64,000 bases of DNA from positions 124,001-188,000 of the forward strand of contig DATATI010000021.1 in NCBI GenBank assembly GCA_036268875.1, given 5' to 3'. Position numbers and translations under genes: made by a program. Every line of letters begins with the position of its first letter. The first letter of the stretch is position 1. Source of the stretch: Polyangia bacterium. GTDB lineage: Bacteria; Myxococcota_A; Polyangia; Fen-1088. Positions 1-64,000 of this stretch are shown one piece after another. The notes under the pieces are model-generated. The model was not told where the DNA came from. It made no database searches and was given only the letters and a program-made list of their open reading frames with translations.

Positions 1-1517
1 TCGGCGCCGCCGGCTGCCGCGGCGACAGCGCGATCCTGATCGGCAGCGACACCGCCACCGCAGTGTTCCTCTCGCCGGCCGGCGACGACAAGAATCCGGG
101 CACCCGCGAACGGCCCTGGAAAACGTTCGCCTACGCCCTGCCCTTGCTGCGGGCCGGCGAATCGCTGATCCTGCTCGACGGCACGTACGATCGAAGCAGC
201 AGCGGTTACCCGAAAATCGACTGCGGCGGCGGCATCGCCAGCGGAACCGCCGACCAGCCGATCGTCTTGCGCGCCGATCACGAACGCGCGGCCTTCCTGC
301 GCGGTGACAAGGGTGGACCGCCGTTCACCATCACCGGCTGCAGTCACTGGGTCATTGATGGGCTTCGTGCCGAGTCCGACGATTTCCCCGACGCCCCGAA
401 CACCGATGACGCCGGGTCGATCTTCGTCCTTGGCAACGACAACCACGACATCGCCCTGCATCGTCTGCTGGGACGCCACCCCAACCGCTATCGCCACGCC
501 CACGGGCTGCGCATCGGCGACGGATCGTCGGACATCGTGGTCGAAGAGTGCGAGCTTTACGATTTTCACCACAACGCCTTCGAGACCTCGCGCACGACCG
601 CGGTGGTGTTCCGCCGCAACTACGTCAACTCGCGCGAGACGCCCGACATCCCCGGCGGTTATGTCTCCGAGGATCCAGCGCGCGGCGATTTCGCCTTCTT
701 CCTGGAGGAGACGCGCTTTTCCCTGGTCGAGAACAACGTGGTCGAATCGGTTCACGACGGGATCGGCATCGTCGGACGCTATCAAGGGTTGCCGTCGGAC
801 GCGCCGCCCCCGGTCGACGATCCGATCGACGGCAATCGGCTGCTGGGCAACATCGTGGTGCGGCCGGCGCGCAGCGGCGCGTACCTGGATAGTCGCTGTC
901 TGGCCCAAATCCCCTGTCTCGATCGCCCGCGGCTGGTGGTGGGCACCGAACTGGACGGCAACGTGGTGATCGGCGGCGCCGCCGGCGTGCAGTCGGCCGG
1001 CGCGGTGGGCACGCGCATCAGCCAGTTGACGGTCATCGGCGCAGCGGCCGGCGTCCTGCTGGGGCGCGATCCCCAAAACGCCGGCGTGGCCGCCACCTCG
1101 TCGACGGTCAACGCCCTGGCGATCGGCGCGCAACAGGCGGGGTTTCAGTCCAGCGGGGAAGACCAGTGGTCGTTCGATCACTGCGCGACCTTCGGCGGCG
1201 CCGGCGCGGCCTTCGTTCCCAACGACACCCACGTCACCGATTCGCTGACCGTCGATCCGGGCCTGGGCGCGTGCCTGGTCTATTTACCGGCGCAAAGCCC
1301 GCTGCGCGGCGCGGGCCTGGGGGGGATCGACGTCGGGGCCAGTGTTCTTTTGCGCTATGAAAACGGCCTTCTCACCAGCACAAGACTGTGGGACGCCACC
1401 ACGCACGCGTTTCCCTGCGGCGCATCGATCGCCGGGGTGAACGACGATCCGACCGTCGCCTGCGGCGGCGTTCACCAGCGCCTGGCGGTGGGCGTGCCCG
1501 GCTGCGACCTGCCGTAA
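1..1517 (+). CDS. Secreted right-handed beta-helix (pectate-lyase-fold) protein, 5' end off the window
   Basis: The frame is already open at base 3 and reads through to the stop at 1517, so the gene almost certainly begins left of the window; a GTG at 63 is only an internal candidate. About 504 residues are visible. The first part has the motif LSPAGDDKNPGTRERPWKT followed by LLRAGESLILLDGTY, the usual opening of DUF1565/parallel beta-helix proteins. Afterwards come recurring short strands of the type 'NNVVESVHDGIGI' and 'GNVVIGGAAGV' that fit stacked beta-helix coils. Such proteins are usually extracellular and bind or cleave polysaccharide, but I see no catalytic motif that fixes a substrate. 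It converges on the PA14 lipoprotein gene with a 20-bp gap. Fold call fairly sure; function unknown. Confidence 0.7.
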   Translation, partial: GAAGCRGDSAILIGSDTATAVFLSPAGDDKNPGTRERPWKTFAYALPLLRAGESLILLDGTYDRSSSGYPKIDCGGGIASGTADQPIVLRADHERAAFLRGDKGGPPFTITGCSHWVIDGLRAESDDFPDAPNTDDAGSIFVLGNDNHDIALHRLLGRHPNRYRHAHGLRIGDGSSDIVVEECELYDFHHNAFETSRTTAVVFRRNYVNSRETPDIPGGYVSEDPARGDFAFFLEETRFSLVENNVVESVHDGIGIVGRYQGLPSDAPPPVDDPIDGNRLLGNIVVRPARSGAYLDSRCLAQIPCLDRPRLVVGTELDGNVVIGGAAGVQSAGAVGTRISQLTVIGAAAGVLLGRDPQNAGVAATSSTVNALAIGAQQAGFQSSGEDQWSFDHCATFGGAGAAFVPNDTHVTDSLTVDPGLGACLVYLPAQSPLRGAGLGGIDVGASVLLRYENGLLTSTRLWDATTHAFPCGASIAGVNDDPTVACGGVHQRLAVGVPGCDLP

Positions 1518-1537
1518 GGCGCGTGCGGCGACGCGGC

Positions 1538-2818
1538 TTACGGATGCAGCGCAGAGGTGGGAATGATCGCCTTCGGCTCGCTGGCGCTGGACCAGGACAG
1601 GTGCACCAACGCCGCGCCGCCGTCGTCGAAATATTCGAGGCGCAGCGAGACCGGCTTGCCGGCCTGCAAGGGGATGCTTCCGGACTGTTGCGCGGCGGGG
1701 TGAACGGCCCAGTCGTTGATCAACTGCTGTCCGTTGATCCACAGGCGCGTGCCGTCGTCGGCCAGCGTGTAGAACGTATAGGTCTCGGAAAAGCGCGGCG
1801 TCACGGTGCCGGTCCAGCGGATGGAAAAGCCGTCGATCGGCACCCGCGGATCGGGCGAAGCCTGCCCCCAGTCGAAGTCGACGGTGGCGTCGGTGCGGGC
1901 CAGGGCCTGGTCGGTGAAATCTTCCATGTTGAAGTAGGTGCCGACCAAACCACCGCAGGCGCCTGCGGCGCAGATGGCGGGCATCGCGCACGACCCCATC
2001 GATTGCTGCGAGGCGGGAATGTTGCTGCACGTCCCGCGCGAGCTTCCCAGCGCGCACGAGCGGCAAACACCGTCGCAGGCGGCGTTGCAGCACACGCCCT
2101 GGGCGCAGACCCCCGATGCGCACTCTGACGAGGCCGCGCAGGCGGAGCCCGGCGCTCTGTGGCCGCAGGTGCCGGCCTGGCAGGTGTTGGGCGCCAGGCA
2201 GTCGGCGTCGGTGGCGCAGCTGGACTTGCACATCTGATCGGCTCCGCACAAAAACGGCGCGCACGACTGCTCGGCGGCGATGAGGCAGGTCCCGGTCCCG
2301 TCGCAAAGGGCGGCGGTGGTCAGCGACGTGCCGGCGCAGGTAGGCTGGTGGCAGATGGCGCCCGCCGGATAGCGACGGCAGCCACCGGCCCCGTCGCAGA
2401 AACCGTCGCGCCCGCACGACAGCAAGCCTTCGTCGGGACAATCGTTGCGCGGGTCGCTGCCCACCGGCGCGGGTTGGCAGCGCCCCAGGTTTCCCGGCGC
2501 TGCGCAGGTCACGCACATCCCGGTGCAAGGGCTGTTGCAGCAGATCCCTTCCACGCAGTTGTCGCTGGTGCAGTCGGTGCTGCGCAGGCAAGCACTGCCG
2601 GTGCCAGCCAGGCTGGATTCGATCGGAGCGTCGCTGATCGAATTGACCAGATCGCTGCCCGGGTCCACGTCAGGGGCGCCGGCATCGTCAGGCGGCAGCA
2701 GACCGGCGCCGGCATGCTCGGCGCCCGCGCAACCGATCGTCCAGGCCACCAGGGCGATCAGTCCGGGGGCTGCCGTTTGTCTTGAGACGAACCTTTCCAC
2801 ACGCCTTGGTTCTCCCAT
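1538..2818 (-). CDS. Lipoprotein with Cys-rich repeats and C-terminal PA14 domain
   Basis: The 426-residue product has an N-terminal hydrophobic stretch ending in a lipobox-like WTIGC (Cys30), so it is probably a surface or periplasmic lipoprotein. Residues about 75-285 are rich in Cys with repeating CxxxxDC...G.CCN patterns (for example CVEGICCNSPCTGMC and CAQGVCCNAACDGVC), a style very common in myxobacterial surface proteins. From about residue 289 to the end there is a PA14-type beta-barrel: GTYFNMEDF, then FSETYTFYTLADDGTRLWIN, then LRLEYFDDGGAA. PA14 domains commonly bind carbohydrate, which would suit the neighbouring glycan-related genes; that link is inference. The start is ATG. No enzyme domain is visible. 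Confidence 0.75.
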   Translation of the reverse strand: MGEPRRVERFVSRQTAAPGLIALVAWTIGCAGAEHAGAGLLPPDDAGAPDVDPGSDLVNSISDAPIESSLAGTGSACLRSTDCTSDNCVEGICCNSPCTGMCVTCAAPGNLGRCQPAPVGSDPRNDCPDEGLLSCGRDGFCDGAGGCRRYPAGAICHQPTCAGTSLTTAALCDGTGTCLIAAEQSCAPFLCGADQMCKSSCATDADCLAPNTCQAGTCGHRAPGSACAASSECASGVCAQGVCCNAACDGVCRSCALGSSRGTCSNIPASQQSMGSCAMPAICAAGACGGLVGTYFNMEDFTDQALARTDATVDFDWGQASPDPRVPIDGFSIRWTGTVTPRFSETYTFYTLADDGTRLWINGQQLINDWAVHPAAQQSGSIPLQAGKPVSLRLEYFDDGGAALVHLSWSSASEPKAIIPTSALHP

Positions 2819-2884
2819 CGACGGATGGACGGCGCACCTGTAGCGGCGCCCAGCAACGCTGTGCGTGGCGCGCCGAGGATCGGT

Positions 2885-4534
2885 CTAGCCCGCTGCACCC
2901 AAGCTGGCGCTGACGATGGCCTGCGCTTCTTCCTGGATGCGCCGCAGGTGGTCGCGGCCCTTGAAGCTCTCGGCGTAAATCTTGTACACGTCCTCGGTCC
3001 CCGACGGGCGGGCGGCGAACCAGCCGTTTTCGGTGCTCACTTTCAGGCCGCCCAGCGCCGCGCCGTTGCCCGGCGCCCGGGTCAGCTTGGCCACGATCGG
3101 CTCGCCGGCCAGCGTGGTGGCCTTCACCTGCTCGGGGGCCAACTTTTTCAGGACGTTTTTCTGCTGCGGGGTGGCGGGCGCGTCCTTGCGTTCGTAAACC
3201 GGATCGCCAAAGCGTTCGGTCAACTGGCGATACAGCGCGCCCGGGTCGCGGCCCTCGCGGGCGGTGATCTCGGCGGCCAGCAGATCCAGAATCATGCCGT
3301 CCTTGTCGGTGGTCCACACGCCGCCGTCACGACGCAGGAGCGACGCGCCCGCGCTCTCCTCGCCGCCGAAGCCCAGCGAGCCGTCCAGCAGGCCCGGCAC
3401 GAACCACTTGAAGCCCACCGGCACCTCGACCAGACGCCGCCCCAGCTCGGCGGCCACCCGATCGATGAGGCTGCTGCTGACCAGCGTCTTGCCGACGGCG
3501 GCGTCCGACCGCCAGCCGCTGCGCTGCCGAAAAAGATACCAGATGGCCACCGCCAGATAGTGGTTCGGGTTCATCAGGCCGGCGCTGGGCGTGACGATGC
3601 CGTGGCGATCGCAATCAGTGTCGTTGCCGAAGGCGATGTCGTAGCGATCCTTCAACTTGATCAGCGACGCCATGGCGTACGGCGACGAGCAGTCCATGCG
3701 GATGCGTCCGTCCTTGTCGACGGTCATGAACCCGAACGTCGGATCGACGACGTCGTTGACCACCTCGATGTGGAGGCGGTGGCGCTCGGCGATGGGTGCC
3801 CAGTAAGCGACGGCGGCGCCGCCCATCGGATCGACGCCCAGGCGAAGGCCGGCGCCGCGAATGACGTCGAGATCGATCACGCTGCCCAGATCGTCGACGT
3901 ACGTGCCGACAAAATCATAACGGCGCGTGGTCGACGCCTTCCGGGCCGTCGACCAGGGCACGCGGCGCACGTCGCGGTTCTTCGTCGCCAGCAATTCGTT
4001 GGCCATTGCCTCGACCTCACCGGTGATGTCGGTGTCGGCGGGGCCGCCGTTCGGCGGATTGTACTTGAAGCCGCCGTCCTCGGGCGGGTTGTGCGACGGG
4101 GTGATGACGATGCCGTCGGCGAGGCGGGACGTGCGTCCGCGGTTGGCGGCCAGGATGGCGTGCGACACCGCCGGCGTCGGCGTGTAGCCGCCGTCGCGAT
4201 CGATCATCACCTCGACGCCGTTGGCGGCCAGCACCTCGAGCGCGCTGATAAAAGCCGGTTCGGACAGCGCGTGCGTGTCCATGCCCAGAAACAGCGGCCC
4301 GTCGATGCCAGCTTTCTTCCGGTAGACGCAGATGGCCTGCGTGCAGGCCAGGATGTGGTCTTCGTTGAAGGCGGCGTTCAGCGACGAGCCGCGGTGGCCG
4401 GAGGTTCCGAAGGCGACGCGCTGGGTGCTCTCGGCCGGATCAGGCTTGGTGGCGTAATACGCGCTGACCAAACGCGGAACGTTGACCAGGATCGATCGGG
4501 GAGCGGGCTTTCCCGCCAGCGGCTGCGTGGACAC
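2885..4534 (-). CDS. pgm: Phosphoglucomutase, alpha-D-glucose-specific
   Basis: Interconverts glucose-1-phosphate and glucose-6-phosphate in the cytoplasm, feeding glycogen, trehalose and exopolysaccharide precursors. All landmarks of the alpha-D-phosphohexomutase family are present in the 549 residues: the catalytic serine loop TPSHNPP (Ser147), the Mg-binding loop DTDCDR (Asp305, 307, 309), the sugar-recognition GGEESAGA loop, and the phosphate-binding [10 protein letters not shown] near the C-terminus. Length matches the roughly 545-residue bacterial Pgm type. The start is GTG at 4534 with a strong AGGAGGT ribosome site 7-14 bases upstream, which supports this start. The neighbours are separate transcription units or loosely spaced, so no operon partner is clear. 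Confidence 0.95.
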
Positions 4535-4540
4535 TCGAGA

Positions 4541-4548
4541 CCTCCTCG
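4541..4548 (-). promoter_or_regulatory. Strong Shine-Dalgarno for pgm
   Basis: On the minus strand GAGGAGGTCTCGA precedes the GTG start of pgm; the AGGAGGT core is close to a perfect anti-16S match at normal spacing. It decides the GTG as the real start. Confidence 0.7.
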
Positions 4549-4597
4549 GTGAAGAAGCCCGAGCATGCGCAGCGACGCGCCTCCTGGCAAGCGCCCG

Positions 4598-4942
4598 CTA
4601 TGGCGAAATCACACCGGCGCAATCGCCGGCGCAAGTGAACGTCGCCGACAGGCAGGATTTGTCGCCAATGCAAGTCTCGCAGGCGTCGGCCTTCATCTTC
4701 TTGGTGGCGTCATCCTCGGCGTTGGCCCGGCACATATCACGGCATTTCCCCACGTCGAAGCCGGAGTTGTAGCAGTCGGCGTAGCGTTGACAGACCTGCT
4801 GGCAATCATAGGCGGTCGCGACGCTGTCACAGGCGCCGATCCCCATCGCCGCCGCGATGAGGCCGGCCGCGCCGAGCAGCAATGCTCCAGTGGATTTTGT
4901 CTGCCCGCTGCCCGTATCCCATTTCTTTTTCGGTTCGCTCAT
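4598..4942 (-). CDS. Small Cys-rich putative lipoprotein
   Basis: A 114-residue protein from the ATG at 4942; an upstream in-frame start exists at 4972 but would put charged residues before the signal. There is a hydrophobic segment GALLLGAAGLIAAAMGIGAC ending in a possible lipobox Cys38, then a short domain with about nine cysteines (DCQQVCQRYADC, KCRDMC, CETCIGDKSC, CAGDC). Paired cysteines suggest a disulfide-stabilised small extracytoplasmic domain. I do not recognise a named family. It is upstream of pgm on the same strand with a 63-bp gap, so possibly co-transcribed. Confidence 0.6.
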   Translation of the reverse strand: MSEPKKKWDTGSGQTKSTGALLLGAAGLIAAAMGIGACDSVATAYDCQQVCQRYADCYNSGFDVGKCRDMCRANAEDDATKKMKADACETCIGDKSCLSATFTCAGDCAGVISP

Positions 4943-5018
4943 GAACCCGAATATTGGGCGGGGCCGGACCAAGGCAAGTGGCGCCCGAAAAGCGCGGGGC
5001 GCTTTTCTTGAACGTTGT

Positions 5019-7658
5019 TCAATAAGAATCGCGCAGCGACGTGACGCGCAGCCCGCGGCCCAGCGCGGCGGCGTCCACCGCGCCCCTCGCCGCTGGCCGC
5101 CAGCCGACGGTGGCGGTCTCGCCCGGAAGCAGATCGAAAAAGTTGTCGGTGAACGCCCCTTCGCCGGCGTCGGTCTGCAGCCACACGGCCCAGGCCAGCC
5201 GGCGCGCCGTCACCCGCACCACCGCCGCGCCGTCGTGCGCCTCGACGGCGGTCGTCAGCTCGGGCGCGGGCAACGTCAGGTCGCGCGTCTTGACGAACGT
5301 CAGAATATTTCGTGAAAGGCGCTGGCCGTTCTGGTCGAGCTCGGCCACCAGAACCACCTGGCTGGGATCGGCGCCGCGCAGGGCATCGCGTTTGGACAGC
5401 GTCTGATAGACGTGGCTGCTATTGGCGGCCACAGTGACGGTCGTGTCCTTGCGCCAGCGCTCGCGCCCGTCAAAGTCGATCAGCCGCAGCGATAGCTGGG
5501 CCGGCGTGTCGGTCAGGCGATCGGACACGGCGTAGACGCGCACGTTGCCTTTTTCGATCACCGGGCTGACCAGCACCGGCGCGAAGAATCGCCGGGCGTA
5601 ATAGTGCAGCGCCTTCCAGCGCCCGAAATAATCGATGCCCGACCAGGACGCCACCGGCCAGCAGTCGTCAAGCTGCCAGTACAGACTGCCGGCGTTGTAC
5701 GGCATGCGCCGGCGGTGCGCCTCGGCGCCGAACTTGATCACCGTCGCCTGCAGCACCTGGCTGACGTACAGGAACGACGCAAAATCCTTGGGCGGCCGAA
5801 AATCGCGAGCCATGTACGTGCGGATCAATTGGTTGCCGCGCGGGTGGCGCTGGTGCGATTGCATCACTGGCGAATCGATGCGCAGATCGCCGGGCCCGGC
5901 ATAGCGATTGACCGTAGACAGCTCGGGGAATGACTGGAACCCGTATTCGCTCATGAAGCGCGAGACGTTGTCGGCGTACTTGGTGTACGGCTCCTCGGCG
6001 TGCCAGACGCCCCAGTAGTGCATGTCGCCCCAACCTTGCTTGTTCGCCGGCACCGCGTCCTCGTTCGCGCTGGGCGAGCTGCGCGTGTAAAAGCGGCCCG
6101 GATCCTCGGCGGCGATCACCGCCGGCAAAAGCTGGTGAAACAGATGCTGGTAGTCGGCCCACAGCTTGTCCTGCACCGCGCGCGACAGGTGAAACTTCCA
6201 CGCCCAGCCCCACCCTTGCCAGGCCGCCTCGATCTCGTTGTTGCCCGCCCACAGGCAAAGACAGGGGTGGTTGCGCAGGCGGCGCACCGCCTCGATCGCT
6301 TCCTGACGGACGTTGGCCAGGAAGGCGTCGTCGCCGGGGTACATGCTGCAGGCGAACATGAAGTCCTGCCAGACCAGGATTCCCAGGCGATCGCACTGCT
6401 CGTAAAAGGCGTCGTCCTCGTAGATGCCGCCGCCCCACACGCGCAGCATGTTCATGTTGGCGTCGGCCGCCGCCTGCACCAGCGCGCGCAGACGTTCGGG
6501 CGTCACGCGGCTGGGAAAGCTGTCCGACGGAATGTAGTTGGCGCCCTTCATGAACACCGGCACGCCGTTGACCTTGATGGTGAAGCTCTTGCCGTCCTTG
6601 TCGCGACGGTGCACCACCTCGACGGTGCGCAGGCCGATCCGCGTGGCGGCCCCGGCGCGCGCTTGCCCGTCGGTCGACAGCGCCACGGCGATGTCGTACA
6701 GGCGCGCCGGCCCGAGGCCATTCGGCCACCACCTTTGCGGGTGAGCGATGCTGACCGGAACCACGACGTGGTTGATGCCAGGCTGTAACGCTTTCGTCGC
6801 CCGGGCGGCCGGCGCTCCGTCGACGGAAACGGTCAACTCGGCGGTCGACGCGCGCGTGGCCGGGACCGTCACGTCCACAGTCAGCGCGGCGGCATCGTCG
6901 GCCAAACGATCCTGGACCACGCGCACGTCCTCGATGCGCGCGCTGTCCCAGGCGCGCAGCAGCACCGGCTTCCAGATCCCGCTCGTAACAAAGCGCGGAC
7001 CCCAGTCCCAGCCATAGTGGTACGGCGCCTTGCGGGTGAACATGCTGACCATCTCGGGCGCCTGATCGTTGACCGCCGGCAGCACGTAGCCCAGACGATC
7101 GTAAGCCGGCTTGACGGCGGCGATCGGCGAACGAAAACGCACCACCACCTCGTTGTCGCCGACGTGCAGGCGCGCTTTGACGTCGACCGCCCATTGCCGG
7201 AACATGTTGTTCGCGGTCAGGACCGACGTGCCGTTGACGAAGACCTCCGCGTAGGTGTCGAGGCCCTTCCACCACAGCTCGACGCGTTCGTGACCGAGGA
7301 GCGCCGCGTCCGCCACCAGCGTGGTCTTGTATTCCCAGTCGGCCTTCTCGATCCACTGCAGATCTTTTTCATTGGTGCCGGCGAACGGATCGGGGATGCG
7401 GTGGTTCGCCAGCAGATCGGTGTGCACGCAGCCCGGCACCGTCGCCGGCATCCAATCGGCGGCGGCGGGTTTTGTCGCGGGCGCCGCCGCTTTGATCTGC
7501 CGGAACCACCAGGGCCCGGGCAGCGCGGTCGCCGTCAACGCCGTCAACGCCGTCCCCGCCGCGCGCGCTGACGCGCTCCAGCCAGCGACGCCAGCGCAGG
7601 CCGCCACCACCAGCAACAACCGGCGGGCATCAGCGCCCGGTCGGCAGCTCGACCACAA
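5019..7658 (-). CDS. Exported beta-mannosidase, glycoside hydrolase family 2
   Basis: The 879-residue product has an N-terminal signal-like segment (RRLLLVVAACAGVAGWSASARA) followed by the GH2 layout: sugar-binding jelly roll (about 45-220, with WKGLDTYAEVFVNG), Ig-like sandwich (about 230-350) and a TIM barrel. The acid/base glutamate lies in WAGNNEIE (Glu475) and the nucleophile in SEYGFQSFPE (Glu571); WDWGPR and VWGGGIYEDDAFY are further beta-mannosidase signatures. It should release terminal beta-mannose from oligosaccharides in the periplasm or outside. The predicted start is TTG at 7658, with AAGGA about ten bases upstream; it overlaps the 3' end of the upstream histidine-kinase gene by 29 bp. 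An alternative start at a TTG inside the signal cannot be excluded. Confidence 0.88.
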   Translation of the reverse strand: MWSSCRPGADARRLLLVVAACAGVAGWSASARAAGTALTALTATALPGPWWFRQIKAAAPATKPAAADWMPATVPGCVHTDLLANHRIPDPFAGTNEKDLQWIEKADWEYKTTLVADAALLGHERVELWWKGLDTYAEVFVNGTSVLTANNMFRQWAVDVKARLHVGDNEVVVRFRSPIAAVKPAYDRLGYVLPAVNDQAPEMVSMFTRKAPYHYGWDWGPRFVTSGIWKPVLLRAWDSARIEDVRVVQDRLADDAAALTVDVTVPATRASTAELTVSVDGAPAARATKALQPGINHVVVPVSIAHPQRWWPNGLGPARLYDIAVALSTDGQARAGAATRIGLRTVEVVHRRDKDGKSFTIKVNGVPVFMKGANYIPSDSFPSRVTPERLRALVQAAADANMNMLRVWGGGIYEDDAFYEQCDRLGILVWQDFMFACSMYPGDDAFLANVRQEAIEAVRRLRNHPCLCLWAGNNEIEAAWQGWGWAWKFHLSRAVQDKLWADYQHLFHQLLPAVIAAEDPGRFYTRSSPSANEDAVPANKQGWGDMHYWGVWHAEEPYTKYADNVSRFMSEYGFQSFPELSTVNRYAGPGDLRIDSPVMQSHQRHPRGNQLIRTYMARDFRPPKDFASFLYVSQVLQATVIKFGAEAHRRRMPYNAGSLYWQLDDCWPVASWSGIDYFGRWKALHYYARRFFAPVLVSPVIEKGNVRVYAVSDRLTDTPAQLSLRLIDFDGRERWRKDTTVTVAANSSHVYQTLSKRDALRGADPSQVVLVAELDQNGQRLSRNILTFVKTRDLTLPAPELTTAVEAHDGAAVVRVTARRLAWAVWLQTDAGEGAFTDNFFDLLPGETATVGWRPAARGAVDAAALGRGLRVTSLRDSY

Positions 7659-9957
7659 AGGTGGATCCTTGCCCGGGCATGCTCTTCACGGTGACGCGGC
7701 CGCCTTGCGCCTCGACGATCTGGCGCGTGATCCACAGGCCCAGCCCAAAACCGCCGTACCGTCGCTCGGAGACCACGCGTTCGAAGCGTTGAAAGATCCG
7801 CCCCTGGGACTCCGGGGCGATGCCGATTCCTTGATCGCGCACGCTGACCCGGGCCAGACCCTCTGTCGATTCAGCGCTCAACGATACCGGCCGCTGGGCG
7901 CCGTACTTGATGGCGTTCGACAGAAGATTGGTCAGCACCTGGTCAAGGCGCGCCCGATCCCAGCGGCCGATGATGGCGCTCGGCACACTCACCTCGACCG
8001 CTGTCCCCAACTTAGCGCTCTCGTCTTCCAGTCGCTCGACCACTTCCTGCACCACCTCGCCGAGATCGACGTCCTCGACGTCGAACGACATCCGTCCCGC
8101 CGAGATGCGCGAGATGTCCATCAGGTCGTCGATCATCTTGGCCAGGCGGACCGTCTGCTGTTCGATCACCGTCACCCGGTACGCCGCCCGCGACTGATCG
8201 CTGGCCTCGACGCCGCCCCGCTCGATCGCCCGCAGCATGCTCTGCGACTGCAACCGCAGCGTGGTCAGCGGCGCCTTCAACTCGTGCGAGGCGACGGAGA
8301 CGAAGGAGTCGCGCAGGCTGACAGCCTCCTGCGCTTGCGCGTAAAGGCGGGCGTTGTCCAGGGCCATCGCCGCCCGCCGGCCCAGGTCTTCCATCAGGGC
8401 CAGGTCCTGGACGCTGTAGGCCGGCACGCGGGCCACGGTCATCCAGCCCAGCACCCGACCGCGCGCGATCAGCGGCACCACCAGCGCCGCGCGCACGCCC
8501 ATCTGTTTCATCAAAGCCTGATGCTGGTCGTCCAAAGCAACGGTCGCGATCAACTGATCGGTGATCTCGTTGCGCACGCCGCACCGCTCGGCCACGGCCT
8601 GACGGACGACCGGCGATGCCTGGCCTCGGGGCGGGTAGGCGCGCAGCTTTTCGGCCAGGTCGGCCTGCGCCGGATCGGCGTGGGCCAAGATGGCCCGCGT
8701 CGGCTGTTCCTGATCGTTGTCCGGGTCGATGAGATCGATCGTGCACCAGTCGCCCAGCATGGGCACGCTGAAGCGGGCCATCGCCTCGGCCAGGGCCACC
8801 GACTCCAGCGACGAGCCCAGCTGCTCGGCGGTGTCGGACAGAAAGTGGGTCCAGGCCTCGCTGTTCTCGGCGGTCAGGCGCCCCCGCTGCTGGGCTCGCA
8901 CCACCAGCGCCACCACCAGGCTGATCACCATCCCGGCCAGCAACAACGTCACCGCCAACCTGCGCGGGTACGGCGCGTCCAGCGCCGGCAAGCTGCCAAA
9001 ACGCATCTCCCAGTTGCGGCCCGCCACCGGCACGGTCACGCTCATCGCCAGCCGCGTCCCGCGCCCCGGATCGTCGTCGCCCGGGTCAGACGCGAACAAT
9101 GGCTGGCCGGCCAGTCCCTCACGATCGTCGATGCGCAAGGCCAGTCCGCGGTCCTCGTCGGCGTGGAAAAGGCCTTGAAACAGGTCCTGGGATCGAAACC
9201 GCGTGTACACGAATCCCAGCAGATCCTGCCGCCGCTGTTGCACCGATGGGGGAACGCCGCCGCCGCGATAGATGGCCACGAACAGCAGGAAGCCGCCCTG
9301 ACGCTGATCGGCCTTCGCCAACGTCGGCTTGACCCGGTCTGACGCGGTAGCCATGCCGGTGTCGCGCGCTTCGAGGATGGCGGCGCGCCGGATGGTCTCG
9401 CTGCACATGTCGAAGCCCAGGATCGCTTTGTTCGTCGCCGGCGGATCAACGAAGGTCACCGCGCAGGCAGCGTCGTTGTCAGCGCCGGGCCAGATGTGAA
9501 AACCCGCCGCGACCTGATCGCCGCCGCGCAGGGCACCGACGACGCGCTCGCGATCACCGGCCGACACCGCTTGCAGATAGCCGATGCTCTGCACGCCCGG
9601 GTGGCGGTGCTGGATATCCAGATTGTCGATCCAGCGCCGCAACGCCGAGGGATCGCCAGGATCGACCACCGAGAACAAGGCGCGCGCTGCCAGCAAGATA
9701 TTCACGTAGGTGTCGAGGCGTCCGACGATGCGATCCTGCGTGACCTGCACCTCGCGCCTAAATCGTTCGGTGTCGCGATCATCCTGGGCCCGGGCCAGAG
9801 CAAACACCGCCCCCACCGTCGACAGCATCAACACGCCGGCGACGGCGAATGGCAGCACCCGCCGCCACCCGATCGAACGATGCGGGCCGACGACCGCGGG
9901 CACAGGCGGCGTCACCGCTCGCCGGACCCCGGAGGCCGTCGCATCAAAACCGCTCAT
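7630..9957 (-). CDS. Membrane sensor histidine kinase, CHASE-GAF-HisKA-HATPase
   Basis: From the ATG at 9957 (a second ATG 39 bases upstream is possible) the protein has 775 residues. Order: transmembrane helix at about 31-56, periplasmic CHASE-type sensor at about 70-300 (contains HPGVQSIGYLQAV), second helix at about 333-355, a GAF-like domain at about 370-540, a HisKA dimerisation helix with the phospho-acceptor in VSVASHELKAPLTTL (His558), then an HATPase with N box NLLSNAIKYG, G1 DQGIGI and G2 GGFGLGLWI. CHASE domains sense small extracellular ligands. No receiver domain is attached, and no cognate regulator is adjacent except possibly the single-domain receiver at 13940-14305. Its 3' end overlaps the beta-mannosidase gene, which suggests co-transcription. 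Confidence 0.9.
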   Translation of the reverse strand: MSGFDATASGVRRAVTPPVPAVVGPHRSIGWRRVLPFAVAGVLMLSTVGAVFALARAQDDRDTERFRREVQVTQDRIVGRLDTYVNILLAARALFSVVDPGDPSALRRWIDNLDIQHRHPGVQSIGYLQAVSAGDRERVVGALRGGDQVAAGFHIWPGADNDAACAVTFVDPPATNKAILGFDMCSETIRRAAILEARDTGMATASDRVKPTLAKADQRQGGFLLFVAIYRGGGVPPSVQQRRQDLLGFVYTRFRSQDLFQGLFHADEDRGLALRIDDREGLAGQPLFASDPGDDDPGRGTRLAMSVTVPVAGRNWEMRFGSLPALDAPYPRRLAVTLLLAGMVISLVVALVVRAQQRGRLTAENSEAWTHFLSDTAEQLGSSLESVALAEAMARFSVPMLGDWCTIDLIDPDNDQEQPTRAILAHADPAQADLAEKLRAYPPRGQASPVVRQAVAERCGVRNEITDQLIATVALDDQHQALMKQMGVRAALVVPLIARGRVLGWMTVARVPAYSVQDLALMEDLGRRAAMALDNARLYAQAQEAVSLRDSFVSVASHELKAPLTTLRLQSQSMLRAIERGGVEASDQSRAAYRVTVIEQQTVRLAKMIDDLMDISRISAGRMSFDVEDVDLGEVVQEVVERLEDESAKLGTAVEVSVPSAIIGRWDRARLDQVLTNLLSNAIKYGAQRPVSLSAESTEGLARVSVRDQGIGIAPESQGRIFQRFERVVSERRYGGFGLGLWITRQIVEAQGGRVTVKSMPGQGSTFVVELPTGR

Positions 9958-10032
9958 GCCCGCGGTTATCGTGGCGCACATCGGCCGGCAGAACAAGAAC
10001 GCAATCGCGAAACCAGCCCGTGGCGGGCGCCT

Positions 10033-11601
10033 TCATCGAACGGCGTTTCGAATCAGGCTGCGCAGGTTGGGAAAGTCGATCGGCTTTTCCACGCGCGGGT
10101 TCGGCACCCGATCAAGGAAATCGCGGGCCCGCGGGGTGAACGCGCCGCCGGTCACGAAGATCACCCGTTCTTGCTGGCCGGGCGCTACCCGCGAAAGCTC
10201 GTCGTAGAAATCCATTCCGTTCAGAACCGGCATCATCAAATCGCACAGGATGGCGTCAAAGCGCTGGCCCTGCGCCAGCAGCGCCAGCGCCTTGCGCCCG
10301 TCGACCATGCCGGTGACGTGATACTCGCCGCCGAGCGCGCGACGAAGGGCGCTGACGATCATCGGTTCGTCGTCGACGATGAGGAGGCGCTCGCCGTGCG
10401 CCGGCGCCTCCGCCAGCGGCGTTTCAGAGATGCCGGCGGGGACGTCCATTCGCACCGCCGGCAGCGTCACCCGGAACGTCGCGCCCCGCCCAGGCTCGCT
10501 GGAGACGTCGATGGCCCCGGCCATGCCTGAAATAATACCCTGGCAGATCCACAGGCCAAGCCCGGTGCCGATCCCCGGCGGCTTGGTGGTGAAGAACGGA
10601 TCGAAAATACGGGACTGGATCTCCGGCGGGATGCCGTGGCCGGTGTCGCGGATCTCCACCACCGCGTGACCTGCGCCGTCGGTCCCGGTGGTCACGCGGA
10701 TCTCGTGGCTCTCCGCCGCGCCTTCGGCGATAGCCTGGGCTGCGTTGAGCAGCAGGTTCAAGAACACCTGGCCGAGGCGCGATTCGTTCCCGTCGACCAG
10801 CGGCGCGTCGCCAAAATCCTTTACCAGGCGGGCGCGATGGCGGATCTCGTTCCACGCCATGTTGATCGACGATTCCAGGACCCGACGCAGGGACACCGGG
10901 CCATCGGCGGCGCTGTCGGCGCGGGCGAAGATCTTCAGATCGCGCACGATGCAGCGCACTCGTTCGGCGCCCTGGCGCGCTTCGGTCAGGGCGTCGTGCA
11001 CCTCGTGCAGGCCCAGGCTGATCTCGCCCTGGATGCCGGACAGCTCGGCGATGCGGGCCGACGCGGCGGTGAACTGGCGGCGGGCGAAGTCGATGTTGGC
11101 GACGATATAGGCCAGCGGGTTGTTGATCTCGTGCGCCACGCCGGCTGCCAGCGTGCCGACCGAGGCCATGCGCCCGGCCACCACCAGCAGCTCTTCCATC
11201 TTCTTGCGGTCGCCGAGGTCGCGAATGAAAAGATAGTGGCTGCGGCGGTCGGACCCGCGCGGGCCCGCTTCCGCCGGCACCACGTTCACCTGCAACGGCA
11301 CCTCGCTGCCGTCCTTGCGAAGGCCCCGCACCTCGCGCGGGCCGCGGCCAAAGTCGATCCCCACCAGCGCTTGGTCGTCCGGATGGATCAGCGCGCGCCA
11401 GGGAAGGCCCCGCAGCTCATCTTCGCTGTACCCGCTTAAGTCCACCAGCACCCGATTGACCGCGGTCAGCCGACCATCGGCATCAGCGCAGGCGATGGCC
11501 TCCGCCGCGTCGTCAAGGGCCGTCCACAACGCTCCCCCGTCGCCATCGGCACGCGTCGCTGCCGCTGCTGGTGGCGCTGGCACCGTCCGGGGTCTCCGCA
11601 C
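10033..11601 (-). CDS. PAS-domain hybrid histidine kinase with C-terminal receiver
   Basis: A soluble-looking 522-residue hybrid kinase: PAS at about 25-130 (ADGRLTAVNRVLVDLSGYSE), HisKA with AAGVAHEINNPLAYI (His157), HATPase at about 255-385 with NLLLNAAQAI, DTGHGIPPEIQ and GIGTGLGLWI, then a receiver from about 404 with acidic pair VDDEPM and phospho-acceptor Asp454 in LCDLMMPVLNGMDF. No membrane helix is evident, so it probably senses a cytoplasmic cue through PAS. It lies upstream of the CHASE kinase on the same strand with a 75-bp gap. The HEINNPL variant is typical of NtrB-like kinases with an HPK4-type H box. Confidence 0.9.
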   Translation of the reverse strand: MRRPRTVPAPPAAAATRADGDGGALWTALDDAAEAIACADADGRLTAVNRVLVDLSGYSEDELRGLPWRALIHPDDQALVGIDFGRGPREVRGLRKDGSEVPLQVNVVPAEAGPRGSDRRSHYLFIRDLGDRKKMEELLVVAGRMASVGTLAAGVAHEINNPLAYIVANIDFARRQFTAASARIAELSGIQGEISLGLHEVHDALTEARQGAERVRCIVRDLKIFARADSAADGPVSLRRVLESSINMAWNEIRHRARLVKDFGDAPLVDGNESRLGQVFLNLLLNAAQAIAEGAAESHEIRVTTGTDGAGHAVVEIRDTGHGIPPEIQSRIFDPFFTTKPPGIGTGLGLWICQGIISGMAGAIDVSSEPGRGATFRVTLPAVRMDVPAGISETPLAEAPAHGERLLIVDDEPMIVSALRRALGGEYHVTGMVDGRKALALLAQGQRFDAILCDLMMPVLNGMDFYDELSRVAPGQQERVIFVTGGAFTPRARDFLDRVPNPRVEKPIDFPNLRSLIRNAVR

Positions 11602-11670
11602 GCGCGTAGGTTATCAGTTCCGCCGTCGGTGATGAAGCCTGGCGACGACAATCACCGCGCGCCGCGGCTA

Positions 11671-13230
11671 TCAGCGCTTGAAAAAACTGGACGAAGACGA
11701 GCGCGATGGCGAACCAAAGAACGACCGGCCACGGCCTTCGTCCAGCAACTCGGCGGCCCGGGCGCGCACCTTGGGATTCGGATCGCGATGGGCCGCTTCC
11801 TTGATGACCGGGGTGGCGGCGCTGCCGGCGCGACGGAGGAAGGCCTGCGCGCGCTCGGCGGTCTTTTCAGCGCCCAGCGCCTGGACCACGGCCTTGATCA
11901 AGGCGGGATCGGTCTTCAACGCCGGGTTGGCCCGCGCGGCTTTCTCGGCGTCGGCCATCCCTTCGGCAAAACGGCGCTGCTGTAGGTTGCCAAGCGCGGC
12001 AGCGTAGTCGCCGGTCGGCGCGGCAGCGCCGGTCGACGGGGGTGGCGACGACGCAGCGACGGCCGGCGCCGGTGCAGGTCGTGACGGCGGCGGCGCCAGC
12101 GACAGCGATCGCTGCTCGACCACTCGGTGCGGCGGTGTCGGCGCTGCTGGCGTCGGGGGTGAATCGCCGCGGCGAAGCACCACGCCGATGGCCAGCGCCG
12201 CCACGGCGGCCACCGCCAGCGTGGCGCCGACCAAGCGCCCGCGCCGCCGCGCCCGCGCGCGCGACGCCGATGACGGAGGTGGCGCGGCCGGTGCGTCCGG
12301 CGTCGTTTGATCTGCGGCGCTGGGATCCGCTGCACCCCCAGTCAGCTGTCGCCCCTCCGGCGTCTGCTCCAGCGCCTGGGAAAACTCCGCCGCCGACTGG
12401 AAGCGATCCCCCGGCGCCTTGGCCAGCGCGCGCCGCACCACCTGTTCCAGCGCCTCCGACGCGTGCGCCTCGGGACGAACGGTGTTGATCGCCGGCGCCG
12501 GCGATTCCCGGTGCATCAGCAAAAGATCGCCGACGTGATCGGACAGGAACGGCTTGCGCCCGGCCAGAAGCTCGAACAGCAGCACGCCGACGGAATACAG
12601 ATCCGAACGCGCGTCGATCGCGCCCTCCGCGCCGGTCTGCTCGGGAGACATGTAGCTCGGCGTCCCGATGGCCAGGCCCACGGTCATGGCCGGCCCATCT
12701 CGCAGCTTGGCCAGCCCGAAGTCCAGGATGCGCAGATGATCCACCAGGCCAGCCTCGTCGCCCAAGATCAGATTGTCGGGCTTGAGGTCGCGATGGATGA
12801 TCCCCTGCGCGTGGGCGTGGGTCAGGCCGGCCAGCAGTTGCCGGACAATGCGCACCGTTCGCGCCACCGACGGTGGCCCCGCCTGCAGCACATCGCGCAC
12901 CGTCGTTCCGGTGACGAAGTCCATCACCAGGTACGGCTGCCCCTCGACGCCGAAGTCGATCACCGACACGCAGTGCGGGTGGTTGAGGCGGCTCATCGCG
13001 CGCGCTTCGTTTTCGAACCGGCCTAAAAATGCCTTTTGCGCGGCGATCCACGGGTGCAAGAACTTCACCGCCACCGGGCGAGCCAGCTGCAGGCGCTCGC
13101 CCTTGTACACCACGCCCATCGCACCGGCGGCCAGCTTGCTGATGATGCGATAGCGCCCTTGCAGCACACGGCCGATGCGCGGATCGGGGGCGGACGAATC
13201 GGGCGGCTCCACGCGCCGGGACGTTATCAC
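11671..13230 (-). CDS. Membrane Ser/Thr protein kinase (Pkn2/PknB type)
   Basis: The 519-residue protein has a complete eukaryotic-like kinase domain at about 27-290: glycine loop LAAGAMGVVYKG, Lys56 in PVAVKFLH, catalytic loop HRDLKPDN (Asp148), DFG (Asp170), and the activation segment ending in GTPSYMSPEQ. A basic stretch RARARRRGRL and a single transmembrane helix near residues 330-350 follow, then a Pro/Ala-rich linker and an alpha-helical end (about 405-500) with a HEAT-like stretch ATPVIKEAAHRDPNPKVRARAAELL. The tail SFFGSPSRSSSSSFFKR is serine-rich and could be an autophosphorylation target. All key catalytic residues are intact, so it is probably active. Substrates are unknown. It is divergent from the next gene with a 48-bp gap. 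Confidence 0.9.
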   Translation of the reverse strand: MITSRRVEPPDSSAPDPRIGRVLQGRYRIISKLAAGAMGVVYKGERLQLARPVAVKFLHPWIAAQKAFLGRFENEARAMSRLNHPHCVSVIDFGVEGQPYLVMDFVTGTTVRDVLQAGPPSVARTVRIVRQLLAGLTHAHAQGIIHRDLKPDNLILGDEAGLVDHLRILDFGLAKLRDGPAMTVGLAIGTPSYMSPEQTGAEGAIDARSDLYSVGVLLFELLAGRKPFLSDHVGDLLLMHRESPAPAINTVRPEAHASEALEQVVRRALAKAPGDRFQSAAEFSQALEQTPEGRQLTGGAADPSAADQTTPDAPAAPPPSSASRARARRRGRLVGATLAVAAVAALAIGVVLRRGDSPPTPAAPTPPHRVVEQRSLSLAPPPSRPAPAPAVAASSPPPSTGAAAPTGDYAAALGNLQQRRFAEGMADAEKAARANPALKTDPALIKAVVQALGAEKTAERAQAFLRRAGSAATPVIKEAAHRDPNPKVRARAAELLDEGRGRSFFGSPSRSSSSSFFKR

Positions 13231-13278
13231 AGCCGCTTTCGCTGTCTCGGCGGCGCCCGGCCGCGTACCATTCCCCGC

Positions 13279-13878
13279 ATGAGCGAGCTAGCCGACGCCA
13301 TCAGCGAATCGATCGAGAAAAGCCGCGAATCCCGCCTGAACGCCATCGTCGCCCTCAGCGTCGCCGTCACTGCCACGATCACCGCCCTGTGCAATGTCAA
13401 GGACGGCAACATCGTGCAGGCGATGGCCCAGGCACAGGCCAGCGCGGTCGACACCTGGGCGTACTACCAAGCCAAAGGCACCAAGCAGATCGTCGCCGAG
13501 TCAGCCCACGATCAACTGGAGATCCAGCGCGACCTGACCCCCAACCTCGGCGCCGACGCGCGCGCGGCAATCGCCCGCAAGCTGGAGGATTACGCGCAGA
13601 AGATCGCCCACTACGAAAAAGACAAGGCCGAGATCAAGAAGACCGCCGAAGGTCACCAGGAGGAATACGATCGCCTGAACGAACGCGACGATCAGTTCGA
13701 CATGGCCGAGGCCACTTTGTCGATCGCCATTGCCCTGTTCGGCGTGACGGCCTTGACCCAGAAGCGCGCCCTGCTGGTAACTGCGATGGTGTTCGCCACC
13801 ATCGGCGTCTTCTGGGGCGTGTGCGGGTTTGGCAGCTTGCGCGTTCACCCGGCGTTTCTGGCCTGGTTGCTCGGGTGA
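13279..13878 (+). CDS. DUF4337-family membrane protein
   Basis: I chose the ATG at 13279 rather than the longer open frame, giving 199 residues. The N-terminus MSELADAISESIEKSRESRLN is amphipathic, followed by a hydrophobic helix (NAIVALSVAVTATITALC), a charged coiled-coil-like middle (KIAHYEKDKAEIKKTAEGHQ), and two C-terminal helices (ATLSIAIALFGVTAL and LLVTAMVFATIGVFWGVCGF). The pattern and the AQASAVDTWAYYQAKGTKQ motif match the DUF4337 family, whose function is unknown. It faces away from the kinase gene across a very short shared promoter region. Family call moderately sure. Confidence 0.75.
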   Translation: MSELADAISESIEKSRESRLNAIVALSVAVTATITALCNVKDGNIVQAMAQAQASAVDTWAYYQAKGTKQIVAESAHDQLEIQRDLTPNLGADARAAIARKLEDYAQKIAHYEKDKAEIKKTAEGHQEEYDRLNERDDQFDMAEATLSIAIALFGVTALTQKRALLVTAMVFATIGVFWGVCGFGSLRVHPAFLAWLLG

Positions 13879-13939
13879 CGGAGGCCCATCATCGGCGACG
13901 GTTTGACAAGGGGAGATCGGGCCGACAAGATCGCGCGCC

Positions 13940-14305
13940 ATGACCGCCGACGCGCATTGCCCCGGCATTCTGGTCGTCGACGACGATCCGGACATCCGGG
14001 ATTCCCTGCGCGAAGTGCTGGAAGATGAAGGCTACGGCACCGTCTGCGTGTCCAACGGCCGCGAGGCGCTGGATTACCTCCGATCGGGCAAGCGGCCCTG
14101 CGTGATCTTGCTGGACCTCATGATGCCGGTGATGGACGGCTGGCAGTTCCGGCGCGAGCAAAAACAGGACGCCGTCATCGCCGACATTCCACTGATCGTC
14201 ATCACCGCCACCGGCAAGCGCCCGGTGCTGGTCGATGCCGACGAACTGGTGATGAAGCCGCTGGACCTGACCCGCCTGTTCGAGGCGATTGACCGTTACT
14301 GTTGA
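13940..14305 (+). CDS. Single-domain response regulator (receiver only)
   Basis: A 121-residue CheY-like receiver with no output domain. It has the acidic pocket VVDDDPD, phospho-acceptor Asp59 in LLDLMMPVMDGW, the Thr/Ser switch in VITATG, and a conserved Lys in VMKPLD. The protein probably relays phosphate or binds a partner after phosphorylation. The nearby CHASE kinase, which lacks a receiver, is a plausible partner, but that is inference from location only. It converges on the lipoprotein gene at 14330. Confidence 0.88.
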   Translation: MTADAHCPGILVVDDDPDIRDSLREVLEDEGYGTVCVSNGREALDYLRSGKRPCVILLDLMMPVMDGWQFRREQKQDAVIADIPLIVITATGKRPVLVDADELVMKPLDLTRLFEAIDRYC

Positions 14306-14329
14306 TCGCCGTTATAGCCGCCGGGGACG

Positions 14330-14866
14330 CTACATCCCGCTCAGGAACTTCCACTTCTCGGTCTTCTTGTCTTTCTCCAGTACGAAGCGGTGGTAGTCGT
14401 TGACCCGCCGGTAGCGATCGCCTGACTCCGCCGCCAGCTCGAATGAGCCGTCGATGAACACCTCGATCTCGGCGCGATTCTCTTTGACGTTGATGCTGCG
14501 GTATTCAAGGTCGTAGCGCAGCGATTTCACCCGCTGCAGTTTCTTGTTCAGCACCTCGCGCAACCCTTGGTACCCGTAGTCGTCGTCGGAACGCGGGGTC
14601 CCCGAGTCCTCGAAGTATTTGTCCGAGGCCAGGACCAGCAGCCCATCGACGTTGCGGGTCAGCAAGCGCTGCCGGTAGGTCTCGATGACATCGATGAGGT
14701 CCTGATTCTGCTGGGTCTTGAGGACGGTGGTGCCTTCGATGTACTCCATCCGGGCGCAGGCGAACAAACCGGCCAGGGCCACCAGTGCGATGCCCAGCCG
14801 CACCGCCGATCGGCGCTGGCGAGCGAGAAAAGCGGCGTTCGTCAAAGGCGCGGGGTCGGTGGTCAT
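14330..14866 (-). CDS. Putative lipoprotein of about 178 residues
   Basis: Start chosen at the ATG at 14866 (MTTDPAPL); an ATG at 14878 is equally possible, and the much longer open frame upstream is GC-rich noise. The segment AVRLGIALVALAGLFAC is a signal with lipobox LFAC. The mature part has a helix-rich beginning (NQDLIDVIETYRQRLLTRNVD) and a beta-rich second half (RAEIEVFIDGSFEL, YHRFVLEKDKKTEKWKFLSGM). That resembles an NTF2-like/SnoaL-style fold similar to other small delta-proteobacterial lipoproteins, but I cannot name a family. It is divergent from the PilZ gene. Confidence 0.65.
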   Translation of the reverse strand: MTTDPAPLTNAAFLARQRRSAVRLGIALVALAGLFACARMEYIEGTTVLKTQQNQDLIDVIETYRQRLLTRNVDGLLVLASDKYFEDSGTPRSDDDYGYQGLREVLNKKLQRVKSLRYDLEYRSINVKENRAEIEVFIDGSFELAAESGDRYRRVNDYHRFVLEKDKKTEKWKFLSGM

Positions 14867-14995
14867 GCGGCTGCCCATGTTGCGAGTGCAGGAAATGTTC
14901 CACCTGTGTGCGCGACAAATCCCCGCCGGCCCGCCCCCCCGGCTGCTCGGCCGGCGCCTCCGCCCTGCCTTCCCGTCGCGCGTCTCCGAGTGCCC

Positions 14996-15010
14996 GTGCC
15001 AGTTTGGCAC
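14996..15010. promoter_or_regulatory. Perfect inverted repeat GTGCCA-GTT-TGGCAC in divergent intergenic region
   Basis: Six-base perfect arms with a three-base spacer lie 51 bases before the PilZ start and 130 bases from the divergent lipoprotein start. A dimeric regulator could bind here. The TGGCAC half resembles a sigma-54 -24 element, but there is no matching GC-rich -12 element at the right distance. Confidence 0.3.
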
Positions 15011-15060
15011 AACCGGCGGCCGGCTTTGACGAGCGGGGCAGTTGTTGCGATAGTTGCCCG

Positions 15061-15432
15061 ATGGCGGATGCAGTGACGTCGGGGTTTCGAGCGGGCCGGC
15101 CAGAAGACGATAGCGAGCAACCCCGCGAATTCCCACGCTTCGAAGTGAACGCCTACGTCGACTTCACCGGCAACGAGGTGATGCTGTTCCATCGCATCCA
15201 GAACATCTCACTGGGCGGCGTCTGCATTCAGACCGCCGGCGTGGAAGAAGTCGGCACGCTGGTCGACCTGGTGCTGAACTTCCCCGATTTGGACGCATCC
15301 ATCGGGGTCAAAGGCCAGGTGGTGTGGGCCAACCGCGAAGACCCGATGGATATGGGCGTACGATTCATCGACCTTGATGAAGAGCGCAAGGACACCTTGC
15401 GCAAGTACATCAACCTGGTCCGCAAGGCCTGA
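15061..15432 (+). CDS. PilZ-domain protein (c-di-GMP effector candidate)
   Basis: The ATG at 15061 gives 123 residues. The chain contains EFPRFEVNAYVDF, then the PilZ core NISLGGVCIQTAG and the final strand DMGVRFIDL. Canonical c-di-GMP binding needs RxxxR before the barrel plus D/NxSxxG. The second motif is present (NISLGG); the first is only partly visible (one Arg in PRFEV), so binding is uncertain. In myxobacteria such short PilZ proteins often act with chemosensory or motility systems. It stands alone, converging on the homoserine-kinase gene. Confidence 0.85.
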   Translation: MADAVTSGFRAGRPEDDSEQPREFPRFEVNAYVDFTGNEVMLFHRIQNISLGGVCIQTAGVEEVGTLVDLVLNFPDLDASIGVKGQVVWANREDPMDMGVRFIDLDEERKDTLRKYINLVRKA

Positions 15433-15459
15433 CCGCGCGATGCGGCCCGGGCTGTTCGC

Positions 15460-16428
15460 TCAGGGAATGACGAACAGGGGATCGGCCGCGGCCAGCTTCG
15501 CCTTCACGCTGGCCAGCCGAGCCAGGTAGCGGCGGTAGTCCTTGCCGGGGGCGGCGCCTTCGGCGCGGCGCAGGTGGACATCAGTGATGCGGGTGACGGC
15601 AAAGCGACAGGCGGCGAAACGGAGCTCGGCGCCAAAGGCGGCGCGCTCGGCTGCGGTTGGCGGTCGCACGGCGACGTAGCCGGCGAAAAGCGCTGCCACG
15701 GTCTCGGGACGAAAGTCATCGCGGTCAAAACCAAAGGCCAGGGTGGTCACCGCCAGGTCATAGATGAGCCTGCCCCAGGCCGCCTGTTCGAAGTCGATCA
15801 GCGCGCTTAACGTGGCGTCTTCGTACATGACGTTGTCAATGAACAGATCGGCGTGAATCAGGCCTTCGGGCAGCTCGCGATGGCGGTCGGCGTGCAACGC
15901 GACCAGTTCGGGCTGCAAGACGGCGACGGCCTGGGCCAGGTCGGCGCGGCCGGCGGCGGTGATGGTTTGCAGGCGGCGATCGATCTCCAGCGGCTCGTAA
16001 CGGCCGGCGCGCCGATCGGGATAGTCGGCGCCGGCCAGGTGCAGCGCCGCCAGCGCGCGCCCAACCGCGTGGGCGTGGGCGGGGGTAACATCAGCGCGGG
16101 TCAGCGTCCGGCCTGGCAGCCACGGGAACAGCGAGACCAGCTGGCCCTGCCAGCGCGCGAAAGGCGCGCCGTCGGTGGCCGACAGTGGCGCGGGCGTGGG
16201 CACCCCGCGCGCCGCCAGGTACGAAACGATGGCCGCTTCGCGGGCGACGTCGTGCAGCGATTTGCCTTCGTTCACCCGGAGGAACAACCGCCCGGCGGCC
16301 GTGTCGATCCGGACGTTGGTGTTGATCGTCCCCGCGGCGATGGCGGCGTGGGCGATAGTGGCGGGCGCGCCGAACAAGCGCAGGATGTCGTTGACATCGA
16401 CGGTGGAGAGCTGACGAAAGGAAGCCAT
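15460..16428 (-). CDS. thrB: Homoserine kinase, APH/ThrB2 type
   Basis: A 322-residue aminoglycoside-phosphotransferase-fold kinase very close to ThrB of Pseudomonas: the start MASFRQLSTVDVNDIL, NTNVRIDTAAGRLFLRVNEG (nucleotide lobe), the Brenner motif LIHADLFIDNVMYE (catalytic Asp) and the metal-binding LIDFEQAAWG. It phosphorylates homoserine for threonine synthesis. The ATG at 16428 lies against the divergent sigma-factor region. No other threonine-pathway gene is in the window. Other APH-family kinases are possible, but the colinear start and length make homoserine kinase likely. Confidence 0.85.
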   Translation of the reverse strand: MASFRQLSTVDVNDILRLFGAPATIAHAAIAAGTINTNVRIDTAAGRLFLRVNEGKSLHDVAREAAIVSYLAARGVPTPAPLSATDGAPFARWQGQLVSLFPWLPGRTLTRADVTPAHAHAVGRALAALHLAGADYPDRRAGRYEPLEIDRRLQTITAAGRADLAQAVAVLQPELVALHADRHRELPEGLIHADLFIDNVMYEDATLSALIDFEQAAWGRLIYDLAVTTLAFGFDRDDFRPETVAALFAGYVAVRPPTAAERAAFGAELRFAACRFAVTRITDVHLRRAEGAAPGKDYRRYLARLASVKAKLAAADPLFVIP

Positions 16429-16495
16429 GACAACTGTTCTTCCTCGCGCACTTGACGGCGCAACGCAACCCTTGCTCTATTCGCCGGGGACTTCC

Positions 16496-17191
16496 ATGGC
16501 GGCGTCGGAAAAAAACCAGCTCATTGAACAGCACCTGTCGCTGGTTCAGGCCATCGCCCACAAGGTCAAAAAAAGTCTCACCACCTCGATCGACGTCGAG
16601 GATCTGATCGGCTACGGCTCGAAAGGTCTGGTCGAAGCAGCCGAGCGCTTCGACGCGCGCCAGGGGGTGGCGTTCTCGACCTTCGCCTACTACCGCATCC
16701 GCGGCGCGATGTACGACGGGTTGCGGACGATGGGTTGGTATTCGCGCGCCGACTATGCCCGGTACCGCGCCGAGGAGCGGGCCAACGAATACCTGCAAAG
16801 CCAGGCCGATCGCGAGGGCGCCGCGCTGGCCGATGGCGCCGTCCCGGCGGGCGGGAGCACCAGCACCGAGCAGAAGCTGGACGAGATCGCGACGGCGTTG
16901 ACGGGCGTGGCCACCGTGCACATCACCTCACTGGAAGCCGCCGCGCACGTCGCCGACGAGCGCTTGCCGCCGCCCGACGCCGCGCTGGAAATGCGCCAGG
17001 AGACCGGTCGCCTGCGCCAAGCTTTGAGCCGGCTGCCGGAAAAGGAACGCCGCTTGATGGAGCTTTATTATCTCGCCGACAAAAACCTGGAAGAGGCCGG
17101 CCGCGAGCTGGGCCTGTCCAAATCGTGGGCTTGTCGCCTGCATGCCCGCGCGGTGGATCTGCTGCGCGTCGAGATGGCCGACCCGGCGTAA
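16496..17191 (+). CDS. RNA polymerase sigma factor, FliA/WhiG (sigma-28) family
   Basis: I take the ATG at 16496 (231 residues) with GGGGA upstream; an in-frame ATG at 16427 would overlap the divergent thrB start. Region 2 is clear: LIGYGSKGLVEAAERFD and FSTFAYYRIRGAMYDGLR. Region 4 has the pair LSRLPEKERRLMELYYLADKN and a helix-turn-helix EAGRELGLSKSWACRLHARA. Region 3 is present but diverged. Sigma-28 proteins normally drive flagellar or, in actinomycetes, developmental genes. No flagellar gene is nearby, but the next gene, one base after the stop, encodes an SctJ/FliF-like protein, so this factor may serve a secretion-like or developmental regulon. Confidence 0.88.
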   Translation: MAASEKNQLIEQHLSLVQAIAHKVKKSLTTSIDVEDLIGYGSKGLVEAAERFDARQGVAFSTFAYYRIRGAMYDGLRTMGWYSRADYARYRAEERANEYLQSQADREGAALADGAVPAGGSTSTEQKLDEIATALTGVATVHITSLEAAAHVADERLPPPDAALEMRQETGRLRQALSRLPEKERRLMELYYLADKNLEEAGRELGLSKSWACRLHARAVDLLRVEMADPA

Positions 17192-17192
17192 G

Positions 17193-17987
17193 ATGCGCGC
17201 TGCCGACGGAAAGATTTTCGGCGCCGTCTTGCTGGCGCTGACCGTCGGGTCCACGGTCGGCTGTTCGACCGCCATCTTGCACGGCCTCGAGGAGCCGAGC
17301 GCCAACGAGACGGTGGCGGCGCTGGAACGGGTGGGCATCGGCGCCGAAAAGCAACCCGATGACGACAGCAACAACGGCGGCGGCGCGCTGGCCTTCAAGG
17401 TGCGGGTGGCGCGCGCAGACGAGGCGCGCGCCCTGGAACAACTGCGTTCGCTGGGCCTGCCGCGCGAACGCCGGCACGGCTTCGCCGAGGTCTATGGTCA
17501 GCCGAGCCTGATCCCCACCGCGTCCGAGGAACGCGCCCGCTATCTGGACGCGCTGGCCGGCGAGGTGGCCCGCACGCTGGAGATCGCCGACGGCGTGGTC
17601 AGGGCCCGCGTGCACCTGGTGCCCGAAGAGATCGACCCGCTGGCCGGCGATGGCCGCGCCCGGACCCCGGCGCGGGCGGCGGTGTTGATCAAGGCGCGGG
17701 GCGGAAAAATCCCGCTCGGCGAGGCGGACATCAAGAAGCTGGTCGCCGGCAGCGTGCCCGGCCTCGATCCCGCCGCGGTGGCCGTGGTGGTGACCGCCGC
17801 CGCCGATCCGGCCGCCGCCGCCGGCGAGCAGTGGTCATCGCTTGGTCCCCTGCGCCTGGCCCCTGGCAGTCGCGCGCTGTTGATCGCCGCGCTGGTGGTC
17901 GGCCTGGGCCTGCTGGGCGCGATGGCCGCGTTGCTGCTGCTGACCCTGCGTCGCCAAGCCGCGCCGGAACCTCCGGCCGGAAGATAG
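17193..17987 (+). CDS. SctJ/YscJ-like inner-membrane ring lipoprotein
   Basis: The ATG at 17193, one base after the sigma-factor stop, gives 264 residues. A signal with lipobox TVGC (Cys24) is followed by ILHGLEEPSANETVAALERVGIGAEKQ, matching the first ring-building motif of SctJ (YscJ/PrgK/FliF) proteins. The second ring-building region (about 105-215) holds VRARVHLVPEEID, ARAAVLIKARGG and SVPGLDPAAVAVVVT, and the C-terminus has one transmembrane helix (ALLIAALVVGLGLLGAMAALLLL). All elements of a normal SctJ are there. What is odd is that no other type III secretion gene is in the window. Confidence 0.82.
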   Translation: MRAADGKIFGAVLLALTVGSTVGCSTAILHGLEEPSANETVAALERVGIGAEKQPDDDSNNGGGALAFKVRVARADEARALEQLRSLGLPRERRHGFAEVYGQPSLIPTASEERARYLDALAGEVARTLEIADGVVRARVHLVPEEIDPLAGDGRARTPARAAVLIKARGGKIPLGEADIKKLVAGSVPGLDPAAVAVVVTAAADPAAAAGEQWSSLGPLRLAPGSRALLIAALVVGLGLLGAMAALLLLTLRRQAAPEPPAGR

Positions 17988-18026
17988 GTTTCAGCCGTCG
18001 CTGGTCAGAACCGAACCTCGACGTTC

Positions 18027-18956
18027 TTACCGAAAGACGTAGGAGTGCGAGACGCTGACGGGGCCGCCTTTGAACGGCGGCAACGCCGCTGACGCGAGCT
18101 CCTTGATCACGCAGTCGCCGGTGGGCGTGCCTTCAAAGTCGCCAGTCAGCGCCGGCGATTCGACGCTGCCGCTGGGGCTGACGGTCAGCTTCACCTGGGC
18201 GATGCCGCGGATCTGGAAGCGCCGAAAGCACTCGTGCACCTTGGACTGCAGATCGTCCAGCGCCGCGTCGACGTCTTTCAAAGCGCGATCAGGTTCGCCG
18301 TTGGCGGCGCCGCCGGCCGGCCGCGGATCGCGCTTGTTGCTGCTGCCGGTGCCGTCATCGCTGTTCGCGGCGATCGTTCCGGGACCCAGCAAGGTGTCCA
18401 GAACCGATGGCTTCTTCCCCGGCTCCTCGACGATGTCGGGGGGCGCTTCATCTTGCGTAACGATGGCCTGGGCGACGCTCTTGCTGGCGCCGAGGTGGTG
18501 CGCGGCCTTTTCTTTTTCGGCGTGCGCCGGCTCGGCGGGGACGGTCGCTTCCCGCGGCGCGGGCGCCGGAAGGGGAACAATCTCGGGACCGGCGGGGACC
18601 ACCTGTGGCGCGGCGGGCACGAAAGGCCGTTCGGCGGCGGCCTCGGCCAGCCGCGGATGCTTGGTGGGCGCGTCCAGGTACCAGAAGATGCCCAGGCCCA
18701 GCGCCATCACGCTGAGGCAGCCAATCACGCCGTAAAACCAGGGCGGAATGCCGCCGCCTGCCACCACCCGCGCGCCGACCACCGAGTCGCGGCGCGCGAC
18801 CACGCCCGACAGCTCGGCGGCGCTGACCAGCGGCGCGGTGGCGCTGGCCCGGGTGGACGCAGCGATGGCCTTCAGATCCACCAGGTCGCTGCTGTCTCCA
18901 TCAGCGGTCGGTGGCGCTGCCCGGCGGGGGACGTTGGGATCGCGCGGAGGCTTCAT
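18027..18956 (-). CDS. Single-pass membrane protein with TonB/AgmX-like C-terminal domain
   Basis: The 309 residues comprise a cytoplasmic N-terminus of about 70 residues, a transmembrane helix at about 74-94 (FYGVIGCLSVMALGLGIFWYL), a Pro/Ala/Glu linker of about 110 residues and a C-terminal domain with LQSKVHECFRRFQIRGIAQVKLTVSP, GDCVIKELASAALPPFKGG and SHSYVF. This is the TonB-C-like/AgmX-PglI layout seen in myxobacterial gliding and energy-coupling proteins. There is no ExbB/ExbD next to it. It converges on the sctJ-like gene. Role in energy transduction is inference. Confidence 0.7.
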   Translation of the reverse strand: MKPPRDPNVPRRAAPPTADGDSSDLVDLKAIAASTRASATAPLVSAAELSGVVARRDSVVGARVVAGGGIPPWFYGVIGCLSVMALGLGIFWYLDAPTKHPRLAEAAAERPFVPAAPQVVPAGPEIVPLPAPAPREATVPAEPAHAEKEKAAHHLGASKSVAQAIVTQDEAPPDIVEEPGKKPSVLDTLLGPGTIAANSDDGTGSSNKRDPRPAGGAANGEPDRALKDVDAALDDLQSKVHECFRRFQIRGIAQVKLTVSPSGSVESPALTGDFEGTPTGDCVIKELASAALPPFKGGPVSVSHSYVFR

Positions 18957-19083
18957 CCGAACGAAAATACGTTAGCACGGCCGCCAGCGCTCTGCGGCCT
19001 TCGCAAGCGCGAAAGACCGGGGAAAAGACCGGAATCCACCGGCCGCGCGCCCGGTCCGCGCCCGGGTGGCAACGTGTTTTCGC

Positions 19084-19737
19084 CTACCCGCCCAGCTTTT
19101 TCTTCAGCTCGGCCAACGCGTCGTCCACCGAGCTTTTTTGCGCCATCTCGTTCAGCTTGCGCTCGGCGGCCGCCGATTCGGCGGTGCGACCGCCGAGCTC
19201 ATCGGTCAGCGACGCCTCGGCCTCGACCGCCTCGATCTTGGTCGACATGCGTTCGAAGTCGTCAAACGCCGACGTGCCGCCGAGACCGCTGGTGCTCTTC
19301 GACGCGCGCGCTTTCTCGCGCAGGCTGCCCTGGCGCAGCTTCACGTCCTTGACCCGCGCCTCCAGCGCGCGCAGGCCAGAGGTCAGCTGGTCGACGTAGA
19401 CCTGCTGCTCTCGGAAGGATTTTTCGGCCTCGGCTTTCTCCGCATCCTTCTGGCCTTTGCGGATCAACGCTTCCTTTGCCAGGGCGTCGTCGCCGGCGCG
19501 CACCGCCGTGGCGGCGCGGTCTTCCCAGGACTTGCCTTCCACGGCCAGACCCTCGATGCGCTTTTGCAGCTGCTTTTCGCCGGCCATGCAGGCGGCGACT
19601 TCCGATCGGGCCTGGCGCGCCGAATCTTCCATGTCGCGCACCATCTGGTCGATCTCCTTGGCCGGGTCCTGCATGGCATCGATGACGTCGTTGACGTTCG
19701 ATTTGATCAGCGTGGACAGCCTTCCCAGAATTCCCAT
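19084..19737 (-). CDS. pspA: PspA/IM30 family membrane-stress protein
   Basis: Start chosen at the ATG at 19737 (MGILGRLS), giving 217 residues; the longer frame adds 12 unlikely residues. PspA hallmarks are the N-terminal amphipathic helix MGILGRLSTLIKSNVND, then DPAKEIDQMVRDMEDS, and a long coiled coil with FDDFERMSTKIEAVEAEA. PspA/IM30 proteins polymerise on damaged inner membranes and repair them. No pspBC or PspF regulator is next to it. Confidence 0.88.
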   Translation of the reverse strand: MGILGRLSTLIKSNVNDVIDAMQDPAKEIDQMVRDMEDSARQARSEVAACMAGEKQLQKRIEGLAVEGKSWEDRAATAVRAGDDALAKEALIRKGQKDAEKAEAEKSFREQQVYVDQLTSGLRALEARVKDVKLRQGSLREKARASKSTSGLGGTSAFDDFERMSTKIEAVEAEASLTDELGGRTAESAAAERKLNEMAQKSSVDDALAELKKKLGG

Positions 19738-19833
19738 GGCCTTCTCCCGCGCGGCGAGCTGCCGGCAGCGCAAGGTTAGCGTCGACCGCCCGCACTGTCG
19801 ACTGACCCGCGTGACGTGTTACGGTCAGGCTCG

Positions 19834-20829
19834 ATGCAGCTTGGGGCCTTGGTCGGACAGGATCTGGCAAAGGCGGTTCTGCGTCGCGCGGTGGCCGGCG
19901 GCCACGTCCCGCACGCCTATCTGTTCGAAGGACCGGCGGGCGTCGGCAAACGCAGCACCGCCCTGGGGTTGGCGCTGGCGCTGGCCTGCCCGGTGAAGCC
20001 GCGCGAAGGCTGCGGCGCGTGCGACACCTGCCGCCGCATCGAAAGCGGCCTGCACCCCGACGTGCCCACGTTCGTCGCCGACGGCGCGTTCATCGTCATG
20101 GAGCAAGCGCAGGCCATGGTCTCGCTGGCCCAGACGCGGCCGCACGAGGCGCCGGCCCGGGTGATCATCGTCGACGACGCCGATCGATTGAACCTGAACG
20201 CGGCCAACTGTCTGCTGAAGGCGCTGGAAGAACCGCACGCCGGCACGCACTTCGTCCTGTGCACGACCGCGCCCGAGCGCATGCTCTCGACCATTCGCTC
20301 GCGCATGCAGCGGGTGCGGTTCAAGGCGCTGGCGGTGGAGACGCTGGTGTCGCTGGCCACCGCGCAAGGGGTGGCGCCCGAGCGGGCGGCGGTGGCGGCG
20401 GTGCTGGCCGATGGATCGATCGGCGCCACGCTGACGGCGGCGTCCGCCGACGGCGACGGCGATCTATGGGCGGCGATCGACGAGCTGGAAAAAGCGGCCG
20501 CCGCGCGCGACGTCGGTCCGGTGTTCGACGCCGCTTCGGCGGTGGCCGGCGACAAGGAAAACAAGCAAGAGCTGCCGCGCACGCTGGCCTTGCTGGCCCG
20601 GATCTACCGCGACGCCCTGGTCTCGGCGGCCGGCGCGCCCGAGCTGGCCCTGTTCGGCGAGCGCGCCAGCGCGCTGGCGGCGCGCGGTGTGCCGGCGCTC
20701 GGGCGTGCGCTGGGTGCCATCGTCGAGGCGGACCTGGCGCTTGCCGCCAACACCAACGCGGTCACCGCCGTCGAGCGCCTGTTGCTGGCCCTGCGGCGCC
20801 GACCGGAAGCGCGCGGAGCCGCCCGATGA
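19834..20829 (+). CDS. holB: DNA polymerase III subunit delta'
   Basis: Clamp-loader subunit. The ATG at 19834 (331 residues) is chosen over a GTG 18 bases upstream. It has an AAA+ core with Walker A EGPAGVGKRS, a four-Cys zinc knuckle (CPVKPREGCGACDTC), the Walker B-like IIVDDADRLN, the sensor motif NCLLKALEEPHAGTHFVLCT, and the SRC-like SRMQRV arginine-finger region. The following ricT gene starts inside its stop codon (ATGA), so the two are translationally coupled. The spacing and order match the holB-ricT pair seen in many bacteria. Confidence 0.92.
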   Translation: MQLGALVGQDLAKAVLRRAVAGGHVPHAYLFEGPAGVGKRSTALGLALALACPVKPREGCGACDTCRRIESGLHPDVPTFVADGAFIVMEQAQAMVSLAQTRPHEAPARVIIVDDADRLNLNAANCLLKALEEPHAGTHFVLCTTAPERMLSTIRSRMQRVRFKALAVETLVSLATAQGVAPERAAVAAVLADGSIGATLTAASADGDGDLWAAIDELEKAAAARDVGPVFDAASAVAGDKENKQELPRTLALLARIYRDALVSAAGAPELALFGERASALAARGVPALGRALGAIVEADLALAANTNAVTAVERLLLALRRRPEARGAAR

Positions 20830-21740
20830 GCGAGCGGCAGGCCAACATTGCCGGCGTGAAGTTCCACCCCACCGGCCGGACCTTCGAGTTCGACGCCGGC
20901 CCGCTGACCCTGCGGCGCGGAGACACGGTGGTCATTCAAGATGACGGCGGCGTCGACGTGGCGACCGTCGCGGTGGGCAGCGCCTTGCGGCCGACGTCGG
21001 CCACCCTGGCGCGCGTGTTGCGCGTCGCCGACGAGCGCGACCTGCAGCGCGTGGTGGCCAACCGCCAGCGCGCCAACGAAGCGCTGGCCTACGGGCGGGA
21101 GCTGGTGCGCACCCGGCAGCTGCCGCTGAAGATGTTCCGCGCCGAGTTCCAGCACGGCGGCGGCCGCGCCACGTTCTATTTCGCGTCGGAGACGCGCATC
21201 GATTTCCGCGACCTGGTGCGCGAGCTGTCGACGCAGTTCCACGTCCGCGTCGACATGCGCCAGGTCGGCGTGCGCGACGAAGCGAAGATGGTGGGTGGCA
21301 TCGGGTCCTGCGGGCGCGAGCTATGCTGCAGCACCTTCCTGCCGCGGTTCGCGCCGGTGTCGATCAAGATGGCCAAGCACCAGAACCTGGTCTTGAACCC
21401 GACCAAGGTCTCCGGCCAGTGCGGGCGTTTGAAGTGCTGCCTGGTCTACGAAGAGGCGACCTACGTCGAGATGGCCAAGGGTCTGCCGAAGGCCGGCAAG
21501 CGCGTCACCACGCCCGACGGCATCGGCCGCGTCGGCGATCTGGACGTCTTGCAGGGGCGCATCCGGGTCTATTTCGAAGACCAGCCACCCAAGGTCTACG
21601 TCGCTGGCGAAGTGCAGGCCTTGCACCCGCCTGGCCACGACCCGGCGGCAGCGGCGACCACCGACGACGGTGACGGCAGCGACCATGGCAACGGGAATGG
21701 CGGCGGCGACCACGGATCGCCCGACCTGCCGCAGAACTGA
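20826..21740 (+). CDS. ricT: PSP1-domain protein RicT/YaaT-like
   Basis: The ATG at 20826 overlaps the holB stop by 4 bases; the product has 304 residues. It has the PSP1 signature IGSCGRELCCSTFLPRF and, downstream, SGQCGRLKCCLVYE. These paired cysteines ligate Fe-S clusters in the Bacillus Ric complex (RicA/F/T), which promotes RNase Y-dependent mRNA processing. A Gly/Asp/Asn-rich tail of about 35 residues is poorly conserved. RicA and RicF are not in the window, so the role here is by family only. Confidence 0.9.
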   Translation: MSERQANIAGVKFHPTGRTFEFDAGPLTLRRGDTVVIQDDGGVDVATVAVGSALRPTSATLARVLRVADERDLQRVVANRQRANEALAYGRELVRTRQLPLKMFRAEFQHGGGRATFYFASETRIDFRDLVRELSTQFHVRVDMRQVGVRDEAKMVGGIGSCGRELCCSTFLPRFAPVSIKMAKHQNLVLNPTKVSGQCGRLKCCLVYEEATYVEMAKGLPKAGKRVTTPDGIGRVGDLDVLQGRIRVYFEDQPPKVYVAGEVQALHPPGHDPAAAATTDDGDGSDHGNGNGGGDHGSPDLPQN

Positions 21741-21794
21741 ACGCGCGCCTTTGCTTGAGGTTCGCCCGCCGGGGCGGTACAGAAGTACGCGCCC

Positions 21795-23783
21795 ATGTCG
21801 ACGCCCACTGCGCGCTTCTTCATCACCACGCCGATCTATTACGTCAACGCCCTGCCGCACCTGGGGACGTTCTATTCGACCGTGGTGGCCGATGCCTTGG
21901 CCCGGTACCACCGGGCGCGCGACGGAAAAGACAGCACGTATTTTCTGACCGGCCTGGACGAGCACGGACAGAAGATCGAGCGCATCGCCCGCGAAAAAGG
22001 CCTGGCGCCGCAGGCCTACTGCGACGGGGTGGCGGCCGAGTTCAAGAAGATCTGGGCCCGTGCCGGCATCAGCTATTCGCGTTTCATTCGCACCACCGAC
22101 GCCGACCACCTGGCCGCCGTGGCGGAGATGTGGCAGCGCCTGGTCAAAAGCGGCGATATCTACACCGCCGACTACGACGGCCTTTACTGCGTCGGCTGCG
22201 AAGAATCGAAGACCGAGGACGACGTTATCGTCGAGAACGGCGAGAAACTGTGCCGGATCCACCACACGCCGGTCGAGCGGGTGAAGGAGAAGAATTACTT
22301 CTTCCGCCTGTCGAAGTATCAGCAGAAGTTGCTGGATTGGTATGCCAGCGCCGAACAACCCGTGCGTCCCGAATCGCGGCGTAACGAAGTGGCAGAGTTC
22401 GTGCGCGGCGGACTGCGCGACATCTCGATCTCACGCACGTCGGTCAAGTGGGGCATCCCGGTGCCGAACGATCCCCAGCACGTCATCTATGTGTGGATCG
22501 ACGCCCTGACGAATTATCTGACCGCGCTGGGCGGACCGGCGGCCGTCGAGGCCGGCTCGGGCGACGGCGTTTTCTGGTCCGCCTCGCACCACCTGATCGC
22601 CAAGGACATCCTGCGCTTTCACGCCGTGTACTGGCCGGCCATCCTGTGGTCGGCCGGACTGCCGGCGCCGAAGCAGATCTTCTGCCACGGCTATCTGACC
22701 GTGAAAGGCCAGAAGATCTCGAAGTCGATCCCCGCCACGCGCGTCGATCCAAACGCCATCGCCGACGCGCTGGGCATCGATCCGATTCGCTACTTCGTTC
22801 TGCGCGAATACACGCTGGGCGGTGACGGCGACTTCACGTACGAGGCGCTGTTTCAGCGATACGAGTCCGATCTGGGGAACGACCTGGGGAATTTGTTGAA
22901 CCGGACCGTGTCGATGGCGCACCGGTATTTGGGCGGCGTGGTGCCGAAGTTCGAGTACCCGCCCGACGCTGACGACAATGAGACAACAGCTATAGCTGAT
23001 CGTGCGAAGGCCGAAGAGGCCTGGACCGATTTTTCGCCGTCGCGCGCGCTTGAAGCAACCTGGCAACTGGTGCGTCATCTCAACCGCCAAATCGAAATGA
23101 GAAAGCCCTGGAACCTGGCCAAGGATCCCAATGATCCCGAGCGTCGAGAGCTGAAGTTTCTGCTGGCTCAGTGCTGCGAAGCCTTGCGCTGGGCGGCGCT
23201 GATGGTCGCGCCGGCGATGCCGACGGCGGCGAAAGAGATCTTGCGCCAACTGGGACGCTCGGCCGACGAAGGCACTTGGCCGACGGCGTGGAACTGGCCG
23301 GGCGGAACACTCGAACAACCGCAACCGATCTTCCCGCGCATTGAACCGGAAAAACAAGCGGCGCTGATCGCCCGTTGGATGCCCGCCGAGGCGCCGGCGC
23401 CCGCGACCGCCACCGCCACCGCCAAACCATCCGCGCCCGCCGCCGACCCAACCCCGCCCGCCGAGATCGCCCTCGACGACTTCGCCAAGATCGATCTGCG
23501 GGTGGCCAAGGTCGTCGCCTGCGAACGCGTGCCGAAGGCCGACAAGCTGCTGAAGCTGACGCTGGACGTGGGCAGCGAACAGCGCACGGTGGTCTCGGGC
23601 ATCGCCCTCGCCTATTCACCCGAGCAGATGGTGGGGCGCACGGTGATCTATCTCGCGAACCTGAAGCCGGCGAAGATCCGCGGCGTGCTGTCGCAGGGAA
23701 TGATCCTGGCCGCGGGCGATGCCGACGTGCTGGGGTTGTCGGCGCTGGATCGCGACGTGGCGCCGGGCACGAAGGTTCGCTGA
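21795..23783 (+). CDS. metG: Methionyl-tRNA synthetase with C-terminal tRNA-binding domain
   Basis: Charges tRNA-Met. The 662 residues include the class I HIGH-like PHLGT near residue 21, a zinc-binding knuckle (CVGCEESK, then LCRIHH), the catalytic VKGQKISKS (KMSKS variant), an anticodon-binding helical domain ending near 520, and an EMAP/Arc1p-like domain at about 555-662 (DFAKIDLRVAKVVACERVPK). A Pro/Ala linker (APAPATATATAK) joins the last two. The start ATG follows ricT by 54 bp, completing a holB-ricT-metG block. Confidence 0.95.
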   Translation: MSTPTARFFITTPIYYVNALPHLGTFYSTVVADALARYHRARDGKDSTYFLTGLDEHGQKIERIAREKGLAPQAYCDGVAAEFKKIWARAGISYSRFIRTTDADHLAAVAEMWQRLVKSGDIYTADYDGLYCVGCEESKTEDDVIVENGEKLCRIHHTPVERVKEKNYFFRLSKYQQKLLDWYASAEQPVRPESRRNEVAEFVRGGLRDISISRTSVKWGIPVPNDPQHVIYVWIDALTNYLTALGGPAAVEAGSGDGVFWSASHHLIAKDILRFHAVYWPAILWSAGLPAPKQIFCHGYLTVKGQKISKSIPATRVDPNAIADALGIDPIRYFVLREYTLGGDGDFTYEALFQRYESDLGNDLGNLLNRTVSMAHRYLGGVVPKFEYPPDADDNETTAIADRAKAEEAWTDFSPSRALEATWQLVRHLNRQIEMRKPWNLAKDPNDPERRELKFLLAQCCEALRWAALMVAPAMPTAAKEILRQLGRSADEGTWPTAWNWPGGTLEQPQPIFPRIEPEKQAALIARWMPAEAPAPATATATAKPSAPAADPTPPAEIALDDFAKIDLRVAKVVACERVPKADKLLKLTLDVGSEQRTVVSGIALAYSPEQMVGRTVIYLANLKPAKIRGVLSQGMILAAGDADVLGLSALDRDVAPGTKVR

Positions 23784-23812
23784 AACGGACGCACCACCGC
23801 AGGCTGGGCCAA

Positions 23813-23832
23813 TTACGCAAAACTTTTCGTAA
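23813..23832. promoter_or_regulatory. Near-perfect palindrome TTACG-C-AAAA-C-TTTT-CGTAA
   Basis: The arms TTACG/CGTAA and AAAA/TTTT are symmetrical except for one extra C. It lies 29 bp after the metG stop and about 75 bp before the mbnP-like gene. It could be an operator for the mbnP-mbnH pair or a weak terminator of metG; there is no GC-rich stem, which argues against a classic intrinsic terminator. Confidence 0.35.
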
Positions 23833-23906
23833 AAACCGCCCGCTCAGCGACGGAAAATCGATCGTCGCGGCCGTCATTGCAGTGAGCGCCGATCGTCTGC
23901 CAAATC

Positions 23907-24878
23907 ATGCTGCCCCATTGGCCATTGAATCGTCGGTTCCTCGCGCCGCTGACGCTGTTGCTGAGCCTATCGACAGCGGCGGGATGTCAAGCGGGCGATC
24001 CCGGCGCCGGCGCCGGAACCGGCGGCAGCGGCGGTCAGGGTCCGTCACCCGAGCTGGACGCCGCCCTGGAAACCGGCGGCGAGCTGCCGGTGGCCAAGGA
24101 CCAGTGCCCGCAGTTGCCGGTTCCCATTCGCACCGACGGCGCAATCTTTGAGATCCCCATCGCCCTGCAGCTGGCGGGCAAGGTGATGCGCTTCGGCGAC
24201 ACCAACGTCGCTGCCGACGGCGAGACGGTGACGCCGCTGAACGTCCGCTTCTATCTATCGAACGTCGTGCTGACCAAGACCGACGGTGGCGGCCCGATCC
24301 CCGTCGACATCGTCAGCGCGACCGGAACGCCACTGCCTTACGGCGTGCACTTTTACACCGGCGATGATCCGACATCGCACATGCTGCGCGTGCGTGCGCC
24401 GGCCGGGTCATACAGCGGAATCCGTTTTTCGTTCGGCTTGCCCGACGGGTGCAACGAAGACGCAGCCCCCAAGAACGCGCCCCTGTCGGACGCGTCGCAG
24501 ATGACCTGGCCGCACGGGTTCGGGTTCCTGTTCTTCCGCTACGAAGGCCGCGTGTCCGCACCCGGCGACGGCGGCAGCACCGCTGGCGACGGCGGCGACG
24601 CCAATCAAAACGCCACCACGATTCCGACGGCGGTGCACATGGGCGGGTTTCCCGGAGTGCTCGGCGCGCCGGTGATTGCGATCAGCGCGCCGCTGTCCGT
24701 GCCCGCCACAGGCAACGCGCCCACGCTGCAGCTGGTGATGGACGCCGTCTTCAAAGGCGCCACCACCGACGTCAAGAGCGCGCTGCCGATCCCGCCGCCG
24801 CCTGGCACCGAAGCGACCTTGGGCGAAAATCTGCGCCAGGCAGCCGCTCATTTGACCTTGTTCGTGCTGGCGCCTTGA
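23907..24878 (+). CDS. mbnP: MbnP-family lipoprotein
   Basis: The 323-residue product has a signal with lipobox AAGC (Cys27), then a Gly-rich linker and a beta-sandwich domain. Family signatures are VRFYLSNVVLT, PAGSYSGIRFSFGLP and QMTWPHGFGFLFFRYEG. The family is known from methanotrophs: MbnP carries a tryptophan converted to kynurenine by the diheme enzyme MbnH, creating a copper-binding site. The Trp in QMTWPHG is the obvious candidate. The next gene overlaps this stop (TGATG) and encodes the diheme partner, which strongly supports the call. No methanobactin precursor is evident, so the role is likely copper handling in general. Confidence 0.82.
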   Translation: MLPHWPLNRRFLAPLTLLLSLSTAAGCQAGDPGAGAGTGGSGGQGPSPELDAALETGGELPVAKDQCPQLPVPIRTDGAIFEIPIALQLAGKVMRFGDTNVAADGETVTPLNVRFYLSNVVLTKTDGGGPIPVDIVSATGTPLPYGVHFYTGDDPTSHMLRVRAPAGSYSGIRFSFGLPDGCNEDAAPKNAPLSDASQMTWPHGFGFLFFRYEGRVSAPGDGGSTAGDGGDANQNATTIPTAVHMGGFPGVLGAPVIAISAPLSVPATGNAPTLQLVMDAVFKGATTDVKSALPIPPPPGTEATLGENLRQAAAHLTLFVLAP

Positions 24879-25957
24879 TGGCGAGCGGCGCACCGAACGC
24901 TCGCCGCCAGGGTTCGGCGCTGGGGTTGGTGCTGGCCGCGACGGTGATCGTTGGCTGCGCTGGATCGACGCCGGGCGCTGAAATGGTTCCGCCGATGCCG
25001 CTGGCGCTGTCGGCAGCGGCCGCGCCGCCCGGCTTTCCCACCGGTGGCGTGGCGTCGACCGCCCCCGCCGACAGTCCGCTGACCGAAGCCCGCGCTCAGC
25101 TCGGTCGTTCCTTGTTTTACGATCGACGTCTGTCGCGCACGGCGGAGATTGCCTGCGCCAGCTGCCATCAGCAGAAGTTCGCCTTCGCCGACTCCGTCGC
25201 CGTCTCGGCGGGCGTCGAGGGTCGGCACGGCACGCGCAACGCGCCGGCGCTGGTCAATCTGGCCTGGAACAGCACGTTCTTCTGGGACGGGCGCGCGCGC
25301 TCGCTGGAAGAACAGGCGGGCATGCCGATCGAAAATCCCGTCGAGATGGACCTGTCGCTGGCCGACGCCGTCGTGCGCCTGAACGCCGATGTCGCGTCGG
25401 TGTCGGCGTTCACCGCTGCCTTCGACCAGCCGCCTTCAGCCGAGACGCTGCGCCAGGCGCTGGCCAGTTTCGTGCGGACCCTGGTCAGCGGCGACAGCCC
25501 GTACGATCGCCATTTGCGCGGCGACGACAGCGCCTTCGGCGATTCCCAGCGGCACGGCGAAGCGCTGTTTTTTTCCGACAGGACAGCCTGCTTTCACTGC
25601 CACCCGGCCGGCGAACTGACCAACGACGGCCTCTTCAACAACGGCAGCTACACCGAAGGAGGCGATCCCGGCCGGCAGATGGTGACCGGCCTGCCGGGCG
25701 ACCTCGGAAAGTTCAAGGTCCCCGGCCTGCGCAACGTCGCCGCCAGCGCGCCGTACATGCACGACGGCTCGGTCCCGACGCTGCAGGCGGTGATCGATCA
25801 GTACGCGCGCGGCGGCCGCGGCCACCCCAGCACCGACCCGCAGATCGCGCCGCTGTCACTGACCGACGGCGAAAAAGCTGACCTCTTGGCGTTCCTGCGC
25901 GCGCTGACGGACGACGGGTTTCTCAGCGACGGCCGCTTCGCCGAGCCCGCCCGCTGA
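24878..25957 (+). CDS. mbnH: MbnH-like diheme cytochrome c peroxidase-family protein
   Basis: The ATG at 24878 overlaps the mbnP-like stop (TGATG); the product has 359 residues with lipobox VIVGC. Two c-type heme sites are present: CASCHQQKFAFAD and CFHCHPAGEL. Further features are GRSLFYDRRLS, NAPALVNLAWNSTFFWDGR and the C-terminal APYMHDGS with a distal heme-ligand Met. This is the CcpA/MauG/MbnH superfamily. Pairing with an MbnP protein argues for MbnH, which forms a bis-Fe(IV) state and oxidises a partner Trp. As a lipoprotein it would act in the periplasm. The heme-ligand assignment is family knowledge. Confidence 0.85.
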   Translation: MASGAPNARRQGSALGLVLAATVIVGCAGSTPGAEMVPPMPLALSAAAAPPGFPTGGVASTAPADSPLTEARAQLGRSLFYDRRLSRTAEIACASCHQQKFAFADSVAVSAGVEGRHGTRNAPALVNLAWNSTFFWDGRARSLEEQAGMPIENPVEMDLSLADAVVRLNADVASVSAFTAAFDQPPSAETLRQALASFVRTLVSGDSPYDRHLRGDDSAFGDSQRHGEALFFSDRTACFHCHPAGELTNDGLFNNGSYTEGGDPGRQMVTGLPGDLGKFKVPGLRNVAASAPYMHDGSVPTLQAVIDQYARGGRGHPSTDPQIAPLSLTDGEKADLLAFLRALTDDGFLSDGRFAEPAR

Positions 25958-25976
25958 AACTGGTTCGGCACGCCGA

Positions 25977-27191
25977 ATGCTGTGTTCAAATCGTATGGTG
26001 CTCACCAAGGCCCGCAAGCGATCGAAGCCGCTCCCGACCGTCGGGAATCTGATAAGCAGCGACGCCGCCGTCGTGCTGGCGTCGCTGATGGCGTCGATTC
26101 TCAGCTTCGGCTGCGGCCGCTCCGACACCGATCAGCCGGTCGAGGTGTCGGCCCTGTGCGCCGCGCCGGCGACCACCCGGACGCCGCCTTTTTCCGTGGA
26201 ATTTCATTTCAGGGCCAGCGACGGCAGCCCGGTGTTCTTGCACCAGAGCTGCATTGGGGTCGACTTCGGCGTCAGCTCGTGTGCGTCTGGATTTCGCGAG
26301 GCGCTGGGCCCGACGGCCGGGTGCGGCGGCTGCGATTGCGACACCGGGACGTGCACGAGCGTCTTGTGCGGCGGGTGCAACCCGGACGCGGGGATCGCCG
26401 TCAACGCCGGCACCTGGCTGTCGCAACCGTGGGACGGGTTCAGCTCGGAGCTGTTGTTGAAAGGCAACGGGCAGTGCTGGCGCTCGCGCGCGCTGACGGC
26501 GGGAAAATACCGGGTGGCGATCCGCGCGTTTGCCAGCCAGACCGACGCCCAGGCCGGCACGAGCGGCTGGACCGTCACGCAGGATTTCGACCTGCCGGCG
26601 CCCGACGACGTCGTCGACGTTCCGCTGGGATCGTTCCGCCCGGACACCTGCGATCCCGACCCGCTGGCCGCCGCGCCGACCTGCACGGGCGTCGAAGGGC
26701 GCGCCACCGTCTGCAACCTGGGGCAGACGATCGCCTTCAACTGGAACGGCGGCCTGGTCGGCTTCGCCGATTCGTCCTCGGTGGCGCCGCCGGCCGCCTT
26801 CACCAGTCACCGCGACTTCTTCCAGCCCCAGCCCCCACCGATGCCCATTGATTGCGCCGCAGCCATCCCGCGCTGTTCGGCGGACGCGCGGGTGGTGACC
26901 ACGTCCGATGTGACCAAGGCGCTGGCAGCGCCGTCGGTGGCCAGCGCCTTCGCGGCGCCGATGCCTCTTTACGGGGTGGACGAACGACCCACCGACGGCG
27001 CGATCTTCGTCGTCTCGCGGCCAGACGGTAAATCCATCGGCATCGGCGGACCCTGCGATGCCAGCGCCGGCTCCCTGCCTTGCGGTCGTCCGCTGACGGA
27101 CGATCTGCGCGCCCTGTCGACGCTCTTCTTCAATCTGAAGAGCCAGCTGACCACCCGCGATTGCCCGTCCTTCGCCTTGCCCGGTATTTGA
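25977..27191 (+). CDS. Cys-rich lipoprotein downstream of the MbnP/MbnH pair
   Basis: The 404-residue product begins with a positively charged stretch, a hydrophobic segment AAVVLASLMASILSFGC with lipobox FGC (Cys46), then an unrecognised domain. Residues 116-134 hold a compact cluster CGGCDCDTGTCTSVLCGGC (six Cys at 116, 119, 121, 126, 131, 134), resembling a metal-binding knuckle. A beta-strand-rich region with KYRVAIRAFASQTDAQAGTS follows. The start at the ATG at 25977 or 25995 is uncertain. It lies 19 bp after mbnH on the same strand, so it is probably the third gene of that operon. I do not recognise a named family. Confidence 0.65.
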   Translation: MLCSNRMVLTKARKRSKPLPTVGNLISSDAAVVLASLMASILSFGCGRSDTDQPVEVSALCAAPATTRTPPFSVEFHFRASDGSPVFLHQSCIGVDFGVSSCASGFREALGPTAGCGGCDCDTGTCTSVLCGGCNPDAGIAVNAGTWLSQPWDGFSSELLLKGNGQCWRSRALTAGKYRVAIRAFASQTDAQAGTSGWTVTQDFDLPAPDDVVDVPLGSFRPDTCDPDPLAAAPTCTGVEGRATVCNLGQTIAFNWNGGLVGFADSSSVAPPAAFTSHRDFFQPQPPPMPIDCAAAIPRCSADARVVTTSDVTKALAAPSVASAFAAPMPLYGVDERPTDGAIFVVSRPDGKSIGIGGPCDASAGSLPCGRPLTDDLRALSTLFFNLKSQLTTRDCPSFALPGI

Positions 27192-27239
27192 CCATTCGAC
27201 TCGGCCGCGCCGACATTTCCGCTGGCCGACATTTTCGCT
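27188..27239 (+). promoter_or_regulatory. Candidate icd promoter with two 15-bp direct repeats
   Basis: Two near-identical 15-mers, GCCGACATTTCCGCT (27209-27223) and GCCGACATTTTCGCT (27225-27239), lie 16 bp apart just upstream of icd. TTGACC at 27188-27193 could be a -35 element, with a poor -10 around 27212. A 16-bp step places two copies on nearly opposite faces of the helix, so the reading as an operator is tentative. Confidence 0.35.
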
Positions 27240-27275
27240 TGCCTAGGCGGGCCTGGTCCTTCGTAATCACTGCCC

Positions 27276-29488
<2,213 letters not shown>

Positions 29489-29499
29489 AGGCGTCGTAA

Positions 29500-30683
<1,184 letters not shown>

Positions 30684-30684
<1 letters not shown>

Positions 30685-31556
30685 TGTCCGTTCTGGTTGG
30701 AAAGCAGACCAAGTTGATCGTGCAGGGCCTCACCGGTTCGGCGGGGACGTTTCACGCCAAGCAGATGCGCGAGTACGGAACCAACGTCGTCGGCGGCGTC
30801 ACGCCCGGCAAGGGCGGTTCGGTGCACGAAGGCTTCCCGGTGTTCGACACCGTGGCCGAAGCGGTGAAGAAGACCGGCGCCAACGCCACCGTCATCTACG
30901 TGCCGCCGCCGGGCGCCGCCGACGCCATCCTGGAAGCGGCCGACGCCGGCATCGCCGTCGTCGTCTGCATCACCGAAGGCATCCCGACCATCGACATGGT
31001 CAAGGCCAAGCGCGCACTGCAAGGCCGCAGTGGCGTCACGCTGATCGGCCCCAACTGCCCCGGCATCATCACGCCCGGCGAGTGCAAGATCGGGATCATG
31101 CCCGGGTACATTCACTCCGCCGGCAAGGTGGGCGTGGTGTCGCGCTCGGGCACGTTGACCTACGAGGCGGCGCACCAGCTGACGGCGTTGGGTCTCGGTC
31201 AGTCCACCGCCATCGGCATTGGCGGCGATCCGGTCAAGGGCATGGACTTCATCGACTGCCTGCAGCTGTTCGAACGTGATCCGCAGACCAAGGCGGTCCT
31301 GATGATCGGCGAGATCGGCGGCACCTCCGAGGAAGAGGCCGCCGCCTTCGTGAAGAAAAACATGAAAAAGCCAGTGGCCGCCTTCATTGCCGGGCAGACC
31401 GCGCCGCCCGGCAAGCGCATGGGCCACGCCGGCGCCATCATCAGCGGCGGCAAGGGCACGGCGGCCGAGAAGATCGCCGCCCTGCGCGACGCCGGCATCG
31501 CCATCGCCCCCAACCCGGCCGAGCTGGGCAAGACCATCGCCCCGCTGATTTCGTAA
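30684..31556 (+). CDS. sucD: Succinyl-CoA synthetase alpha subunit
   Basis: Start ATG at 30684, overlapping the sucC stop by one base, 290 residues. CoA-binding Rossmann part [39 protein letters not shown]; the phosphorylated histidine lies in [15 protein letters not shown]. With SucC it makes ATP (or GTP) from succinyl-CoA. Normal length for the family. Confidence 0.95.
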
Positions 31557-31593
31557 TTTTTTCGTATACCCATCACGCAAGGAGCAGCGGAAA

Positions 31594-32013
31594 ATGGCCC
31601 TGGAAAGAACGTTTGGAATCGTCAAGCCCGACGCCGTCGCCAAAGGAGCGATCGGCGGGGTGATCGATATGGTCGAGAAGGCCGGCCTGAAAGTGGTGTC
31701 CCTGCGCCACACCCGCCTGTCACAGGCACAAGCCGAAGGCTTCTACGCCGTCCACAAGGCGCGCCCGTTCTTCAAGGACCTGGTGGCGTTCATGACCTCC
31801 GGCCCGTGCGTGGTGATGGCCCTGGAAGGTGAGAACGCCATCGCCCGCTATCGGGAAGTCATGGGCCCGACGGATTCGAAGAAGGCTCCGGAGGGAACCA
31901 TCCGTCAGAAATACGGCACCGACATCGAACGCAACGCCGTCCACGGCAGCGACGCGGTGGACACCGCCAAGGGCGAGCTGGCGTTCTTCTTCACCGGCAT
32001 CGACTTGCTTTAA
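31594..32013 (+). CDS. ndk: Nucleoside diphosphate kinase
   Basis: Transfers gamma-phosphate between nucleotides, using the NTP made by SucCD. The 139 residues match the family: [16 protein letters not shown], the catalytic His in [17 protein letters not shown], and [23 protein letters not shown] sits before the ATG. It completes the icd-mdh-sucCD-ndk series known in myxobacteria. Confidence 0.96.
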
Positions 32014-32067
32014 GACGCTCGCTCGCGGGTAGCGCCAGCGATGCGAAGGCGGTAGTCTCCCGCCGCT

Positions 32068-33159
<1,092 letters not shown>

Positions 33160-33168
33160 ACTGCGCCC

Positions 33169-33834
33169 GTGCCGCCGCCGCCCTTGCCCGAGCTGGAAGC
33201 CGAGCTGGGAAAGGCCCGCGATCTGGGCATCGACACCTGCGGCCGCATCGCCGAGTTCTGGGGCTTCACCCGCACCATGGGCCGCACGTTCGGCCTTTTG
33301 TACCTGTCGCACGAACCACTGCCACAAGGTGAGATCCAAAAGCGCCTGGGAATTTCCGCGGGGAGCGCCTCGATGACGCTGTCGGCGCTGGGGCGCTGGG
33401 GCGTGGTTCATCGGGTCTGGGTGCGCGGCCAGCGGCGCGAGCACTATCAGGCCGAGACCGACTTCTGGAAGATGATCTCCGGCGTCTTGAACGAGCGCGA
33501 GCGGAGAGAGATCGGCGCCGCCGTCGAGGCGGTCCAGCGCGCCGAGCTGGGCGCGCGCGACGTCGCCGCCGCCGTCAAGACTGCCAGCAGCGCCAGCGCA
33601 AGACGCCTGCGCAGCGAAGCCGAGTTCGCCGGCGATCGGTTGGCCACGCTGGGCGAGATCTGCCGCCTGGGCGAAACCATGCTGAACATGCTGCTCGGAC
33701 AGCTGACATTGGACGTGGGCCGCTTTCGCGACGTCTTCAAAGGCGATCCGGGCACAGCCGGATCATCGGCGCCGCCACTTGAGCCTGAGCCCGCCGCCGC
33801 CCCGGCGACCCGCCCCAAAAAGAGCCGCCGGTAA
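33169..33834 (+). CDS. GbsR/MarR-family transcriptional regulator
   Basis: GTG start, 221 residues. The N-terminal half is a winged-helix MarR-type domain of the GbsR subgroup: ELGKARDLGIDTCGRIAEFWG, the family motif FTRTMGRTFGLLYLSHEPLPQGEIQKRLGISAGSASM with helix-turn-helix, and a wing GVVHRVWVRGQRREHYQAE. The second half is a helical dimerisation region. GbsR-type proteins often repress transporter or lipid-linked operons, and an AT-rich inverted repeat lies between this gene and the menaquinone operon. That suggests local control, but it is inference. Confidence 0.85.
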   Translation: MPPPPLPELEAELGKARDLGIDTCGRIAEFWGFTRTMGRTFGLLYLSHEPLPQGEIQKRLGISAGSASMTLSALGRWGVVHRVWVRGQRREHYQAETDFWKMISGVLNERERREIGAAVEAVQRAELGARDVAAAVKTASSASARRLRSEAEFAGDRLATLGEICRLGETMLNMLLGQLTLDVGRFRDVFKGDPGTAGSSAPPLEPEPAAAPATRPKKSRR

Positions 33835-33840
33835 AGGCGC

Positions 33841-33869
33841 TTGCATATTTTCAATTTATTTTGAATATT
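33841..33869 (+). promoter_or_regulatory. AT-rich promoter/operator before the menaquinone operon
   Basis: A sharply AT-rich patch in a GC-rich region. A 16-bp inverted repeat TTCAA-TTTATT-TTGAA occupies 33850-33865, and TTGCAT (33841-33846) with AATATT (33864-33869) at 17-bp spacing fits a weak sigma-70 promoter. A MarR-type regulator could bind the palindrome; the GbsR-like gene is the nearest candidate. Confidence 0.4.
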
Positions 33870-33879
33870 TAGAATTGTC

Positions 33880-34899
33880 GTGACGACCTCCGCTGTCCTG
33901 ACCATGATGCACGCCATGCCTGAGGGCCATTCCTCGTCGTGCTCCGACCGCGCCGCCGCGCTGGTGGCGACCGAGTTGCGGCAGGTCGAGGCCCGGCTGG
34001 CCGAGCGCATGGAAAGCCCGATTGGCCCCATCCCCCGCGTCGGCGCCCACTTGCTGGACGCCGGCGGCAAACGCTTGCGCCCGCTGCTGGCCGTGCTCGC
34101 CGCGCGCGCGGCCGGCGTGTCGACAGAGATGGGCGTGGCGGTCGGCTGCGCCGCCGAACTGATTCACACCGCGACGCTGTATCACGACGACGTGGTCGAC
34201 GACGGCCGCGTGCGCCGCGGCCGCCCGGCGGCGCGCATGGTGTACGGCAACGGCATCGTGGTGCTGGTGGGCGATTTCTGTCTGGCCCGGGCTCTCGAAA
34301 CCGTGGCCCTGACCGGCGTACTCCCCGTTGTTCAATCGCTGGCCGCCACGGTGACCGAGATGGCCGAGGGCGAGGTGGCGCAGCTGGAACGCGCCGGCAA
34401 CCCCGACGCCACCATCGACGAATACTTTCGCGTCATCGACCGCAAGACCGCGTCGCTTTTGGCCTGGTGCGCGCGCGTGGGTGGCACCGTCGGACCGGCG
34501 CTGGACGAACCGCTCGGCCGTTACGGGCGCGCGCTGGGGCAAGCGTTTCAGATCGCCGACGACGTACTGGACAGCGCGGTCGACGAAGCCACCGCCGGCA
34601 AATCGGTCGGCCACGACATTCAGGAAGGCAAGCTGACGCTGCCAGTGCTACTGGCCTGCGAAGCGGACGCGACGCTGCGCCAGCGGGTGCGCGGCCTGGT
34701 CGGCGAAAAAGGCGTGTCCGCCGAGATGGCCCGCGAGCTTTTATTGCAGGTGCGCGCCGCCGGCGGCGTCGAGCGCGCCCGCCAGAAGGCGCAGCAACTG
34801 GCGGAGTCCGCCGTCGTCGCGCTGGAGACCGTGCCGCCGTCGCCGTACCGCGAGGCCCTGCGCGATCTCGCCTTCATGAGCGCCGATCGGAAGTCGTAG
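33880..34899 (+). CDS. All-trans polyprenyl diphosphate synthase
   Basis: The product (339 residues from the GTG at 33880; ATGs at 33904, 33907 or 33916 are alternatives) is a class I prenyltransferase: AGGKRLRPLL, first aspartate motif LYHDDVVDDGRVRRG, the second QIADDVLDSAVD, and GKLTLPVLLAC. It makes the long isoprenoid chain for menaquinone. The exact chain length cannot be read. The next gene starts directly after its stop with no gap, and the rest of the operon is quinone biosynthesis, so it supplies the tail for the prenyltransferase at 42873. The predicted promoter lies close to the GTG, making the exact start uncertain. Confidence 0.9.
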   Translation: MTTSAVLTMMHAMPEGHSSSCSDRAAALVATELRQVEARLAERMESPIGPIPRVGAHLLDAGGKRLRPLLAVLAARAAGVSTEMGVAVGCAAELIHTATLYHDDVVDDGRVRRGRPAARMVYGNGIVVLVGDFCLARALETVALTGVLPVVQSLAATVTEMAEGEVAQLERAGNPDATIDEYFRVIDRKTASLLAWCARVGGTVGPALDEPLGRYGRALGQAFQIADDVLDSAVDEATAGKSVGHDIQEGKLTLPVLLACEADATLRQRVRGLVGEKGVSAEMARELLLQVRAAGGVERARQKAQQLAESAVVALETVPPSPYREALRDLAFMSADRKS

Positions 34900-36387
34900 A
34901 TGGCCCTGGCGACCACAGACGCGGCGATTGATTCGGTCCCCGCCCATCACGACAACCTGCGCGACTTCGTGCGCCTGCTGGAAAGCCGCGGCGAGCTGCG
35001 CCGGGTGAGCCGCCTCGTCGATCCGTTCCTGGAGATCACCGAGATCTCGCAGCGCATGATGCGCGCGCAGGGGCCGGCCCTGCTGTTCGAGAACGTCAAG
35101 GGCTCGGCGTTTCCGCTGCTGATTAACACCTTCGCCACCAGGCGGCGGATGTCGTGGGCCTTGGGGGTCAGCGATCTGGAAGAACACGCCCGCAGCATCG
35201 GCGCCCTGGTCAAATCGCAGCCACCGACGGGTCTAATGGACAAGATCCGTATGCTGCCCAAGCTGGCCCGGGTGGCCAGCGCCTCGCCGCGCACGGTGTC
35301 CTCGGCGCCTTGCCAGGAAGTGGTCGAGCGCGAGCCGGATCTCGGCAAGCTGCCGGTGCTCACCTGCTGGCCCGACGACGGCGGCCCGTACATCACGCTG
35401 CCGATGGTCATCACCCGCGACCCGGACAAGGGCACGCGCAACGTGGGCTGCTACCGCATGCAGGTCTTCGGTCCGCGCGAGACCGGCATGCACTGGCAAC
35501 TGCACAAGACCGGACGCCGTCACATGCGGCGCTACAAAGAACTGGGGATCGCGCGCATGCCGGTGGCGGTCGCCCTCGGCGGCGATCCGATCCTGCCGTA
35601 CGCCGCCACCGCGCCGCTGCCTGACGGCATCGACGAATTCCTGTTCGCGGGTTTCCTGCGCCGCCGCCCGGTCGAGATGGTCAAGTGCAAGACCAACGAT
35701 CTGGAAGTGCCGGCGTCGTCGGATTTCGTGCTGGAAGGTTATGTCGATGTCGACGAGCCGCTGCGCCGCGAAGGGCCCTTCGGCGATCACACCGGCTATT
35801 ACTCGCTGGCCGACGACTACCCGGTCTTTCACCTGACCGCCATCACGCGCCGGGCGGCGCCCATCTACGCCACCACCGTCGTCGGACCGCCGCCGCAGGA
35901 AGACGCCTGGTTGGGCAAGGCGACCGAGCGGCTGTTCTTGCCGCTCTTGCAGATGACCTTCCCGGAGATCATCGACATGAACCTGCCAGTGGAAGGCTGC
36001 TTTCACAACCTGTGCATCGTCTCGATCCACAAGGAGTACCCGCACCACGCGCGCAAGATCTGCCATTCGCTGTGGGGCATGGGACAGATGATGTTCGCCA
36101 AGTGCATCATCGTCGTCGACGACGACGTCAACGTTCAGGACGTGGCCGAAGTGGCCTGGCGCGCCCTGAACAACATCGACGCCAAGCGCGATGTGTTCTT
36201 CGCTGAAGGGCCGATCGACGTCCTCGACCATGCCTCGCAGGGGTTCGGTTTCGGCGGCAAGCTGGGCGTCGACGCCACCCGCAAGTGGAAAGACGAAGGG
36301 TTCACCCGCGAATGGCCCGAGGTCTTGAAGATGCGCCCCGACGTGGTCAGCCACGTGAACGCCATCTGGAAGGATCTCGGTCTGTGA
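34900..36387 (+). CDS. UbiD-family decarboxylase, menaquinone futalosine route (MqnL-like)
   Basis: A 495-residue prenyl-FMN-dependent decarboxylase of the UbiD family: ERE-region signatures MHWQLHKTGRRHMRRYKE, RREGPFGDHTGYYS and DMNLPVEGCFHNLCIVSIHKEYPHHARK, with VVDDDVNVQDVAEVAWR near the C-terminus. In the futalosine route such a protein (MqnL) removes the carboxylate from a prenylated dihydroxynaphthoate intermediate. It adjoins the polyprenyl synthase (no gap) and overlaps the methyltransferase gene by one base (TGATG). It depends on the UbiX-like flavin prenyltransferase encoded two genes downstream. Confidence 0.9.
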   Translation: MALATTDAAIDSVPAHHDNLRDFVRLLESRGELRRVSRLVDPFLEITEISQRMMRAQGPALLFENVKGSAFPLLINTFATRRRMSWALGVSDLEEHARSIGALVKSQPPTGLMDKIRMLPKLARVASASPRTVSSAPCQEVVEREPDLGKLPVLTCWPDDGGPYITLPMVITRDPDKGTRNVGCYRMQVFGPRETGMHWQLHKTGRRHMRRYKELGIARMPVAVALGGDPILPYAATAPLPDGIDEFLFAGFLRRRPVEMVKCKTNDLEVPASSDFVLEGYVDVDEPLRREGPFGDHTGYYSLADDYPVFHLTAITRRAAPIYATTVVGPPPQEDAWLGKATERLFLPLLQMTFPEIIDMNLPVEGCFHNLCIVSIHKEYPHHARKICHSLWGMGQMMFAKCIIVVDDDVNVQDVAEVAWRALNNIDAKRDVFFAEGPIDVLDHASQGFGFGGKLGVDATRKWKDEGFTREWPEVLKMRPDVVSHVNAIWKDLGL

Positions 36388-37088
36388 TGACCAGCCTGGC
36401 CAGCGAGGGCGCCGACGTTCAGGGCCTGTTCAACCGGGTGGCCGAGCGCTATGACGCCGCCAACCGGGTGATGTCGGCGGGCGTCGATGTGCTGTGGCGC
36501 CGCAAGGCCATTGGACGGCTGCTGCAAGGCCTCGGCGCCGAACCGCGCGTTCTGGATCTCGGGGCGGGCACCTTGGACGGGGCGATCGAGATCGCCCGGC
36601 GCGCTCCGGGCGCGCGTATCGCCGCCGCGGATTTCGCGCGCGAGATGCTGCGCGTGGGGCGGCACAAGATCCCCACCGACGCGCGCATCGACACCCACGC
36701 CGCCGACGGCCACCACCTGCCCTATCGCGCCGCCGCCTTCGACGGCGCGTTCTCCGCCTTCTGCGTGCGCAACCTGTCCGATCTTCCGCGGGGCATGGGT
36801 GAGCTGCGGCGGGTGATCCGACCGGGCGGACGCGTGGTGATCCTGGAGTTTTTTCGTCCGGAAAAACCGCGCTTTTTCTTCGACAAGATCTACAACGCTC
36901 ACGTGCTGCCGCTTCTGGGCTGGGCCGTGACCGGCGATCGCGAGGCGTACCGGTACTTGCCGGCGTCGATCGAGAAGTTCGCCAGCGTCGGCGAATTCGA
37001 GGCGGTGCTGCGGGCCGCCGGCTTCGCCGCCGTGGAGAGCCAGCCGTTGTTCCCGTCGGGCGTGGCGTCGATGGTGGTGGCGGCGTGA
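36387..37088 (+). CDS. menG: Demethylmenaquinone methyltransferase (UbiE/MenG)
   Basis: ATG at 36387, 233 residues. Class I SAM methyltransferase with family start FNRVAERYDAANRVMSAGVDVLWRR, the SAM-binding VLDLGAGTLDG, NLSDLPRGMGELRRVIRPGGRVVILEF, and the UbiE C-terminus YRYLPASIEKFA. It transfers the last methyl group to give menaquinone. It is overlapped by UbiX at 37085 (GTGA), so expression is coupled. Confidence 0.92.
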   Translation: MTSLASEGADVQGLFNRVAERYDAANRVMSAGVDVLWRRKAIGRLLQGLGAEPRVLDLGAGTLDGAIEIARRAPGARIAAADFAREMLRVGRHKIPTDARIDTHAADGHHLPYRAAAFDGAFSAFCVRNLSDLPRGMGELRRVIRPGGRVVILEFFRPEKPRFFFDKIYNAHVLPLLGWAVTGDREAYRYLPASIEKFASVGEFEAVLRAAGFAAVESQPLFPSGVASMVVAA

Positions 37089-37702
37089 AGCTGGTGGTCG
37101 CCGTCGGCGGCGCGTCGGGCTCGATCTACGCCAGGCGCCTTTTGGACGTGCTGGCGGCCATGCGCGCGCGCGCAGGTGAGCGCGCCGGCGCCGAAATGAG
37201 CGCCGCGGCGGAACTGGAAGTCGGCCTTTGTTTTTCCACCGCCGGCGCCGAGGTCTGGGCCCACGAACTGGGCGCGGTGCCCGACTATCCGTTCAAGCGC
37301 TACGGTCTGCGCGATTTCCGCGCCCCGTTCGCCTCGGGCTCGGCGGGTTGGGACGCGATGGTGGTGGTGCCTTGTTCAACCGGAGGGCTGGCCCGCATCG
37401 CCCATGGCATTTCAGACAATCTGATCGGCCGCGCCGCCGACGTGATGTTGAAAGAGCGCCGGCGCCTGGTGCTGGTGGTGCGCGAAGCGCCGCTATCGCT
37501 GATTCACCTCGAGAACATGGCGGCGGTGACCCGCGCCGGCGCGGTGGTCTTGCCGGCGGCGCCGTCTTTTTATTCCAAGCCCGATACGATCGAAGCGTTG
37601 CTGGACACGGTGGTGGCGCGCGTGCTGGACCAGGTCGGTTTGCCGAATAGCTTGATGCCTCGTTGGGGCGAAGGCGCCCCACTTTCAGGAGCGGAGAAAT
37701 GA
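37085..37702 (+). CDS. UbiX-like flavin prenyltransferase
   Basis: GTG start at 37085 (4-base overlap with menG), 205 residues. It makes prenylated FMN for the UbiD-type enzyme. Signatures: VAVGGASGSIYARRLL, the flavin region VVVPCSTGGLARIAHGISDNLIGRAADVMLKE and RRLVLVVREAPLSLIHLENMAAV. Known as MqnM-like/UbiX. The next gene starts inside this stop. Confidence 0.9.
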   Translation: MKLVVAVGGASGSIYARRLLDVLAAMRARAGERAGAEMSAAAELEVGLCFSTAGAEVWAHELGAVPDYPFKRYGLRDFRAPFASGSAGWDAMVVVPCSTGGLARIAHGISDNLIGRAADVMLKERRRLVLVVREAPLSLIHLENMAAVTRAGAVVLPAAPSFYSKPDTIEALLDTVVARVLDQVGLPNSLMPRWGEGAPLSGAEK

Positions 37703-38451
37703 GCGCCGATTCGTCTGCCGCCGCGGCCGCCGCGCGCGCGTCTGTCTCACTGTCCACGGTGGCGGCGGAGGATCTGTTCGTCCTCGGCCGCCAAGCCACC
37801 GCCGCCCGCCGGGCGTTGCACGGCGAGCGGGCGACCTTCATTCGATCAAAGCGCCTGCTGCCAGGCGGCGCCTGGCGCGGGCCGCGCGACGCCGCGCTGT
37901 CATACGTGGAAGAAGAGGACCTGGCGGCGCTGGGCGGCTGGTCGGGCGCGCGCGACGCCGGCGTCAAGCTGCTGGTCGGCGGCCGTTCGCCCGATGCGCA
38001 CCGCGCGGCGCACGCCGACGGCGCGCGGTCGCTCTGGCGGCTGCCCTATCGCGCCGGCGAGGACGAAGCGGCGCGCCTGCAGGGTATCGCCGCCTTGCAG
38101 GCTCTGGCCGCGGGCGATTGTCCGCTGTGGGGCGTGCTGCCCACGCCCGAGGACGAAGCACACGGCCTGGACACCTTGCGCCTGATGGCGCTGTGCCGCT
38201 TGGGGTTGCCGTCGGTGGCGCACGTGCTCACCGACGTGGCCGCGCTGGGACCGCGCCTGGCGCAGATGAGCTTCGGCTTCGGCGCCGACGAATTGTTCGG
38301 CCCCATCGTCAGCGAGCGGGCGCTGCGCCTGGGCGACAACGCCAACAACCCGGCCATGACCCGCAAGGAAGCGGGCATCTTGTTGCGGGGGGCGGGCCTC
38401 ATCCCTTGCGAACGCTTCGCTGACGACACATGGGAAGAGGTCACGCCATGA
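37699..38451 (+). CDS. Degenerate MqnE-like protein lacking the radical SAM cluster motif
   Basis: ATG at 37699 overlaps the UbiX-like stop; 250 residues. It has no recognised family name, but two blocks match MqnE, the next gene. Residues 36-53 (ARRALHGERATFIRSKRL) parallel MqnE VRERLHGDRTYFNRNLHI. Residues 191-239 (SFGFGADELFGP and AMTRKEAGILLRGAGLIPCER) parallel MqnE ALWFGADDLDGT and AMTPDEIVRIIQNAGRTPVER. The part of the barrel with the Fe-S site is absent or eroded: Cys occur only at 141, 166 and 237, and no CX3CX2C exists. It is therefore probably a non-radical paralogue, perhaps a scaffold or regulatory partner of MqnE/MqnC. It is a full-length ORF held in frame by 4-base overlaps on both sides, so it is not a pseudogene. 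Confidence 0.8.
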   Translation: MSADSSAAAAAARASVSLSTVAAEDLFVLGRQATAARRALHGERATFIRSKRLLPGGAWRGPRDAALSYVEEEDLAALGGWSGARDAGVKLLVGGRSPDAHRAAHADGARSLWRLPYRAGEDEAARLQGIAALQALAAGDCPLWGVLPTPEDEAHGLDTLRLMALCRLGLPSVAHVLTDVAALGPRLAQMSFGFGADELFGPIVSERALRLGDNANNPAMTRKEAGILLRGAGLIPCERFADDTWEEVTP

Positions 38452-39593
38452 TCACCAGCATCCGCGACAAAGTCCGTGCCGGCGAGCCGCTGTCCTTCGA
38501 CGACGGCGTCGCTTTGTATCGCCACCCGAACCTGATCGACGTGGCGGCGCTGGCCAACGAGGTGCGCGAGCGCCTGCACGGCGACCGCACGTACTTCAAC
38601 CGCAACCTGCACATCAACGCCACCAACGTCTGCGTCGCCGGCTGCATGTTCTGTTCATTCGCCCGCCTGAAAGAAGGTGACCAGGGCGCGTACACCATGT
38701 CGCACGCCGAAGCCTGGGGAAAGCTGCAAAGCCGCCTGGACACCGGCGATCCGATCACCGAGATCCACATCGTCAACGGACTGCACGACAAGCTGCCCTT
38801 CGATTACTACACCGAACTTCTGTCCGGGTTAAAGCGCCTCAAGCCGTCGATCCACCTCAAGGCCTTCACCGCGGTGGAGATCTTTTATTTCCACCAACAC
38901 TTCGGGATGCCCATCGCCGACGTGCTGGCGCGTCTGCGTGACGCCGGACTGGATTCGCTACCCGGCGGCGGCGCCGAGATCTTCGCCGCGCGCGTGCGCA
39001 AGAAGATCTGCGACGACAAGTGCACCGGCGACGAATGGCTGGACGTGCACCGCACCGCCCACCGGATGGGCCTGCGTTCCAACTGCACGATGCTTTACGG
39101 GACCATCGACAGCGCCGAGGATCGCGTCGACCACATGCTACGCCTGCGCGCGCTGCAGGAGGAAACCGGCGGCTTTCAGACCTTCATCCCGCTGGCCTTT
39201 CACCCCGACAACAACGCGCTGATGAAGCTGCCGGCCCCGACGGGCACCGAAGATCTGCGCACCTACGCCGTGGCCCGTTTGCTGTTGAACAACATCCCGC
39301 ACATCAAGGCCTACTGGATCATGCTGGGCGTGAAGACAGCGCAGACCGCGCTGTGGTTCGGCGCCGACGATCTCGACGGCACCGTGCAGGAAGAAAAGAT
39401 CTATCACATGGCCGGCGCTGAGACGCCGCAGGCGATGACCCCGGACGAGATCGTGCGCATCATCCAAAACGCCGGCCGCACCCCGGTCGAGCGCGATACG
39501 CTGTACAACGTGATCGCCGAAGGCGAGGCGCTGGCCCCGCAGAAACCATTCCGGCGCGACGTCCGGCGCAAAGCCCTGGAGGTCTTGTCGTGA
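38448..39593 (+). CDS. mqnE: Aminofutalosine synthase MqnE
   Basis: Radical SAM enzyme that joins the MqnA product with SAM-derived adenosine to give aminofutalosine. ATG at 38448 overlaps the previous stop; 381 residues. Cluster motif CVAGCMFC (Cys62, 66, 69), then ITEIHIVNGLHDKLPFDYY, PGGGAEIFAARVRKKIC and the C-terminal half TAQTALWFGADDLDG. Length and motifs are normal. The mqnA-mqnC fusion starts within the last codons. Confidence 0.93.
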   Translation: MITSIRDKVRAGEPLSFDDGVALYRHPNLIDVAALANEVRERLHGDRTYFNRNLHINATNVCVAGCMFCSFARLKEGDQGAYTMSHAEAWGKLQSRLDTGDPITEIHIVNGLHDKLPFDYYTELLSGLKRLKPSIHLKAFTAVEIFYFHQHFGMPIADVLARLRDAGLDSLPGGGAEIFAARVRKKICDDKCTGDEWLDVHRTAHRMGLRSNCTMLYGTIDSAEDRVDHMLRLRALQEETGGFQTFIPLAFHPDNNALMKLPAPTGTEDLRTYAVARLLLNNIPHIKAYWIMLGVKTAQTALWFGADDLDGTVQEEKIYHMAGAETPQAMTPDEIVRIIQNAGRTPVERDTLYNVIAEGEALAPQKPFRRDVRRKALEVLS

Positions 39594-41569
39594 GTGCAGG
39601 AAGGCGTGGTGCAGAAAAGCGCATCAAGGTAGCGGCGGTTTCGTTTTTGAACGCCCGCCCCATCACCTACGGCCTGGAACAGGGCCTCGGCGAAGCAACT
39701 TTTGATCTGTCGTTCGATCTGCCGTCGCGCTGCGCGGACGCCTTGCGCGCGGGCGCGGTCGATCTGGCCCTCATCCCCACCGCCAGCTACGGCGAAAGCC
39801 AGGACGCCATCGTCGACCTGCGCGCGGTGCCGGGGATCGCCGTGGCCAGTTTTGGCCCGGTGCGAACCGTGCTGCTGATGGGCGACGTCCCGATGGATCA
39901 AATGACCGAGGTGGCGCTGGACGGAGCGTCGCGCAGCTCGGCCCGGCTGCTGCAGATTCTCTTTCGCGCCAAGGGTCTGGCGCCGCGCTATCGCGAGGTC
40001 GCGCACGAAGACGTGCTGACCGCGGCGGCGGGGACCACCGGCGCGCTGGTGATTGGCGATGCCGGGTTCGAGGCGACGGGACGTTATCCGCACGTCATCG
40101 ATCTCGGCGAGGCCTGGCGGGCGCACACCGGGCTGCCGTTCGTGTTCGCGCTGTGGGCCGGACGCGGTGACGTGCTGGGCCCCGAAGAGATCGCGCTTTT
40201 GCAACAGAGCCTGGACGCTGGCCTCACCCACCGCCGGGAGATTGCCCGCGCCTGGGCCGAAGCCCACGGCGGCGCCCCGGCGCTGTACGAGCGTTACCTG
40301 ACCGACAACATCCGCTACCGGTTGGGCGCCGACGAGCTGTCGGGGGCGGCGGCGTACTTCGATCGCATGCTGGACGCCGGCTTGCTGGCGACGCGCACGC
40401 GGGTGCGTCTGTTCGAGGCGGCGTACGTCGCGGCGACGCCTGGCCAGACCGCCTCTTCCGATGTGCCGCCGCCCGGGATCGCCCAGGCCGCACCGGCGTC
40501 CCGCAGCGTGGACGCGCTTTTGGCCGACGCCGCCGCCGGCATCCGCCTGTCGCCCGACGACGCCATTCGTTTGTACGAACACGCCTCGACGCTGGACCTG
40601 GGCGCCGCCGCCGACGCCCGCCGGCAGGCGCTGCACCCCGACGGCGTGGTCACGTACATCATCGACCGCAACGTCAACTACACCAACGTGTGCGTCACCC
40701 GCTGCAAATTCTGCAACTTCTATCGACCGCCCGGCAGCAAAGAGGGCTACACGCTTTCGCGCGAGGTGCTGGCGAAGAAGCTTCAAGAAACGGTTGATCT
40801 CGGCGGCGTGCAGATCCTGCTGCAAGGTGGCCTCAACCCCGACCTGCCGCTGACCTGGTACGAAGATCTGTTCCGCTGGATGAAGGCGAACTTCCCGCTG
40901 GCCATCCATGGCCTGTCGCCCGAGGAGATCCGCTACATCGCCGAGATCGAGCACATGCCCATCCGCGCGGTGATCGAACGCCTGGTGGTGGCCGGTCTCG
41001 ATTCGATCCCCGGCGGCGGCGCCGAAGTGCTGGACGACGAGATCCGCCACAAGATCTCGCCGCTCAAGTGCACGACGGACACCTGGATGGAGGTGATGCG
41101 CGAAGGCCACGCCCTGGGCCTGCGCACCACCGCGACCATGGTCTTTGGCTTCGGCGAGACGCCGCGCCATCTGACCAATCACTGGGAGACGCTGCGTACG
41201 CTGCAAGATCGCACCGCCGGCTTCACCGCCTTCATCTGCTGGCCGTTTCAAGCCGAGGGGACTCGTTTGAAATTGCGCGATGACACCACGGCCATGCGCT
41301 ATCTGCGAGTGTTCGCCCTGTCGCGGCTTTACCTGGATAACTTTCCCAGCCTGCAAGTGTCGTGGCCAACCATGGGCCCGGAAGTCGGCCAGGTGGGCCT
41401 GCGCTTCGGCGGCAACGATTTCGGCTCGGCGATGATCGAGGAGAACGTCGTCTCGCAAGCGGGCGCCGTCTTCAGCCTGGGCGCCGAGGACATCGAACGA
41501 TACGTGCGCGCGGCGGGCTTTGAACCACGCCGCCGCAACATGCGCTACGAACGGCTGGCCGGGAACTAA
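39590..41569 (+). CDS. mqnA-mqnC: Bifunctional chorismate dehydratase / cyclic dehypoxanthinyl futalosine synthase (MqnA-MqnC fusion)
   Basis: GTG start at 39590 (4-base overlap with mqnE); 659 residues in one uninterrupted frame. Residues about 10-275 are MqnA: KVAAVSFLNARPITYGLE, PSRCADALRAGAVDLALIPTA, DGASRSSARLLQ and EAWRAHTGLPFVFALW. After an Ala/Pro linker, residues about 305-659 are MqnC: DRNVNYTNVC, cluster motif CVTRCKFCNF, ILLQGGLNPDLPLTWYEDLF, GLDSIPGGGAEVLDDEIRHKIS, MVFGFGETPRHLTNHW. MqnA makes 3-enolpyruvylbenzoate for MqnE; MqnC cyclises dehypoxanthinyl futalosine two steps later. No internal stop or frameshift is seen, so the fusion is real in this sequence. Confidence 0.92.
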   Translation: MSAGRRGAEKRIKVAAVSFLNARPITYGLEQGLGEATFDLSFDLPSRCADALRAGAVDLALIPTASYGESQDAIVDLRAVPGIAVASFGPVRTVLLMGDVPMDQMTEVALDGASRSSARLLQILFRAKGLAPRYREVAHEDVLTAAAGTTGALVIGDAGFEATGRYPHVIDLGEAWRAHTGLPFVFALWAGRGDVLGPEEIALLQQSLDAGLTHRREIARAWAEAHGGAPALYERYLTDNIRYRLGADELSGAAAYFDRMLDAGLLATRTRVRLFEAAYVAATPGQTASSDVPPPGIAQAAPASRSVDALLADAAAGIRLSPDDAIRLYEHASTLDLGAAADARRQALHPDGVVTYIIDRNVNYTNVCVTRCKFCNFYRPPGSKEGYTLSREVLAKKLQETVDLGGVQILLQGGLNPDLPLTWYEDLFRWMKANFPLAIHGLSPEEIRYIAEIEHMPIRAVIERLVVAGLDSIPGGGAEVLDDEIRHKISPLKCTTDTWMEVMREGHALGLRTTATMVFGFGETPRHLTNHWETLRTLQDRTAGFTAFICWPFQAEGTRLKLRDDTTAMRYLRVFALSRLYLDNFPSLQVSWPTMGPEVGQVGLRFGGNDFGSAMIEENVVSQAGAVFSLGAEDIERYVRAAGFEPRRRNMRYERLAGN

Positions 41570-41598
41570 CGCCCGCGCCGTTTCTGGAACCACCGACG

Positions 41599-42876
41599 AT
41601 GATGCCTGCGCCGTTTGCTCCTTCGCCTGCACCCGCGTCGACGTTGCCCGTCGCCCGCCTGGTGAGCGCGCGCTGGATCTTTCCCATCACCCGACCGCCC
41701 ATCGCCGATGGCGCCGTGGCCCTGGACGCCGCCGACACCGTGGTCGACGTCGGGCCGCGCGCCGAGGTGGTGGGCAGATTCCCCGCGGCGCCCGAAGATC
41801 GCGCCGAGGGCGTGGTGCTTCCGGGCCTGATCAACGCGCACGCGCACCTTGAACTGTCAGCCCTGGCCGGTCAGGTGGCAGGTGGCCAGGGTCTGATCGC
41901 CTGGGCCGCCGCGGTCATGCAAGCGCGCGCCGGCATCGATCGCGCTGCCACGCGCGCCGCCGCCGCCAGCGCCGCCAGCGTCGCCGTCCGCCACGGCACC
42001 GCCGCCGTGGGCGACGTGGCCAACAGCCTGGATTCGGTCGGCGCCATCGCCGCCGCCGGTCTGCGCGGGATGGTCTTTCACGAACTGCTGGGCTCGCGCG
42101 AGGCGCGCACCGGCGACGCGCTGGCCGACGCCGCCCGGGAGCTCGGCGACCTCACCGTCGAGAGCGGCCCCTGGCCGGCCGGTCTGGCCTATGCGCCCGC
42201 GCCGCACGCGCCCTACTCTGCCGGCGCCGATCTTTTGCGCCGCATCTTCGCCGCGGCCGCCCGCACCGGCCTGCCGACCTCGATCCACGTCGGCGAAGAT
42301 CCCGACGAGATCGCCCTCCTGCGCGACGGCAGCGGCCGCTGGCCCGCCGTGCTGGCGGCGATGGACGTGGCCCCCGGATCGCGCGTGCCGCACTCGACCC
42401 CGCTCGCCTATCTCGATGCGCTGGGGGCCTTCGCGGCGCCGTCGCCACCGCTGCTGGTGCACATGGTCCACGCCGACGACGACGAGCGCCGCCTGGCCCA
42501 CGACGCTGGCGCGACGGTGGTTTTGTGCCCACGCTCGAACCTGCACATCGGCGGCGTGCTGGCGGACGTGCCGGCGTTGCTGGGTGAAGGCGTGGCGTTG
42601 GCCCTCGGCACCGATAGCTTGGCGTCGGCGGATGATCTGTCGCTGTGGGCGGAGATGGCTACGCTGCACGCGCATTTCCCGTCGCTGCCGGCGACGGTGT
42701 GGCTCTCCGCCGCCACCCGCGGCGGCGCCGAGGCGTTGTGCCTTCCCGCCTGCGGCGCCATCGCCGCTGGCAAACGTCCCGGTCTGCTGGACGTGTTGAT
42801 CGAAGACTATCAACAACCGCTGGAATCACTGGTGCGCGATCCGCAGCCCTGCCTGCGGTGGATGGCGCGCGCATGA
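41599..42876 (+). CDS. Amidohydrolase, likely aminofutalosine deaminase (MqnX-like)
   Basis: The 425-residue product is a metal-dependent amidohydrolase of the cytosine/adenosine deaminase-like group: GLINAHAHLELSALAG (HxH), LAYAPAPHAPYS, TSIHVGEDPDEIALL, LLVHMVHADDDE and the Asp in ALGTDSLASADDLSLW. In this operon context the likely reaction is deamination of aminofutalosine to futalosine. An ATG at 41602 is an alternative start. The next gene overlaps the stop by 4 bases. Substrate is inferred from context, not from a specific motif. Confidence 0.8.
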   Translation: MMPAPFAPSPAPASTLPVARLVSARWIFPITRPPIADGAVALDAADTVVDVGPRAEVVGRFPAAPEDRAEGVVLPGLINAHAHLELSALAGQVAGGQGLIAWAAAVMQARAGIDRAATRAAAASAASVAVRHGTAAVGDVANSLDSVGAIAAAGLRGMVFHELLGSREARTGDALADAARELGDLTVESGPWPAGLAYAPAPHAPYSAGADLLRRIFAAAARTGLPTSIHVGEDPDEIALLRDGSGRWPAVLAAMDVAPGSRVPHSTPLAYLDALGAFAAPSPPLLVHMVHADDDERRLAHDAGATVVLCPRSNLHIGGVLADVPALLGEGVALALGTDSLASADDLSLWAEMATLHAHFPSLPATVWLSAATRGGAEALCLPACGAIAAGKRPGLLDVLIEDYQQPLESLVRDPQPCLRWMARA

Positions 42877-43778
42877 CCGCGGTGGCCGGCCCCGACGATC
42901 CGCAGCGACCGCGCGCCACCGCCGTCGGTCAGGCGGTGACGTTCGGGCGGATGATCAAGTTCAGCCACACCATCTTCGCCTTGCCGTTCGCGCTGGCGGC
43001 GGCGGCGATTGCCGCGCGGGGCATTGGCCTGCCGCTGCCCCGCCTTTTGGCGATCACCTTGGCCATGGCCGGGGCGCGCACGGCGGCGATGGGCTTTAAC
43101 CGAATCGTCGACCGGCACCTCGACGCCCGCAACCCGCGCACCGCCGGCCGCGAGCTGCCCGCCGGCAAGGTGTCGCTGCACGCCGCCTGGGCGCTGACGT
43201 TGTCCAGCGCGGCGCTGTTCGTCGGCGCCGCCGCTTACCTGGGGCCGTTGTGCCTGGCCCTGTCGCCGGTGGCGCTGGGCTTGCTGTTTGGTTATTCGTT
43301 CACCAAACGGTTCACCTTTCTGTGTCATCTGTTCTTGGGGCTGGCCATCGCGTCAGGGCCGGCCGGCGCCTGGATCGCGGTGCGCGGCGATTTCACGGCG
43401 GCGCCGGCGCTGCTGATGGTGGCGGTGGCCACCTGGATAGGCGGCTTCGACATTCTCTATGCGATCTCCGACGCCGATTTCGATCGCTTGGCGGGGCTGC
43501 ATTCGATCCCGGCGCGCTTCGGGGTGAAATCGTCGCTGCTGATCTCGGCGGCGTTGCACGTGCTCACCGTCGCAGCGTTGATCGCGCTGGCCATCGTCGC
43601 CGGCCTGGGCGTTCCGTTCTTGATCGGGGTGGGGATCGTGCTGGCCCTCCTGATCGGCGAGCACGCCATCGTGACGCCCAACGACCTGTCGCGCCTCAAT
43701 GTCGCCTTCTTCAGCTTGAACGGTTACGTGTCGGTGATTTTCCTGGCCGCCACGTTGATCGACATCTTCGTCCGCTGA
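42873..43778 (+). CDS. UbiA-family prenyltransferase (MqnP-like)
   Basis: Start ATG at 42873 (overlap ATGA); 301 residues with about eight hydrophobic helices. UbiA signatures: KFSHTIFALPFALAAAA, the first aspartate-rich motif GFNRIVDRHLDARNPRT, and the second YAISDADFDRLAGLHSIP. It attaches the polyprenyl tail to the dihydroxynaphthoate precursor in the inner membrane, giving the substrate for the UbiD-like enzyme. Last gene of the coupled operon. Confidence 0.92.
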   Translation: MTAVAGPDDPQRPRATAVGQAVTFGRMIKFSHTIFALPFALAAAAIAARGIGLPLPRLLAITLAMAGARTAAMGFNRIVDRHLDARNPRTAGRELPAGKVSLHAAWALTLSSAALFVGAAAYLGPLCLALSPVALGLLFGYSFTKRFTFLCHLFLGLAIASGPAGAWIAVRGDFTAAPALLMVAVATWIGGFDILYAISDADFDRLAGLHSIPARFGVKSSLLISAALHVLTVAALIALAIVAGLGVPFLIGVGIVLALLIGEHAIVTPNDLSRLNVAFFSLNGYVSVIFLAATLIDIFVR

Positions 43779-43850
43779 CCGCCGCCTCTTTGACCTTCGG
43801 CGGCGCCGAGGGTCAAGTTTGCTGCCTTCTGGCCGTTCTCTGTAATTGCC

Positions 43851-45518
43851 ATGAAATTGCGCCCGTTCTTTGCCATTGGTGGCTTTCTTTTGATTGCGGG
43901 TCAGGCGCGCGCCGAATCGCCACCCGTCGATCGACTACCCGAACCGACCATCGCCGCGGCGGGCGCCGAGGGTGACTACTTGCGCGCCATCCACCACCAG
44001 GTTCACCGCCGCTGGGCGGAGAACTTCATCCGCCTGGCCGGCGAGACCTTGCCGGCCACCGATCGGGTGAACGATCTCACCCGCGCCGTGGAAGACGAAC
44101 TGGTGATCGGCGCCGACGGGCAGATCATCTCGACGAAGCTGACCACGCCGTCGGGCTTCGCCGGCTTCGATGACGCCGTGGGCGATGTGCTTCGCGACAG
44201 CGCTCCGTTTCCTAAGCCGCCCGTCGACCTGCTGTCCGACGACGACGCCGTGCACATCCGCTGGACGTTCGCTCGCGATCAGCGCCGCTGCTCCCAGCTC
44301 GCTCTCGAGCGGGCGCAAGATCCGCTGGAGATCGCCGCGCCCAAGCTGCTGCGCAAAAATCGCCAGGCCGAACTGTTCAATCGCGCCAGCGCGGCCGTCG
44401 CCGCCGGACTGCCGGTCGAAAGCGTGGTCGGCGCCGTGGCCAAGGCATGGATGCCCGCCAATCTGGCCGGCGCCCACCCGTCGGGGCGCGTGGCCCGCGC
44501 GCTGGCAGAGACCGGTGATCGGGCCGCGATCAAATGGCTACAAGCCGCCGTCACCCAGCCCGCCACGGCCGGCGAAGTGGGCGAGGCGCTGTCAGCGGCC
44601 AAGGTGCGGGTGTGCCCGCTGGTGAAAAAGACCCTGGGCGGGGCCACCGTCGCCGAACAAGAGCCGGCAGCCCGGGCCCTGAAGAACGCCGGCGAACCGG
44701 ACTGCGCACCAGAGTTGGTCAAGCTGTTGCAAAATCCCAAGGCCCGCATCGAAGCGCGCGTCGCCGCCGCTGTGGCCCTGGGCCCGATCACCGACGACGC
44801 CGGCCACAAGGCGCTGGCCGCCGCGGCCAAAGACGATCCGTCACCGGCCGTGCGCGGGGCCGCCATGCTGGCCGGCATTCGCCCTGGCGCCGGCCGCGGC
44901 AAGGTGGTGGCGATGGTGGCATTCCTGCGCGATCCGGCACCCGACGTCCGCGCTGCTGCCGCCGGCGGGATCATCCGCGCCGGCGGTGACACCGACCTCG
45001 CCGATCTGTATGTGCTGTTCAAGGACAATGACCCGCGCGCTGCGGAATCGGTGGCCCGCGAGCTGGATCGCGTGCGCACCGAGGAGGCGACCAAATTTCT
45101 GGTACGCCTGCTCAAACGCCCGCAGGCTTCGGTGCAGCTTCTGGCCGCCCAGATGTTGATCAAGCGCCACGCCGTCTCTTCGTTCGCGGCGCTGAAACCG
45201 TTTTTGGATCCGACGACCGAGCCCACCTTGCGGGCGCGCGCGTTGGTGGCGGCTGACGCTCCCGTGCTCGCGGCGATGGCCAATCCCGGCGACGGACCCG
45301 GCAACGATCCCAACGGCGCCGGCGTGGCCGCCTACCGTGCCTATCTTGGCCGGGGCGAGCGCGATCTGGCCGGCGCCTGGTGGGTCGGGCACGCGGCGAT
45401 GTTGTCGCCCGACAATCAAACCGAGACGCTGTTGGACTGGATCGCCACCCGCGATGGCGGCGCGCCGATGGCCCGGGGTGGAGGCACCGCGACTGCCCAG
45501 GGGTACCACGAAAAGTGA
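43851..45518 (+). CDS. Exported HEAT-repeat protein with TonB-C-like N-terminal domain
   Basis: Signal peptide (PFFAIGGFLLIAGQARA) and 555 residues. About 43-148 resembles a TonB C-terminal fold (HHQVHRRWAENFI, then ELVIGADGQIISTKLTTPSG, FDDAVGDVLRDSAPFPKPPVD). The rest consists of HEAT-like alpha-alpha repeats with the pattern A..AL....AA..L..L..D (for example CAPELVKLLQNPKARIEARV, AMVAFLRDPAPDVRAAAAGG). HEAT scaffolds usually bind proteins. No catalytic motif. It follows the menaquinone operon by 73 bp; shared transcription is possible but not shown. A hairpin follows the stop. Confidence 0.7.
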   Translation: MKLRPFFAIGGFLLIAGQARAESPPVDRLPEPTIAAAGAEGDYLRAIHHQVHRRWAENFIRLAGETLPATDRVNDLTRAVEDELVIGADGQIISTKLTTPSGFAGFDDAVGDVLRDSAPFPKPPVDLLSDDDAVHIRWTFARDQRRCSQLALERAQDPLEIAAPKLLRKNRQAELFNRASAAVAAGLPVESVVGAVAKAWMPANLAGAHPSGRVARALAETGDRAAIKWLQAAVTQPATAGEVGEALSAAKVRVCPLVKKTLGGATVAEQEPAARALKNAGEPDCAPELVKLLQNPKARIEARVAAAVALGPITDDAGHKALAAAAKDDPSPAVRGAAMLAGIRPGAGRGKVVAMVAFLRDPAPDVRAAAAGGIIRAGGDTDLADLYVLFKDNDPRAAESVARELDRVRTEEATKFLVRLLKRPQASVQLLAAQMLIKRHAVSSFAALKPFLDPTTEPTLRARALVAADAPVLAAMANPGDGPGNDPNGAGVAAYRAYLGRGERDLAGAWWVGHAAMLSPDNQTETLLDWIATRDGGAPMARGGGTATAQGYHEK

Positions 45519-45524
45519 GACGGT

Positions 45525-45542
45525 CGTCGGGGAACCCCGACG
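45525..45542 (+). terminator. Perfect 8-bp inverted repeat, possible terminator
   Basis: CGTCGGGG-AA-CCCCGACG begins 7 bp after the HEAT-protein stop. Such a GC stem can terminate transcription; the lack of a downstream U-run makes a classic rho-independent role uncertain. Confidence 0.4.
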
Positions 45543-45646
45543 CGGCGGTCAACTAAGATTCCGCGCCGTTCGAATAACCATGTTAGCGTCCTCCAATTGA
45601 CGGGCGTGGATCCATCGTTCATGTCGGATCGCCGTCGAGTCAGGCT

Positions 45647-47605
45647 GTGCTAGACGCAGACGCCGCCGCTGACCGCAACGAACGATCCAATCGCGGGCGC
45701 GTCTGGCTGGCGGAGGGCGCGCTGGTTGCCGCCGTATTGTTGGAAGCATTCTTGCCCGCCCGGGCGTTCGGTCTGCGGCTCAGCGCGCCGGACGCGGCGA
45801 TTCTGACCGGCGTGGTCGCTTCAGGCCTGGCCATCGTGCGCGGAGGCTATTCGCTGCTGGCGACCTGGCTGCCACGGCGGGCCGGCCTTTTTGCGGCGCC
45901 TGCGCTGCTGGTGGCGACGGTGGCGGTGGTGGCGATCGGTGGGATGTGGCACGGGCCGCCTCATTACGCCTTGGTCACGGCAACGGCGCTGGGCCTGTCA
46001 TCGGTGGGTTTTCTTTCCTGGTTCGCCGCGCCTGGCGCGGCGGCCTGGCGGCGCCTGACCGGGGCGCTGACGGTGGCGATGGCGTTCGCCTTCATCTTGG
46101 TGCTGGTTGATTTGAACGCACTGTCATTGTTCCCGCGGCATGTCCCGGTGCTGGCCGCGATCATCGCCGTCACCTGGCTGGCAGGGGCGCTGGCGATCAT
46201 GCCGCCGCTACCGGCGGCCAGAGCGAGGCAGATCCTTTCGCTCGGCGGCGTGACGGCGACGCTGTGTTTGGTGCTGGCGCCGGCGACGACGGCGCGCGTG
46301 GCCGGCTACTTGCGCCGCCAGTCTGAACTGGGAGCCCTGCTGGCGCCGGTCTCCTGGGTGCGCGGTGTCAGCGCCGACGCGTATCTCACCTGGGGAAACG
46401 ATCTCTGCCCCAGCGTGCCGCAACGTCCGGTGATGGTCGCCGGGCGGCCAAACGGCCTGAACGTCTTGTTCATCACCATCGATACCTTGCGCCGCGATCT
46501 GTACCTGCCGGCCGGACAGACCATGGCCGCGGCGTATCCCAATTTGGCGGCGGTGGCCAAAGACGGCTGCCAGTATCAGAACGTTCGTTCGGTCGGCGCG
46601 TCCACCCACCTGGCCATGCCGGCGCTGTACAACGGAACGCTGGCCTGGACAACGATGGAACGTCCGCTGCTGTCGGCGCTGGCTGATCGCGCGCAGATGC
46701 ACGGGCGGGTCTTCGGCGGCCTGTGGCAGATCTCGAAGTACGCCGGGTTGCCGGACGGCGCGGGTGGTGGCGACGAGAAGACGTCCGTGACCACGCGCAT
46801 TGTCGCCGAGATGCGCCTGGCCAGCGACGAGGGCCGGCCATGGATGTTGGTCGCGCACTATTTGACCCTGCACCTGCCCCGCAAGGCCGAGCTGCTGTCC
46901 CAGTTCAGCGGCGACCTGCGCCCGGTCTACGCGCACAAGCTGGCGGGTCTGGACGCCGAGCTGGGTCAGTTATTCGCTGCGATCAAGGCGCGCGGCGAAT
47001 GCGACCGCACCGCCATTATCATCACCGCCGATCACGGCGAGGAATTAAACGAACGCGGCTATTCAGAGCACGCCTTTCACCTTTATGACACCGTGCTGGC
47101 GGTGCCGCTTATCGCGCGCCTGCCTGGGCAGGCCTGTCTGGATCCGCAGACGCCGCTCACTCTCCTGGACGTCGGGCCCATGCTGGCGACAGCATTGGGA
47201 CTGGAGGTCCAGTCGTCCGCTTTGCAGGGCCACTGGCCGCCGACGCCGTCGCAGCCCGTCTACGCGTTCTCGACGGTGGGCGGGCCGTTCATGGCGATCA
47301 TCGACGGCAACCTGAAGACCATCGTCGACGCTCGCTATGGCGACACGGAGGTCTATGACCTGGACGCTGACCCGCAGGAAAAACGTGATCTCAGCGCCGG
47401 GCTCACCCCGATCATTGCGGCCCGGCTGACCCGGGCGCCGATCCCGTGGAACCCGCTGGTACCGATGGCCCAACGCTATCGTCACGCGGGCGGGACCGAG
47501 TACGACGTTTGCCCAGGCAAGATAACGCCGCAGCCAGCGCGTCAGGCCACGGTGCAGGCGGCGCCGATGTCACCGCCGCGCAGGATCCAAGCGTCGCGTC
47601 TTTAG
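45647..47605 (+). CDS. Membrane-anchored sulfatase-superfamily protein
   Basis: GTG start, 652 residues: about five to six transmembrane helices in residues 15-225, then a periplasmic alkaline-phosphatase-superfamily domain. Metal residues are visible in LNVLFITIDTLRRD and IITADHGEELNERGYSEHAFHLYDT. The usual sulfatase nucleophile CxPxR is not present; the equivalent place reads SVGASTHLAMPALYNG, with Ser or Thr. It is therefore more likely a phosphotransferase/phosphodiesterase of the LtaS- or EptA-like type than a true sulfatase. The C-terminal 40 residues are unordered. An ATG upstream at 45621 hits a stop and cannot be the start. Confidence 0.72.
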   Translation: MLDADAAADRNERSNRGRVWLAEGALVAAVLLEAFLPARAFGLRLSAPDAAILTGVVASGLAIVRGGYSLLATWLPRRAGLFAAPALLVATVAVVAIGGMWHGPPHYALVTATALGLSSVGFLSWFAAPGAAAWRRLTGALTVAMAFAFILVLVDLNALSLFPRHVPVLAAIIAVTWLAGALAIMPPLPAARARQILSLGGVTATLCLVLAPATTARVAGYLRRQSELGALLAPVSWVRGVSADAYLTWGNDLCPSVPQRPVMVAGRPNGLNVLFITIDTLRRDLYLPAGQTMAAAYPNLAAVAKDGCQYQNVRSVGASTHLAMPALYNGTLAWTTMERPLLSALADRAQMHGRVFGGLWQISKYAGLPDGAGGGDEKTSVTTRIVAEMRLASDEGRPWMLVAHYLTLHLPRKAELLSQFSGDLRPVYAHKLAGLDAELGQLFAAIKARGECDRTAIIITADHGEELNERGYSEHAFHLYDTVLAVPLIARLPGQACLDPQTPLTLLDVGPMLATALGLEVQSSALQGHWPPTPSQPVYAFSTVGGPFMAIIDGNLKTIVDARYGDTEVYDLDADPQEKRDLSAGLTPIIAARLTRAPIPWNPLVPMAQRYRHAGGTEYDVCPGKITPQPARQATVQAAPMSPPRRIQASRL

Positions 47606-47616
47606 AGCGGGCGCTT

Positions 47617-48882
47617 TTACGGGCCGACGCCCAGGCGCCAGATCTCGTTGTCGGAAGGGCCAAAGCCGTCGGCGGTCAACCCGGTGCCGTTGGAGTCGCT
47701 TTGCCCGGGGACTTCCAGATACCGATCAGACAGCGCCGCGCTGTGGAATTTGAAGAACTGGCCGGCGGCATCGGCGCTGCGCCCGTCGGTGGTGTCAACG
47801 ACCCAGTTCTGATCCTTGCTGCCAGACACGCACGTGGCCAGCTGAACCTTCGAGACGCTGTCGGTTTTGGGAGCGATGGCCAGGCAGCGGTCCTGGTTCG
47901 CCGCCGACATGATGTGGAAGCTGGCCCCGTCAGTGGAGGCAAACTTCCACAGCTGGTTGTCCTTGCTGTAGTCGGTCCATTGCTGCACGAGAGCGCTGGA
48001 CTGATCCCAATCGATCACCTTTCCGCTGTGCAGATTCTTGATGCTGTACTTGGTGTCCGGATCAAATTGCGGCTTGAAGTCCGCGTTTCGCCACACCGTG
48101 ATCACGTGCGCGTAGCCCTTGCAGGACGAGAAGCCGTCCGTCTGGCCGTCGTCGCGCGGCACGCCGCTGGTGCTGCAGTGATTGCTGCAAAGGCCACCGT
48201 CGCCCCACGGATTCTGGTACGGCGAATCGGTTTGGTCGGCGCCGATGCGGCCGGGCACAAGACCAAGATGGGTCTCTCCCTCGCAGAAATAGGCCGGCAC
48301 CTTGCCCGATGAATCAACCACGAAGATGTTCCCGAAGAAGGCGCCCTCCAGGTCGGGGTAGCTGGCGTTTTGTCCCCATCCGATCTCTGGCATGGGCGAC
48401 GTCAGCCACAGCGGAACGTGGACGCCGGTGGTGTTGACCAGGGCCATCATGCAGGAGGAGATTTTTTCCTGGCAGTCCTGCTCGCAGGCGCCGTCTTCCC
48501 ATTCGGGGGCCAAGCCAATGCCACCCACGAATTTGTAGGTGGTGTCGCCGATCGTTTTGGTGATCGATCGATCCGCGGGCAAGGCACAGCGAACCAGATA
48601 GGCGATCGTGTTGCGGCCCTCCGAGGTGGTCATCAAACCGTTGCCGGTGGCGAGGCCGTTGCCCGTGGCCAGACCATTTCCGGTGGCAAGACCGTTGCCC
48701 GTCGCCAGACCGTTCCCGGTCGCCAGGCCATTGATGCCACTCAACCCGTTGCCTTGCACCAGCGCGGCGCTGGACATGCCCTGACCGGTTCCCGCCCCCG
48801 CGGACGAGCAACCCGACGCCGCGACGCCTAGGCCCAGGAAAAAAGACGACGAAAACACCCGGAGCATCATGCGAGTCGGCAT
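47617..48882 (-). CDS. Ricin-domain lipoprotein with NGLATG hexapeptide repeats
   Basis: 421 residues with lipobox AASGC (Cys25). After the signal, residues 44-83 contain seven NGL blocks, five separated by exactly 6 residues (NGLATG), typical of a low-complexity linker. A central domain of unknown fold (about 88-265) has many Cys (CALPADRS, CEQDC, CSNHCSTSG, SSCKGYAHVITVWR) that echo surface-protein domains. The C-terminal third (about 280-421) has QxW-type ricin/lectin repeats: NLHSGKVIDWDQSSALVQQW, NQLWKF, DRCLAIAPKT, DQNWVV, NEIWRL. A carbohydrate-binding surface role is likely. ATG at 48882, with alternatives at 48870 and 48867. Confidence 0.75.
   Translation of the reverse strand: MPTRMMLRVFSSSFFLGLGVAASGCSSAGAGTGQGMSSAALVQGNGLSGINGLATGNGLATGNGLATGNGLATGNGLATGNGLMTTSEGRNTIAYLVRCALPADRSITKTIGDTTYKFVGGIGLAPEWEDGACEQDCQEKISSCMMALVNTTGVHVPLWLTSPMPEIGWGQNASYPDLEGAFFGNIFVVDSSGKVPAYFCEGETHLGLVPGRIGADQTDSPYQNPWGDGGLCSNHCSTSGVPRDDGQTDGFSSCKGYAHVITVWRNADFKPQFDPDTKYSIKNLHSGKVIDWDQSSALVQQWTDYSKDNQLWKFASTDGASFHIMSAANQDRCLAIAPKTDSVSKVQLATCVSGSKDQNWVVDTTDGRSADAAGQFFKFHSAALSDRYLEVPGQSDSNGTGLTADGFGPSDNEIWRLGVGP
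48635..48742 (-). repeat. 18-bp tandem repeat (minisatellite) encoding NGLATG
   Basis: Five clear copies of an 18-bp unit (plus-strand form near agaccgttgcccgtcgcc, ending at 48724) and a diverged sixth unit give in-frame hexapeptides. Copies differ at third positions, so they are old rather than recent slippage. Unit length equals six codons, so expansion or contraction would keep the frame. Confidence 0.85.
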
Positions 48883-48884
48883 TG

Positions 48885-48912
48885 ACTATATTTCAAGCAG
48901 TAATTAGACCAA
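48885..48912 (-). promoter_or_regulatory. Candidate sigma-70 promoter of the ricin-domain lipoprotein gene
   Basis: On the minus strand TTGGTC (48912-48907) and TATAGT (48890-48885) are 16 bp apart in an AT-rich patch. The start site would fall near the ATG at 48882, so the message may be leaderless or begin translation at the ATG at 48870 or 48867. Confidence 0.45.
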
Positions 48913-49093
48913 CGATTTATTGAATACAAGAACAAGTAAACCGCTGGATATTCAATGGTTGCCGTGGCGCATTGGACGCGGCGGGCGGCCGACGTTGTAG
49001 AACCAAAGGCAGCGATCCGTTGTCGTCTAGTCAACGTTTCTGTGCGCGCGCGGCAGCGATCGGACCCGGCAGGTGTGTTAGTCAAAACCGGCG

Positions 49094-49786
49094 ATGCTGC
49101 CTTGGACCATTGTCGATCGCGTGAGCACGCCAGAGGGTCCGCTCGAGCTCCGGCAACGGGGAGCGAGCGATTTTCTGATCACCGTGGGCGGGCGCGTGCT
49201 GATGACCAGCATGGCCCATCGGTCAGAGGACGCCCTGGCACGCTTGACGTGCGACGCGCTGGCGGCCGTCAAGCGGCCGCACGTCTTGCTGGGCGGATTG
49301 GGAATGGCGCTAACGTTGCGCGCGACGCTGACGGCGTTGCCGCCAGGCGCTGTCGTCACGGTCGTCGATCTGCATCCTCGGGTGGTCGCCTGGTGCCGTG
49401 GTCCGCTGGCCGCACTTTGCGATCGCGCACTGGACGACGCGCGCGTGGCCGTGCAAGTGGCGAACGTGGCCAAGGTGATCGCTGCCGCCCGGCCGCGGTC
49501 GTATCACGCGATCGTCCTCGACCTTTACGAAGGCCCGCCCAAGCACGATGGTGGTCGCGGCGACGCTCTTTACGGCGCCGCCGCCCTCGAGAATGCGCGC
49601 GCCGCCCTGGAACCCGGCGGCGTGTTCGCGGTGTGGTCCGAAGACGAGAGCCCGCCATTTCGCGCGCGGCTTGAAGCGGCCGGCTTCACCGTCGAACGAC
49701 ACCGGATCGGCCGCGGCGGCCGCACACATGTCATCTATTTGGCCACGGCGCCAATGACCACACCCGGGCCTGCTCACCGACGGTAA
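49094..49786 (+). CDS. Spermidine-synthase-like SAM-dependent methyltransferase-fold protein
   Basis: 230 residues. A Rossmann motif VLLGGLGMALTLRATL with acidic VVDLHPRVVAW, then YHAIVLDLYEGP and a final AAALENARAALEPGGVFAVWSEDE, matching the spermidine-synthase/PABMT superfamily. The N-terminal part (TIVDRVSTPEGPLELRQRG) fits the small beta domain of spermidine synthase, but catalytic aspartates for putrescine are not obvious. Substrate unknown; it could be a methyltransferase or a non-polyamine homologue. Confidence 0.75.
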   Translation: MLPWTIVDRVSTPEGPLELRQRGASDFLITVGGRVLMTSMAHRSEDALARLTCDALAAVKRPHVLLGGLGMALTLRATLTALPPGAVVTVVDLHPRVVAWCRGPLAALCDRALDDARVAVQVANVAKVIAAARPRSYHAIVLDLYEGPPKHDGGRGDALYGAAALENARAALEPGGVFAVWSEDESPPFRARLEAAGFTVERHRIGRGGRTHVIYLATAPMTTPGPAHRR

Positions 49787-49825
49787 AAAATTTGCGGCAG
49801 CGATGGGCCGGGCGCCTGATGAAGC

Positions 49826-50320
49826 ATGCCCGGTCACAAACGATTTCTTTGGTTGGCGCTGGCCACGGCATTGATTGCGCCCGGCAAGGCGCGCGCGCGA
49901 TCGCGCGGCTACGTCGCGGCATCGCCCGACGGACCGCCGCAAAAACAAACGCGGCGGCCGGCCCTTCGTGTGGCACAGACGCTTGCGCCGGTCGCCTCGC
50001 CCGGCGGCCGGCACGTGATCGAAGTGCGTGAAGGCGGCGTGTTCGTCGACGGCCGTCGCATCCATCCGGCAGGCGATCAAGTTTATCTGCTGGGCGCACC
50101 CGCCTTCCGCAGCGATGGCGGCGCGGTGGCCTGGCTAGAGCGCAACGCCGGCCAGACACGCCTGGTGGTGGTGCCCGAGCTGGGACGGCGCACGGAGCCG
50201 CTTCCCTGGATGCTGCCTGGTTTGCGTGCGGACGCGCAGGTCTTTTGGGCCGGCGCCAACAAGGTGGTGGTGGGACCCGAGCTGCTGGCGCCGTTCGCCG
50301 TCGCTAGCTGGACCGACTGA
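49826..50320 (+). CDS. Hypothetical exported protein
   Basis: 164 residues with a signal-like start (KRFLWLALATALIAPGKARA). The mature part has two beta-strand-like stretches GRHVIEVREGGVFVDGRRI and AVAWLERNAGQTRLVVVPEL. No family recognised; the pattern is like a short WD/TolB-type fragment. It is 40 bp downstream of the methyltransferase-like gene and converges on the zincin-like lipoprotein gene. Confidence 0.55.
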   Translation: MPGHKRFLWLALATALIAPGKARARSRGYVAASPDGPPQKQTRRPALRVAQTLAPVASPGGRHVIEVREGGVFVDGRRIHPAGDQVYLLGAPAFRSDGGAVAWLERNAGQTRLVVVPELGRRTEPLPWMLPGLRADAQVFWAGANKVVVGPELLAPFAVASWTD

Positions 50321-50332
50321 ACGTCGTCGCGC

Positions 50333-51919
50333 TCAAGGACGGCGAACGATTGGCCGCGGGGTCACGTCGTCGTCGAACGAAAGAGAAACCGCCGACGACG
50401 ACGTCGACGGCGGCAGCAACAGCGTCCCGCCGCCAGTGGTGCTGTGCGGGAAAAAGATCGCCGGCGCAGCCGCCGACCGCGAACCGTCGGGCTCGCGCAC
50501 CGTCACCAGACGATCGACGCCGCCCGCACCTACGTCGAACCGGACCACCTCACCCCAGATGATCGAACCGTCGGCTTCCAGCGTGGCCACCCGCCAGGTC
50601 GGAGCGATCGATCCCGGGTCGCCCGCCTCGCCGCGCGAGACCGGCGGCGCCAGCGCGTCCACCACGCCCAGCCAATCGCGAAGATTCTTGAAGGTGTAGT
50701 CGCTGATCCACACCGGGCTGCAGTAGCTCATGAAGTCGACCGTGCGCGTGGGATCCACCAGCTTCTGGTGAACAAGGTCATATCCCCAGGCTCCGATGTG
50801 CGCGCCTTGATAGGGAAACGCCGGGTCTGGCTGCGAGACCGGCCCGCAGGGCGCATGCTGTCGTCCCATGGTGTGCGCGACCTCTTGCAAGAAGACCCCG
50901 CTGCCCATGTTGGTAAAACCGATCCCGATCGAACAGCGAATGGAGTCCTGGTTCGGGTTATTGGCCAGCGCGGCGATTCCCGACACGCAAGCGTTGCCGC
51001 AATAGGATCGGAACGACGACCCGGGCGCCAGCAGCCCGTAGTAAAAAACATCGCGGGCGGGCCCGTCGGTCTGGCGGGCGACGCAGACGTCGGTCAGCAC
51101 GCTGCTCCACCCATTGCCCATCGGATCGATGACGCCTGAGTGATCCAGGGGAGCGCGAACCGTGGTCTCGATGCGGGTCACCGGATAGGTGGCGAACATG
51201 GCGTCGGTGAGGAACTTGATCTGGGCGGCGCTGGTGTCCGGCAGCTGTTCCCCGCCGCCGCCCGTATAGCGAATCGGCACGAAGGTCATCTTGAGGGGCG
51301 CGCCCGGGTTCTCGGCTTTCACGGCTGCCGTGCTGCCGTCGGCGGGCAAACGCGCCTCCGCGGTCGAGCCAGTGGCGCCCGCGGTGACGTCGGCCTCGAA
51401 CAACGTCACGCCCCAGCGAAACATGCTGGTGACGTCGGCAGCGTCCAGATTGAAGTTCACCGTCGAGGAGAGTTGATCGTCGGTCGACAGCCGGCCCACC
51501 GTCACGGTGATCTCTTTTGCCGGAATTCCGGGGATAAGTGTCAGGCGTGCCCGCACCGGACGGGCCTGCCAGCCCGGCTGTGGCCTAACGAACACGCGCA
51601 GCAGCGCCGGGCGATTGGCGATCAATGGAACGTCCAGCGTGGTCAGCGGAACCCCGTTCTTGGTCAGGCCAACTTTGACCGCCTGGTAGATTGCGACATC
51701 GTCGATGGCGAGACCATGGACCAGCGGGCCGTCGAGGCCCGATGGAGGCGACCAGGCAACGCCCGCGTCGCGATCGGCCGGCTCGTTCATGCCCGCCACT
51801 TCACCAGGCGCGCCCGGCAGCGGCCTGGTAGCCACGGTCGAAACCGGCACCCCGACTTCGCCGCCGCAGGCGACCAGAACCATCGCCGCCACCACCGCCC
51901 CGACCGTGATTTCAGTCAC
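50333..51919 (-). CDS. Zincin-like lipoprotein with an altered HExxH motif
   Basis: 528 residues with lipobox LVAC (Cys18). After a beta-rich region (residues about 65-200) comes a metzincin-like domain: VFLQEVAHTMGRQHAPCG. A normal zinc site would be HExxHxxGxxH; here the first His is Gln (codon CAA), while E, the second His and the third His are intact. The Met-turn equivalent may be DFMSYC. Similar myxobacterial proteins with a full motif are probable metalloproteases, so this copy may be an inactive or altered family member. Convergent with the 164-residue ORF. Start ATG at 51919. Confidence 0.68.
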   Translation of the reverse strand: MTEITVGAVVAAMVLVACGGEVGVPVSTVATRPLPGAPGEVAGMNEPADRDAGVAWSPPSGLDGPLVHGLAIDDVAIYQAVKVGLTKNGVPLTTLDVPLIANRPALLRVFVRPQPGWQARPVRARLTLIPGIPAKEITVTVGRLSTDDQLSSTVNFNLDAADVTSMFRWGVTLFEADVTAGATGSTAEARLPADGSTAAVKAENPGAPLKMTFVPIRYTGGGGEQLPDTSAAQIKFLTDAMFATYPVTRIETTVRAPLDHSGVIDPMGNGWSSVLTDVCVARQTDGPARDVFYYGLLAPGSSFRSYCGNACVSGIAALANNPNQDSIRCSIGIGFTNMGSGVFLQEVAHTMGRQHAPCGPVSQPDPAFPYQGAHIGAWGYDLVHQKLVDPTRTVDFMSYCSPVWISDYTFKNLRDWLGVVDALAPPVSRGEAGDPGSIAPTWRVATLEADGSIIWGEVVRFDVGAGGVDRLVTVREPDGSRSAAAPAIFFPHSTTGGGTLLLPPSTSSSAVSLSFDDDVTPRPIVRRP

Positions 51920-52036
51920 TCAGCCCGACCCGCCACGATAAACAGGATAGCAAGGATCGGCGACGCCATTCCGTTCGTGGCGAGGGCTCCGGACACGAAG
52001 GCGATCTGCTGCCAGGTCAGGCACAGATCCTTACTT

Positions 52037-52065
52037 TTGTCCACATAGTCAGATACTATTATTTT
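52037..52065 (+). promoter_or_regulatory. Candidate promoter of the Ser/Thr kinase gene
   Basis: TTGTCC (52037-52042) and TATTTT (52060-52065) at exactly 17 bp spacing, inside a strongly AT-rich 80-bp patch in an otherwise GC-rich window. It points rightwards toward the kinase at 52147. Confidence 0.4.
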
Positions 52066-52146
52066 AAGGCATGCAAGATAGCTTACATATTAAGGAACTC
52101 CATATTTGCTTGACCGGGTAAATCGAAGCTGCTGCAGTTAGTATGC

Positions 52147-54060
52147 GTGAATACACCGACGCAGAAGGGCGTACGCCGGGGCCCACGTGACCGGAGATTG
52201 GGAAGGCTGGGCCGTTATCAGCTCATCGGCCGGCTAGCCACCGGCGGAATGGCCGAGGTTTACCTGGGCCTTTCTGGCGAACTGTCCGGCTACCGCACGC
52301 TGGTGGTGTTGAAACGAATCCTTCCCCACCTGGCCTCGAACGGTCAGTTCGTGCGGATGTTTCTGGATGAAGCGCGCATCGAAGCGCGTCTGGATCATCC
52401 CAACGTCGTCAGGATCATCGAGGTTGGTCACGACGGCGACGAGTACTTCTTGGCCATGGAGCTGGTGCAAGGCAAACCCCTGTCGACAGTCCTGCGCAGG
52501 GCCATGCGCGAGAAGGCGCCGCTGATGCCGGCGCTGGCCGCGTTCATCATCGCCCAAGCCGCCAACGGGCTTGGATACGCGCACACCATGATCGACTCCG
52601 ATGGGCGGCCCATGCAGATCGTCCACCGTGATGTGTCGCCGCAGAACATTCTGGTCTCGTTCGAAGGAGCGGTGAAGATCATCGATTTCGGTATTGCCCG
52701 CGCCACCGGCCGGGGCACACGCACCAGCCCGGGCGGCCTCAAAGGCAAGATCCAGTACATGTCGCCGGAGCAGGCGTCGGCCGCCGAGGTCGACCCGCGT
52801 TCGGACGTGTTCGCGCTGGGCGTGGTGCTGTGGGAGGTGCTGGTCGGGCAGCGTCTTTTCTATCGCGAGAACGAGCTGGCGATGATGCGCGCGGTGGTCG
52901 ATGAGCCGATCCCTTCGCCGTCGCAGTTGGTGCCCACGCCGCCCGAGCTGGAGGCGATCGTGATGCGCGCCCTGGATCGCGATCCAGACCGCCGTTTTCA
53001 CACCGCGCAGGAGATGGGCCTGGCCCTGGAACGGTTCGCCTTTACCAACGGCAGCTTCAGCCCGCAGCAGCTGGCCACGTACATGAAGCTGCTGTTCGCC
53101 TCCGATTTCTTGCAATGGAAGCGGACTGTCTCCTCGGCCATGGAGATGGAGCCGACGCCGCCCGATCACAACTCGGGGGCGAACGACTTTCGGGCGGCCG
53201 GCGCCAGTTCGGACTCGCACTCGTCCAGCGCCACCCTCGAGCTGGGACCGGCGGCGCCCGATGAGACGCAGCCGTGCGAGGCCGCCGATGAGGCTGGAGA
53301 GACGCCGATCATGCCGGCCGCCGCGTCTTTCATCCCGTCGCCGGTTCCTTCGGCGCACGATCGGTTGTGGGTGTACGGCGGGATCGCCTCGCTGGCCATG
53401 ATCTCCATCGCCGGCGTGCTTGTTCTGTCGCAGCCGCGCGCCAATCGCCGACTGGAGGCGCCGCCGCTGGTGGCGACGCGAGTCGAGGCGCCGCCGCCGC
53501 TGGCCGTGCCGCTGCCGCCTCGGCCTGATCTGCCGCTACTCGCGGAAGCAGTGGCGGCCACGCCTGCCGCGCCAGCCCCGACGGTTACGTCGCCGCCGCC
53601 CGCGCCGGTGGTCCCTCCCGCCCCGGCACTGTCCGCGGACGCTCTGGCGCCGGCGGCTGCGCGGCTGCCGATCGATGTGCCGGCCCGGCCGGCCCACCCG
53701 ATCACCGCGGCGGCGCCTCCGGTGAGGTTGCCGGCGGTGGTGGTGGCTTCGAAGTTATCGCCCAAGCGCCCAAAAGCAGCGAAAGATCCGCGCGCCTCCC
53801 GAGCCCGCGCGGCCAAACTGAGCCTGGCCTCGAGCGCGCGCAACCGGCGGGTCAGCATCCGCGACATCGGCCGGGTGCAAAAGCCAAAGCTGACCCGCGC
53901 GGCGACCTCGCGAACCAGCCGGCTGATGATGGACGACGCGCCGCTGCCGCCCGGGCGCATCGACGAAACCTTGCCGGCGCCGGCCCCACGCGAGATGCCA
54001 GCACCCCGCGAGACCCAAACGCAATCTCAGACCGACCACCGACGAAATCCGTTCGACTAG
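52147..54060 (+). CDS. Transmembrane Ser/Thr protein kinase with Pro/Ala-rich tail
   Basis: GTG start at 52147; 637 residues. Kinase domain at about 20-290: GRLATGGMAEVYLG, Lys in TLVVLKRILPHL, catalytic loop HRDVSPQN, DFGIAR, and YMSPEQASAAEVDPRSDVFALG. HRDVSPQN in place of HRDLKPEN is frequent among myxobacterial Pkn kinases. A transmembrane helix sits near residue 400 (VYGGIASLAMISIAGVLVLS), followed by a periplasmic Pro/Ala tail and a basic end. The next gene (TPR protein) follows by 27 bp, so they are probably a pair. Confidence 0.9.
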   Translation: MNTPTQKGVRRGPRDRRLGRLGRYQLIGRLATGGMAEVYLGLSGELSGYRTLVVLKRILPHLASNGQFVRMFLDEARIEARLDHPNVVRIIEVGHDGDEYFLAMELVQGKPLSTVLRRAMREKAPLMPALAAFIIAQAANGLGYAHTMIDSDGRPMQIVHRDVSPQNILVSFEGAVKIIDFGIARATGRGTRTSPGGLKGKIQYMSPEQASAAEVDPRSDVFALGVVLWEVLVGQRLFYRENELAMMRAVVDEPIPSPSQLVPTPPELEAIVMRALDRDPDRRFHTAQEMGLALERFAFTNGSFSPQQLATYMKLLFASDFLQWKRTVSSAMEMEPTPPDHNSGANDFRAAGASSDSHSSSATLELGPAAPDETQPCEAADEAGETPIMPAAASFIPSPVPSAHDRLWVYGGIASLAMISIAGVLVLSQPRANRRLEAPPLVATRVEAPPPLAVPLPPRPDLPLLAEAVAATPAAPAPTVTSPPPAPVVPPAPALSADALAPAAARLPIDVPARPAHPITAAAPPVRLPAVVVASKLSPKRPKAAKDPRASRARAAKLSLASSARNRRVSIRDIGRVQKPKLTRAATSRTSRLMMDDAPLPPGRIDETLPAPAPREMPAPRETQTQSQTDHRRNPFD

Positions 54061-54087
54061 GCGACGACCGGCCCAACTAGGACCGAA

Positions 54088-54933
54088 ATGCACAGCAAGA
54101 CTATTTTGGCGGGCGTGATTTTCATGCTCTCGGGGCTGATTTCTACCATCGGCCGCGCCGAGCCCTGTCCGACGCCAGGGTCGGACGAGACGCAGGCGCG
54201 GCGGCGCTTGGCCAAGCAATGGTTCAGCCGGGCCGAAGAATCGGAAAGCAGCGGCGAGCGCGACATCGCCGTCAAGCAGTACGCCTGTTCATTGCGCCTG
54301 GTCCCGCATCCGTCGACAGCTTACAACCTGGCCGTGGCCGCGGAACGTTCCGGCGATCCGTCGATGGCGGTCGAGGCGTTTCGCGCTTACCTGCGTTTGC
54401 TGCCGGACGCGCCCGATCGCGGACCGACTGAAGCACGCATCGGCCGACTGGAAGGACAGGTGCTGGAGCTGCGCCAAAAGTTCGACGACGGAACTCCGGG
54501 GCGCGGGCTGGCCAAGACGAAGACCGTCGCGTCCTCCCCGCGCTTCGTGCCAGAGCGCGATCCCGATCAGCTTCCGCCGCTGCCGATGCCCGATTCATCA
54601 TCACCGAGCGAGCGGCGCATACCGCCGTGGCCGCTGTTCGCCGGCGCGGCGGCGACGGCGGGGACCGGGCTAATCTTCAATCTGGTGGCGCGCGCCAAGA
54701 TGACCACTTGCCGCGATCCGCAGCTGCGCTCGTCGAGCCTGGCGGTGGCCGATGCCGCTTGCAGCAGCGCGCGGCCGTACGCTTACGGTTCGTACGCGCT
54801 TTTGGGGTTGGGCGCGGCGCTGGGCGTGGCGGGCGGCATCCTGATCTTTCAGGACGGCGGCAGCGACGGCCCGACGTTGTCGGTCAGCCCCAACGGAACT
54901 GGCGGCGCTTTGAACGTCTCGGGCGCTTTCTAG
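54088..54933 (+). CDS. Exported TPR-containing membrane protein
   Basis: 281 residues. A signal segment (AGVIFMLSGLISTIGRA) precedes a TPR-like helical part (residues about 37-105: RRLAKQWFSRAEESESSGERD, STAYNLAVAAERSGDPSMAVEAFRAYLR). The second half carries two hydrophobic helices (WPLFAGAAATAGTGLIFNLVARA and GSYALLGLGAALGVAGGILIF). Layout is typical of small myxobacterial TPR proteins that accompany Ser/Thr kinases. Function unknown. Confidence 0.7.
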   Translation: MHSKTILAGVIFMLSGLISTIGRAEPCPTPGSDETQARRRLAKQWFSRAEESESSGERDIAVKQYACSLRLVPHPSTAYNLAVAAERSGDPSMAVEAFRAYLRLLPDAPDRGPTEARIGRLEGQVLELRQKFDDGTPGRGLAKTKTVASSPRFVPERDPDQLPPLPMPDSSSPSERRIPPWPLFAGAAATAGTGLIFNLVARAKMTTCRDPQLRSSSLAVADAACSSARPYAYGSYALLGLGAALGVAGGILIFQDGGSDGPTLSVSPNGTGGALNVSGAF

Positions 54934-54943
54934 CTGCGCCGGC

Positions 54944-56176
54944 TCAGGCCGGCAGCTTGGCTTGAATGCGGGCGATGGCCTCCTCGACGTTTTCGCGCAG
55001 GCCAAATGCCGACAGACGGAAGTAACCTTCACCGCCGCTGCCGAAGCCCGACCCGGGCGTGCCGACCACGTTGGCTTCACCGAGCAGACGATCAAAGAAC
55101 GCCCACGACGTCTCGCTCGCCGGCACCTTCAACCAGATGTACGGCGCGTTCACGCCGCCGTAGACGGCATACCCGGCTTTGCTCAGGCCTTCGCGGATGA
55201 TGCGAGCGTTGTCCATATAGTGGGCGATGTTCGCTTCGATGGCCGCCCGACCGGCGGGCAGGAAGGTCGCCTCGGCGGCTTTTTGGATCGGATAGCTGAC
55301 GCCGTTGAACTTGGTGGTGTGGCGGCGGTTCCACAGGGTGTGCAGCGGCACCAGCTCGCCCCTGTCGTTGCGCGCCTTGAGTTCTTTGGGGATCACCGCG
55401 TAGGCGCAGCGGATGCCGGTGAAGCCGGCCGTCTTGGACAGGCTGCGAAATTCGACCGCCACCTGACGGGCGCCGGGTAGTTCGTAAATACTATGTAAAA
55501 GGCCAGGCTCGCGGATGAAGGCTTCGTAGGCGGCGTCGAAAAGGATCACCGCTTCGTGAGCCCGGGCGTATTCCACCCAGCGGGCCAAGGACGCCCGCGG
55601 CAGCACGGTGCCGGTCGGATTGTTGGGTGAGCAGAGGTAGATCAGATCGACGCGGGCCTCGGGCAGCGGCGGATCAAAACCGTTCTCGGCGTTGGTAGGC
55701 AGATAGACCAGCCGGCCGTAACGGCCCTGGGCGTCGGCGGCGTCGGTGCGGCCGGCCATCACGTTGGTGTCGACGTAGACCGGATACACCGGGTCGGTGA
55801 TGGCCACGACGTTGTCGACGGAGAAGAGCTCCTGAATGTTGCCGGCGTCGCACTTTGATCCGTCGGAGACGAAGATCTCGTCGGCCGCCACCGCGGCGCC
55901 CTGACGGGTGTAGTCGGCGGCGATGGCGTTGCGCAAGAAGTCATATCCTTGCTCGGGGCCATAGCCTCTGAACGATTCACCGCGTCCCATCTCGTCGGCG
56001 GCGGCCTTGAGGGCGTCGGTGATCGGCGGCGGCAAGGGCAGCACCACGTCGCCGATGCCGAGGCGAATGATCTTCGCCGCCGGGTTGGCGGCAGAGAACG
56101 CCCGGACGCGCTTGGCGATCTCGGAGAAGAGATAGGACGCCTGCAGCTTTTGATAGTGGGAATTGATCTTGGCCAT
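54944..56176 (-). CDS. dapL: LL-diaminopimelate aminotransferase
   Basis: Converts tetrahydrodipicolinate directly to LL-diaminopimelate in lysine and peptidoglycan synthesis. 410 residues, fold-type I PLP enzyme: the start [67 protein letters not shown], and the PLP-lysine motif [15 protein letters not shown]. Length matches DapL. The usual DapD/DapE route genes are not in the window. It is 54 bp downstream of the next gene on the same strand. Confidence 0.92.
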
Positions 56177-56230
56177 GGTTGCGACGGCGGAGATTAAACG
56201 ACCGACGACCGGAGATCCACGCCCGGTCGC

Positions 56231-57595
56231 TCAGTCCGTCGACGAGAAGACCACCGCGCCCGGGTCGCGCTCCAGGCGGGGCGCGGTCGCCCGCGCCTTG
56301 GCCACCGCCTCCAGCTCTTGCTTGATGCGGGGGAAGTGATAGTGGAGGCGCCCGTCCTCGTCGGGTTCGACATCGCCGCCCAGGGCGACCAGCTCCTTGT
56401 CCAGGGCCGCCCCCAGCTCCTTGGTGGGGGCCAGGTCCTCGCGCCGGCGCGGCGCCAGCGAGGCGAAGATTCGCTGCAGCAGCGAGCGGCGCTGGTTGGC
56501 GGCGGCGCGCCGCGGGCGGCCGAGGCGCGCCTTCAGCCAGCGCACCAGGGGCACCCCGAAAAACACGCTGGAGAACGCCAGCGGAAAATCGCGCAGCAAG
56601 AAATCCCAGGCCGCCAGCGAGATGCGAAATTTGGCCTCGAACATCGGCACCACCCACAACGGCGCGCTGAGGTTGAAGGCGTTGAACAGACCGATCACCG
56701 TGTTGCGATCCGGGCTGTTGCCGGTCAGCACCGGCTCGGGTTCCAGCCGCTCCCAGGCCAGGCGCGGGCGCAACAGGCGATCCCCGATAGCCGCGCCCTC
56801 AACGGTCTTGCGCAGGTCCTTGAAGACATACAGCACCACGCCGTCGTCGGTGACTTCGGGCTCGCCGTCATAGTCGACCATCAGGCGGGTCACTTCCTCT
56901 TCGGCGCGGGCAAAGTCCCAGCCCATCAAGCGCACCAGGTCGGCGGCAGCGATGCGCCCGTCATTGCCGCGAATGAATGACAGGAGCTCTTTTTCGTCGC
57001 GCAAGGGATCCACGGCCGGCAGCGGCGGGCCGAAGACGAAGGCGAACACGCTCTTGTAAAAAGGCGGTTGCCGCGGGCGCGCCGGCGCCCGGCCGTAGGG
57101 ATCGGGATTGCCACCGATGCCCCAGCCCCAGATCCAGAACAGGCCGCCAAAGCCGCCCCGATCGTCATCGTCGCGATCGTTGCTGCGCGCAAAGACCAGG
57201 GCGATCAACATGGCCACGAACGCCGTGAAATAGACCACCAGCGTGCCCATGATCGTCACCTTGAACAGGAACGAAAATCCCTTCCACAGGACGTTGCCGA
57301 TGGCCGCCGCGCGCTCGCGAAAAGGGACGGCGTCGCGGCGTTCGAATTGGGGATCGAATTGATAAAGCAGCTCGCCGCTCTCGGTGGCGCTGAGGTGGCT
57401 GCGATATTCTTTCAACAGCAGCGTCAGGCCACGTTGGGTCTCGTCCTGGGGCAGGCCCGACGCAGCCATGGCATCGGCGCGCGTAAGCTGGCCGTTTCGC
57501 CCGCGCAGCGCTTCCAGCAGGACCGTCTTGGCGCGCTGGTCGGTGTATCCCTTCTTCTCGATGGTCGGTTCAGCAGTGGCTGTCGCACGCGGCAT
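56231..57595 (-). CDS. Membrane protein with three winged-helix-like repeats
   Basis: 454 residues; not a family I can name. Three segments share the pattern R..G.(L/I)..AD......G.........L......G.L.Y.F: residues 18-82 (GQLTRADAMAASGLPQ, ESGELLYQF), 201-260 (DGRIAAADLVRLMGWD, DDGVVLYVF) and about 369-424 (KELVALGGDVEPDEDGRLHYHF). Each looks like a small winged helix. One clear transmembrane helix (VTIMGTLVVYFTAFVAMLIALV, about 113-134) follows repeat 1, and a Gly/Trp-rich loop precedes repeat 2. It is divergent from aat and upstream of dapL. Confidence 0.65.
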   Translation of the reverse strand: MPRATATAEPTIEKKGYTDQRAKTVLLEALRGRNGQLTRADAMAASGLPQDETQRGLTLLLKEYRSHLSATESGELLYQFDPQFERRDAVPFRERAAAIGNVLWKGFSFLFKVTIMGTLVVYFTAFVAMLIALVFARSNDRDDDDRGGFGGLFWIWGWGIGGNPDPYGRAPARPRQPPFYKSVFAFVFGPPLPAVDPLRDEKELLSFIRGNDGRIAAADLVRLMGWDFARAEEEVTRLMVDYDGEPEVTDDGVVLYVFKDLRKTVEGAAIGDRLLRPRLAWERLEPEPVLTGNSPDRNTVIGLFNAFNLSAPLWVVPMFEAKFRISLAAWDFLLRDFPLAFSSVFFGVPLVRWLKARLGRPRRAAANQRRSLLQRIFASLAPRRREDLAPTKELGAALDKELVALGGDVEPDEDGRLHYHFPRIKQELEAVAKARATAPRLERDPGAVVFSSTD

Positions 57596-57665
57596 CCTTG
57601 ATCACTTGTCTCAGGAACGGCCGCAGCGCAAGCCCGGAGAAACCGGAGCGTGTACACTGATTGCG

Positions 57666-58293
57666 GTGGACGAGTCCGAATCAGCCGCTGACAGCGACTG
57701 GCCGGCTGGCCTGGTGGCCGTAGGCGGCACGCTGGATCCCGATCGCTTGCTGTCGGCGTACCGGGTGGGCGTGTTTCCCTGGTCGTCGGATCCGATGCTG
57801 ACCTGGTGGTCGCCCGATCCCCGCGCGGTGTTCGACCTGGACGCCTTCCACCCCCACCGCACGGTGGCCCGCACGGCGCGCCGCTGCGGCTGGACGTTCG
57901 CCATCGATCGCGATTTTGCCGGCGTCATGCGGGCCTGCGCGGCGGCCACCGACGATCGCCCGGGCACGTGGATCACCGAGGAATTCATCCATTCGTACAG
58001 CGAGCTTTTTCGCCGCGGCCACGCCCACAGCGTCGAGGTCTACGAAGGCGACGAGCTGGTCGGCGGCCTTTACGGCGTGACCATCGGCGCCTTCTTCGGG
58101 GGCGAATCGATGTTCCACCGCCGCACCGACGCGTCGAAGGCGGCGGTTTCGTTCCTGGTGGAACGGCTGCGCGCCGGGGGTTTTCTGCTGCTGGACGCGC
58201 AGATGCCCACGCCGCACCTGGAACGCCTGGGCGCCACCACGCTGCCGCGCGACGAATACTTGGCCCAGTTGCGTCGGGCGCTAACCGTCCAGG

Positions 58294-58313
<20 letters not shown>
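57666..58313 (+). CDS. aat: Leucyl/phenylalanyl-tRNA-protein transferase
   Basis: N-end-rule enzyme that adds Leu or Phe to proteins with N-terminal Lys or Arg. GTG start at 57666 gives 215 residues; the upstream open frame is antisense to the neighbour. Family signatures: LVAVGGTLDPDRLLSAYRVGVFPW, WWSPDPRAVFDL, TWITEEFIHSYSELFRRGHAHSVEVYEGDELVGGLYGVTIGAFFGGESMF, and LLLDAQMPTPHLERLGA. Its 3' end overlaps the antisense GGDEF gene by 20 bp. Confidence 0.92.
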
Positions 58314-59241
<928 letters not shown>

Positions 59242-59271
59242 TTTGATATTTTAGCCGTTGGCGGTCGCACC

Positions 59272-59982
59272 TTGCAAACCCTCGTCGGAACTAGCGGTTA
59301 CAGCTATGCCCCCTGGAAGGGGCGTTTTTATCCCCAAAAGATTGCCGCGGCCGAGATGCTGCCCTACTACGCCGGCCATTTCCCGACTGTCGAGATCAAC
59401 AATACCTTCTATCGCATGCCGACCGCTGACCTGCTGCGCACCTGGGCCGGGCAGACGCCGGACAGCTTTCGTTTCGTCCTGAAAAGTCCGCGGCGAATCA
59501 CCCACGAAAAAAAATTGAGCGTCGACGGTGACGAGGTGGCGCGGCTTTACGAGGTGGCGACGGCGCTCGGTGAAAAACTGGGACCGGTGCTGTTTCAGCT
59601 GCCGCCGTTCATGCGCAAGGACACCGGCAAACTGACGGCATTTCTGGCCCAATTGCCGCCCACCGCGCGCGCCGCTTTCGAGTTCCGGCACGAATCATGG
59701 TTCGTGCCGGAAGTCTTCGAAGCCCTGCGCGCCCGCGACGCCGCCCTGTGCATCGCCGAGGCGGACGACTTTGCCACGCCCCTGGAAGCAACGGCGTCCT
59801 GGGGCTACCTGCGCCTGCGCCGGCAAGACTACGACGACGCTGCGCTGGGCAACTGGGCATCGCGCATCTCTGGACAGACGTGGAACCAGGCCTATGTCTT
59901 TCTCAAGCACGAGGACGAAGGAAGAGGGCCGGTGCTGGCGAAGAAGCTGATCGAGCTTCTGGGCTCTGGTGCCAACGGCTGA
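59272..59982 (+). CDS. DUF72-family protein
   Basis: Start taken at TTG 59272 since no ATG or GTG exists in frame before the conserved QTLVGTSGYSYAPWKGRFYP; 236 residues. DUF72 landmarks: SGYSYAPWKG, PTVEINNTFYRMP, VLKSPRRITHEKKL, LGPVLFQLPP and AFEFRHESWF. The family has a TIM-barrel fold and unknown enzymatic role (the yecE family). No obvious ribosome site is seen. Confidence 0.85.
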   Translation: MQTLVGTSGYSYAPWKGRFYPQKIAAAEMLPYYAGHFPTVEINNTFYRMPTADLLRTWAGQTPDSFRFVLKSPRRITHEKKLSVDGDEVARLYEVATALGEKLGPVLFQLPPFMRKDTGKLTAFLAQLPPTARAAFEFRHESWFVPEVFEALRARDAALCIAEADDFATPLEATASWGYLRLRRQDYDDAALGNWASRISGQTWNQAYVFLKHEDEGRGPVLAKKLIELLGSGANG

Positions 59983-60035
59983 TCGCGCGACTTGGTTTTT
60001 TGGAAGCGGCTTCACTGCGGAGTACAATCACCTAC

Positions 60036-60950
60036 ATGGCACGCGCAATCGCAGGCGGAACGATCTCATTCGGGCTGGTCTCCATCCCGGTCAAGCTGTA
60101 CTCGGCCACCCAGGCGTCGGCCGGGATTTCTTTCCATCTGCTGCACGCCAAGGACAACACGCGCCTCAAGCAGCAGTACATCTGTCCGCGCGACAACGAG
60201 ATCGTTCCGCGCGACGAGATGATCAAAGGGTACGAGTTCGCCAAGGATCAGTACGTGACCTTCTCGGGCGAGGAATTGAAAGCGCTAGAGGAGAAGGCCA
60301 CCCAGACCATCGAAATCGCCGAGTTCGTGCCGATGCAGAAGATCGACCCGGTCTATTTCGACAAGCCTTACTACCTGGGCGCGGAGAAAGGCGGCGAGAA
60401 GGCCTATCACCTGCTGTGCCAGGCGATGCGGGACACCGGCCGCTGCGGCCTGGCCCGCTATGCGGCGCGCGGCAAGCAATACCTGGTGCTGCTGCGCCCG
60501 ACCACCGAGGAGCCGGGCGGATTGGTCATGCAGCAGCTGCTGTATGCCGACGAGGTGCGCCCGTTCTCCGACGTGCCGATCGCCGAGGCCGACGTGCGCG
60601 AGCCGGAGCTCAAGCTGGCCAAGCAGCTCATTGACCAGATCGCCGTCGAGACCTTTGACCCCACGCAGTTCGAGGACGACGTCCGCAAGCGCACCCAGGA
60701 AGACATCGATCGCAAGGTGAAGGGCCAGGAGATCTCTGCCGCCGAGCCGGCGCCGGAGCCGGCGCGCATCATTGATTTGATGGAGGCTCTCAAGGCCAGC
60801 CTGAGCAAGAAAGGTCAGGACAACACCGCGGACGCCGAGGAGGGCGCGGACTCTGGTGACGGGCACGTCGGCGACCGGAGATCGCCGCGCCGGTCAGCAC
60901 CGCGCGCCGAGAAGACCGAGGGCAAGCGCGCCCGCGGCGGCAAACGCTGA
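60036..60950 (+). CDS. ku: Ku-like DNA end-binding protein
   Basis: ATG at 60036; 304 residues. Bacterial Ku core: ARAIAGGTISFGLVSIPVKLYSATQ, YICPRDNEIVPRDEMIKGYEF, ADVREPELKLAKQLID and the final EALKASLSKK. It binds broken DNA ends for non-homologous end joining. A basic, Lys/Arg-rich C-terminal tail (RAEKTEGKRARGGKR) is like those that tether bacterial Ku to DNA. No ligase LigD gene is in the window, so the partner must be elsewhere. Confidence 0.93.
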   Translation: MARAIAGGTISFGLVSIPVKLYSATQASAGISFHLLHAKDNTRLKQQYICPRDNEIVPRDEMIKGYEFAKDQYVTFSGEELKALEEKATQTIEIAEFVPMQKIDPVYFDKPYYLGAEKGGEKAYHLLCQAMRDTGRCGLARYAARGKQYLVLLRPTTEEPGGLVMQQLLYADEVRPFSDVPIAEADVREPELKLAKQLIDQIAVETFDPTQFEDDVRKRTQEDIDRKVKGQEISAAEPAPEPARIIDLMEALKASLSKKGQDNTADAEEGADSGDGHVGDRRSPRRSAPRAEKTEGKRARGGKR

Positions 60951-60969
60951 GCCCCGCCGGCGGTTGTCG

Positions 60970-61533
60970 ATGCTCCTGAAGATCGTGCAGACCGGCGAGC
61001 TGGTGCTGCGCCAGCGTGCGCGCGATCTCACCAAGGCGGAAATCGAGAGCGCGGAGATCCAGACCTTGATCGAGCTCATGCGCGAGACCATGCGCGACGC
61101 GCCGGGCGTCGGCCTGGCGGCGCCGCAGATCGCCCAGCCGTTGCAGCTGGCGGTGATCGAGGACGTCGCCGCGGTCGAGGAGACCGAGCGCAGCCCGGTC
61201 CCCTTCCATGTCATCATCAACCCGCGCCTGACCTTGCACGGCGAGGTGGTCGAGTTCTTCGAAGGCTGCCTGAGCGTCGACGGCTTCCAGGCCGTGGTCC
61301 CGCGCGCCCACGACGTCACCGTCGAAGCGCTGGACCACCGGGGCGAGCCAATCTCGATCAAGGCGAGCGGCTGGTACGCCCGCATCCTGCAGCACGAGAT
61401 CGATCACCTGAACGGCGTCCTTTACATCGATCGCATGCACACCCGAACCTTCTGCAGCGCGCGCAACGCCGCCCGCGTGTGGCAGGGACAAAAGCCATCC
61501 GCGGTGCTCGCCGCCGTGGGCCAGCCGCGCTAG
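60970..61533 (+). CDS. def: Peptide deformylase
   Basis: Removes the formyl group from nascent proteins. ATG at 60970, 187 residues. Metal motifs GVGLAAPQIA, EGCLSVDG and HEIDHLNGVL are intact. It follows ku by 19 bp and precedes the MerR-TPR gene by 27 bp, so the three may be co-transcribed. Confidence 0.95.
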   Translation: MLLKIVQTGELVLRQRARDLTKAEIESAEIQTLIELMRETMRDAPGVGLAAPQIAQPLQLAVIEDVAAVEETERSPVPFHVIINPRLTLHGEVVEFFEGCLSVDGFQAVVPRAHDVTVEALDHRGEPISIKASGWYARILQHEIDHLNGVLYIDRMHTRTFCSARNAARVWQGQKPSAVLAAVGQPR

Positions 61534-61560
61534 ACCGGGTTATAGTCGGAGCCGCGGGGA

Positions 61561-62412
61561 ATGAGCGGTTACAGCGCGAACGAGGTCGAGAAGATGCTGG
61601 GCCTGTCGCCGGCGCGCCTGCGCGCGTACGTGCGGGCCGGCCTTCTGACCCCCGAACGCGGCGCTGAAGGCGAGCTGCGCTTTTCGTTTCAGGATCTGCG
61701 GCTTCTGCGCAACGCCGAGGGTCTGGTGCGTGGCCGTATCGCCCCGCACCGGGTGCGGCGCGCCCTGCAAAGTGTGCGGGCCCGCCTGAACGGCGAGCAG
61801 CCGCTGTCGGCGGTGCAGCTGGAAGCCGAAGGCAGCGGCCTGGTGGTGCGCGACGGAGGCGCCCGCTGGCAGGCCGAGTCCGGACAGCTGCTGCTGGACC
61901 TGGCAGCGCCGTCCACGGTGCCCGCCCCGGCCGAGGCGTCGATCGCCCGGCTCCACCCGCCCCGCCCCGCCGCCGAAGCGGCTGCCGCCGAGGCGCCGCC
62001 TCTGTCTGCGCAACAACTTTACGAGTCGGCCGCGCGACAAGAGGAAATCGATCCCCAGCAGGCGCGCGAGACCTATCTGCAAGTCCTGACGCTGGTTCCT
62101 ACCCACGCTGACGCGCACATCGACCTCGGCAGGCTGCTGCACCAGTCGGGTGATCTCAGGGCAGCGGAGTTTCACTACCGCAACGCCTTGACCGCGCGGC
62201 CGGGGGACTCGACGGCGGCGTTCAATCTGGGCGTGGCGCTGGAGGACCAGGGGCAGGTCAGCGCCGCCATCGACGCCTACGAAAAAGCGCTGGCGTCGAA
62301 CCCGGAGAACGCCGACGCCCACTACAACGCCGCCCGGCTGTACGAAAAGGCGGGCGACTATCCGGCGGCGCTTCGACATCTGCGGGCGTACCGGCAACTG
62401 TCGAAGCGCTGA
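61561..62412 (+). CDS. MerR-type HTH fused to TPR repeats
   Basis: 283 residues. N-terminal MerR-like helix-turn-helix (YSANEVEKMLGLSPARLRAYVRAGLLTP, FSFQDLRLLRNAEGL), a Pro/Ala linker, then three to four TPR units from about 155 (LYESAARQEEIDPQQARETY, AHIDLGRLLHQSGDLRAAEFHY, AFNLGVALEDQGQVSAAIDAYEKAL, AHYNAARLYEKAGDYPAALRHL). A DNA-binding TPR architecture of this kind is common in myxobacteria; its target is unknown. Confidence 0.85.
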   Translation: MSGYSANEVEKMLGLSPARLRAYVRAGLLTPERGAEGELRFSFQDLRLLRNAEGLVRGRIAPHRVRRALQSVRARLNGEQPLSAVQLEAEGSGLVVRDGGARWQAESGQLLLDLAAPSTVPAPAEASIARLHPPRPAAEAAAAEAPPLSAQQLYESAARQEEIDPQQARETYLQVLTLVPTHADAHIDLGRLLHQSGDLRAAEFHYRNALTARPGDSTAAFNLGVALEDQGQVSAAIDAYEKALASNPENADAHYNAARLYEKAGDYPAALRHLRAYRQLSKR

Positions 62413-62428
62413 GCGTCGGCGCCGCGGG

Positions 62429-64000
62429 TTACTTCGGCGACAGGGCCACGCCGCGGAACACCGTGTTGGTGCCGGCGGTGGCGATCACCGTGTTGGTCAC
62501 GGTGGTGCCGTCGTCGACGAAGACCACCAGGCGGCCATTGGCGTCCTCCGCCGTGCTGGCCACCAGCGTGACCTTGTTTCCCACGGCGCTGCCGGCCAGG
62601 CCGCGGAAACCAACCGGCGTCGGGCTGACGTTGAACGTGCCGGCCAAAGACCAGCTGGTGCCGCTGTTGGTCCACTTTTGTATGCCGCCGCTCGTGCTGT
62701 CATCGGACAGGTACAGAGTGTCTGGCTTGCCGTCTCCTCCGGCCGGAACCAGATCCAACGTCACCATCCCGTAGACGCTGGGGGGAAGGTTGTTGTTGCT
62801 GTTGTTGTTCGGGATACCGTTCAGAGTCACCGCCAGCTGACCCGTCGTGGTCGGCAGGCCAGTGCCGATGGTGAACACGCTGGGGCTGGAGGCAACGTTC
62901 GACGTCCCGTACAGCTGGCCGCCCGCGATCGTCAACCAGCGCACGTTGTTCAGAGACGCGTTCAACACCAGCGTGCCGCCGCTGGTCCCGAAGGGAACGA
63001 ACCACACGCCGCCGCTGCTGCCGCCGGCGCCCGCCACCCAGAAGCCTGTGCCGTCGGCGGACGTGGCGCCGCGCGCGTTGTTGGAATCGAACGCCGTCGC
63101 CAGCGTCGTCGACGTATCGACGTGGCCGGCGGCATCGACGCGGGCCACCGCCCGCTTGAAAGCGGAGGCCTTGGACGAGGCGACCTTGGAGGTGCCGATC
63201 GGCGCCGCGTACCCGGCCATGACCAGGTAGTGCCCGTCGGCGGACAGCGACAACTCGCCTTCCGACGACGCGGAACCAGACATCGTGAACGGATTGCCAG
63301 CAGGCGCTAACAGCGACACCGCCACGGTGGCGACCAACGTGCCGTCGAAGCGCCACTCGTCGACGGAAACGGCGGTGCCGCCGCTGCCCAACGCCGCCGA
63401 GCCATCGCCGAGGCGCACCACGCGGAAGGTCTGCGGCGACACACACGCGCCGTTGCCGTCGCACGACTGGCCCCCGTTCTGCGAGCAGGCGGTGCCGCTG
63501 GGCAGATTGCTGGTCGACGGCGCGCCTGCGGTGCACGTGCCGGCCGCGCACTGGTTAGCGCTGGACGGAGCGTCGCTGTTGTCGGCCAAGCTGGTCACCT
63601 GACCGGCGCCGTCACAGACAGTGCGCTGGCAATCACCCTGCACTTGCGCCGCCACCGGTGTGCCCACGGCGGCTTTGGCGAAGCCGCATTGGCCTTGGGT
63701 GCAGCTCCGCTGCGCGCACTCGCTGTCCGCTCCGGGGCAGTCGGCCGCGATCAAGCAGCCGAGGCACGAGCCCGAGCCGTCGCAAAATCCGGCGCCGCAC
63801 GACAGCCCGGCCGCTGCGGCGACCACGCCGGGAACGCCGCTGGAACAGGTCTCGACGGTGCAGGGGTTGCCGTCGTCGGCGGGGGTGTCCGAATCGCTGA
63901 TCGCCGACAGAACCCCGCCCGCGCCGTCGCACTGATTGACGTGGCAGTCACCGACCACCTGAGCAGCGGTGGGCGTGCCCGCTGCTGAGTAGGCGACGCC
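62429..64000 (-). CDS. Large Cys-rich surface protein, truncated at the right edge
   Basis: The frame is still open at the right edge, beyond the first Met at 63958, so the 5' end is missing. At least 520 residues are visible: the N-terminal third consists of Cys-rich repeats (GTPVAAQVQGDCQRTVCDG and its copy beyond the Met, CTQGQCGFAKAAVG), and from about residue 175 a beta-rich region without Cys (FDGTLVATVAVSLLAP, GTFNVSPTPVGFRG) resembles a beta-propeller or similar fold. A short Asn run (NNNSNNN) is coded by GTT repeats near 62790. Stop at 62429, close to the MerR-TPR stop (convergent). Confidence 0.65.
   Translation of the reverse strand, partial: GVAYSAAGTPTAAQVVGDCHVNQCDGAGGVLSAISDSDTPADDGNPCTVETCSSGVPGVVAAAAGLSCGAGFCDGSGSCLGCLIAADCPGADSECAQRSCTQGQCGFAKAAVGTPVAAQVQGDCQRTVCDGAGQVTSLADNSDAPSSANQCAAGTCTAGAPSTSNLPSGTACSQNGGQSCDGNGACVSPQTFRVVRLGDGSAALGSGGTAVSVDEWRFDGTLVATVAVSLLAPAGNPFTMSGSASSEGELSLSADGHYLVMAGYAAPIGTSKVASSKASAFKRAVARVDAAGHVDTSTTLATAFDSNNARGATSADGTGFWVAGAGGSSGGVWFVPFGTSGGTLVLNASLNNVRWLTIAGGQLYGTSNVASSPSVFTIGTGLPTTTGQLAVTLNGIPNNNSNNNLPPSVYGMVTLDLVPAGGDGKPDTLYLSDDSTSGGIQKWTNSGTSWSLAGTFNVSPTPVGFRGLAGSAVGNKVTLVASTAEDANGRLVVFVDDGTTVTNTVIATAGTNTVFRGVALSPK

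Follow-up and report, generated by a model that had tools for sequence, protein, structure and literature searches.

A W-P-H variant of the MbnP/MbnH-type gene pair in a Polyangia bacterium and its candidate copper site

Gene content of the locus

The window analysed was a 64,000-nucleotide stretch of the genome of a Polyangia bacterium, a soil myxobacterium (contig DATATI010000021.1), and it contains three successive ORFs in one orientation on the forward strand, at positions 23907–24878, 24878–25957 and 25977–27191. The first encodes a 323 amino-acid lipoprotein of the MbnP fold, which carries a W-P-H motif and lacks the cysteines of the family; the second a 359 amino-acid diheme enzyme of MauG/MbnH type with the lipobox IVGC; and the third a Cys-rich lipoprotein of 404 amino acids and two domains. 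The ATG of the diheme gene at 24878 sits within the stop codon of the MbnP gene (TGATG), and the gap from the diheme stop codon to the ATG of the third ORF at 25977 is 19 bp on the same strand. Both junctions had been noted in a preliminary description of this DNA, as had the heme motifs CASCH (25154–25168) and CFHCH (25589–25603) of the diheme enzyme, the sequence QMTWPHG in its partner (residues 198–204), and the six-Cys cluster CxxCxCx4Cx4CxxC of the third protein (C116 to C134, 26322–26378), and all of these were confirmed.

By-eye reading, without family searches, identified a metG-like gene upstream, and icd-, mdh-, sucC- and sucD-like genes downstream. Within the window, no copper gene was recognised by eye beside the pair, and the earlier statement that methanobactin genes are absent from its vicinity was likewise supported. 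A scan of positions 23700–27300 returned no sigma-70-like promoter sites (0.2 expected) and six terminator-like sites (2.7 expected), none of them in the 19 bp gap.

A separate lineage of MbnP-type protein and diheme enzyme

The first gene product scored 66 bits against the Pfam MbnP family PF20243, which is far above chance and passes the gathering cut-off of 27, and 31.4 bits against TIGR04052 (MbnP_like_WxW equivalog), failing its curated cut-off of 140; where that model requires W-x-W, the window reads W-P-H. A profile made from 20 MbnPs matched the Methylosinus trichosporium MbnP structure 7l6g at 1e-61, and when the profile was made from 10 sequences of the short type, the same structure was still reached at 3e-9. 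An AlphaFold model of the window protein, built from these 10 sequences with moderate confidence (pLDDT 63, pTM 0.62), matched 7l6g in Foldseek (E 2.5e-6) and VIA (Z 12.7, rmsd 4.1 over 210 residues; next entry 3.3). As the profiles and the model both lead to 7l6g, and no other entry gave a good match, the predicted fold of the first gene product is that of MbnP.

Ninety-three distinct MbnP rows were aligned, among which L236 and both L096 rows are fragmentary or cut by contig ends. The eight members of the clade of the window protein, here called W-P-x, share invariant M199, T200, W201 and P202, followed by His (H203) in seven and by Pro in one (G006). This stretch (M199 to H203, 24501–24515) is the predicted site, with W201 as the residue expected to become kynurenine and H203 replacing the second Trp of WxW; H203 is not essential in G006, where the pair persists with Pro at this position. 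The distal His-Met (H244-M245, 24636–24641) is also invariant in the eight, and H244 is predicted to be the likely second copper ligand. Among the other 85 rows, the first Trp is found in 78, the second Trp in 75 and the distal His in 76, and none of these MbnPs aligned outside the clade has His in the second-Trp column. The six Cys columns of the family are occupied in none of the eight clade members, at any column, and are absent in six Bacteroidota rows as well; in the remaining 79 rows the cysteines are kept in 61 to 74, depending on the column. The title of 7l6g itself names a four-Cys motif protein.

For the diheme enzyme, CCP_MauG was the top Pfam family, far above chance (191 bits, cut-off 25.6), and TIGR04039 (MbnH) was the best of 10 families with 282.8 bits, under its cut-off of 362.85, followed by MauG with 216. 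The closest solved structure was MbnH, 6e1c. In alignments, the axial-ligand position Y309 (25802–25804) is Tyr in the window enzyme and 6e1c, and Met in the peroxidases 2c1u and 9qdt, and the loop His of 1eb7 (svgHgw) is replaced by Val, so both the axial Met and the loop His of bacterial diheme cytochrome c peroxidases are missing. MauG-like enzymes are told apart from peroxidases by these two positions, and MauG has Tyr as the axial ligand.

In the MbnP tree, which comprised 43 of the 93 rows and in which the bootstrap had not settled, the W-P-x lineage was recovered at 100/99, and it joined the Bacteroidota rows and those of a WPxMM type against the canonical rows (97/96). The diheme tree, drawn from 67 selected rows (6e1c together with 66 from the diheme set), placed five enzymes of the W-P-x clade in one group (100/100), 29 canonical rows and 6e1c in a separate group (100/100), which leaves the window clade outside that of the solved MbnH, and the Met-type peroxidases in a third (100/100); the MbnP-linked enzymes clustered together with modest support (90/87). 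By sequence, the pair is thus one congruent, separate lineage in both trees.

Strong W-P-x matches were found in eight of 317 genomes of the class, in a search that scored at most six candidates per genome: four genomes belong to the family of the window (G000, G003, G006, G008) and four to one other genus (G576, G577, G578, G580). Sorangium cellulosum is among the eight, and the presence of the variant in the complete genome of strain So0157-2 rules out an artefact of assembly. All eight have an adjacent diheme gene, and no recurrent gene neighbour of the pair was seen in the four Sorangium-group genomes. Some match at 1e-8 was obtained in 102 of the 317 genomes; beyond the eight these were weak, and those aligned were canonical MbnP. 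The Pfam MbnP family as such is common (48 of 144 relatives).

The collection of loci kept the best 80 of 155. In the aligned rows, the diheme gene goes together with the first Trp of MbnP. Of the 93 MbnP rows, 86 retain this Trp, and 79 of them have a diheme gene within 1.7 kb; the six rows without the Trp and the distal His (Ser and Asp instead) have none, with full flanks present, and the last of the 93 is fragmentary and lacks the motif. No diheme match was obtained for seven of the Trp rows: two are the cut L096 frames, and in the other five the downstream sequence spans 1.1 to 1.3 kb. The six Trp-less rows all come from one genus and hence amount to about one event; the direction of the association fits the Trp as the target of the enzyme.

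The third gene and alternative readings

The Cys-rich protein of the third ORF matched no family in Pfam or NCBIfam; against PDB, the sequence search gave only E-values of 1.6 and 1.9 and the profile search nothing, and a single-sequence AlphaFold model was unusable (pLDDT 37, pTM 0.25). Full-length relatives of the gene occur in three of 144 genomes, i.e. the window, G003 (contig C158) and G008 (contig C76, match cut at the 3′-end), and in the latter two the gene lies beside unrelated genes on a contig other than that of the pair. Downstream of mbnH there is an ABC-F-like gene in G003 and an unrelated gene in G008, where the contig ends inside mbnP and the downstream flank of mbnH is clear. 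The third gene was absent from G006, which has the pair, and none of the four Sorangium-group genomes with the pair gave a full-length copy, two of them giving weak matches to the C-domain. The N-domain alone was found as lipoproteins in G104, G115 and G123, near genes without a visible copper role; these three genomes are not among the MbnP carriers listed in the survey of 144 relatives. When the three full-length proteins were aligned, four of the six clustered Cys were invariant, C116 and C131 not being retained, and about a dozen Cys spread along the protein were conserved. Judged from this alignment, the pattern is more suggestive of disulfide bonds in a protein for export than of a metal cluster.

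The preliminary description took all three genes for one periplasmic copper-handling set, in which the Cys protein would be an extra metal acceptor, taking copper from the MbnP-type protein. The 19 bp spacing on a shared strand speaks for such a set, as does co-occurrence in family f1, where the full-length third gene is confined to three of 18 genomes (G000, G003, G008), all of which hold the W-P-x pair, itself found in four of the 18; the co-occurrence is weak evidence, since G003 and G008 belong to one genus. The gene-neighbourhood analysis that had been proposed as a check found the third gene adjoining the pair in one of the eight clade genomes, the window itself, and in none of the other seven. 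The five pair-bearing genomes that lack a full-length copy (G006 and the Sorangium group), the N-domain in genomes without a listed MbnP, and the two unconserved cluster cysteines also weigh against the three-gene set, which we regard as very unlikely. The third gene was on these grounds, its location in relatives above all, rejected as a component of the system: it is most likely a chance neighbour, a lineage-specific lipoprotein which the pair would not require, and which is perhaps co-transcribed with it.

Two further readings concern the pair itself. The diheme protein could be an ordinary periplasmic peroxidase, the MbnP-fold protein an accessory, and the Trp not oxidised to kynurenine; the top rank of CCP_MauG among Pfam families agrees with this, and so does the stretch FWDGRA...EQA, which resembles peroxidases, in contrast to TWANP in MbnH. 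Such a role is nevertheless unlikely in view of Tyr instead of Met at the axial position, the loop position without His, the tree that splits the enzyme from the Met-type peroxidases and joins it with MbnP-linked enzymes, and the invariance of the Trp in all eight clade members. Alternatively, the partner may be oxidised, with another product or metal as the outcome: the Trp might be hydroxylated or cross-linked, for example, or the metal might not be copper. MauG-type enzymes yield more than one product, and the loss of both the second Trp and the family cysteines implies that the site differs from the one that has been characterised. The first Trp, the Met two residues before it and the distal His are retained as in canonical MbnP, however, and a different product or metal appears decidedly improbable.

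Proposed copper site and comparison with known systems

The first two genes probably constitute a pair that is complete in itself and assembles a Cu(I) site dependent on kynurenine. From the copper-handling set of the preliminary description, the pair, the conserved Trp of the partner and the diheme enzyme, here recognised as of Tyr-ligand type, are retained, and the third protein is left out. The diheme enzyme would be exported and lipid-anchored, its two hemes, Tyr-ligated like those of MbnH, would undergo peroxide-level oxidation, and it would then oxidise W201 of the partner to kynurenine. Thereafter the partner may bind one copper ion through H244, with H203 as a probable further ligand and M199 or M245 as a possible one, and might pass the copper on or buffer it outside the cytoplasm. 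Residues i and i+2 of a strand point to the same side, and H203 could in this way reach the metal. As the proteins fail both curated models (WxW and MbnH), this chemistry is borrowed from relatives that are, for MbnP, about 21–28% identical.

To our knowledge, the known kynurenine copper sites (MopE, CorA, MbnP) are all from methanotrophs. A W-P-H clade in Sorangium, which is culturable, and one lacking methanobactin genes, would reveal the residues that such a site requires and the role of the second Trp, and also whether two families have converged on identical ligands. The W-x-W, W-P-H and W-P-P forms, together with the Trp-less paralogues that have no diheme neighbour, provide a natural contrast set. 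The interest of the locus centres on the W-P-H lineage and the likeness of its motif to the CorA/MopE site, as a testable lead.

The copper ligands of MbnP in M. trichosporium OB3b are a His, a Met, a water and kynurenine. The window pair has in common with MbnP/MbnH of this strain (7l6g, 6e1c) the MbnP fold, the first Trp, the Met two residues before it, the distal His and the adjoining Tyr-ligand diheme gene, and differs by W-P-H in place of W-N-W, the lack of family cysteines, a diheme enzyme outside the MbnH clade, and the absence of methanobactin genes. The occurrence of MbnPH-type pairs outside methanobactin operons is in itself already known: they are described from many organisms that make no methanobactin (PMC3621798) and from operons related to copper (PMC9426467), and a PNAS 2021 paper cited in the latter reports, by its title, that copper is bound in dependence on the formation of kynurenine. 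The W-P-H pair is a variant of MbnP/MbnH, and neither the variant nor its missing cysteines and separate lineage had been noticed in the preliminary description. No W-P-H form of MbnP was found in the titles and abstract openings of the MbnP/MbnH, CorA/MopE and MbnPH literature, or in the passages cited here.

Two further groups of MbnP-type proteins are close to the window lineage. The short proteins of Bacteroidota with diheme partners (L124, L136, L140, L141, L143) form a sister lineage in the MbnP tree and share the lack of family cysteines, but retain W-x-W, as in MYWSWNSGYIF. The WPxMM proteins (G111, G133) have likewise lost the second Trp, kept Trp-Pro and have a diheme neighbour, whereas their motif is MEWPxMMGGGYHY and they occupy a separate branch.

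In residue pattern, the site resembles those of CorA/CorB of Methylomicrobium album and MopE/SACCP of Methylococcus capsulatus, which are described as combining Trp (Kyn)-x-His and a distant His with an adjacent diheme gene of the peroxidase/MauG superfamily (PMC3912023, PMC3423442). CorA is reported to hold Cu(I) by His64 and His114, with Kyn62 nearby, and corA to share its transcript with a diheme gene of peroxidase-like type (PMC3912023); the MopE site consists of Kyn130, His132 and His203 (PMC3423442). The window protein presents the same pattern as W201-P-H203 and H244, with H203 in seven of the eight clade members, and this likeness is one of pattern, not of geometry. Neither CorA nor MopE appeared in the listed matches of the PDB profile and fold searches, an absence that does not disprove a relation. 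Tentatively, the W-P-H clade may, by placing His at the position of the second Trp on an MbnP fold, have arrived independently at the copper site known from CorA and MopE, with kynurenine-x-His and a distant His, and have it matured by a diheme lineage of its own, in which case the likeness would reflect convergent evolution.

The third protein and its relatives

The full-length Cys-rich lipoprotein encoded by the third gene matched none of the Pfam and NCBIfam models. Many genomes in the family to which the window belongs also encode this protein's C-terminal domain (residues 235–383), there joined to different N-terminal regions; loci carrying the domain were L006, L008, L009, L010, L012, L015, L017, L018 and L019. 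In G003, a relative with the MbnP-diheme enzyme pair, the third-gene relative (L058:1861–3016, plus strand) is either frameshifted or wrongly assembled, because the match falls in two frames. At the start of the third gene, a perfect 6-bp inverted repeat with a 2-base loop was located at window positions 25964–25977, its last base being the first base of the ATG; this repeat may reflect chance.

Variation of the MbnP motif

The short MbnP of locus L238 (G431:C231) has the architecture of the window's protein with W-x-W retained (MYWTWGTRY), and is possibly an intermediate; its match is split over two frames, and the contig stops short of any diheme gene. MbnP paralogues in which Trp is replaced by Ser and the distal His by Asp were observed in L082–L087 (G121, G116, G138, G118, G124, G129). 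No diheme gene was present within 1.7 kb of these six loci, and all six genomes contained additional MbnP copies.

A second lineage without the second Trp

Two MbnP-type proteins, each adjoined by a diheme gene (L079:3790–4758, plus strand; L081:5042–5971, minus strand), constitute a second lineage in which the second Trp has been lost, with MEWPxMMGGGYHY in place of the canonical WxW.
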